Shown in pieces: positions 1 through 39,143 of a stretch of DNA of 39,143 bases; position 1 is the first letter of the stretch; every line of letters starts with the position of its first letter. This DNA comes from Candidatus Avamphibacillus intestinigallinarum (GTDB taxonomy: Bacteria > Bacillota > Bacilli > Bacillales > Amphibacillaceae). The position numbers and the translations under genes were made by a program. Under the pieces are notes generated by a model that saw nothing but the letters and a program-made list of their open reading frames with translations, searched no databases and was not told the origin of the DNA. The stretch spans positions 1 to 39,143 of the forward strand of contig DVIO01000064.1 in the NCBI GenBank assembly GCA_018711205.1, read 5' to 3'.

Positions 1-574
1 CTTTCAAAGTTTCTCCAGTGCCAGTAATCGTACCCCCTGTTCCGGCAGTTGATACAAACGCATCAAGATTGTGATCCATTTGTTCTAAAATTTCCTTTGC
101 TGTTGTTGTACGATGAATATCAGGATTTGCAATATTTTCAAACTGCTGTGGGATGAAACTATTTGGAATTTCAGCATGTAATGCTTCAGCTTTTTTAATT
201 GCGCCTGGCATTTTATCATCGCTAGGTGTTAATACAACCTTTGCGCCAAACGCTTGTAAAATATTAATACGTTCTTTTGTCATATTATCTGGCATGACCA
301 GTATCGCTTTATATCCACGAGCAGCAGCTGACATCGCAAGACCTATCCCCGTATTCCCACTTGTTGGTTCGATAATGGTTGCGCCCGCTTTCAACAACCC
401 AGCCTGCTCTGCAGCGTGAATCATATTAAAAGCGGCACGATCTTTAACACTTTTACTAGGATTAAAAGATTCTAATTTCACGAATACATCTGCAGCATCA
501 TCAGGTACAATCTTATTTAATTTTAAAACAGGTGTATCGCCAATTAATTCAGTGATGGAATTTACAACTTTCAT
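1..574 (-). CDS. cysK: Cysteine synthase (O-acetylserine thiol-lyase), C-terminal part cut off by window edge
   Basis: About 191 residues are present, from the ATG at 574 to the window edge; the rest lies outside. The enzyme makes cysteine from O-acetylserine and sulfide in the cytoplasm with PLP as cofactor. I see the PLP-lysine motif NPSKSVKDR (Lys44) and the phosphate-binding motif PTSGNTGIG near residue 70, both typical of fold-type II PLP enzymes of the CysK family. GAAAGG lies about 10 nt before the ATG. The gene reads in the same direction as dsdA but is separated from it by a terminator and has its own promoter-like sequence. Cystathionine beta-synthase-like paralogues share these motifs, so the exact substrate is inferred from overall similarity. 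Confidence 0.9.
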   Translation of the reverse strand, partial: MKVVNSITELIGDTPVLKLNKIVPDDAADVFVKLESFNPSKSVKDRAAFNMIHAAEQAGLLKAGATIIEPTSGNTGIGLAMSAAARGYKAILVMPDNMTKERINILQAFGAKVVLTPSDDKMPGAIKKAEALHAEIPNSFIPQQFENIANPDIHRTTTAKEILEQMDHNLDAFVSTAGTGGTITGTGETLK

Positions 575-625
575 GTTCGCACAACCTTTCAAATAACGTT
601 CTCAAAACCAAGTAATACTATCTAT

Positions 626-653
626 ATATTATCAATTTTATCATATAAAACAA
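626..653 (-). promoter_or_regulatory. Candidate sigma-A promoter of the cysteine synthase gene
   Basis: Reading the minus strand, TTGTTT (648-653) and TAATAT (626-631) are separated by 16 nt, about 50 nt upstream of the ATG at 574. No T-box or S-box leader is visible in this short upstream region. Confidence 0.5.
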
Positions 654-663
654 TAGAATATTG

Positions 664-705
664 AAAAAATATCCCTCTATCTAATCACATAAGATAAAGG
701 GATAT
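664..705 (-). terminator. Rho-independent terminator after dsdA
   Basis: A 14-bp stem with one mismatch (669-682 with 692-705) and a 9-nt loop is followed on the minus strand by a run of six T. It lies just past the dsdA stop codon at 712-714. Confidence 0.85.
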
Positions 706-711
706 TAAACT

Positions 712-2031
712 TTATTGACTTTTCAGTAATTTCTGTCCAAGTTCATAAAATGCTTTACGTTCCTTCTCTGGTACAAGGGATCCGCCTGTTGACCAGGCAA
801 TGTGTGTGATGTTTTCTTCGTCGACATGTAAGTCAGAAATGTAGTTTGTTTCTGAGATTACCCATGGACCAATTAATCCTGCAGTTGCTGATGGTTCTAC
901 TGAAATATTTTCTTGATCCTTTAATGTAACGAGTAATTTGAATAAATGATCATCCTCAATGGTATATAAACCACTCATTAGTTGATCGCTGATTTTTGTT
1001 GCAAATTTTGAAGGTCTACCTACTGCAAGACCGTCTGCCTCAGTTTGGTTACTAATGCCAATATCTTGTACAGAAATCTCTTCCATTTTACCTGTAACAA
1101 GTCCTGTTAAAACAGCTGGAGAGGTTGTGGGTTCAACAAAGAAACAATGAACATGTGGTCCGAATATTTCTTTTAAGCCAAAAGTGACGCCGCCAGGTGA
1201 CCCTCCAACACCACAAGGTAAATAAACAAATAGCGGATGTTCCTTATCAACTTTAATATGTTTTTCATCTAATTGTTGCTTTAACCGAAGTGCGACAGTA
1301 CTATATCCTAAAAATAAATCTTTTGAGTCTTCATCATCAACAAAATAACCATTTGGTTGATCTAAGGTTTGCTTTCTACCTTCACTAATGGCCTCGCTAA
1401 AATCTCCACTAAATTCATGAACATGCGCACCGTTTTTTCTTAATAATTCCTTTTTCCATGCTTTAGCATCAGCAGACATATAGACATTCACATTAAATCC
1501 GAGTTTTGCACTCATAATCCCAATGCTTAAACCTAAATTGCCTGTTGAACCAACACCAATTGTAAAATCATTAAAAAATTGTTTCATTTGAGGTTCGGCA
1601 AATTTAGCATAATCATCGCCCTCTTGAATCAGTTGGTGTTCAAAGGCTAACTGTTCAGCGTGTTTTAATACTTCGAAAAAACCACCGCGTGCTTTGATTG
1701 AACCTGCAACAGGTAATTCATGATCACTTTTTAAAAATAATGATCCGTGAATGTTTCGGGATTGTTTTTGATTCTCAAATGCTTTGAAGTGTTCAATATC
1801 AACTAAAGGAGATTCTATAACGCCATCCTTAATTTCCGGAAATACCTCTATGAAAAAAGGAATAAAGCGTTCCCATAATTTTTCTGCTTCATAAACGTCG
1901 TGTATTGTTAACTCGAGATGAGGTTTCTCTCGTTTATTTTGATTGAACCAAACAACTGGTTTTAGCCCCATTATATCTTCTAAAATAGGAGTGTCTTGCT
2001 TCATTTGTTTAAGCAATTGTTTATCTAACAT
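712..2031 (-). CDS. dsdA: D-serine ammonia-lyase (D-serine dehydratase)
   Basis: This PLP enzyme converts D-serine to pyruvate and ammonia, for detoxification or carbon/nitrogen use. The 439-residue product matches the usual DsdA length (about 440). Visible motifs are SIKARGG, with the PLP lysine at about residue 113, and the phosphate-binding loop GVGSTGNLGLS near residue 170. I chose the ATG at 2031 because AAAAGGAGG ends 6 nt before it; an ATG at 2037 abuts the ribosome binding site, and a longer in-frame extension to 2076 would run across it. The gene appears monocistronic: a terminator follows, and a sigma-B-like promoter plus an 11-bp inverted repeat precede it. No D-serine transporter or dsdC-type regulator gene is adjacent. 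Confidence 0.93.
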   Translation of the reverse strand: MLDKQLLKQMKQDTPILEDIMGLKPVVWFNQNKREKPHLELTIHDVYEAEKLWERFIPFFIEVFPEIKDGVIESPLVDIEHFKAFENQKQSRNIHGSLFLKSDHELPVAGSIKARGGFFEVLKHAEQLAFEHQLIQEGDDYAKFAEPQMKQFFNDFTIGVGSTGNLGLSIGIMSAKLGFNVNVYMSADAKAWKKELLRKNGAHVHEFSGDFSEAISEGRKQTLDQPNGYFVDDEDSKDLFLGYSTVALRLKQQLDEKHIKVDKEHPLFVYLPCGVGGSPGGVTFGLKEIFGPHVHCFFVEPTTSPAVLTGLVTGKMEEISVQDIGISNQTEADGLAVGRPSKFATKISDQLMSGLYTIEDDHLFKLLVTLKDQENISVEPSATAGLIGPWVISETNYISDLHVDEENITHIAWSTGGSLVPEKERKAFYELGQKLLKSQ

Positions 2032-2068
2032 AATCATCCTCCTTTTAATGACTTGGTATCCTTTTATG

Positions 2069-2094
2069 ATTCCCATTAGAGGATATGCTTAAAC
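2069..2094 (-). promoter_or_regulatory. Candidate sigma-B (general stress) promoter of dsdA
   Basis: On the minus strand, GTTTAA (2089-2094) and GGGAAT (2069-2074) are separated by 14 nt. This matches the known sigma-B consensus GTTTAA-N12-15-GGGWAW at every defined position. Transcription would start about 30 nt upstream of the ATG at 2031. The match is visible directly; the regulation is inferred. Confidence 0.6.
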
Positions 2095-2105
2095 AGCATA
2101 CATCA

Positions 2106-2137
2106 TGTATATTTATACATCGTTGCATAAATATACA
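2106..2137. repeat. 11-bp perfect inverted repeat upstream of dsdA, operator-like
   Basis: TGTATATTTAT (2106-2116) and ATAAATATACA (2127-2137) are exact reverse complements with a 10-nt spacer, so their centres are 21 bp apart, or two helical turns. The left arm is also part of a shorter palindrome at 2105-2120 (ATGTATA-TT-TATACAT). The position corresponds to about -45 to -75 of the sigma-B-like promoter. No T-run follows, so it is unlikely to be a terminator. The binding protein is unknown. Confidence 0.55.
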
Positions 2138-2247
2138 AAAGTGTTTAATTTAAGGTGTATTTTGCAGATAAAACACTATAGCAAGTAATTATTTCCCGTA
2201 TACACTATAATGTATATTATATAGGTCTCGGGGTATATTGAGGTACA

Positions 2248-2284
2248 TAAAAAAAGAGCCTTGAAAGTACGTGCTTTCAAGGCT
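2248..2284 (-). terminator. Rho-independent terminator after the 5'-3' exonuclease gene
   Basis: A perfect 11-bp stem (2257-2267 with 2274-2284) with a 6-nt loop is followed on the minus strand by CTCTTTTTTTAT. It begins just past the stop codon at 2290. Confidence 0.9.
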
Positions 2285-2289
2285 TTGAG

Positions 2290-3162
2290 TTAATTAAATA
2301 ACTTAGCGAGCGAATGGTATTTTAATGTTTCGAGCTCCTCTTTTAAGGCAACCGCATCAAATGACCAATGCTCTGTACTTAATTCACATGAAATATCGAC
2401 ATCACATTTGATTTCTGCTAAATCTCTAGATAAATAAAGCATCTCTAAATCTGTATCTAGTTTATTTTGTAGACCTTTTGTTAATTCGTCTTTATGTAAT
2501 AAGAGATTATCAATCGTATCATATTGCTTTAATAGTTTTAGAGCTGTTTTTTCTCCAATTCCCTTAACGCCCGGATAATTATCCGCGCTATCCCCCATCA
2601 ATCCTTTAAGATCGATAATTTGCTGTGGTGTTAATTCTAATTTTTCATAGAAATTATCTTTCGTAAATACTTCATAATTTCCAATACCTTTTCTCATGAT
2701 AGCAACCTGAACATGGTCACTAACTAATTGTAAAATATCTTGATCGCCAGTTAATATGGTGACTTGGCCTTCATCTTTATAATGACATGCTAAAGTTCCG
2801 ATGCAATCGTCAGCCTCGTAGTTTTCCAAACCGATATTAGGTGTATTAAGTAACGTGACAATCTCTTTAACCAAATCAAATTGTGGAATTAATTCTTCAG
2901 GTGGTGCATCTCGATTCGCTTTATATTGTTCATATTTCTCTGTGCGAAATGTTTTACTCCCCATATCCCAACAAACAACAACATGAGTGGGTTGGAATTT
3001 TTCTACAGCATCCAAAAAATACTTTAGAAATTGATAGACACCATTCGTCGGTATACCATCTACGTTTCTCATGAAATTTCCTCGAAAAGAAGTTGCAAAA
3101 AATCCCCTAAATAATAAAGCCATACCATCTACTAGCATAATGTGTTTCTTACTCAAACTCAT
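2290..3162 (-). CDS. ypcP: 5'-3' exonuclease, YpcP family (stand-alone Pol I-type exonuclease domain)
   Basis: The 290-residue protein corresponds to the N-terminal 5'-3' exonuclease/flap endonuclease domain of DNA polymerase I without the polymerase. It probably removes RNA primers or flaps at the replication fork. Metal-binding acidic motifs are visible: LVDGMALLFR near the N-terminus, YEADDCIGTLA near residue 115, and TGDQDILQLV near residue 140. These are followed by the helix-hairpin-helix GLMGDSADNYPGVKGIGEKTALKLL near 190-215. The ATG at 3162 has GAGGAGG four nt upstream. The gene has terminators on both sides, so it is probably transcribed alone. B. subtilis YpcP is about the same length. 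Confidence 0.9.
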   Translation of the reverse strand: MSLSKKHIMLVDGMALLFRGFFATSFRGNFMRNVDGIPTNGVYQFLKYFLDAVEKFQPTHVVVCWDMGSKTFRTEKYEQYKANRDAPPEELIPQFDLVKEIVTLLNTPNIGLENYEADDCIGTLACHYKDEGQVTILTGDQDILQLVSDHVQVAIMRKGIGNYEVFTKDNFYEKLELTPQQIIDLKGLMGDSADNYPGVKGIGEKTALKLLKQYDTIDNLLLHKDELTKGLQNKLDTDLEMLYLSRDLAEIKCDVDISCELSTEHWSFDAVALKEELETLKYHSLAKLFN

Positions 3163-3222
3163 GATACCTCCTCAAAAGAGTTTACATAATAAAATTATTG
3201 TATACTTTAATTGGATATATTA

Positions 3223-3262
3223 AAAATGTATCACCTTGTATTCAAACGCAGTGATACATTTT
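3223..3262 (-). terminator. Probable terminator of the acyl-CoA catabolic cluster
   Basis: A perfect 12-bp stem (3223-3234 with 3251-3262) with a 16-nt loop ends, on the minus strand, in five T followed by AT-rich sequence. It begins 5 nt after the stop codon at 3268-3270. Confidence 0.7.
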
Positions 3263-3267
3263 GGTTG

Positions 3268-4794
3268 TTAGACAGGATAGACAATATGTTTACGACTCGA
3301 AGCTTCAATCGGTTTTTGATTATAGACCTTGAAACGAGTTGCCAATGCTTCTCTTAGTTTATCTGGCTCGACAATGTCATCGACAATCATCTCTGAAGCG
3401 AGTCGATAAATATCGATTTCTTCCTTATATTCTTTCTGTTTTTCATTAATAAATTGTTCACGCTCATCTTCATCTAATTCAGCAATTTTATTAGCGTACA
3501 CCGCATTTACAGCAGCTTCTGGTCCCATCACAGCAATTTGTGCAGAAGGCAATGCTAAGCAGCAATCTGGCTCAAAACCAGGTCCTGCCATCGCATATAA
3601 TCCAGCGCCATATGCCTTCCGGACAATGACAGATATTTTAGGAACAGTTGCTTCACTCATGGATACAAGCATTTTAGCTCCATGTCGAATAATACCTTGT
3701 TTTTCGACTTTTGTACCAATCATAAATCCTGGTACATCTGTTAAGAATAATAAAGGTATGTTAAATGCATCACATAATTGTATGAATTTCGCCCCTTTAT
3801 CAGCTGAATCAGGGAAAAGAACGCCACCTTTAGCACGAGGTTGATTGGCAATAATCCCAATAACTTCACCATCTAATCTTGCAAAACCAGTAATCAATTC
3901 TTTAGCAAATTTCTTTTTAATTTCACAGAATGAATCAGCATCGATTAATGTTTGGATCAAATCATACATATTAAATGGTGCATTTTGATTTTCTGGAACA
4001 ATAGCTGATAATTTCTTTTCAATATTTGGTTGTTGTACTTCAATTTGCTTAGGTTTTTCTCTGAAATTTTGCGGGAAATACGTTAAATATTTTCTAGCAA
4101 ATTGAATCGCTTCTTCTTCAGATTTGACAAGCACGTCACCACAACCAGATACAGAACAGTGCATTTTAGCGCCGCCCATTTCCTCTAGACTTACTTTTTC
4201 ACCAATTACTTTTTCGGCCATCCGTGGTGAACCTAAGTACATAGAGGCATTGCCGTCCACCATGACAACGGTATCGCAAAATGCTGGGATATATGCACCT
4301 CCGGCTGCAGAAGGGCCAAAAAGTAAGCAGAGTTGAGGTATTTTACCAGATAATTTAATCTGATTATGGAATAATCGACCAGCACCTCTTCGACCAGGAA
4401 ACATCTCTAGTTGATCCGTAATTCGCGCGCCTGCTGAATCAACAAGATAAATTAATGGGATTTCTAGACGATCAGCTGTTTCCTGCATACGAATCATTTT
4501 TTCAACAGTACGCTTTCCCCATGAACCGGCTTTAACTGTGGAATCATTTGCAATAATCGCAACATCTTGATTATGTATTTTCCCAATACCAGTTACGACG
4601 CCATCTGCGGGAAGATCTGGTGCTTCACTATTAGCAAAGAATTCATTTTCAAAATTCAATCCATCGTCAAATAACAGGCGTAAACGTTCACGTACAAACA
4701 GTTTGCCTTTTTCTTCGTTTTTTTGATGGTATTTTTCTTTTCCACCTGCATTGATTTTGTCTACCTTATGATAGTAATCATCAATATATGACAT
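3268..4794 (-). CDS. yngE: Acyl-CoA carboxylase, carboxyltransferase (beta) subunit, YngE-like
   Basis: This is the carboxyltransferase of a biotin-dependent acyl-CoA carboxylase (methylcrotonyl-CoA or propionyl-CoA type), which moves carboxyl from carboxybiotin to the acyl-CoA. The 508-residue chain has the two crotonase-like halves of the family, with glycine-rich oxyanion-hole segments such as GPSAAGGAYIPAF (N-terminal half) and RKAYGAGLYAMAGPGFEPD (C-terminal half). I chose the ATG at 4794 because AAGGAGG lies 7 nt upstream; an in-frame ATG at 4812 would be upstream of that site. It is the last gene of a five-gene cluster with biotin carboxylase, carrier, hydratase and dehydrogenase genes. 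That context favours methylcrotonyl-CoA (leucine) over propionyl-CoA, but the sequence alone does not settle the substrate. Confidence 0.87.
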   Translation of the reverse strand: MSYIDDYYHKVDKINAGGKEKYHQKNEEKGKLFVRERLRLLFDDGLNFENEFFANSEAPDLPADGVVTGIGKIHNQDVAIIANDSTVKAGSWGKRTVEKMIRMQETADRLEIPLIYLVDSAGARITDQLEMFPGRRGAGRLFHNQIKLSGKIPQLCLLFGPSAAGGAYIPAFCDTVVMVDGNASMYLGSPRMAEKVIGEKVSLEEMGGAKMHCSVSGCGDVLVKSEEEAIQFARKYLTYFPQNFREKPKQIEVQQPNIEKKLSAIVPENQNAPFNMYDLIQTLIDADSFCEIKKKFAKELITGFARLDGEVIGIIANQPRAKGGVLFPDSADKGAKFIQLCDAFNIPLLFLTDVPGFMIGTKVEKQGIIRHGAKMLVSMSEATVPKISVIVRKAYGAGLYAMAGPGFEPDCCLALPSAQIAVMGPEAAVNAVYANKIAELDEDEREQFINEKQKEYKEEIDIYRLASEMIVDDIVEPDKLREALATRFKVYNQKPIEASSRKHIVYPV

Positions 4795-4818
4795 ACGCGT
4801 GACCTCCTTCATTCTAGA

Positions 4819-5601
4819 TTAGTTCCCTTTATAATGTGGTTTTCTTTTTTCCACAAACGATTGTAAACCTTCAATTCGGTCAGTTGTTTCTAATGTATCG
4901 AGATAGCAATTTCTTTCATGTTCAAGAGCTTTATCTATAGGTAGATCATAGCCTTGATCAATTGCTTTTTTTGCTGCTTTTATAGCAATTGGTCCATTTT
5001 GCGTAATTCTTTTAGCAATTTCAACAGCTTTATTTAAAGATTCGCCCGTTTCAGTTACATTTTGAACTAGGCCAATGTCAAATGCATGGGTTGCATCAAT
5101 AGGTTGGGCACTATAAATCATATATTTAGTATGCGCAATACCGATTAAACGTGATAATCTTTGAGTACCACCAGCCCCTGGAATAACAGCAAGTGAGGTT
5201 TCGGTCAGCCCCATTTTTGCTTGTTTCTCCGCAATTCTAATATCACAGGCTATAGCGAGTTCTAATCCTCCACCAAAAGCTAATCCATTTATTGCTGCAA
5301 TAACAGGCATTTTCATGTGCTCGATTTGAGAGACTAAGGAACCGATTTTATCAACAGTATCCATGACTTCATCTTCTGTCATATGTACTCTTTCTTTTAA
5401 ATCCGCACCAGCACAAAAGGCTTTATCTCCATATCCTGTAATAATTGTACATAAAATGTTCGGGTCTTCATCAAATGCTTTAATGACATTAGAAAGCTCA
5501 TCGATCAATGCATGTGATAGAGCATTTAAAGCTGAGAAGCGGTCTAATGTAATAATAGCAATCTGATTTTTTATTGTTGTACTAGTTATGAATTCACGCA
5601 T
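4819..5601 (-). CDS. yngF: Enoyl-CoA hydratase/isomerase family, probable methylglutaconyl-CoA hydratase, YngF-like
   Basis: The 260-residue crotonase-fold protein probably hydrates 3-methylglutaconyl-CoA to HMG-CoA in leucine breakdown. AFCAGADLKER near residue 65 and NGLAFGGGLELAIACDIRIA near 105 form the oxyanion hole. The catalytic-acid region ETSLAVIPGAGGTQRL lies near 135, and the spacing is typical of full-length members. The GADLKER wording is common in AUH-type methylglutaconyl-CoA hydratases (family knowledge). The ATG at 5601 has a GAGGTGAT ribosome binding site. Neighbours on the same strand are the carboxyltransferase (24 nt downstream) and the biotin carrier. A general crotonyl-CoA hydratase role cannot be excluded. 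Confidence 0.85.
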   Translation of the reverse strand: MREFITSTTIKNQIAIITLDRFSALNALSHALIDELSNVIKAFDEDPNILCTIITGYGDKAFCAGADLKERVHMTEDEVMDTVDKIGSLVSQIEHMKMPVIAAINGLAFGGGLELAIACDIRIAEKQAKMGLTETSLAVIPGAGGTQRLSRLIGIAHTKYMIYSAQPIDATHAFDIGLVQNVTETGESLNKAVEIAKRITQNGPIAIKAAKKAIDQGYDLPIDKALEHERNCYLDTLETTDRIEGLQSFVEKRKPHYKGN

Positions 5602-5643
5602 TACATCACCTCAATACACCTTCTTGAATACTACATATACATT

Positions 5644-5862
5644 TTATTCGGGTTCAATGACAATCACAACATCATCTTCATCGACAAAGTCGCCTTCTTT
5701 TACTTTAATTTCCTTTACGACTCCACTTTCTTCTGCACTTAGTGGGATTTCCATTTTCATAGATTCTAAAATAACGACATCTTGATCTTCTTCTACAGTT
5801 TCATCTTCTTTTACAAGTATTTTCCAAACACTTCCGGCCATGCTTGCTTTTACTTCGTCCAT
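5644..5862 (-). CDS. Stand-alone biotin carboxyl carrier protein (72 aa)
   Basis: This is a small biotinyl/lipoyl-attachment domain protein. It carries CO2 on biotin between the biotin carboxylase and carboxyltransferase encoded on either side. The biotin acceptor is Lys36 in ESMKMEIP, and the chain is a single minimal hammerhead domain without the Ala/Pro-rich N-terminus of AccB. The ribosome binding site TAGGAGG overlaps the TAG stop of the upstream biotin carboxylase gene, so the two are probably translated together. It corresponds to the small carrier next to B. subtilis yngH (yngHB). Confidence 0.92.
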   Translation of the reverse strand: MDEVKASMAGSVWKILVKEDETVEEDQDVVILESMKMEIPLSAEESGVVKEIKVKEGDFVDEDDVVIVIEPE

Positions 5863-5874
5863 TATAAGGACCTC

Positions 5875-7215
5875 CTATTTCGTATAATATGTTTGTACAA
5901 AGTCTGTTGTTGTTATTCCTGATTGAAACATATCTGATTGAAGAACAGTTAAAATCATTGGAATATTTGTTTTAATACCTTCAATTGTATAGTCTTCCAA
6001 TGTATGTATCATCGTGTGAATCGCTTCTTCTCGTGTATCCTTTGTCACGATTAACTTGGCAATCATTGGATCATAAAATGGCGTTACTTTCCGATCTTTT
6101 TCGGCAGTTAATTCATGACGAATTCCCTCTCCATCTGGAATAATGTATTCCGTAATTAAGCCAGGTGATGGAAAGAACGTTTTAGGATCCTCTGCATAAA
6201 TTCTTGCTTCAATTGAATGACCTTTAAAGTGAAGATTTGTTTGATTGAATGATAAACGTTCTCCAGCTGCTATATGTAATTGTTCTTTCACAATATCAAT
6301 TCCGGTAATTTCCTCGGTAACTGGGTGTTCTACCTGAATTCTTGTATTCATTTCTAGGAAATAAAATTGTCCTTTATCATCCATGACAAATTCTATCGTT
6401 CCAACATTTTGATACCCAATCTTTTGAATGGCATTCACCGATGCTTGGCCGATTTCATGACGCTTTTGTTCTGATAAAAACGGAGAAGGTGCCTCTTCTA
6501 TGACTTTCTGATTTCTTCGTTGAATAGAGCATTCTCTTTCGAACAAATGCACGACATTTCCGTATAGATCTGCTAGTATTTGTACTTCAATATGATGGGC
6601 GTTTTCAATGAGTTTTTCAACAAACATTGAACCATCACCAAAAAATTTTAATGCACGTGCAGAGTTATTTTCAAATGCCTGAACAAGCTCAGCCTCATCA
6701 AACACTTTTTGCATACCAATTCCTCCACCGCCGGCAGAAGCTTTTAGCATAATAGGGTAACCAATTTCATTGGCAATTTCGACTGCTTCACTAGCAGATT
6801 CAACAGGTGTTAGATTACCAGGTACAACAGGAAGTCCAGCGTCTTTCATGATTTGTTTTGCAGTGATTTTATGAGCCATATCAGAAAGGTTTTTAACACT
6901 TGGCCCAATATACGTTATGTGCTCTTCTTCAATACGTCTTGCGAATTCAGGATGCTCACTTAAAAATCCATAGCCAGGATGAATTGCATCAACATTTGTT
7001 TGTTTAGCAATATGAATAATCTTTTCGATATTCATATAACTTTCATTCACTTGAGATTTTCCAATAAGGTAAGCTTCATCAGCCAAGTGGGTGTAAGCCA
7101 TGCCTTCATCTGCTTCAGAGTAAATCGCAACAGTTTGAACGTTCATTTGTTTGCAGGTTCTTATAATACGACTTGCAATTTCACCACGATTTGCGATTAA
7201 TATTTTTTTAAACAT
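5875..7215 (-). CDS. Biotin carboxylase subunit of acyl-CoA carboxylase, YngH-like
   Basis: The enzyme carboxylates biotin on the carrier using ATP and bicarbonate. The 446-residue chain has the N-terminal ANRGEIASRIIR motif, the ATP-grasp glycine-rich loop KASAGGGGIGMQKV near residue 160, and the catalytic segment FLEMNTRIQVEHPVTEE near residue 290. No carrier domain is fused at the C-terminus; that domain is the separate 72-residue protein downstream. The ATG at 7215 follows AAAAGGAGAG. AccC of fatty acid synthesis is closely related, but placement among catabolic acyl-CoA genes indicates the yngH type. Confidence 0.9.
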   Translation of the reverse strand: MFKKILIANRGEIASRIIRTCKQMNVQTVAIYSEADEGMAYTHLADEAYLIGKSQVNESYMNIEKIIHIAKQTNVDAIHPGYGFLSEHPEFARRIEEEHITYIGPSVKNLSDMAHKITAKQIMKDAGLPVVPGNLTPVESASEAVEIANEIGYPIMLKASAGGGGIGMQKVFDEAELVQAFENNSARALKFFGDGSMFVEKLIENAHHIEVQILADLYGNVVHLFERECSIQRRNQKVIEEAPSPFLSEQKRHEIGQASVNAIQKIGYQNVGTIEFVMDDKGQFYFLEMNTRIQVEHPVTEEITGIDIVKEQLHIAAGERLSFNQTNLHFKGHSIEARIYAEDPKTFFPSPGLITEYIIPDGEGIRHELTAEKDRKVTPFYDPMIAKLIVTKDTREEAIHTMIHTLEDYTIEGIKTNIPMILTVLQSDMFQSGITTTDFVQTYYTK

Positions 7216-7243
7216 ATGCTCTCTCCTTTTAGGAAGCCTTAAC

Positions 7244-8386
7244 TTATAAACCTAAGTGTCTTGCAATAACGACTCGTTGAATTTCAGAAGTCCCCTCACC
7301 AATTTCTAATAATTTCGCATCACGTAGGAAACGTTCTACTTCATATTCACGCATATATCCATTTCCACCATGAATTTGAATGGCTTCATTCGCAGCTCGG
7401 GTAGCTGTCTCAGAGGCAAATAATTTTGCCATTGCGGCTTCTTTACCGAATGGCTGACCTTGATCTTTTAACCAAGCTGCTTTATGCACCATTGTGCGAG
7501 CCATTTCAATTTCAGTAGCCATATCAGCTATTTTAAATTGAATAGCTTGTAACTTCGAAATCGGTTTACCAAATTGAACACGTTCTTTTGCATACTGAAT
7601 TGAACGTTCTAGTGAGGCCTGTGCAATACCGATGGCAAGTGCCCCAATTGAAATACGTCCTGAGTCTAATGTTTTTAAAAATTGTTTAAATCCATTCGTT
7701 TCTCCACCAAGTAAGTTCTCTTTAGGAACACGCACATCTTTTAACACGATTTGAGCCGTATCAGAGCCGCGTACTCCCATTTTGTCATAAGGAGCAGTGA
7801 TTGTGATACCAGGTGTATTCGTCGGAACAATAATAGCCGAAATAATATTTTTCCCATTGTCCTGCTTACCAGTAACCGCAGTTAAAATTAACGTGTCGGC
7901 AAAATTTGCATTTGTAATATAGCATTTTTCGCCATTGATCACGTACTCATCATTCTCCAAAACTGCTGTTGTCCGTGTCCCACCAGCATCAGATCCAGCA
8001 TTTGGCTCAGTTAAACCAAATGAGCCAAGAGCACTTCCATTAAGAAGGGGTTTTAAAAATTTTTCTTTTTGTGCTTCCGTACCGAAGTAATAAAGCGGAC
8101 TTGCTCCTAAAGAGACTGCCGCTGCATAACTTAAGCCTGTACTACCACAGCGTTTCCCAATCTCTTCAACAGCAAGTATATAAGAAAGTGTATCTCCACC
8201 AGAGCCACCATATGTTTCTGAAAACGGGAGACCCATAAAGCCTAATTCTCCCATTTTCTTGAATATATCACTTGGGAATTCCCCAGTTTTATCGATTTCT
8301 ATCGCTCTTGGCTTAATGACTTCCTCTGCGAAGTCAGAAACCATTTCACGTATCATTCTTTGTTCGTCTGATAATTCAAAGTTCAT
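7244..8386 (-). CDS. yngJ: Acyl-CoA dehydrogenase, YngJ-like
   Basis: This FAD enzyme oxidises an acyl-CoA to the enoyl-CoA. The 380-residue protein has the family signatures [16 protein letters not shown] near residue 130, the [19 protein letters not shown] block, and [19 protein letters not shown] at the C-terminus. The Glu in GEGTSEIQ occupies the catalytic-base position of short/medium-chain dehydrogenases; isovaleryl-CoA dehydrogenases usually place the base elsewhere, so the chain-length preference is uncertain. The ATG at 8386 has CAGGAGG upstream. The gene begins 29 nt after the parC stop with no terminator between them, so it is the first gene of the catabolic cluster but may also receive parE-parC read-through. 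Confidence 0.88.
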
Positions 8387-8415
8387 GTTTTACCTCCTGG
8401 TTAATCAAAACACGT

Positions 8416-10863
8416 TTACGCTTTATTTTGAAAAGGTGCAAGATATTGCGCTAGGCTGTGTGCGTCTTGAACAGTTGGCGCACCTTCTTTAAATAGTTTT
8501 TTTCCATTGCTTGTAAGTTCACTCACAGATAATGTAGCTGGATGAACTTCTAACGACTCACCATTATCCATTTCAACCATAACAATGTCATCCATCTCTT
8601 TCACTAATGTGTGATATTTAACATAATGTGGATTCGTTTTTAAATCTTTTAGCATTTTTTGACCACGTTTTGCACGAGTACTTTTTTTGAAGTTTGTTAA
8701 TTTTACTTTTTTATGAAAACCTCTTTGTGTCACAATATAGACATCAGGTTTTTCAGAGTCAGTAAATGCATCTCCATTTACAACAAACTCGTTTTCTTTT
8801 AATTGAATACCTTTAACACCTGCAGCTCTTAAGCCGACTATACCCGCCTCAGATTCTTCAAACCATAGTCCATATCCTGTATTTGTAGCCATAAATACGT
8901 CTTGGTTACCGTCTGTTAACATAACTTGCAATAATTCATCATCTTTTTTCAAGTTCATCGCAATTAAAAATCTAGTATATCTTTGCGCATTATAAAGATT
9001 TAACTCACTACGTTTTATCATACCATTTTTAGTCAAAAAGACGAGAAAATGATCTTTCGTAAATTCGCGGACAGGAATGGCTTGGACAATTTGCTCATTT
9101 TGATTTAATGAAGCAATATTGGAAATATGTTGGCCCATATCTTTCCATCTTATTTCAGGAAGTGCATGAACCGGCAGCTTTATGAAATTCCCTCTATTGG
9201 TAAAGATTAAAACCTGATCCGTCGTATTGAGCTCTAATAATGTTAAAACGTGATCTTCATCTTTAAGTCCAATATCTTCCCCATTAGAGGCTGCATAGGA
9301 CCGGATACTCGTCCGTTTAATGTAACCATCTTTTGTAATACTAACAACGACCTCTTCACTTACGACCGTCACATCAATATTGATTTTTAATTCTTCGATC
9401 TCTGCCTCGATTTGCGTGCGGCGTTCTGAATGGTATTGTTTTTTCATAGTTCTTAGTTCTTTTTTAATCGCTTGCTCTAATTTTTTGTCACTAGATAATA
9501 GAGCATTCATCTCATCAATTTGAATAGCTAATTCTTTTGCTTCTTTTTGTAAAGCTGTCACGTCCGTATTTGTTAAACGATATAATTGTAACATGACAAT
9601 TGCTTCAGCCTGTGGTTCTGTGAATCCAAACTGTTTCATAATGGCTTGTTTAGCTTCACTCTTATTTTTTGAAGCACGAATTGTTGCTAGTAATTCATCT
9701 AATATTGAAATGGCTTTAATCAAACCATCCACAATATGGGCTCTTGCTGTTGCTTTTTCAAGATCAAATGTAGTGGAATTTTTTAACACTTGTTTTTGAT
9801 GCGTAATATAAGCATCGATGATCATCGGTAAAGAAAGCAATTTAGGTGTTTTATCTTCAATCCCAACCATGTTGAAGTGATACGTAACTTGCAAATCAGT
9901 GTTTTTATAAAGGAAGTGCAAAATACCTTCAGCATTAGCTTCTTTTCGTAATTCAATAATAATGCGAAGTCCCGTACGGTCTGTTTCATCACGGACTTCG
10001 GAAATCCCTTCAACCGTTCGATCGATTCTTAATTCATCCATACGTTTCACTAAATTCGCCTTATTCACATCATATGGAATTTCATCAATCACAATTTGCT
10101 CTCGGCCACCACGCATTTTCTCGATTTTTGCATTTCCTCTTAAAATCACTTTGCCTTTTCCTGTTTCGTATGCTTCTTTAAGTCCGTCAATCCCCTGTGC
10201 AATCCCGCCAGTCGGAAAATCAGGTCCTTTTATGGCTTTCATTAAATCATCTACAGAAGCTGTTGGCTTATCGATTCGCATTATGACTGCGTCAATCACT
10301 TCATTTAAATTATGCGGTGGGATATCCGTTGCATAACCAGCCGAAATCCCGGTAGATCCGTTAATTAATAAGTTCGGGAATTTAGCCGGTAAGACAAGCG
10401 GTTCTTCATCTGTATCATCAAAGTTCGGAATAAATTCTACAGTATTTTTATCAATATCTCTGAGTAACTCTGAAGAGATACTTGATAAACGTGCCTCGGT
10501 ATAACGCATAGCAGCTGGTGGATCGCCATCGATACTCCCGTTGTTTCCATGCATTTCAACAAGTTTGTTACGCATTTTCCAATCTTGACTCATCCGAACC
10601 ATGGCGTCATAAACTGATATGTCTCCATGTGGATGATAATTTCCGATTACCGTTCCCACTGTTTTAGCAGCTTTTCTAAAGTTCTTTTCAAATGTGTTTT
10701 TATCCTGATGCATTGCATATAAAATACGACGTTGTACAGGCTTTAAACCATCTCTTACATCAGGTAGTGCTCTATCTTGAATGATGTATTTACTATATCT
10801 TCCAAAGCGATCTCCAACGACTTCTTCTAAAGGTAAGTCTAAAAATTGTTCGTTTTGAGACAA
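8416..10863 (-). CDS. parC: DNA topoisomerase IV subunit A
   Basis: ParC is the DNA-cleaving subunit of topoisomerase IV, which decatenates replicated chromosomes. The 815-residue chain has the winged-helix domain with catalytic Tyr121 in AAMRYTEARL, a coiled-coil arm around residues 380-490, and six-bladed C-terminal propeller repeats. The start is TTG at 10863 with AGGGGG 8 nt upstream; parE ends 15 nt earlier, so parE-parC form an operon. In the quinolone-determining segment the sequence reads HPHGDISVYDAM. Ile82 and Asp86 stand where staphylococcal GrlA has Ser80 and Glu84. The Gly-Gln-rich GyrA-box that marks GyrA is not apparent, and ParE adjacency supports ParC over GyrA. Confidence 0.95.
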   Translation of the reverse strand: MSQNEQFLDLPLEEVVGDRFGRYSKYIIQDRALPDVRDGLKPVQRRILYAMHQDKNTFEKNFRKAAKTVGTVIGNYHPHGDISVYDAMVRMSQDWKMRNKLVEMHGNNGSIDGDPPAAMRYTEARLSSISSELLRDIDKNTVEFIPNFDDTDEEPLVLPAKFPNLLINGSTGISAGYATDIPPHNLNEVIDAVIMRIDKPTASVDDLMKAIKGPDFPTGGIAQGIDGLKEAYETGKGKVILRGNAKIEKMRGGREQIVIDEIPYDVNKANLVKRMDELRIDRTVEGISEVRDETDRTGLRIIIELRKEANAEGILHFLYKNTDLQVTYHFNMVGIEDKTPKLLSLPMIIDAYITHQKQVLKNSTTFDLEKATARAHIVDGLIKAISILDELLATIRASKNKSEAKQAIMKQFGFTEPQAEAIVMLQLYRLTNTDVTALQKEAKELAIQIDEMNALLSSDKKLEQAIKKELRTMKKQYHSERRTQIEAEIEELKINIDVTVVSEEVVVSITKDGYIKRTSIRSYAASNGEDIGLKDEDHVLTLLELNTTDQVLIFTNRGNFIKLPVHALPEIRWKDMGQHISNIASLNQNEQIVQAIPVREFTKDHFLVFLTKNGMIKRSELNLYNAQRYTRFLIAMNLKKDDELLQVMLTDGNQDVFMATNTGYGLWFEESEAGIVGLRAAGVKGIQLKENEFVVNGDAFTDSEKPDVYIVTQRGFHKKVKLTNFKKSTRAKRGQKMLKDLKTNPHYVKYHTLVKEMDDIVMVEMDNGESLEVHPATLSVSELTSNGKKLFKEGAPTVQDAHSLAQYLAPFQNKA

Positions 10864-10878
10864 AATGTACGCCCCCTG

Positions 10879-12831
10879 TTACGTATGAATCTTATCATTT
10901 TCTAAAATATTAGGATCATCTTCTAAGCTGAAAGCGACATTTCGCTCAATCCATTTACGACGAGGCTCAACCTTATCTCCCATTAAAGTCGAGATTCGTT
11001 TTTCAGCTCTTGCTAAATCATCAATCGTTACCCTAATTAAGGTTCTAGATTCTGGGTTCATTGTCGTTTCCCATAATTGATCTGCATTCATCTCACCTAG
11101 ACCTTTATAGCGTTGTATCATATAACCTTTTTTAAAATCTTTTAGCAGTTTACCTAACTCTTCTTCTTCCCAGGCATAGGCAATTTTTTCTTTCTTACCG
11201 GTCCCTTGAGAAACCTTGAATAGAGGTGGTAAAGCAATGAATACTTTTCCAGCTTCTATTAATGGTTTCATATAACGATAAAAGAATGTTAGTAATAACA
11301 CTTGAATGTGTGCACCATCTGTATCTGCATCTGTCATAATTACAATTTTTGAGTATTGCACGTCATCTAAATTAAAATCCCCACCTACTCCAGCACCAAT
11401 CGTATGAATGATAGTTGAAATTTCTTCATTTTTTAATATATCTTCCATTTTTGCTTTTTCGGTATTAATCACTTTTCCTCTTAATGGCAAAATAGCCTGG
11501 AATCTTCGGTCTCGTCCTTGCTTAGCTGAACCACCAGCCGAGTCACCCTCAACAAGATATAATTCGTTTTTATTTGGGTTTCGAGACTGTGCAGGTGTTA
11601 ATTTACCACTTAATAGAGCATCTCTCTTTTTTCGTTTTTTCCCTGTTCGAGCATCCTCTCTAGCTTTACGGGCTGCTTCTCTAGCTTCCTTTGCACGAAT
11701 GGCCTTACGAATAAGTAAACTAGAAACATCAGCATTCTCTTCGAGGAAATACGTTATCTTTTCGGTAATGACTGTATCAACAGCTGAGCGTGCTTCTGGT
11801 GTACCTAATTTACTTTTTGTTTGTCCTTCGAATTGAAGTTTATCCTCAGGTATCCGGACAGAAATAACAGCTGTTAATCCTTCACGTATGTCACTACCTT
11901 CTAAGTTTTTATCCTTATCTTTTAAGAAGTTATTTTTTCGGGCATAATCGTTAAACGTTCTCGTAATCGCGCTTCTTGTACCAGACTCATGCGTCCCCCC
12001 ATCTTTTGTCCTAACATTGTTGACAAAGGAAAGCATATTCTCCGAAAAGCCGTCATTGAATTGAAACGAAAAATCAACTTCAATATTGTTTTGTTCCCCT
12101 TCAAAAGAGACAACTTGATGTAGGACATCTTTATCTTCATTAAGATAGTGAACAAATGACTCCAACCCATTAGGGTACAGATATTCTTCTTTAATATCAC
12201 GCCTTTCGTCGAATAAAGTAATCGTTAATCCCTTTAATAAAAAGGCAGCCTCTTGCAGACGTTCAGATAAAATGTCAAAATCAAAATTGACATTTGAAAA
12301 TACGGTGCTATCCGGTTTAAAGCGAATGACCGATCCCTGCTTTTTAGTTTTCCCGACATATTCTAATGGACCAGATTCTTTACCACCATTTTTAAATTTC
12401 TGAGTATGCTGCTCCCCGTTTCGAAAAACAGTTACGGTTAACCACTCTGATAGAGCATTTACGACAGAGGCACCTACACCATGCAAGCCACCACTTGTTT
12501 TATAACCACCTTGTCCGAACTTGCCACCGGCATGCAGAACAGTAAAGATGACTTCAATCGTTGATTTTCCAGTTTGATGTTGACCCGTTGGAATACCACG
12601 TCCGTTATCTGCAATTGAGATACTTTCATCTTTATGGATAATCACGTCTATTTTATCTCCATAATCTGATAAAGCTTCATCTACAGCATTATCAATAATT
12701 TCAAAAGCCAAATGGTGTAGACCACGACTATCTGTACTCCCTATATACATACCGGGTCTTTTTCTAACAGCTTCTAAACCTTCTAAAACTTGAATGGATT
12801 CTTCAGAATACATTTCAGGTTTTTTACTCAT
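10879..12831 (-). CDS. parE: DNA topoisomerase IV subunit B
   Basis: ParE is the ATPase subunit of topoisomerase IV. GHKL ATPase motifs are present: EIIDNAVDEAL near residue 45, DNGRGIPTG near 75, and GGLHGVGASVVNAL near 110. The TOPRIM domain follows with EGDSAGGSAKQGRDR near residue 425 and the metal-binding DADTDGAHIQ near 500. Its 650 residues match the usual ParE length and it lacks the longer insert of Gram-negative GyrB. The ATG at 12831 has AAAGGAG about 11 nt upstream. The gene heads the parE-parC pair and is divergent from plsY, as in B. subtilis, but the small CoA-binding gene yneT that lies beside parE there is missing. Confidence 0.95.
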   Translation of the reverse strand: MSKKPEMYSEESIQVLEGLEAVRKRPGMYIGSTDSRGLHHLAFEIIDNAVDEALSDYGDKIDVIIHKDESISIADNGRGIPTGQHQTGKSTIEVIFTVLHAGGKFGQGGYKTSGGLHGVGASVVNALSEWLTVTVFRNGEQHTQKFKNGGKESGPLEYVGKTKKQGSVIRFKPDSTVFSNVNFDFDILSERLQEAAFLLKGLTITLFDERRDIKEEYLYPNGLESFVHYLNEDKDVLHQVVSFEGEQNNIEVDFSFQFNDGFSENMLSFVNNVRTKDGGTHESGTRSAITRTFNDYARKNNFLKDKDKNLEGSDIREGLTAVISVRIPEDKLQFEGQTKSKLGTPEARSAVDTVITEKITYFLEENADVSSLLIRKAIRAKEAREAARKAREDARTGKKRKKRDALLSGKLTPAQSRNPNKNELYLVEGDSAGGSAKQGRDRRFQAILPLRGKVINTEKAKMEDILKNEEISTIIHTIGAGVGGDFNLDDVQYSKIVIMTDADTDGAHIQVLLLTFFYRYMKPLIEAGKVFIALPPLFKVSQGTGKKEKIAYAWEEEELGKLLKDFKKGYMIQRYKGLGEMNADQLWETTMNPESRTLIRVTIDDLARAEKRISTLMGDKVEPRRKWIERNVAFSLEDDPNILENDKIHT

Positions 12832-13226
12832 ATCAAGGGCAACTCCTTTATAGTTTGCTTCTAGAACAATTTATATCTTTGTTTTATGTTAATTTGCACG
12901 TTCCTTTGGATAAATACGAAAACAAGTATACTATAAATTGAATTTAAGTGATATTATAATCTAAACCATTTCAAAAATGAAAGGGAGCTCTTCGTAAAAA
13001 ACGCAAGAGCTCAAGCTTTTTCATACTTCGTTTTATGTACCGGAAAGCAAATTTCTATTTATTATTATAACTTTAATAAGCGCGATAAGCAAAAAGTCAC
13101 TATTTTATTACGTTTTAAGATGAATCCTACTATTAAATAACAATTATTGTTCTTTCTAATCCGTAAACATGATAAAATATAAGTGTCATCATGTATTTAA
13201 TATTAATATAGAAAGCAGGAATTTAA
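12832..13226. other. 395-bp divergent intergenic region between parE and plsY
   Basis: I see no coding sequence with a ribosome binding site here. It must hold promoters for parE (minus) and plsY (plus). Candidate -10 elements are TATACT on the minus strand near 12930 and TAAAAT on the plus strand at 13173-13178, both with weak -35 partners. A GC-rich hairpin sits in the middle at 12985-13012. Confidence 0.5.
12985..13021 (+). repeat. Hairpin-forming inverted repeat between parE and plsY, terminator-like
   Basis: GAGCTCTT (12985-12992) pairs exactly with AAGAGCTC (13005-13012). On the plus strand it is followed after AAGC by five T (13017-13021), resembling a terminator with a short bulge. 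No gene ends here on either strand, so it could mark the end of a small unannotated transcript, a leader structure of plsY, or a relic of a lost gene. Confidence 0.4.
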
Positions 13227-13811
13227 ATGTATTATATTCTATTTGCTGTCATTGCCTACCTGCTTGGTTCAATTCCGTCTGCATTAGTTGTCGGTAAAGT
13301 TGGATACAACATAGATATTAGAAATTATGGAAGCGGAAATCTTGGTGCTACAAATACATTTCGTGTATTAGGATTAAAAGCTGGTCTTATTGTAACGGTA
13401 TCTGATATTTTAAAAGGAACGGTAGCAAGTTTACTTCCGTTAATCTTCCAACAAACAGAAATCCATATTTTAATTATTGGCTTATTTGCAGTTTTAGGAC
13501 ACACCTACCCTATATTTGCACGATTTAAGGGGGGGAAAGCTGTCGCAACTTCAGCAGGTGTTGTACTTGCAGCAAGTCCTATACTATTTGGAGTCTTAAT
13601 TGGATCTTTCTTACTTGTTCTGTATATATCAAAATATGTTTCTCTTGCATCAATGGTAACCGGTTTAATCACAACGATTGTTTGTTTATTTTTAGATGAC
13701 TGGTTACTGTTTAGTGTCATCTTAATTCTCACTATATTTGTATTTTATCGACATAAAGATAACATTAAACGTATTTTGAACAAAACAGAACCTAAGATTA
13801 AATGGATGTAA
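13227..13811 (+). CDS. plsY: Glycerol-3-phosphate acyltransferase (acyl-phosphate dependent)
   Basis: PlsY transfers the acyl group from acyl-phosphate to glycerol-3-phosphate, the first membrane step in phosphatidic acid synthesis. The 194-residue protein is very hydrophobic with about five membrane segments. The conserved loops are the Ser/Gly-rich [11 protein letters not shown], the substrate-binding [12 protein letters not shown] near residue 37, and [17 protein letters not shown] near 92, all family hallmarks. The ATG at 13227 follows GAAAGCAGGA. The gene is monocistronic or leads folE2, 118 nt downstream, which has its own promoter-like sequence. It is divergent from parE as in B. subtilis yneS. 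Confidence 0.95.
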
Positions 13812-13866
13812 CGATTGTTACATGATAGTATATTAAAAATATCAAAGTTCTTAGATACGTTAATAT

Positions 13867-13895
13867 TGAATAATACCAATGTGTTGCGTATACTT
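13867..13895 (+). promoter_or_regulatory. Candidate sigma-A promoter of folE2-yidD
   Basis: TTGAAT (13867-13872) and TATACT (13890-13895) are separated by exactly 17 nt, about 34 nt upstream of the folE2 ATG. I saw no Zur-type palindrome of the kind that controls the zinc-responsive folE2 (yciA) of B. subtilis. Confidence 0.65.
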
Positions 13896-13929
13896 TGAAT
13901 AAGCATGTAGGAGGAAGGAGTTCAGTAAC

Positions 13930-14856
13930 ATGAATCACACAAAATCAACTTCTAAAATAAGTTTACCAAATAAAGAAGAACGTCATCGTCTCTTTGGATC
14001 TGTTACTCCAGGTGTTAAAAAGAAACCAACAGAGAAAAAAGACATGCCTGACTTACAAAATCTAAAAAAAGATTTTCTATTTAAGCTAGATGTTTGTGGT
14101 ATCACTGAAGTCAAACATCCGATTAATATAGAAAGCAATCTTGCTCCTAAACAACAAACAAGTATTGGTAAATTCTACTTTTCTTCTAGTATTGAACAAA
14201 CGAGTAAAGGAACTAATATGAGTCGTTTTATGGAGCAATTAAGCCAATTTCATGAAGTTGGTTTTACTGCTGATTTTAAAACATTAAAGGCTTTTACAAA
14301 AGAATTAGCAGAACGGCTAGAGAAGAAAGATGCCACAATAGAAATTACCTGCCCCTGGTTTTATGAACGAGAGGCGCCACATTCGGGATTAAGTGGTTTA
14401 AATAATGCAGATATTTCAATTAAAACAACTTATGATGAAGTAAACGATTACACATTAAGTGCTTCATTAAAGGTTCCCATCACTACATTATGTCCTTGTT
14501 CCAAGGAAATTAGTGAGTATAGCGCACACAATCAACGAGGATATGTAACAATGAATGTTGATTTCTATGATGACTTTGACTTTACAACCATAGATTGGAA
14601 AGAATCTTTATTAGAAGCTGCTGAAAGTAATGCAAGTGCAAGTTTACATCCGGTTTTAAAACGACCTGATGAAAAAGTCGTTACAGAGCGTGCATATGAA
14701 AATCCTCGTTTTGTAGAAGATATGGTACGTCTTGTAGCAGCGGATTTATATGAAATGCCTTTTGTCAAGAAATTCACTGTAACTTGCCAAAACGAAGAAT
14801 CTATTCATATGCATGATGCCATCGCTAGCTTAACGTATGATAAAGCAGACGAATGA
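13930..14856 (+). CDS. folE2: GTP cyclohydrolase FolE2 (type IB)
   Basis: FolE2 converts GTP to 7,8-dihydroneopterin triphosphate, the first step of folate synthesis. It is a COG1469-family enzyme that can use metals other than zinc, unlike FolE. The 308-residue chain has the conserved cysteine segment TTLCPCSKEISEYSAHNQRG near residue 190, with the active-site Cys, and HMHDAIA near the C-terminus. The ribosome binding site AGGAGGAAGGAG precedes the ATG at 13930. It lies 21 nt upstream of yidD, probably cotranscribed. In B. subtilis folE2 is elsewhere and under Zur; here it occupies the space of yneQ/yneR between plsY and yneP. Confidence 0.93.
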   Translation: MNHTKSTSKISLPNKEERHRLFGSVTPGVKKKPTEKKDMPDLQNLKKDFLFKLDVCGITEVKHPINIESNLAPKQQTSIGKFYFSSSIEQTSKGTNMSRFMEQLSQFHEVGFTADFKTLKAFTKELAERLEKKDATIEITCPWFYEREAPHSGLSGLNNADISIKTTYDEVNDYTLSASLKVPITTLCPCSKEISEYSAHNQRGYVTMNVDFYDDFDFTTIDWKESLLEAAESNASASLHPVLKRPDEKVVTERAYENPRFVEDMVRLVAADLYEMPFVKKFTVTCQNEESIHMHDAIASLTYDKADE

Positions 14857-14877
14857 TAAAAGGATTGATAGACAGCT

Positions 14878-15102
14878 ATGAAATATCCATTTATCTTTTT
14901 GATAAAATTTTATCAAAAAGCAATTAGCCCTTTTACTCCGTCAAGTTGTAGGTTCTATCCAACTTGCTCAGCATATAGTTTAACAGCATTTGAAAGATTT
15001 GGATTTTTTAAAGGGTTATTTTTATCAATCAAACGCATTTCAAAATGCCACCCTTTTCATAAAGGCGGTATTGATTATGTACCCGAGAAGAAAAATAAAT
15101 AA
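14878..15102 (+). CDS. yidD: Membrane protein insertion efficiency factor YidD
   Basis: The 74-residue protein belongs to the YidD (UPF0161) family, thought to help YidC/Sec insertion of membrane proteins. It has the hallmark [26 protein letters not shown], with Cys24 and Cys30, and [17 protein letters not shown]. The N-terminus is an amphipathic/hydrophobic helix. ATG at 14878 is the first in-frame start after a stop; AAAAGGA lies about 14 nt upstream, a long spacing, so translation may be coupled to folE2. A strong terminator follows. Confidence 0.93.
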
Positions 15103-15113
15103 CCTTTTACGTT

Positions 15114-15150
15114 AAAGAGGACGAGCCTATTAAGACTCGTCCTCTTTTTC
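15114..15150 (+). terminator. Terminator of folE2-yidD, overlapping the 3' end of convergent yneP
   Basis: A perfect 12-bp stem (15114-15125 with 15136-15147) with a 10-nt loop runs into TTTTT on the plus strand. The yneP stop codon (15130-15132) sits in the loop and its last codons form one arm. On the minus strand the T-run is short, so it works mainly for yidD. Confidence 0.85.
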
Positions 15151-15564
15151 ACTTTCAAGTAACTGTTTGTAAACTTTATGCCATTCTGGAAAATACTTTC
15201 GTAATGTTACGGGTCTAAAGTTGTCTTTTTTTACAATGACATGTTCTGACGATCCCGTTACAACAACTGCGTCATTTACCAAAACTCGGTAAGCATAAAC
15301 TGTACGTACGCCATCATAAGTATCTAACCAGGTTTCTACAATCACATCGTCTCCATAGCGTGCAGGATGCTTATACGATATTTGCACATCTGTAACTGGT
15401 GAAAGAATGCCTGCTTTTTCCATATCGATATATTTGAAACCAAGTGCTTCAATAAATTTTGTTCTTCCAATTTCGAACCAGATTAAGTAATTAGCGTGAT
15501 ACACAACACCCATTTGGTCAGTTTCTTGATAGCGAACTTCAATTGGTGTTCTAACGAGGTTCAT
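15130..15564 (-). CDS. yneP: Acyl-CoA thioesterase, hot-dog fold, YneP-like
   Basis: The 144-residue protein belongs to the 4-hydroxybenzoyl-CoA/YbgC thioesterase family, which hydrolyses acyl-CoA thioesters. The active-site signature RYQETDQMGVVYHANYLIWFEIGR near residue 10, with its Asp in ETDQMG, is intact, and the length is typical. The ATG at 15564 is preceded by TTAGGAGAT. It lies 27 nt downstream of the thiol-disulfide oxidoreductase gene and probably shares its transcript. The last codons are embedded in the convergent terminator. The physiological substrate is unknown. Confidence 0.88.
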   Translation of the reverse strand: MNLVRTPIEVRYQETDQMGVVYHANYLIWFEIGRTKFIEALGFKYIDMEKAGILSPVTDVQISYKHPARYGDDVIVETWLDTYDGVRTVYAYRVLVNDAVVVTGSSEHVIVKKDNFRPVTLRKYFPEWHKVYKQLLESEKEDES

Positions 15565-15591
15565 AAAAACATCTCCTAATACATTCTTACT

Positions 15592-16170
15592 TTACTGTAG
15601 CTCTTTCATTTTAGAAACCATTTCATCATATGTTAAGGGCCCTAATTTTTTATCTACTTGTACTTTTCCATCTGTTCCAATAAAATAGGTCGTCGGGACA
15701 GTCACAGATTTATATATATCTTGTGCTTTTCCATCTATATCTAATAATACAGGAAACGTGTACTCATATTTATCGATAAATTGGTTTACATCTGTTTGTT
15801 TTTTTTCTGTTTTTGTTAAATTCACAGCAACAATTTTAACATCATCTTGATATTTTTGATGGAATTTCTCTAATTCTGGCATTTCTTTCTTACATGGTCC
15901 ACACCAGGTGGCCCAAAAGTTTAAAAATACTTTTTCTCCTTTAAAATCCTCTAAATTTACATCATTGCCATCTAAATCTTTTAGTCCTACATTTGGGGCC
16001 TCTTCATCTACTTGTACCCCTTTTTGATTTTCACCTACAATCATTCCACCATTGAGGTCGTCTTGATTCGTATTATCCTCTTGTTTATCGCTTGAGAAGT
16101 TCCCAAGATTGTAAACTAAAATACCGATTAGGCCTAAAATCAACATACTTCCCAATATTTTCTTCAGCAT
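15592..16170 (-). CDS. yneN: Membrane-anchored thiol-disulfide oxidoreductase, TlpA/ResA-like (YneN)
   Basis: The 192-residue protein has an N-terminal signal anchor (about residues 5-21), a polar linker, and an extracytoplasmic thioredoxin-like domain with the redox motif WATWCGPCKKEMPELEKF (Cys90, Cys93) and a cis-proline region VTVPTTYFI near residue 165. It likely reduces disulfides outside the membrane, for cytochrome c maturation or spore envelope assembly. Its electrons would come from CcdA, encoded at 22017-22721. I chose the ATG at 16170, which has AAAGGTGA 7 nt upstream and yields a clean signal anchor; the in-frame extension to 16224 has no such support. B. subtilis places yneN in the same position after citB. 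Confidence 0.88.
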   Translation of the reverse strand: MLKKILGSMLILGLIGILVYNLGNFSSDKQEDNTNQDDLNGGMIVGENQKGVQVDEEAPNVGLKDLDGNDVNLEDFKGEKVFLNFWATWCGPCKKEMPELEKFHQKYQDDVKIVAVNLTKTEKKQTDVNQFIDKYEYTFPVLLDIDGKAQDIYKSVTVPTTYFIGTDGKVQVDKKLGPLTYDEMVSKMKELQ

Positions 16171-16235
16171 GTAGCCATCACCTTTACCTTTATGAACATT
16201 GCCTCTAGACATAGTATAAACCATTTATTTGCAGA

Positions 16236-16278
16236 TAATAAAGAAAAGAACACAATTTAATGACAATTGTGTTCTTTT
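16236..16278 (-). terminator. Terminator of the aconitase gene
   Basis: A perfect 14-bp stem (16244-16257 with 16265-16278) and 7-nt loop end on the minus strand in TTTTCTTTATTAT. It starts 11 nt after the aconitase stop. Confidence 0.85.
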
Positions 16279-16288
16279 CAAATCAAAT

Positions 16289-18997
16289 TTATTTTGTTTC
16301 AGCTAATTTATTACGTAATACCATTTGTAGTATTCCGCCGTGGCGGTAATAATCAAGTTCAACATCACTATCAAAACGTGCAATAACATCAAACTTCGTT
16401 TCTTTACCATCCTCGGCAATTGCTGTTACAGTTACTTTATCATGTGGTTGTACATTTTCTCCAATATCAATTGAAAACGTTTCTTTACCGTTTAATCCAA
16501 ATGTTTCAAGGTTTTCACCTTTTTGGAATTGTAACGGTAGTACACCCATCATAACTAGATTTGAACGATGGATACGTTCATAGCTTTCCGCAATAACTGT
16601 TCTAATGCCTAATAGATTTGTCCCTTTTGCGGCCCAGTCACGAGACGATCCCATACCGTAATCTTTCCCTGCAAAAACGATAAGACCTGTATTGTCTTCT
16701 TTATACTTCATTGCTGCATCATAAATTGGCATAACTTCATTCGTTGGCCAATAAGTTGTATAGCCACCCTCAGTTCCAGGTGCTAGCAGGTTACGAATTC
16801 GTATATTTGCAAATGTACCTCGCATCATAACCTCATGATTACCACGTCTTGATCCATAAGAGTTAAAATTACGCGGCGATACATCATGCTCCTGTAGATA
16901 ACGCCCAGCTGGCATATCTTTTGCAATAGCACCTGCTGGAGAAATATGGTCTGTTGTTACTGAATCTCCAAATAAACCGATGGCACGAAGATCGTTAATT
17001 GGTTCAATATGTCCAGCATCTTTCGTTAAATCTTCGAAGAATGGAGGGTTTTGGATATATGTTGATTTGTCATTCCATTCAAATAATGGTTTATCTGTTG
17101 TATTAATTTCATTCCATTTTTCGTTTGAATCAAACACGCTTTCATACTCTTTACGGAAGATTTCTGGTGTAACAACTTTTTCAACTTCTTCAGTGATTTC
17201 ATTTAAAGAAGGCCAGATATCATTCATATACACAGGCTCACCATCTTTACCGATGCCCAGTGGTTCCGTAGCTAGATTAATATCAACTGTACCTGCTAAT
17301 GCATAGGCTACAACAAGCGGGGGTGATGCAAGGTAGTTAGCCTTCGTTAATGGATGAATTCTACCTTCAAAGTTACGGTTACCAGATAAAACAGAAGAAA
17401 CAAGCAAGTCATCTTTTATAATAGCTTCTTCAATTTCTTCTTTTAATGGTCCAGAGTTACCAATACAAGTTGTACAACCGTACCCTACTAGGTTAAAGCC
17501 TAATTGGTCTAAATAAGTCATTAGGTTAGAATCTTCTAAATAACGGGTAACTACTTTAGAACCCGGTGCTAAAGAAGTTTTAACATATGCAGGCACTTCA
17601 AGTCCTTTTTCAATCGCATTCTTAGCTAAAAGTCCAGCGCCTAACATGACATAAGGATTCGATGTGTTTGTACATGAAGTAATTGCAGCAATGACAAGCG
17701 ATCCTGTTTTTAATGTTGACGTTTGTCCATCGCTAAATTCAACTGGTGTTTCTTTTTTAAATTCATCCTCAGTTAATCCATAACCATGGTTACCAGAAGG
17801 TGCAGTTACAGATTTAATGAACTCCTCTTTCATTTTTGAAAGTGGAATTAAGTCTTGAGGACGTTTTGGCCCTGATAAGTTAGGCTCTAGTTCAGATAAG
17901 TTAATTTCAACAATATCTGTATATTCGGGATCCTCTTGATCAGGTGAGTACCATAAATCATTTAATTTTGCGTATTCTTCTACTAAATCAATCTGTTCCT
18001 CTGAACGTCCAGTTAAACGAAGATAACGTAGAGATTCATCATCAATTGGGAAGAACCCACAAGTTGCACCGTATTCAGGCGCCATATTTGAAATTGTTGC
18101 ACGGTCAGCTAAAGGCATATCTTTAAGACCAGGTCCAAAGTATTCTACAAATTTCCCAACCACATTATGCTCTCTTAGTACTTGAGTTACTTTTAAAGCT
18201 AAATCTGTAGCCGTTGTACCATTCGGGAAACTGCCAGTGAATTTCACACCAACTACTTCGGGTTGAGGGAAATACGATGGTTGGCCAAGCATTCCTGCTT
18301 CAGCTTCAATTCCACCAACACCCCAGCCGAGTACACCTAGGCCATTAATCATTGTTGTATGAGAGTCCGTACCTACTAGTGAATCTGGAAAAGCATCATA
18401 TGTGCCATCTTCATTCTCAATACCATGTACAACATTTGCGATGTATTCCAAGTTTACTTGGTGAACAATACCTGTAGCCGGTGGTACAGCACGGTAATTT
18501 TCAAAAGCTTTTTGAGCCCAATGCATGAATTCATAACGCTCTGCATTTCGCTCGAATTCTAATTCCATGTTTAACTTTAATGCGGATTCTGTTCCATATT
18601 GATCCACTTGTACTGAGTGGTCAATAACTAAGTCTACAGGAACCTCAGGATTGATTTTTTTAGGATCTCCTCCCATATCTAGCATCGCTTTTCGTAAAGA
18701 TGCTAGGTCAACCACTACAGGAACACCTGTAAAGTCTTGTAAGATTACTCGAGATGGTTTGAATGGAACATCAGTGTCTCCACCTTTTCCCCAGTTTATT
18801 AATCCTTCAATATGTTCGTCTTTAATCACATGTCCATCACGTTGACGTAACAAAGATTCAAGTAAAACTCGGATTGAGAATGGTAAACGATTGATTTTAC
18901 CCAATCCTGCATCTTCAAGTGCTTTCAAATTGTAGTAGCGGTAAGTTTTGCCATTTAATGCAAATTTGTTTTCAAAGTTTGTTAGATTATTCGTCAT
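16289..18997 (-). CDS. acnA: Aconitate hydratase (aconitase A, CitB)
   Basis: The enzyme isomerises citrate to isocitrate in the TCA cycle and carries a [4Fe-4S] cluster; members of this family also bind mRNA when the cluster is lost. The 902-residue chain is the normal length. Cluster cysteines are visible in [11 protein letters not shown] and in [13 protein letters not shown], and the swivel domain has [13 protein letters not shown] and [12 protein letters not shown]. The ATG at 18997 was chosen because AAAGGAG lies 8 nt upstream; an in-frame ATG at 19021 lies upstream of that site. A good sigma-A promoter precedes it and a terminator follows. The downstream yneN gene starts beyond the terminator. 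Confidence 0.96.
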
Positions 18998-19106
18998 ATA
19001 ATTTGCTCCTTTCCTGTGCATGTCATGCTGCTAATGTTTTCATAGTTTAGGCATATCATGATTTGATTACATAAGAAAAATAGCCATAAGTTTAGATTCT
19101 ATTCTT

Positions 19107-19135
19107 ATAATAAAGCAAAAAAACATTTTAGACAA
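19107..19135 (-). promoter_or_regulatory. Candidate sigma-A promoter of the aconitase gene
   Basis: On the minus strand TTGTCT (19130-19135) and TATTAT (19107-19112) are separated by exactly 17 nt, giving a leader of about 100 nt. I did not find a clear ATAA-N7-TTAT CcpC box around it. Confidence 0.7.
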
Positions 19136-19192
19136 ATTTTCTTGCATATTTTATTAATTTTCCGAAAATAAACTCAATCGTTCACCTTTGTT

Positions 19193-20287
19193 TTAGGGCG
19201 ATTCATTAGCGTCTTGATCTTTCGGAAGAATTAAACGAAATGTAGAGCCAGCTGTTTGATTTGCTTTAATAACTAAAGTTCCATTATGAAGTGACAATAA
19301 TTCTTTTGTAATCATTAATCCGAGACCTGTACCTTCTTCTTTTGTAGTGAAAAAAGGTTGATCTAGTTTATCAATTACGTCATTTGGAATGCCTGGTCCA
19401 TCATCAATAACATCAATGCAAATATCATTTTTGATGATTTGCGATTGAATCAAGATTTCTCCATCTTTTTGTATCGCTTCAATTGCATTTTTAATAAGGT
19501 TTATTAAAATTTGTTTCATTTGTGATCGATTACAATACATTGTAATATCTTCATTTTTAATAAATTGTAAATCAATATTGATCTTTTCAGTCTGTGTTTG
19601 AAGAAGTATTAAAGTTTCTTCTACCATGTCATTAATTGATTCTAATTTTTTCTTTTCTGTTAATGGTCTAGAAATAAAGAGAAGCTCTGTTGTCATCGCT
19701 TCCATTTTTTCAATTTCTTCTATCATAATATCAAAATAGGCCGGTTGCGCTTCAATCCCTGATTGCAACAATTGTACAAATCCCTTTATAGAAGTTAAGG
19801 GGTTTCTAATTTCATGAACGACACTTGCAGCAAGCTGTCCAGCTATTGCCATTTTCTCTGATTGTATAAGGACTTCATCATAGCTTTCTTTGTCACAAAG
19901 ATGTTCTAAAATAACAGCATAGGAAACTGTATCGTTTTCTTTAATTTGTTTAATTTTATATTCAAACCATTCATTTTTACCTAAATGATTTTTCAATTTA
20001 ATACGTGACGTAACGGACTCTCCTGTTACGATATCCCGCATTTGTTGTAAAATGACTTTTCGGGCCTCTTTATCTAAAAATTGGTACCATTTTTTGTTTT
20101 CAAATTCAAAAGGTGGAACGCCTAACAATCTTTCTACTGATTTTGTAATGTACATGAGCTTTCCATATTCATCCCAAATGGTATAAATATTTTTCGATTC
20201 TTCTTCCATCCAACTTAATGCACCTTTAGGGACATTAGGTTTATTTTCATCTTTTGTATCATTTGAAAGTTCATTTAAAAGATTCAT
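19193..20287 (-). CDS. Soluble PAS-domain sensor histidine kinase, sporulation-kinase type
   Basis: The 364-residue protein has a PAS domain (about residues 25-130), a HisKA domain with the phosphorylated His158 in SVVHEIRNPLTSIKGFVQLL, and a HATPase domain with NLIKNAIEA, DDGPGIP and GTGLGLMITKELL. This H-box wording is typical of the KinA-E kinases that feed the Spo0 phosphorelay. No membrane segment is visible, so it senses a cytoplasmic signal. No response regulator gene is adjacent, as expected for a phosphorelay kinase. The start at 20287 has GAGAGGGGG about 12 nt upstream, a rather long spacing. Which Kin protein it corresponds to cannot be decided from motifs. Confidence 0.88.
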   Translation of the reverse strand: MNLLNELSNDTKDENKPNVPKGALSWMEEESKNIYTIWDEYGKLMYITKSVERLLGVPPFEFENKKWYQFLDKEARKVILQQMRDIVTGESVTSRIKLKNHLGKNEWFEYKIKQIKENDTVSYAVILEHLCDKESYDEVLIQSEKMAIAGQLAASVVHEIRNPLTSIKGFVQLLQSGIEAQPAYFDIMIEEIEKMEAMTTELLFISRPLTEKKKLESINDMVEETLILLQTQTEKINIDLQFIKNEDITMYCNRSQMKQILINLIKNAIEAIQKDGEILIQSQIIKNDICIDVIDDGPGIPNDVIDKLDQPFFTTKEEGTGLGLMITKELLSLHNGTLVIKANQTAGSTFRLILPKDQDANESP

Positions 20288-20360
20288 TATGATCTTCTTC
20301 CCCCTCTCAAAAGTAACCGCTCTAGTAAAACTATGTTATGTAGTAACCTGGACAATATGA

Positions 20361-20389
20361 TTGTTTTACAAAAAATAATGTCTTATAAT
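20361..20389 (+). promoter_or_regulatory. Candidate sigma-A promoter of the DUF2621 gene
   Basis: TTGTTT (20361-20366) and TATAAT (20384-20389) are separated by 17 nt. The -10 lies in the palindrome TCTTATAATAAGA. The predicted leader is about 110 nt. Confidence 0.65.
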
Positions 20390-20505
20390 AAGATATATGT
20401 AAGTATTATGACTATGGCTATCGTACTATATATTACCATAAAAAGAAATCTAAGGTAGAAATCTTATAAATTTTCTAGGAAATGTTACATGAAAAGAGGG
20501 ATAAC

Positions 20506-20931
20506 TTGGGTATTATTTATGATTATTTTATCATATTTTGGGGATTCTTATTGATTACATTAATGGGAATCGGCGGATTTTTTATGTTTCGAAAGTTTTT
20601 AAAAGCCTTACCAAAATCTGATGGACTATCACAATTAGATTGGCAAAACTACTATATTGAACAAACAAGACATATGTGGAGTGATGAACAACTTACTCTT
20701 CTAGATGAGCTTGTATCACCAGTACCTGAACTTTTTAGAGATGTTGCAAGGGAAAAGATTGCTGGGAAAATTGGCGAAATTGCTTTGAAAAAAGGTAAAA
20801 ACAACATTACACAAGAAATATTGATTGAAGGTTATATTATTGCAACACCTAAAAGAGATCACAAATTTTTGAGAACGAAAATGGCTCAAAAGAAAATTTC
20901 GCTACAGCCTTACGAACATTTATTTGAATAA
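20506..20931 (+). CDS. yneK: DUF2621 family membrane-anchored protein, YneK-like
   Basis: The product has one N-terminal membrane segment (IFWGFLLITLMGIGGFFMF) and a charged cytoplasmic domain of about 110 residues; I recognise it as the YneK/DUF2621 family of Bacillaceae, function unknown. I chose TTG at 20506 (141 residues) because AAGAGGG lies 5 nt upstream and the membrane helix then starts near the N-terminus. An ATG at 20482 (149 residues) has only AGGA two nt before it, and is the alternative. It converges on ccdC and shares a bidirectional terminator with it. B. subtilis has yneK beside the ccd genes too. Confidence 0.78.
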   Translation: MGIIYDYFIIFWGFLLITLMGIGGFFMFRKFLKALPKSDGLSQLDWQNYYIEQTRHMWSDEQLTLLDELVSPVPELFRDVAREKIAGKIGEIALKKGKNNITQEILIEGYIIATPKRDHKFLRTKMAQKKISLQPYEHLFE

Positions 20932-20932
20932 A

Positions 20933-20973
20933 AGAGTCTTAACCTACTTATTGAAGGTTAAGACTCTATTTTT
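20933..20973. terminator. Bidirectional terminator between yneK and ccdC
   Basis: A perfect 13-bp stem (20933-20945 with 20955-20967) and 9-nt loop is followed by ATTTTT on the plus strand and by TTTTATTC on the minus strand. The ccdC stop codon (20958-20960) lies inside one arm. Confidence 0.88.
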
Positions 20974-21431
20974 AATCTTTTCTCGAGCTTTTTGTATTTA
21001 TAAAGCATAGCAAGACGCCATGAAATAATCATTCCAAAAGCTAATAAGAAGAACATTCCGCTCGTTTCACCTAAGGATATATGGCTTCCGATAATAATCT
21101 TTATAACGATACGTACAAATAATAAACCAAACAGTATAAAAGCAAAAGCCTTAGACGGTATTAAATAAATCTCTCCATCTTTAATTTCAAAAATAGAAAA
21201 TTTAATGAGTAAAATTGAAAATAACACGCCAACTAACAATGCTTCAATAACTTGAGTGAAAGGTACTCTAAAGGCTGGTATAAGAAACATGAATGCACCT
21301 GAACTCATAAAAATGGGTGGTAAAATGATTCTTTTGGTTGAAGTAGGAGATTCTGCTACTTTTAAACGAAAAAATATCATGCCTATAGCCATTAGAGCTG
21401 CAACTATAGATGTTGAAATAATCCAGAACAT
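20958..21431 (-). CDS. ccdC: CcdC family membrane protein (YneJ-like)
   Basis: The 157-residue protein has about four to five hydrophobic segments and matches the CcdC/YneJ family by its IFFRLKVAESPTSTKRIILPPIFMSSGAFMF region. In B. subtilis the gene lies in the ccdA-ccdB-ccdC cluster for cytochrome c biogenesis, though ccdC itself is reported as non-essential for that. Translation starts at the ATG at 21431 with a weak AAAGAGTGAT site. It follows the mrpB-like gene by 43 nt and is last on the transcript. Its last two codons form part of the terminator. Confidence 0.82.
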   Translation of the reverse strand: MFWIISTSIVAALMAIGMIFFRLKVAESPTSTKRIILPPIFMSSGAFMFLIPAFRVPFTQVIEALLVGVLFSILLIKFSIFEIKDGEIYLIPSKAFAFILFGLLFVRIVIKIIIGSHISLGETSGMFFLLAFGMIISWRLAMLYKYKKLEKRLKIES

Positions 21432-21474
21432 CGTTTGATCACTCTTTCAAGATTGAGATTGTATTTATTAATGA

Positions 21475-21918
21475 TTAAAAGCTTGTATCTTCACTTTCTC
21501 TTTCATTTACATTTAAGATAATTGTAATTGTCACACCTAAAACGGTTAAATATACACCGATATCAAAGAGCATTGCAGTTGCTAACTCGATGGAGCCAAA
21601 AACTGGTAACGTGATATGACCAAAAGTATGTGTTAAAAATGGCTTACCAAAGAAAAATGAGCCAACACCAGTAAGTAGTGCAATCAGTACACCGAGAGGA
21701 ACTAAGGTACGAAAATTAAATTTAAATAATGTAGAAACGACTTTTTCGCCATATGCCATATAAAGCAAAATGATAGCTCCTGAAGTTACTAGACCTCCTA
21801 TGAAACCACCACCGGGCATATTGTGACCAGCAAATAACAAGTAAATGGCAAAGCCTAATAAAATAAATACAATGGCAGTTGTCGTCGTTTTTAAAATAAG
21901 ATCATTTGATTTATTCAT
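21475..21918 (-). CDS. MrpB/MnhB-like subunit of a Na+/H+ antiporter, orphan copy
   Basis: The 147-residue protein has four hydrophobic segments and the clear MnhB domain signatures GHNMPGGGFIGGL (residues 31-43) and ELATAMLFDIGVYLTVLGV near 112-130. Its length is that of MrpB (about 143). MrpB normally works only inside the seven-subunit Mrp complex (A-G), which is absent here. Instead the gene lies between ccdA (98 nt upstream) and ccdC (43 nt downstream), where B. subtilis has ccdB (a CheY-like protein). The ATG at 21918 has GGGGAGGG 6 nt upstream, so it looks intact and expressed. It may complement an Mrp operon elsewhere or serve another membrane role. Confidence 0.88.
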   Translation of the reverse strand: MNKSNDLILKTTTTAIVFILLGFAIYLLFAGHNMPGGGFIGGLVTSGAIILLYMAYGEKVVSTLFKFNFRTLVPLGVLIALLTGVGSFFFGKPFLTHTFGHITLPVFGSIELATAMLFDIGVYLTVLGVTITIILNVNERESEDTSF

Positions 21919-21947
21919 TCATACCCTCCCCTTTTTGATAATATTTT

Positions 21948-22006
21948 AATACATTTATGGCAAATTAGCTAGTCATAGCTCATCTCATATCTTAGTTAAA
22001 TGTATT
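21948..22006. repeat. Distant 10-bp inverted repeat in the ccdA-mrpB gap
   Basis: AATACATTTA (21948-21957) and TAAATGTATT (21997-22006) are exact reverse complements, 39 nt apart. A shorter AGCTA/TAGCT repeat lies inside near 21967-21980. There is no T-run, so a terminator is unlikely. It spans most of the gap between ccdA and the mrpB-like gene. Confidence 0.4.
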
Positions 22007-22016
22007 TACACAGCAT

Positions 22017-22721
22017 CTAAAAGCCACTAAAACCAGTCCATTTTGCAAGGAAAGCTGTAAACGCAGTCATCCAATCAAAGAATAACGCAATCCCTACAAT
22101 AATCATTAAATACCCACCGATTTTTGTAATCTTAGCACTATGTTTTTTGACCCATTTAATATGTCCAATAAAGAAGGCAAGTATTAAGAATGGGATTGAA
22201 AAACCTAATATATAGCTAATCATCATGACCAGACCAAGACTAGGATCCGATGCTGCTAAACTTAACACAAACCCTAAAATTGGACCTGTACAAGGCGTCC
22301 ACCCCATGGAAAAGGCCATCCCAATTAAGAAAGATCCGAAGAAACCCCCAGGTCGATTTTTAAATGTAATTTGACGATTTTTCATTAGGAAGTCGAAATT
22401 TAAGACCCCAATAATGACAAGTCCAAAAAATACAATTAAAATCGCACCAATTTGACGTATAACATCTTGATATTGTAATAAGAAATCGGAAATTAGTGAG
22501 GCACTAAAACCTAACATAATAAATATGCTTGAAAAACCAATTAAAAAACAAATCGTATGAAATAGGCTTCTACGATTTAATGTTTTATTTTCGTCAGTAA
22601 TTTCACTTACACTCATACCCGTAATATAAGATAAAAATGCCGGAAATAATGGTAATACACATGGGGAAATAAAAGATAAAAATCCTGCCCCAAATGCTAG
22701 AAATATATTGACATCAGACAC
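22017..22721 (-). CDS. ccdA: Thiol-disulfide interchange membrane protein CcdA
   Basis: CcdA moves electrons from cytoplasmic thioredoxin across the membrane to extracytoplasmic thiol oxidoreductases such as ResA, StoA and YneN, for cytochrome c maturation and spore cortex synthesis. The 234-residue protein has six hydrophobic segments and the two redox cysteines in FISPCVLPLFPAFLSYITG (Cys21) and MGWTPCTGPILG (near 140). The start is GTG at 22721, preceded by GAGGAGG at 6 nt. It is first of the ccdA-mrpB-ccdC run. A terminator between yneF and ccdA indicates a separate promoter. Confidence 0.95.
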   Translation of the reverse strand: MSDVNIFLAFGAGFLSFISPCVLPLFPAFLSYITGMSVSEITDENKTLNRRSLFHTICFLIGFSSIFIMLGFSASLISDFLLQYQDVIRQIGAILIVFFGLVIIGVLNFDFLMKNRQITFKNRPGGFFGSFLIGMAFSMGWTPCTGPILGFVLSLAASDPSLGLVMMISYILGFSIPFLILAFFIGHIKWVKKHSAKITKIGGYLMIIVGIALFFDWMTAFTAFLAKWTGFSGF

Positions 22722-22803
22722 AATAATCCTCCTCGCCTCTATATATTAATTCTAACAGAATGTAAAAGAGATGTAGCTTAATTTTTGACAAAACATTGAC
22801 GGA

Positions 22804-22841
22804 CAATAAAAACTGCTAATTACGCATTTCGTAACTAGCAG
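22804..22841 (-). terminator. Terminator of yneF
   Basis: A 12-bp stem with one mismatch (22813-22824 with 22830-22841) is followed on the minus strand by TTTTTATTG. It lies 30 nt past the yneF stop codon. Confidence 0.8.
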
Positions 22842-22871
22842 CTTTATGCTTGCGCGATCATCGTTCAATCA

Positions 22872-23096
22872 TTACTTCTGATCATACTGATTGTTCATAG
22901 AACGCATCATTTGGTTTATTTTCTTTTGTGACGGTTTTTGCCCCATTTGCATCATCATTGTACGTAACATTTGTTCATTAATAGGTGGATTCTTTTTCAA
23001 ATAACTCATCATATATTTGCGCGCAATGAAAAAGCCAAGTGCGACACCTGCGATTAGAGCAACTAATGCAATTGTGATTACCCATACAGTACTCAT
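22872..23096 (-). CDS. yneF: UPF0154 small membrane protein, YneF-like
   Basis: This is a 74-residue protein with one N-terminal membrane helix ([25 protein letters not shown]), then a conserved tail [33 protein letters not shown] typical of UPF0154. Its function is unknown. I chose the ATG at 23096, which has GAGGAGG upstream and gives the standard family length. The open frame extends to 23276, but that stretch holds the predicted promoter region and leader and lacks a ribosome binding site. It follows tkt, as in B. subtilis, but has its own promoter. Confidence 0.92.
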
Positions 23097-23217
23097 TTTA
23101 CTTCCTCCTCTATTTCTATAATGTAGTGTATAAAACTTACATGAGAACACAATATTTCTTTTATACAGTGTTAATCTTCTGATATAAGAAAAATTGATAA
23201 ATTCTTTATCCGAAAGA

Positions 23218-23246
23218 ATTTTATCAGCTTTTAAAACAAGTGTAAA
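23218..23246 (-). promoter_or_regulatory. Candidate sigma-A promoter of yneF
   Basis: On the minus strand TTTACA (23241-23246) and TAAAAT (23218-23223) are separated by 17 nt. The predicted leader before the ATG at 23096 is about 115 nt. Confidence 0.65.
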
Positions 23247-23278
23247 GTTAAAATACTTACATTTTGTGATAATCAAGC

Positions 23279-23314
23279 TTAAAAATGATGGGCGAATGGA
23301 TTACGCCCATCATT
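23279..23314 (-). terminator. Terminator of tkt
   Basis: A perfect 11-bp stem (23284-23294 with 23304-23314), GC-rich at its core, with a 9-nt loop and TTTTT at the minus-strand end, lies 9 nt past the tkt stop. Confidence 0.88.
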
Positions 23315-23322
23315 AAATAACA

Positions 23323-25329
23323 TTAATTTAATAAATTCTTCATTTTTTGAACGATGTTTTCGACTGTAAATCCATATTCTTCAATCACTTTATTCCCCGG
23401 TGCAGAAGCCCCGAATTGATTGATTGCAATGATTTTCCCTTCATCTCCAGCGAATCTTTCCCAGCCGAATGGTGAAGCCATTTCGATGACTACACGTTTC
23501 TTAACAGTTTTCGGTAAAATGGAAGCTTTATAATCATCTGATTGTTGTTCAAATCGATCCCATGATGGAACACTGATAACTCTAGTGTCTATGCCTTTTT
23601 CGAGTAAATCAGCTTGTGCAGCAACGGCTAATTGTACTTCAGAACCTGTTGCTATGAGTAAACCATCTGGTGTGTCGTTTTGACTGTCACTTATAATATA
23701 TGCACCACGTTTAACACCTTCATATGCTTTTTGGGCTGTGCCAGGTAATGTTGGTAGGCCTTGACGTGTTAAAACGAGCGCCGTCGGTGTTGAACTTGAT
23801 TCTACTGCTAATCTCCATGCAGCTTGTGTTTCATTTCCATCAGCTGGTCGAATAACAGATAAACCAGGCATTGCTCTAAATGCTGCTAAATGCTCAATTG
23901 GTTCATGAGTTGGTCCGTCTTCACCTACTGCGATTGAATCGTGAGTGAATACGTATGTAACCGGAACATTCATTAATGCAGATAAGCGTACAGCTGGACG
24001 TAAGTAATCACTAAATACAAAGAATGTACCTGCATACACTTTTAGTCCACCATGTAACGCCATACCATTTAGAGCAGCTGCCATCGCAAATTCTCGAACA
24101 CCAAACCAAATATTACGACCTGCATAATTTTCTCGAGTGAAATCTTCAGCATTTTTAATCGTCGTCTTATTTGAACCTGCTAAGTCAGCACTTCCTCCAA
24201 AGAATGTTGGAACTGCGTTAGCAATGGCATTTAACACTTCTCCTGAAGAGGCTCTAGTTGCCAATTTATCTTTACCTGCTTCATAAACAGGAAGTGCCTC
24301 AGCATAATTTTCTGCTAATTCTCCTGAGATGGCTTGTTTTAATTCCGCTGCCAAATCAGGATATGCTTGTTCATACTCGCTAAATAGTTTATCCCATGTT
24401 TCATTTTCATGGTTACCATGCGCTTCAATTTTATGTTGGAAATCTTCATACACTTCTTCAGGTACATTAAACGGCTCATGTGTCCATTTATATGTCTCTT
24501 TTGTTAAGAGGATCTCCTCTGCACCTAATGGAGCGCCGTGTGAAGATGCTGAACCTGCTTTATTAGGAGAACCATAACCAATGACAGTTTTAATTTCAAT
24601 AAGCGTTGGCTGAGTCGTATTCGCCTTAGCTTCTGTAATAGCGTTACGAAGCGCCTCAATATCATTCCCATCTTCTACATAAAGAACTTGCCATCCATAA
24701 GCTTCAAACCTATTTTTCGTTTCATCTGAAAATGAACGATTTAACTCACCATCTAAAGAAATATCATTTGAATCGTATAACGCAATCAACTTACCAAGCC
24801 CTAAATGGCCAGCAAGAGAAGCGGTCTCATGTGAAATACCTTCCATTAAGTCCCCATCACTAATAAGTGCATATGTATGATGATCTATAACTGAATAGTT
24901 TTCACGGTTATAGCGAGCAGATAAATGTGCTTCCGCCATAGCCATACCAACTGCCATTGCAATACCTTGTCCTAAAGGTCCCGTTGTAGCCTCTACCCCG
25001 TCTGTAAAACCATATTCAGGGTGACCTGGTGTTCTTGACTCCCATTGACGGAAATTTTTAAGGTCGTCAATTGTTACGTCATAGCCAGATAAATGTAATA
25101 AAGAGTATAATAGCATTGAACCATGACCAGCTGATAACACAAAACGATCTCGGTTAAACCATTTTGAATTTTTAGGGTTATGCTTCATGAAATCCGTCCA
25201 AAGAGTATAAGCCATTGGAGCTGCTCCCATTGGTAAGCCAGGATGACCCGAATTCGCTTTTTCAATAGCATCAATTGCAAGAGTTCTAATAGTATTAATA
25301 GAAGTTTGTTCAATATATTGCGTTGACAT
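23323..25329 (-). CDS. tkt: Transketolase
   Basis: Transketolase moves two-carbon units between sugar phosphates in the non-oxidative pentose phosphate pathway, using thiamine diphosphate and Mg2+. The 668-residue chain has [13 protein letters not shown] near residue 25, the thiamine-binding [12 protein letters not shown]-like segment (here [20 protein letters not shown]) near 155, and [20 protein letters not shown] near 465. Length is standard. ATG at 25329 follows TTAGGAGG. It lies 66 nt after ynzC with no terminator between them, so it may be partly read from the yneB-ynzC transcript. A terminator follows. Confidence 0.96.
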
Positions 25330-25395
25330 CTTTTGTTTTCCTCCTAATATGTAGGTTAATTTAATAAAATATGTATATGTAAAGCAAGAAATAAA

Positions 25396-25629
25396 TTAAT
25401 GCTTTTTATTTCTTGCTTGTAAATCTTTAACTTTTTTAGGTGTAACATCCTTACCCTCTGGATCAATGACAGTCATTGTTTTCAACTGATTTGTAAAGGA
25501 TGAGCGAATATTACCTAAATATTCTTCACGTAATACTCTTTGTTCCTTTTTTTCTTCCGCTGTTAACCCTTCTTCTTTTGACTTCTTGGCCAGTGCATTA
25601 ATACGATTTAATTTATCTTTAGATATCAT
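25396..25629 (-). CDS. ynzC: UPF0291/DUF896 family protein, YnzC-like
   Basis: This is a 77-residue, highly charged helical protein. ISKDKLNRINALAKKSKEEGLTAEEKKEQRVLREEYLGNIRSSF is the recognisable DUF896 core, with the length of B. subtilis YnzC. Its function is unknown. The ATG at 25629 has AAAGGG 6 nt upstream; the open frame runs on to 25707 but overlaps yneB there and has no better start. It lies 52 nt after yneB and is likely part of the same SOS-linked transcript. Confidence 0.9.
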   Translation of the reverse strand: MISKDKLNRINALAKKSKEEGLTAEEKKEQRVLREEYLGNIRSSFTNQLKTMTVIDPEGKDVTPKKVKDLQARNKKH

Positions 25630-25681
25630 AGAAGACCCTTTCCTTAAGAAAATAGTAAAAATGTACAGTTCGTCTTTAAGT

Positions 25682-26344
<663 letters not shown>

Positions 26345-26390
26345 TTAACCTCACTTCAAATTAAAAATGCTATATTTATTGTAGCATCAT

Positions 26391-26404
26391 AGAACGAATG
26401 TTTG
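26391..26404. promoter_or_regulatory. LexA (SOS/DinR) box shared by lexA and yneB
   Basis: AGAACGAATGTTTG differs from the known Gram-positive LexA consensus CGAAC-RNRY-GTTYG only at the first base. It overlaps the -35 of the lexA promoter on the plus strand. On the minus strand it lies just upstream of a TACAAT -10 (26378-26383) in front of yneB, so one bound dimer could block both directions. Confidence 0.85.
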
Positions 26405-26430
26405 CATTCCTAAATTAACAATGCTAAAAT
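26402..26430 (+). promoter_or_regulatory. Candidate sigma-A promoter of lexA
   Basis: TTGCAT (26402-26407) and TAAAAT (26425-26430) are separated by exactly 17 nt. The -35 overlaps the SOS box, consistent with autorepression. Confidence 0.75.
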
Positions 26431-26469
26431 AAGTTCAAATAACTTAAGGATATATTGAGGTGAGATTGT

Positions 26470-27099
26470 TTGAGTTTAAATAGGCTTTCTAACAGGCAGC
26501 AAATGATTTTAGATTTTATTAAAAATGAAGTAGATAAAAAAGGCTACCCACCTTCTGTAAGAGAAATTGCTCAAGCTGTTGGACTTGCTTCTAGTTCCAC
26601 AGTACATGGACATTTATCAAGACTTGAGAATAAAGGTTATATTAGACGTGATCCAACTAAACCACGTGCAATTGAAGTCATTGACTTTTCGGATAATGCC
26701 AACATCCCTAAAGAAGAAGTTGTATATGCACCTGTCGTTGGTAAAGTAACGGCTGGGGTACCTATCACAGCTATTGAAAATGTAGAAGAATTCATCCCAC
26801 TTCCCAAAAAATTCCCAACCTCAGAAGATCAGTTATTTGTACTCGTTATTGAAGGTGAGAGTATGATTGAAGCAGGTATTCTAGATGGAGATATGGTTGT
26901 TGTTAAGAAACAAGCTTCAGCTGATAATGGAGACATTGTTGTGGCGATGACAATGGACGGAGAAGCGACAGTTAAAAGATTTTTCAAAGAAAAAGATTAT
27001 ATTCGTTTACAACCTGAAAATGCTAATATGGAACCACTTATATTGAAAAAAGTAAGCATTTTAGGAAAAGTTGTGAGTATTTATCGTACATTAGTATAA
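26470..27099 (+). CDS. lexA: SOS response repressor LexA
   Basis: LexA represses DNA-damage genes and cleaves itself when RecA filaments form. The 209-residue protein has an N-terminal winged helix with [25 protein letters not shown], a cleavage site Ala95-Gly96 in GKVTAGVP, and a Ser131 (GESM)/Lys169 (ATVKRFF) catalytic pair, all intact. The start codon is TTG at 26470 with GAGGTGA 6 nt upstream. The gene is divergent from yneB with one SOS box between them. The gene for the division inhibitor YneA, which lies between lexA and yneB in B. subtilis, is missing. Confidence 0.96.
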
Positions 27100-27111
27100 A
27101 TGCTGTGAAAG

Positions 27112-27175
27112 CCTCTTAAAGACATGATTTATGTTATGATTTAGAAACATAATATTATATCTTAAGGGGTTTTTT
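27112..27175 (+). terminator. Branched terminator-like structure after lexA
   Basis: An outer 8-bp stem (27112-27119 with 27162-27169, one G-U pair) encloses an inner 7-bp hairpin (27129-27135 with 27146-27152) and is followed directly by six T. The following small gene starts 4 nt later and its AAGGGG ribosome binding site lies in the outer arm, so the structure may limit both read-through and translation of that gene. Confidence 0.5.
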
Positions 27176-27178
27176 AAT

Positions 27179-27448
27179 TTGAATAGAGATCGAATTTGGG
27201 AATATGTCATGACAATTAGAGAAAACATTAAATTAGAATTAACACCTTATGAAGAAAGCCATGAACAAGAATTGATTAAACACCGTAAAATTGTAACCAC
27301 TTTTGAAAAAAAACTATTAAATGCGGTGGCAAGTGACGATGACATTCAGTTATTTATAAAAAGTGCGATTGATTGTGCAGTTGGTGAATATCCGTTTGAA
27401 GATCTCGTATCTTTATATGAACATATAAAAGATGATACTTCCTCCTAA
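27179..27448 (+). CDS. Hypothetical protein, 89 aa
   Basis: I do not recognise this protein. It is acidic and predicted helical, with no membrane segment, signal peptide or cysteine-based motif (a single Cys). It starts at TTG 27179 with AAGGGG about 8 nt upstream. An internal ATG at 27209 is possible but has no clear ribosome binding site. Codon use looks like that of its neighbours, and the reading frame is uninterrupted with no competing gene, so I consider it real. It lies downstream of lexA behind a terminator-like fold and upstream of csbD. Confidence 0.6.
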   Translation: MNRDRIWEYVMTIRENIKLELTPYEESHEQELIKHRKIVTTFEKKLLNAVASDDDIQLFIKSAIDCAVGEYPFEDLVSLYEHIKDDTSS

Positions 27449-27479
27449 TTTACTTTTTAATCCTGGCTAATGACAGATT

Positions 27480-27505
27480 GTTTATTTAAATGACTTTTAG
27501 GGAAA
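27480..27505 (+). promoter_or_regulatory. Candidate sigma-B promoter of the csbD-like gene
   Basis: GTTTAT (27480-27485) and GGGAAA (27500-27505) are separated by 14 nt, matching GTTTAA-N12-15-GGGWAW with one -35 mismatch. The start of transcription would be about 30 nt before the gene. CsbD-family genes are known sigma-B targets in B. subtilis, which supports the call. Confidence 0.6.
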
Positions 27506-27542
27506 CTTCATAGTAACTTTAACTGTAGGAGGCATGACATCC

Positions 27543-27725
27543 ATGAATGATGATTTCAAAAACAAAGTTGATGGTACTGTAGATAAAGTTAAGGGTGAGG
27601 CAAAAGATACGTTCGGCCAAGCGACTAATGACAAAAAGAAACAGGCCGAAGGAAAAGTTGATAAAGCAAAAGGTGCAATAAAAGATAAAGTCCAAGATGC
27701 AAAAGACAATTTAAAAGATTCATAA
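27543..27725 (+). CDS. CsbD family general stress protein
   Basis: This is a 60-residue, lysine-, aspartate- and alanine-rich hydrophilic protein made of repeated helical KVDGTVDKVKGEAKD / KVDKAKGAIKDKVQD units, typical of CsbD-like stress proteins, whose molecular function is unknown. I chose the ATG at 27543, 10 nt after AGGAGG; an in-frame ATG at 27534 lies only 1 nt from that site. A sigma-B-like promoter precedes it and a strong terminator follows, so it is a single-gene unit. Confidence 0.88.
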   Translation: MNDDFKNKVDGTVDKVKGEAKDTFGQATNDKKKQAEGKVDKAKGAIKDKVQDAKDNLKDS

Positions 27726-27727
27726 TA

Positions 27728-27770
27728 AAAACATCCATCCTATGAATGATTGTAGGATGGATGTTTTAAT
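27728..27770 (+). terminator. Terminator of the csbD-like gene
   Basis: A perfect 15-bp stem (27728-27742 with 27753-27767) and 10-nt loop ends in TTTTAAT. It begins just after the TAA stop at 27723-27725. Confidence 0.85.
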
Positions 27771-27909
27771 GTTTGTAATTCTATTTATTTTGATGAGTGT
27801 TATTATGAAGTGAATGTTGGTTTCTTGACAGAGTCTTTTGCAGGATGAAAGAAATTTACAAATAAACATCTAATAACCATATAGTTGGCATTTTAAATAT
27901 AAAAGTTTT

Positions 27910-27967
27910 GGGGGCGTTTATGGGGCGTCATACTCTAATTACTCAGTTTTAGCAATAACGCCCCATA
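27910..27967. repeat. G-rich direct and inverted repeats downstream of glnA
   Basis: GGGGCGT occurs twice in tandem with an 11-bp step (27911-27917 and 27922-27928), and ACGCCCC once inverted (27958-27964). TATGGGGCGT (27919-27928) pairs perfectly with ACGCCCCATA (27958-27967) around a 29-nt loop. The inverted copy can instead pair with the outer direct repeat (AACGCCCC with GGGGCGTT). It starts 22 nt past the glnA stop, so it may serve as the glnA terminator, with TTTTATATTT further downstream on the minus strand, but the T-run is displaced. It stands out from the AT-rich surroundings. Confidence 0.6.
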
Positions 27968-27989
27968 GACAAAGCCTCTCCTATCAACC

Positions 27990-29327
27990 TTAGTACGAAC
28001 TCAAGTACTGTTCTCTTTCCCAAGGATGGACCATTGTACGGAACATATCCCATTCTATTTCTTTTGCTTCTAAGAAGTTTTCATATAAATGTGTTCCTAA
28101 AGCTTCTTGAATGATGTCATCTCGTTTTAATTCTTCTAAAGCATCTTTTAAAGTTGCTGGTAAACTTTTAATATGCTTTTCGTTTCTTTCTTCAACACTC
28201 ATTGTGTATATATTACTATCTACTGGTGCAGGCGGTGTTAATGCGTGTTCAATCCCATCTAAACCAGCAGCCAATAAAACAGACATTGTTAAATAAGGAT
28301 TTGCAGTTGGGTCGACACTTCTTAGCTCAAGTCTTGTACTCAAACCTCTAGAAGAAGGAATACGGACGAGTGGGCTTCTATTTTGTGCTGACCAGGCAAC
28401 ATAACTTGGCGCTTCATAACCCGGTACAAGTCGTTTATATGAATTAACTGTTGGGTTTGTAATTGCAGTATAGTTTGTCGCATGCTTAATTAATCCCGCA
28501 GTGAATTGATAAGCTAATTCGCTTAATTGACGTTCATTTTTGTCATCAAAAAATACATTTGTCTGTTCATTAAACAATGACATATTTACGTGCATACCAG
28601 ATCCATACACACCAAACAATGGCTTAGGCATAAATGTCGCATGTAGATTATGTCTTCTGGCGATTGTTTTCACAACAAGTTTAAATGTCTGAATGTCATC
28701 ACAATGTTTTACAGCTTCAGAATATTTAAAATCGATTTCATGTTGGCCAGGTGCTCCTTCATGGTGTGAAGCTTCGATTTCAAATCCCATTTCTTCTAAT
28801 TCAAGTACAATATCTCTTCTACAATTTTCCCCTAAATCTGTTGGGGCTAAATCAAAATAGCCACCATGATCATTTAACTCTAAAGATGGTTCACCATTTT
28901 CATCTAATTTAAATAGGAAAAATTCTGGTTCAGTTCCTATATTGAAAGTAGTAAAGCCATGTTCCTCCATTTTTTTCAGATTACGTTTCAGGTTATAGCG
29001 TGGGCATCCTTTAAATGGTGTATTGTCAGCATTAAAAATATCACAAATGAACCGTGCGACTTTTCCTTTTTCAGATGTCCACGGGAAGATTACAAACGAA
29101 TCTAAATCAGGATATAAATACATATCTGATTCTTCGATTCTGACAAAGCCTTCTATTGAGGATCCATCAAACATCATTTTATTATCTAATGCTTTATCTA
29201 ATTGGCTAAGCGGGATCTCAACATTCTTAATCGTTCCCAGCATATCCGTGAATTGCAGTCTAATAAAGCGAACATTTTCCTCGGCAATTTGTTTTTTGAT
29301 ACTTTCTTTTGTGCGTTTTAAGCTCAT
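27990..29327 (-). CDS. glnA: Glutamine synthetase, type I
   Basis: The enzyme makes glutamine from glutamate, ammonia and ATP, and in bacilli its feedback-inhibited form also controls GlnR and TnrA. The 445-residue chain is of the Gram-positive GSI-alpha type. Visible signatures are [24 protein letters not shown] near residue 50, the ATP site region [18 protein letters not shown] near 185, and [29 protein letters not shown] near 300. The ATG at 29327 has GGGAGG upstream. It lies 101 nt downstream of ynbB. The usual upstream gene glnR is absent, and I see no TGTNA-N7-TNACA GlnR/TnrA box in the gap. Confidence 0.96.
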
Positions 29328-29372
29328 GATTTGTTGCCTCCCAACAGCATTATGTAGCTTTACTTTCTTATA

Positions 29373-29401
29373 ATTATAGCGAATTCATATAATTCCTGTA
29401 T
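29373..29401 (-). promoter_or_regulatory. Candidate promoter of glnA with weak -35
   Basis: On the minus strand a perfect TATAAT lies at 29373-29378; the best -35 at 17-nt spacing is ATACAG (29396-29401), which is poor. Strongly AT-rich sequence lies upstream, which might act as an UP element or call for an activator. Confidence 0.4.
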
Positions 29402-29428
29402 ATAAAAAATTTTATTTTTTTATATTTT

Positions 29429-30667
29429 TTAATCGTTCGCGCTTAAAACTTTACGTAACGCTTCAGAAATAGCAATTTTGACATGTGCGTATGTAAGGCC
29501 ACCTTGCATATATGCTGTATACGGAGGACGAATCGGTCCATCAATCGTTAATTCGATACTTGCCCCTTGAATAAATGTGCCAGCAGCCATAATAACTTCA
29601 TCTTCATACCCTGGCATTTCGCTCGGATAAGGGGTGAAATGAGAATTAACTGGTGAATATTCCTGAATCGCTTGGCAAAATTGAATCATTTGCTCACTGT
29701 TTGCAAAATTAATGGATTGGATTAAATCCGTACGTTTGTCTTGGTAATGAGGTGTTGTTTCGATATCCGCAAGTTCTAATATACGAGCTGTAAAAATCGC
29801 ACCTTTTAAAGATTCGCCCACAATATGAGGCGCTAAGAAAAAGCCTTGATACATTTCTTGTAACATATTAAAGGTTGCCCCTGCTTCTTTGCCTAGGCCT
29901 GGAGCAGTGAGGCGATTGGCACATTTTTCTACTAAATTTGTTTTTCCTACAATGTATCCACCTGCACGAACGATACCGCCTCCAGGGTTTTTAATTAATG
30001 ACCCTGCAATTAAATCGGCCCCAACCTGAGTAGGCTCTTTTTCTTCAACAAATTCTCCGTAACAATTATCTACAAAAATAATAATTTCTGGATTGATATG
30101 TTTTATAAACTGACACATTTCTTCAATTTCTTTAATCGTAAATGACGGGCGATTGGCATAACCTTTAGAACGCTGAATACCAATAACTTTAGTTTTTTCT
30201 GAAATAGCATTTTTCACATCGGCAAATGATACCTTACCTTCTTCATTTAGTGCAATCTCTTGATATTGAATTCCATATTCTTTCATAGAGCCACTTGTTT
30301 CACCGCGAACACCAATGACTTCTTCTAACGTATCATATGGAGCACCTGTAATATAAATCAATTCATCACCAGGGCGTAGTACGCTAAATAGTGCCGTTGA
30401 AATAGCATGCGTACCTGAAACAATTTGAGGGCGCACTAAAGCATCCTCTCCTCCAAACACGTCACGATAAATAGATTCAAGGGTGTCTCTTCCCAAATCA
30501 TCATAACCATAACCCGTTGTTGAATGAAAATGTGTTTCACTTACATGATTATTACGAAAAGCGTTTAGTACTTTTCTCTGATTGTATTCAACGTTTGTAT
30601 TCACTTCTTGGAATAATTCTGAGCAATTTTGCTCCGCTTGATTGATGAGTTGTTCAATATTTGTCAT
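29429..30667 (-). CDS. ynbB: PLP-dependent methionine gamma-lyase/aluminium-resistance family protein, YnbB-like
   Basis: The 412-residue fold-type I PLP protein belongs to the YnbB family, often annotated as aluminium resistance or methionine gamma-lyase-like; the true reaction is unclear. Visible features are the N-terminal STTGYGYDDLGRDTLESIY, the cofactor-contacting VDNCYGEFVEE near residue 200, and the probable PLP lysine in AGSLIKNPGGGIVRAGGYIVG near 227. The ATG at 30667 uses AAGGAG, which is formed by the last codons of hflX (stop 30673-30675), so the two genes are tightly coupled. B. subtilis has the same ynbA-ynbB pair. Confidence 0.88.
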   Translation of the reverse strand: MTNIEQLINQAEQNCSELFQEVNTNVEYNQRKVLNAFRNNHVSETHFHSTTGYGYDDLGRDTLESIYRDVFGGEDALVRPQIVSGTHAISTALFSVLRPGDELIYITGAPYDTLEEVIGVRGETSGSMKEYGIQYQEIALNEEGKVSFADVKNAISEKTKVIGIQRSKGYANRPSFTIKEIEEMCQFIKHINPEIIIFVDNCYGEFVEEKEPTQVGADLIAGSLIKNPGGGIVRAGGYIVGKTNLVEKCANRLTAPGLGKEAGATFNMLQEMYQGFFLAPHIVGESLKGAIFTARILELADIETTPHYQDKRTDLIQSINFANSEQMIQFCQAIQEYSPVNSHFTPYPSEMPGYEDEVIMAAGTFIQGASIELTIDGPIRPPYTAYMQGGLTYAHVKIAISEALRKVLSAND

Positions 30668-30672
30668 TTCGT

Positions 30673-31908
30673 TTACTCCTTTAAATATTTGTGTAATGGA
30701 TGGTCTTTTTTAATATTACCCTCTAATACAAATTGATTTCGTTCCTCGTCATATCGATTGGAATGAACAATTGTTTCTTTTTCGAAACGATCGATAGCCT
30801 TACCTTCTTTAGGGTCTAAATAAACAATGTAAGAATCCCATTCGCCCATTAATGTATGCTCAATTTTTTCTAACAATTGTTCAATATCAGAGTCATTTAA
30901 TGCACTAATTGTAATATTAGGCTGATAGCTTGGTATAAAATCCGCTTCAATTAGATCCTTTTTATTATAGACTGTTAAAATTGGCAGCGTATCTGCTTCT
31001 AGATCTTTTAATAAGTGTATGACCGTTTTTTCTTGCCTTTCTTTATCGGGATGCGCTCCGTTGACAACGTGCACAATTAAATCCGCTTCACTAACCTCTT
31101 CTAATGTAGATCTAAAGGCAGCAATTAATTGAGTTGGTAAATCTTCTATAAAACCAACTGTATCTGTAATTAATAATTGAAAGCCAGATGGTAGTTCAAT
31201 TTGTCTCGTTAGGGGATCTAGAGTAGCAAAAAGTTTGTTTTCCACCAAAGATTCTTCCAATGTTAATTTATTGAAAATAGTTGATTTACCTGCGTTGGTA
31301 TATCCTACTAAAGCAATTTGAAAGACACCATTTAATTGTCTACGTTTACGATATTGTTCCCTTTGCTTCACGACTAATTTAAGGCGTTTTTTAATATCAT
31401 ATATTCTTGTTCTAATATGGCGCTGATCTGTTTCTAATTTCGTCTCACCAGGACCTCTTGTTCCGATTCCACCACCTAGCCTGGAAAGTTCAATACCCTT
31501 ACCGTGTAGTCTCGGTAAGGTGTATTCTAATTGAGCAAGCTCAACCTGTAACTTACCTTCTTTGGTTTTAGCACGGCTTGCAAATATATCAAGAATAAGT
31601 TGACTTCGATCAATTAAGCGAATGTCTAATAGGTTAGATAAATTACGTAATTGTCCAGGAGATAATTCATCATTACAAATAACTAAATCTGCATCATGCT
31701 TCAATATTGCTGCTTTTATTTCGTCTATTTTACCTTTACCGACATAAGTTGCCCCATGAATTTGTTCACGATTTTGTGTAATCGTCTCAACTACTTCTCC
31801 GCCTGCAGTGTAACTTAATGAAATGAGTTCCTCCAGAGATGCTTTAAAGTTTTCATCTGAATGGGTTGGTCGTTTAACGGCAATGATAATAATATTTTCT
31901 GTATTCAT
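30673..31908 (-). CDS. hflX: Ribosome-associated GTPase HflX
   Basis: HflX is an Obg-related GTPase that binds and can split 70S/50S ribosomes under stress. The 411-residue chain has the N-terminal HflX domain with GATYVGKGKIDEIK, the Gly-rich LSRLGGGIGTRGPGETKLE segment near residue 150, a coiled linker, then G1 GYTNAGKST near 207, G3 DTVGFI and G4 NKKD. The ATG at 31908 is preceded by GAAAGGA. ynbB follows directly. In B. subtilis it is known as ynbA. Confidence 0.94.
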   Translation of the reverse strand: MNTENIIIIAVKRPTHSDENFKASLEELISLSYTAGGEVVETITQNREQIHGATYVGKGKIDEIKAAILKHDADLVICNDELSPGQLRNLSNLLDIRLIDRSQLILDIFASRAKTKEGKLQVELAQLEYTLPRLHGKGIELSRLGGGIGTRGPGETKLETDQRHIRTRIYDIKKRLKLVVKQREQYRKRRQLNGVFQIALVGYTNAGKSTIFNKLTLEESLVENKLFATLDPLTRQIELPSGFQLLITDTVGFIEDLPTQLIAAFRSTLEEVSEADLIVHVVNGAHPDKERQEKTVIHLLKDLEADTLPILTVYNKKDLIEADFIPSYQPNITISALNDSDIEQLLEKIEHTLMGEWDSYIVYLDPKEGKAIDRFEKETIVHSNRYDEERNQFVLEGNIKKDHPLHKYLKE

Positions 31909-31991
31909 TTAGCCAATCCTTTCTCTACAAAACAGTTCGTTTACTTGTATATTTCCCCTAATCCCCCGTAATCCATGCATCCATTACAATC

Positions 31992-32909
31992 TTACATACG
32001 CATATTTAAATCATCTACTGTAATATACATTAGATTTTCAGGGTTATCGTATGTTTCTGTAGCTAATAATCGGACTGCCTGCATTCGAATTGCTTTTTCA
32101 ATTAAGTTACGAATATAACGTCCATTGGAAAAATTTTCGCAACCTCTTTGCTTTCTGATGGCAGCTTTAAGTACATCTTCAGCATCGGTGGTTAAGCGAT
32201 ATTCTCTTTTTGCCAATTGTGTTTGAGCGATTTTAAATAATTCTTCTGTTGAGTAATCTTCAAAGTCAATGACAAAAGGAAAACGTGATTTCAATCCCGG
32301 ATTTAATAACAAAAAACGTTCCATTTCCCGAGGATAACCAGCCAAAATTAGCACAAACTCGTTTTGATGGTCCTCCATTTGTTTTACAAGTGTATCAATA
32401 GCTTCTTTTCCAAAGTCTTTATCTCCACCTCTTCCTAATGAGTAGGCTTCATCTATAAATAAGACACCGCCCAAAGATTTTTGAATTAAATTCCTTGTTT
32501 TTTGGGCGGTTTGACCAATATATTCCCCGACTAAATCCGCACGTTCAGCTTCTATGAATTGTCCTTTTTCTAATAACCCAAGTTCTAAGTATATCTGAGC
32601 TAATTTTCTAGCTACTGTTGTTTTCCCAGTGCCTGGATTCCCTTTAAATAACATGTGCAGTACTTGATCTGTTTTCATTAATCCAATGTCTTGACGTTTT
32701 TGATTAATGACATGGGCTGCATATATTTGTTTAACCATTTTTTTTAGTTTAGTTAAACCGATAAATGACGTGAATTTTTGATCAATATGTGTAAAAGGAT
32801 GTGTACGAAAACGATGTTCGCTAGATTGCACGTAACTTCTACGATGCTTATTTTCGTTTAACACAATGTTGATTTGATTTTTTTTGTTCGCTATTAAAGA
32901 TGTATCCAT
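31992..32909 (-). CDS. spoVK: Stage V sporulation protein K, AAA+ ATPase
   Basis: SpoVK is a single-domain CbxX/CfxQ-type AAA+ ATPase needed for spore maturation in the mother cell. The 305-residue protein has Walker A KGNPGTGKTTVARK near residue 90, Walker B GVLFIDEAYSLGRGG near 150, and the sensor arginine region NPGLKSRFPFVIDFEDY near 205. I chose the ATG at 32909 because TTAGGAG lies 7 nt upstream; the in-frame extension to 32948 lacks one. It is flanked by the hfq terminator and hflX, so it is probably transcribed alone, as expected for a sporulation-specific gene. I could not identify a convincing sigma-E or sigma-K promoter. Confidence 0.93.
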   Translation of the reverse strand: MDTSLIANKKNQINIVLNENKHRRSYVQSSEHRFRTHPFTHIDQKFTSFIGLTKLKKMVKQIYAAHVINQKRQDIGLMKTDQVLHMLFKGNPGTGKTTVARKLAQIYLELGLLEKGQFIEAERADLVGEYIGQTAQKTRNLIQKSLGGVLFIDEAYSLGRGGDKDFGKEAIDTLVKQMEDHQNEFVLILAGYPREMERFLLLNPGLKSRFPFVIDFEDYSTEELFKIAQTQLAKREYRLTTDAEDVLKAAIRKQRGCENFSNGRYIRNLIEKAIRMQAVRLLATETYDNPENLMYITVDDLNMRM

Positions 32910-32983
32910 TTTATCACTCCTAATCACTTTTAGTATACGAAAACGCATTTCATATGTGACCGAAGCCTAATAATTCTTAACCT

Positions 32984-33018
32984 AATTAAAAACGACTAAC
33001 CATTAAAGTTAGTCGTTT
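32984..33018 (-). terminator. Terminator after hfq (end of mutS-mutL-miaA-hfq)
   Basis: A perfect 11-bp stem (32990-33000 with 33008-33018) and 7-nt loop is followed on the minus strand by a T-run continuing into TTAATTAGG. It begins 11 nt past the hfq stop. Confidence 0.88.
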
Positions 33019-33028
33019 CATTGTTATG

Positions 33029-33259
33029 TTATTTCTCTGTTGGTGTTAAATCAATATTTTTTGAAGGAGCAAATGTTGAAATCGCGTGTTTAAATAAAAG
33101 CTGTTGCTTTCCTTCTGTTTCTAATAATACGGTAAAGTTGTCAAATGCTTTTATAATCCCTCTTAGTTGAAAACCATTTGTCAAAAATACCGTTAAAGAT
33201 ACATGTTCTTTTCTTAATTGATTTAAGTAAAAATCTTGAATATTCACATTTTGAGACAT
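33029..33259 (-). CDS. hfq: RNA-binding protein Hfq
   Basis: This Sm-like hexameric RNA chaperone is 76 residues long. [62 protein letters not shown] covers the full Sm1 and Sm2 motifs; the family YKHA is FKHA here. I chose the ATG at 33259, with GGGAGG 10 nt upstream; the longer frame to 33289 runs over the ribosome binding site. It follows miaA by 41 nt, the conserved order in bacilli, and ends the operon before a terminator. Confidence 0.95.
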
Positions 33260-33300
33260 TTCATTAATTCCTCCCAATCTAGCCATCACTATATAGTTTT

Positions 33301-34242
33301 CTAGATATCTTGCAAAAATCCTGCCGTTTGATGCAAAATTTCTTGCTGAATATTTTTTCGACGATTCGTGACATCAAACCAATGAACATCCATTTTATTT
33401 TTAAACCATGTATATTGTCGTTTGGCAAAGCGCCGCGAATTTCTTTTTAATAAAAAGATTGCTTCGTCAAAATCAATATCCTTTTGTAGAAATGATAACA
33501 GTTCCTTATAACCAATGGCTTTAAATGCCGTATTTTCTTCAGATACGCCTTGCTCTATAAGTGAACCAACCTCATCTAGTAATCCCTGTGCTAACATTAG
33601 ATCTACTCGTTGATTAATTCGCTTATATAATTGTTCGCGTTCCATTTCCAATCCAATGATAAAAGCATCGAGTTTATGGCTGACGTGCTGTTGTTGTTCC
33701 TGTAGGTATTGCGATTTTGTTTTACCAGTTGAATGATAGATTTCTAGTGCACGAATGACTCTTCGGGTATTATTGGGATGAATGTCTTTTGCTTGCTCGG
33801 GATCATTTATTTTTAATTGTTCATATAAATATTCAATGCCCTTTTCTTGAAGGATGTCTTCTAATTCTTTTGTTTTTTGTGCATCCCTTTTTGTCTCCGG
33901 GAAGTCGTATCCATATAAGACTGATTGGATATACAAACCACTGCCTCCGACAATGATTGGCAGTTTGCCACGACTTTGTATATCCTCAATTTTTTCGAGG
34001 CATAATCGTTTGAAGTCTGCTGCTGAATAAGCATCCGTTGGTTCCAAGATATCAATCAAATGGTGAGGAATGCCTTCAGTTTCTTCTTCTGTAATCTTTG
34101 CAGTTCCGATATCCATCCCTTTATATACTTGCATAGAATCACCATTAATGACTTCCCCGTTAAATTGCTTGGCAAGCGTTATACTTAAATCTGTTTTCCC
34201 AACTGCTGTAGGACCAACAATTGCAATCACTTTATTGTTCAT
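33301..34242 (-). CDS. miaA: tRNA dimethylallyltransferase MiaA
   Basis: MiaA adds the dimethylallyl group to A37 of tRNAs that read UNN codons. The 313-residue chain has the P-loop [12 protein letters not shown] at the N-terminus, the substrate segment [19 protein letters not shown] near residue 35, the zone [18 protein letters not shown] near 100, and the C-terminal [17 protein letters not shown]. The ATG at 34242 has TTAGG 8-9 nt upstream; a GTG at 34251 is an alternative. It starts 25 nt after the mutL stop and precedes hfq on the same operon. Confidence 0.95.
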
Positions 34243-34267
34243 GTGATACACCTAATTTCTTTCATGA

Positions 34268-36076
34268 TTACATGATACGTTTAAACATTTTCTCTAGTTC
34301 ATATGTTGAAAAATGAACGATAATCGGCCGTCCATGTGGACATGTAAAAGGATCGACAGTTTTACGTAAATCATCTAGTAAAATATTCATATCTTCCAAG
34401 TTCAAATAATGATTTGCTTTAATAGATCGTTTACAAGACATGAGTATCGCTGCATCTTCTCTAATTTTTTGAATACTAATCGCTTTTTCATTTAGGACCG
34501 TATCGACAATTTCACGGATAATTTCTGCTTCCTGATTTTTAGGAAACCAGGTCGGTTGAGAACGAACGATACAAGCTTTTTGACCAAAATGTTCAAAAAA
34601 GATACCGACACTTTCTAATTCTTCTTTATGTTGTTCAATACAGTCCATTTCTCGACTCGTAAATTCAAACGTGATGGGAATAAGTAATTCTTGTAATGTT
34701 TTGTCCGTTTGTCCAAGCTTCTCTTTAAAATATTCATATTTAATCCGCTCTTGTGCAGCATGTTGATCAATCATGTAGAGTCCGTTTTCATTTTGGGCCA
34801 TAATGTATGTCCCTTGTAACTGCCCAATCGGATATAAGGGCGGTATTCTATCTGCAGTGTGCTCATGAATATTCATATCATGAGCAGGCTCAGATTTTTC
34901 TATATGGGCTAAATCGGCTACTTCTATTGAATCCTCAACATCTTCATATGCGACATGTTCCGGTATGTTTGGATTTGTATTTGTCTCATTTACTTTTACA
35001 AAATCCGAACGGTTGAGCTCAAAACTAGGTTGTTCTGATTGCTTAGGTGGATTGTCTTGAACGGGTTCTTTTGATTCCAGGGAAGGAATTAATGCTGTAT
35101 TTCTAAAAACATCCCGAATCGTTTTTTCAACAAGCTCGATTAATTCTTTTTCTTTACTAAATCTTACTTCTAACTTTGTAGGATGGACATTCACATCAAT
35201 TAAAATGGGATCCATCTCAATATTTAATACCGTTAGTGGTAACCGACCTATTGGTAGTAATGTATGATAAGCACGTAGAATCGCTTGATTAATTGCGATA
35301 CTCTTAATGTAACGACCATTAATGATCACTGACATGTAATTTCGTGATGCCCTTGTGATTTCAGGTTTGGCAACGAAGCCAGTCAATTTAAAATCTAACG
35401 ATTCAGCTTCAATTTTCAGCATTTTTCGCACAATATTCATGCCGTAAATTTTCGCTAAAACATGTAGTAAATCGCCATCTCCAGTTGTTTGTAATAACAC
35501 TTTGTCATTATGGACAACTTCAAAACGTATATCTGGATGAGCCATTGCTAAGCGATACATTGTTTCTGTAATATGTCCCAACTCTGTATGGATTGTTTTC
35601 ATATATTTTAAGCGAGCTGGTGTATTGTAAAAGAGTTCATCTACTTTAATTTCTGTACCTTGACGCGCATCTGTTTTAGTCGTCTGTTTAATTGTTCCAC
35701 CTTCGATATATAAAGAAGTTCCTGCATGATTTCCTTCTGATGATTTGATGGTTAGTTTACTGACAGAAGCGATACTTGCAAGAGCTTCTCCACGAAAACC
35801 TAATGTTTTAACGTGAAATAGATCGATTTCATTTTTTATTTTACTTGTTGCATGTCTTAAAAAGGCTTTACTAATATCTTCTTCATCCATACCTCTACCG
35901 TTGTCAACGACCTTAATGGATTCTAAGCCAGCCTCTTTAACTTCGACCTTTATCCAAGTGCTTTCTGCATCAATAGAATTCTCAACTAATTCTTTGACGA
36001 CTGAGGCAGGTCGTTCAACAACTTCTCCAGCTGCTATTTTATTACTTAACGCATCAGGCAATTCATAAATCTTCAT
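34268..36076 (-). CDS. mutL: DNA mismatch repair protein MutL
   Basis: MutL couples MutS mismatch recognition to strand incision. The 602-residue chain has GHKL ATPase motifs [30 protein letters not shown] and [12 protein letters not shown]. It then has an acidic, low-conservation linker (about residues 340-410) and a C-terminal dimerisation/endonuclease domain with [26 protein letters not shown] and [11 protein letters not shown], so the metal-dependent nicking site of Gram-positive MutL appears intact. I chose ATG at 36076, 7 nt after GGGGA; GTG at 36082 is possible. It is 18 nt downstream of mutS. Confidence 0.95.
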
Positions 36077-36094
36077 AAACACATCCCCACAAAC

Positions 36095-38686
36095 CTATTT
36101 AGATATATTTTTCTTTAAACGATATAACGTATTTAAAGCATCAAGAGGTGTCATATCAAGTACATCTAGCTTCTCAAGCTCTTGAATGATATTCGTATAT
36201 GTTGCTGTAGGTTGTTTTTTAGGTTCATTCTTAGGTGTTGCAAAAAATGAAAGCTGCTGATCCAACACTTCAGATTCTTGTTTAGCTGCTTCATCACCAG
36301 TGTAGCTTGTATTCGTTGTTTCAAGTTGTTCTAAAATAATTGAAGCCCTCTCAATTAATTCATCAGGTAAGTTGGCTAGCTTAGCCACATGAATTCCATA
36401 GCTCTCATCTGCGGCTCCATCTTTAATTTGATGTAAGAAAACGACGTGTCCATCGTGTTCCTCCGCACGTACATGAATATTTTTTAATTGAGATAAACTC
36501 TTTTCTAATGTTGTCAGTTCATGATAATGCGTGGAGAATAAAGTATAGGCTCCTATTTTCTCATGAATATGTTCAATAATTGCTTGTGCAAGAGCCATAC
36601 CATCATAAGTACTTGTCCCACGCCCAATTTCATCTAAGAGAATTAAACTACGATCTGTTGCATGGCCAATGGCATGATTGGTTTCTAACATTTCGACCAT
36701 AAAAGTACTTTTACCTGCAACGAGATCGTCTGCAGCGCCAATTCTAGTAAATATTTGATCAATGACTGATAACTCTGCTTCTTCGCAGGCGACAAAGCAA
36801 CCAATTTGTCCCATGATGATTGTTAAAGCGACCTGTCTCATATACGTGCTTTTCCCACTCATATTAGGTCCTGTAATTAATAGCATTTTTTCCTCTTCTG
36901 ATAACAGAATATTGTTTGGAACAAATGATCCATCTGTTAATACTTGCTCAATGACCGGATGACGACTACCTTTTATATTCAATCCGTTTTCTATAAATGT
37001 CGGCCGTTTATATCCGTTTTCTTCACTTACTTTAGCAAAGGATTGTAAAACGTCGATTTCACTAATGGTTTTGGCGATTTCCTGAATATTAGTGATATAG
37101 GCTTTTGTTTGCTCTCTAATTTGTAAAAATAATTGATATTCCAGTTCGACACTCTTGTCCTCTGCTTCTAAAATAAGTTGTTCTTTCTCTTTAAGTTCCG
37201 GGGTAATATAACGTTCTGCATTTGCTAACGTTTGTTTTCTTTCATACCTACCTTCAGGAATCAGTGGAATATTCGCTTTAGTAATTTCTATATAATATCC
37301 GAAGACTTTATTAAATCCAACTTTTAAAGATTTAATATTTGTTGCTTCTTTTTCTTTCCGTTCAAGTTCCGCAATCCAGGTCTTTCCATTTTTAGAAGCA
37401 TCTAAATACGTATCCAGTTCAGCATCATAGCCAATTTTGATTAAGCCACCTTCTGATATAGAAACTGGAGGATTATCAACAATACTTGCTTCAAGTAAGG
37501 ATACAAGCTCAGGTAACTCATTTAAATGTTGAGAAAGCTCTTTAATACGTTCATGATTAGATGCATTTAAAACGTCTTTAATAATGGGTATTTTTGATAA
37601 AGATGCTTTTAATTGTATTAAATCTTTTGCATTTGCATTTCCATATGAGATGCGACCAACCAATCGTTCTAAATCATAAACAGATTTCAATGCTTCACGG
37701 ATTTCTTCTCGTTGTAAAAAATCTTGATAAAATCCCTCTGTAATATTTAGCCGTTTTTCTATTTCATATTGTTTTAATAAAGGTCTCTCAAGCCATTTTT
37801 TCAACAACCGAGATCCCATTGCTGTAACAGTTTGATCGAGTACCCAAAGTAAACTTCCATGTTTTTCTTTCTTTAATAAGGTTTCTGTTAATTCTAGATT
37901 GCGCTTTGAATATTTATCTAGTTTTAAATATTTATCCAATTGAATGACTTTCGCTGGTTGCATATGTGCTAACGAGCGTTTTTGTGTCGTATGTACGTAA
38001 TTTAGCATTCGACTAAAAGCTTCGATAAATTGTTCATCTACTAAGTCTTCGCATAAATCACGATATTCTCCATGAAAATTGGCATCATCCTCGTAAGATA
38101 AGGTAACACTTAACTCTTCCTGTAACGATTGCTGGTAGTTTTCTTTTAACGATGATTGAATGACGATTTCTTTAATAGGCTGGTTATATAATTCATGAAT
38201 CACGCCGTCCCAACCATCTTCAATTAATGCTAAATTCGTCTCACCAGTCGTTAAATCGTGATAAGCAATGACAAAATGACCATTCTCAAAATATGTAAGA
38301 CTTGCTAAAAAGTTATTTTCACCCTCATTCAACATATTTGTCTCCATAACAGTACCTGGAGTAATAAGCTGAACGACCTCTCTTTTCACGACACCTTTTG
38401 CGGTTTTAGGATCTTCTACTTGTTCACAAATTGCAATTTTATATCCTTTTTCTACAAGGTTTTGAATGTAACCCTCAGCAGAGTGATGTGGAACTCCACA
38501 CATCGGTATCGGCTCATTTTTCCCAGAATCACGCTTTGTTAAGGTAATTTCTAGTTCTCTTGCAGCCAAAATAGCATCGTCAAAGAACATTTCATAAAAA
38601 TCACCTAATCTAAAAAATAAAAAAGCATCTGTATATTGCTCTTTAATTTTTAAATATTGTTGCATCATCGGTGTTTGTTTAGACAT
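36095..38686 (-). CDS. mutS: DNA mismatch repair protein MutS
   Basis: MutS recognises mismatches and small loops. The 863-residue protein has the N-terminal mismatch-binding domain with FFRLGDFYEMFFDDA (the Phe-X-Glu motif is FYE), the connector and lever domains, and the ATPase domain with Walker A TGPNMSGKSTYMRQ near residue 605, LLDEIGRGTSTYDG near 680 and FSTHYHELT. The ATG at 38686 has GGTGGAGG 5 nt upstream; an upstream in-frame ATG at 38698 overlaps that site. It heads the mutS-mutL-miaA-hfq operon behind an extended -10 promoter and a terminator for cotE. Confidence 0.96.
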   Translation of the reverse strand: MSKQTPMMQQYLKIKEQYTDAFLFFRLGDFYEMFFDDAILAARELEITLTKRDSGKNEPIPMCGVPHHSAEGYIQNLVEKGYKIAICEQVEDPKTAKGVVKREVVQLITPGTVMETNMLNEGENNFLASLTYFENGHFVIAYHDLTTGETNLALIEDGWDGVIHELYNQPIKEIVIQSSLKENYQQSLQEELSVTLSYEDDANFHGEYRDLCEDLVDEQFIEAFSRMLNYVHTTQKRSLAHMQPAKVIQLDKYLKLDKYSKRNLELTETLLKKEKHGSLLWVLDQTVTAMGSRLLKKWLERPLLKQYEIEKRLNITEGFYQDFLQREEIREALKSVYDLERLVGRISYGNANAKDLIQLKASLSKIPIIKDVLNASNHERIKELSQHLNELPELVSLLEASIVDNPPVSISEGGLIKIGYDAELDTYLDASKNGKTWIAELERKEKEATNIKSLKVGFNKVFGYYIEITKANIPLIPEGRYERKQTLANAERYITPELKEKEQLILEAEDKSVELEYQLFLQIREQTKAYITNIQEIAKTISEIDVLQSFAKVSEENGYKRPTFIENGLNIKGSRHPVIEQVLTDGSFVPNNILLSEEEKMLLITGPNMSGKSTYMRQVALTIIMGQIGCFVACEEAELSVIDQIFTRIGAADDLVAGKSTFMVEMLETNHAIGHATDRSLILLDEIGRGTSTYDGMALAQAIIEHIHEKIGAYTLFSTHYHELTTLEKSLSQLKNIHVRAEEHDGHVVFLHQIKDGAADESYGIHVAKLANLPDELIERASIILEQLETTNTSYTGDEAAKQESEVLDQQLSFFATPKNEPKKQPTATYTNIIQELEKLDVLDMTPLDALNTLYRLKKNISK

Positions 38687-38719
38687 AGTATCCTCCACCC
38701 GTTCATTAATCTAACATTT

Positions 38720-38728
38720 ATTATAACA
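38720..38728 (-). promoter_or_regulatory. Extended -10 promoter of the mutS operon
   Basis: On the minus strand TG-T-TATAAT forms a complete extended -10 about 35-40 nt before the MutS ATG. No good -35 is present, which is acceptable for an extended -10 promoter. Confidence 0.6.
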
Positions 38729-38759
38729 TATGGACGTATATGAATAAGTAAACGAAATC

Positions 38760-38813
38760 CTTATTATAAAATAAAAATGTCCCGGGGGTAGTAAACTACC
38801 CCCGGGACATTTT
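38760..38813 (-). terminator. Strong terminator of cotE
   Basis: A perfect 19-bp stem (38774-38792 with 38795-38813), with a GC-rich core, leaves only two unpaired bases in sequence. On the minus strand it is followed by TTTTTATTTTAT. It is the strongest hairpin in the window and separates cotE from mutS. Confidence 0.95.
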
Positions 38814-38827
38814 AAGTATGTTATCTA

Positions 38828-39143
38828 TTACTTGCTATTTTCTGTTAAAAAACTTGCTTCTAAATTTTTGACCTCTTCATCCGTTAAAGCTTGATCCAAA
38901 TCTTCTTGATCAACGGATTGATTGTTTGGGTCTACTTTGACATATAATTTTGTCTCCCCAATGACTTGAACGAGTAATTCTCTCTCTATTTCAATTACAA
39001 TGTTATCACGTTGCTTACTAATTTCGCATTCTAAGCAGTTTGGCTGTTGCTCGGCATTTACAATGATGTCATAGTCATCATTAATACATTGTTGATCTTT
39101 AATGGATAGTGGGATGACATCAGAATATTCGATACGCTCAGTA
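38828..39143 (-). CDS. cotE: Spore coat morphogenetic protein CotE, C-terminal part (N-terminus outside window)
   Basis: The last 105 codons of a gene reading in from the right edge were translated by hand from the minus strand; the frame is open to a TAA at 38828-38830. The segment PNCLECEISKQRDNIVIEIERELLVQVIGETKLYVKV matches my recollection of CotE. It is followed by an acidic C-terminal tail, also typical of CotE. CotE organises the outer spore coat in the mother cell. The position immediately upstream of mutS-mutL is the same as in B. subtilis. A very strong terminator follows. Confidence 0.85.
   Translation of the reverse strand, partial: TERIEYSDVIPLSIKDQQCINDDYDIIVNAEQQPNCLECEISKQRDNIVIEIERELLVQVIGETKLYVKVDPNNQSVDQEDLDQALTDEEVKNLEASFLTENSK

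Follow-up and report, generated by a model that had tools for sequence, protein, structure and literature searches.

D-Serine ammonia-lyase and the SigB regulon

D-Serine is known to be toxic, and the Escherichia coli locus for its breakdown has the layout dsdC-dsdX-dsdA. In the general stress response, RsbV, Dps, YfkM (a DJ-1/PfpI protein) and YtxH are classical products of SigB-dependent transcription. The sites from which such products are transcribed in Bacillus are described by the consensus GTTTAA-N15(+/-2)-GGGTAT, and reporter work in B. subtilis points to 14 nt as the optimal spacer length (PMC9847131). According to the same source, SigB regulons are diverse among Bacillales, so that conservation supports a SigB promoter but does not define one. 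It also lists ygaO (GTTTAT-N14-GGGAAT), a near-consensus site with no evident response in B. subtilis. The terms 'dsdA', 'yqjR' and 'D-serine' are absent from its main text.

A partial precedent comes from B. cereus. Its DsdA (BC1725), likewise a D-serine dehydratase, is among 175 proteins with SigB-dependent induction upon heat shock (log2 1.4; PMC9912610). The sequence-only reading of the present locus, which knew of no described link between dsdA and SigB in bacilli, has to be amended on this point. In Table 2 of that paper, B. cereus DsdA has no SigB-motif mark; RsbV and YfkM carry the mark. The authors describe the newly identified SigB-dependent members as genes without SigB motifs, and on that account the effect on DsdA is probably indirect.

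In Candidatus Avamphibacillus intestinigallinarum, by comparison, a direct promoter is predicted. As set out below, the site before dsdA is likely to be a SigB promoter from which, in this lineage, dsdA is transcribed on its own.

Structure of the dsdA locus

The window (the whole stretch of DNA analysed, 39,143 nt) carries dsdA near one end, together with the following features.

712 to 2031, minus strand: dsdA, D-serine ammonia-lyase, 439 aa (NF002823, TIGR02035, alignment with 3ss7)
668 to 706, minus strand: terminator-like hairpin and U run past dsdA (fold -18.8 kcal/mol, z -5.1)
2257 to 2284, minus strand: terminator-like hairpin and U run separating dsdA from the exonuclease gene (fold -16.1 kcal/mol, z -5.7)
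2290 to 3162, minus strand: 5'-3' exonuclease gene of the ypcP type, upstream neighbour (family search)
2 to 592, minus strand: cysK, cysteine synthase A, downstream neighbour (TIGR01139, 1.7e-82; cut by the window end; open reading frame from TTG)

Judged by its family matches, the dsdA product is a true D-serine ammonia-lyase, an ordinary enzyme. It scores 597.9 bits against NF002823 (cut-off 246) and 547.2 bits against TIGR02035 (cut-off 368), with a match that spans residues 6-434, i.e. the full length. An alignment with D-serine dehydratases of solved structure (3ss7, E 2.6e-129) runs through both GSIKARGG, presumably the location of the PLP lysine, and GSTGNLGLS.

The enzyme family is thus common to this locus and that of E. 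coli, but the arrangement differs: dsdC and dsdX accompany dsdA in E. coli, whereas here the gene stands alone between hairpins, with no LysR regulator or transporter beside it. This agrees with the initial remark that a dsdC-type regulator and a transporter are missing from the immediate neighbourhood, which consists of cysK and the ypcP-type exonuclease gene. Both flanking hairpins are much more stable than shuffled sequences; dsdA is therefore probably transcribed alone and needs a promoter of its own. A scan of positions 500-2400 for sigma-A (sigma-70) promoters gave seven candidates, against 9.1 expected from shuffles, and none stands out. As for a riboswitch or other known RNA upstream of dsdA, the window as a whole gave no Rfam match.

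The SigB-type site

The sequence GTTTAA-N14-GGGAAT is present on the minus strand at 2094-2069, upstream of the dsdA ATG (2031), just as first reported. Its parts are as follows.

2089 to 2094, minus strand: SigB-type -35 hexamer GTTTAA; an identical hexamer precedes the genome's own rsbV
2069 to 2074, minus strand: SigB-type -10 hexamer GGGAAT after a 14-nt spacer; hexamer and spacing as before rsbV
2031 to 2062, minus strand: expected 5' leader with ribosome site AAAAGGAGGATGATT and ATG; predicted start near 2062

The -10 hexamer is 37 nt from the ATG, and the site lies outside the coding sequence. With a start placed about 7 nt past the -10 by rule of thumb, the leader would be about 30 nt long, matching the distance originally proposed. 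The ribosome site AAAAGGAGGATGATT that precedes the ATG at 2031 is strong; a longer open frame, from 2076, begins within the -10 hexamer.

The site fits the SigB pattern (-35 GTTTAA, -10 GGGWAW, 12-15 nt apart), and the resemblance to the consensus that had been noted is borne out by the genome's own rsbV promoter, GTTTAA-N14-GGGAAT, which has the same hexamers and the same spacing. Set against the Bacillus SigB regulon, the dsdA site has an identical -35, a 14-nt spacer, a short leader and a like-formed rsbV promoter in its own genome; its -10 (GGGAAT) differs from the consensus by one base (PMC9847131).

Such a pair of hexamers could also arise by chance and go unused by SigB, with dsdA being read from an unrecognised upstream promoter. 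This seems quite unlikely. GTTTAA-N12..15-GGGAAT has a single match in the window, where 0.03 are expected, and in 5000 dinucleotide shuffles of the 150 nt upstream of dsdA a 12/12 site never occurred (0/5000; 11/12 in 38), which argues against chance. On the other side, chance alone should yield about 2.5 copies of the exact motif in a genome, and one copy falls within an open reading frame. Because the exact motif arises by chance at the scale of a genome, the improbability of the dsdA site resides in its location before a gene start.

SigB and SigB-type sites across the genome

The genome encodes sigB (420 bits in a family search) in a cluster with the order RsbR-, RsbS-, RsbT- and RsbU-like, RsbV, RsbW, SigB and RsbX-like. 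RsbW and SigB exceed curated cut-offs, and RsbV exceeds a general anti-sigma antagonist model; the names RsbR, S, T, U and X rest on gene order and weak family matches. Further sigma factors of the SigB group are encoded as well, with weaker TIGR02941 matches. SigF and SigG promoters resemble those of SigB, and both factors read GG-rich -10 elements. These two points would allow SigF or SigG, sporulation sigma factors related to SigB, to use the promoter, making dsdA a forespore gene; the -35 GTTTAA and the N14 spacing, identical to those of the rsbV promoter, speak for SigB instead and make this highly improbable.

The assembly searched for sites of the same type comprises 2.0 Mb in 181 contigs and is 91% complete. 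It contains seven copies of GTTTAA-N12..15-GGGAAT, against about 2.5 expected from window shuffles, and 15 of GTTTAA-N13..15-GGGWAW, against 4.2 expected; the looser GTTTNA form is hardly enriched (34 versus 24 for the reversed pattern). Nine of the 15 consensus sites sit in sense, 32-140 nt upstream of an open reading frame with a ribosome site. By a rough estimate, which assumes about 1950 genes, only about 0.3 well-placed sites would be expected by chance, and this again argues against a fortuitous match at dsdA.

Most of the well-placed sites precede stress-gene families. The genes behind them are dsdA, rsbV (STAS), those for ferritin/Dps-like, DJ-1/PfpI, YtxH and Hsp20 proteins, an aldo/keto reductase and a glutaredoxin, and an uncharacterised 61-aa open reading frame. 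The other six sites are one at C158 and five that were read in context: one within an open reading frame, one before 16S rRNA, two farther upstream of genes (164 and 261 nt) and one with no downstream open reading frame found.

Taken together, the rsbV-like form of the site, the presence of sigB and Rsb genes and the nine of 15 sites before genes make it probable that the dsdA site functions as a SigB promoter. The badly placed consensus sites (inside an open reading frame and before 16S rRNA) count against a SigB promoter, as does the lack of conservation described in the next section. Confidence is held back mainly by the precedent of ygaO, near-consensus and without evident response (PMC9847131).

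Conservation among relatives

The comparison covers one member of the genus, the genome itself. Within the family, dsdA occurs in 64 of 159 genomes, own included; upstream of it, a perfect site is found in 0/63 loci and an 11/12 site in 3/63, with 0.9 expected. These 63 are the family's dsdA places besides the genome's own, less one partial match (G050); for 17 of them tblastn on short stretches found no match, and their position was taken from coordinates. At the level of the order, 60 of the 146 non-family genomes with dsdA, picked mostly by score, gave one 11/12 site and no 12/12 site (0.84 and 0.04 expected). Among named Bacilli (33 Bacilli loci out of 74 loci), 0/33 upstream regions score 11/12 or better, where 0.6 would be expected. 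The three sets partly overlap, and gene starts were assigned with a simple score for the ribosome site.

As a sensitivity control, rsbV upstream regions in the family (the best 30 of 155 genomes, own included) yielded a perfect site in 15/30 and an 11/12 site in five more, against 0.25 expected. Since rsbV sites are readily found in the family and dsdA sites are absent, the dsdA site appears, within the genomes sampled, to be confined to this lineage. The -35/-10 pair, whose conservation the sequence-only reading had named as a point on which its proposal would turn, is therefore not conserved before dsdA, and a conserved SigB site there is rejected for the family, the order and the named Bacilli sampled. 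This lack of conservation is also the further point in favour of a chance match.

The neighbourhood itself is partly conserved. Among 103 loci searched, in which some genomes are counted twice, once per collection, cysK lies near dsdA in 21 and ypcP in 13. In these 13, the gap between ypcP and dsdA ranges from 95 to 2963 nt and often holds ctaA-like or gamma-glutamylcyclotransferase-like open reading frames (named by eye). There is no support for the idea that a move of dsdA brought about the new promoter, given that the ypcP and cysK neighbours are partly conserved. Nor does the site look like a remnant of a gene lost between ypcP and dsdA: a perfect site occurs in 0/13 of the intervals. Sites of 11/12 occur in four of them (L011, L024, L082 and L110), of which L082 and L110 share one open reading frame and site.

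With the neighbourhood partly conserved, the SigB site looks like lineage-specific wiring. As dsdA has not moved far, the promoter seems to have arisen where the gene stands, unless all the other sampled genomes have lost it.

A palindrome pair upstream of the -35

An inverted-repeat search revealed a second element beyond the SigB-type site.

2106 to 2137, no strand assigned: two 14-bp near-palindromes, TGTATATTTATACA and TGCATAAATATACA, 4 nt apart; operator-like

The pair (32 bp) lies about 12 nt upstream of the dsdA -35 and is unique in the genome. It may be the operator of some regulator, or an AT-rich upstream element. Each half fits the core TGNATWWWWATNCA, so that paired cores are present; we take TGNATWWWWATNCA to be an ARG-box-like core, and the genome has an argR gene. 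From these observations it could be argued that the main control of dsdA is exerted by a regulator, possibly ArgR-like, bound to the pair at 2106-2137, with the SigB site being minor or acting in combination. We regard this as unlikely, though the least so of the alternatives considered here. At the 11 other exact single TGNATWWWWATNCA sites no recognisable arginine gene is adjacent, as judged by short translations, and among the relatives' dsdA upstream regions the pair is not seen at up to one mismatch per half; the pair may, moreover, be no more than an AT-rich upstream element.

The two elements might also work together. Direct SigB control of D-serine breakdown would then be newly evolved in this lineage and gated by the unique palindromic operator, D-serine removal requiring general stress and a metabolic signal together; such an arrangement is improbable.

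Proposed mode of regulation

If dsdA is transcribed from a SigB promoter, stress would act through the Rsb pathway to release SigB from RsbW, and SigB-RNA polymerase would initiate near 2062. DsdA, which converts D-serine to pyruvate and ammonia, would in this way be produced within the general stress response. We infer the start point, the SigB dependence and the stress induction, and likewise the purpose; the simplest would be removal of D-serine when cells or their neighbours are damaged.

The suggestion that D-serine breakdown belongs to the general stress response, made when the site was first noticed, thus stands in part: the rsbV-like site, the SigB and Rsb genes and the sites before stress genes favour it, and the conservation does not. 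On this evidence dsdA is a probable new candidate for direct membership of the SigB regulon, with the B. cereus protein as partial precedent. Were this correct, the removal of D-amino acids would join the tasks of the general stress response, and the locus would offer a clean case of an old metabolic gene placed under SigB while staying fairly close to its usual neighbours. Read alongside the B. cereus proteome (PMC9912610), the locus suggests that SigB control of DsdA may be reached in more than one way, directly in this lineage and indirectly in B. cereus.

Other features of the window and genome

One 16S rRNA gene is preceded by a perfect SigB-type site, GTTTAA-N13-GGGAAT (L224, G000:C77:443-467, minus strand), reflecting either stress control of the rRNA operon or chance.

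At 27990-30667 of the window, glnA directly follows a ynbB-type gene, and the 101 nt between them hold no same-strand open reading frame of at least 40 aa; B. subtilis has glnR in this position.

The assembly, at 2.0 Mb and 91% completeness, is small beside the 2.3 to 5.4 Mb of the listed family genomes, and the lineage may accordingly be a reduced one.
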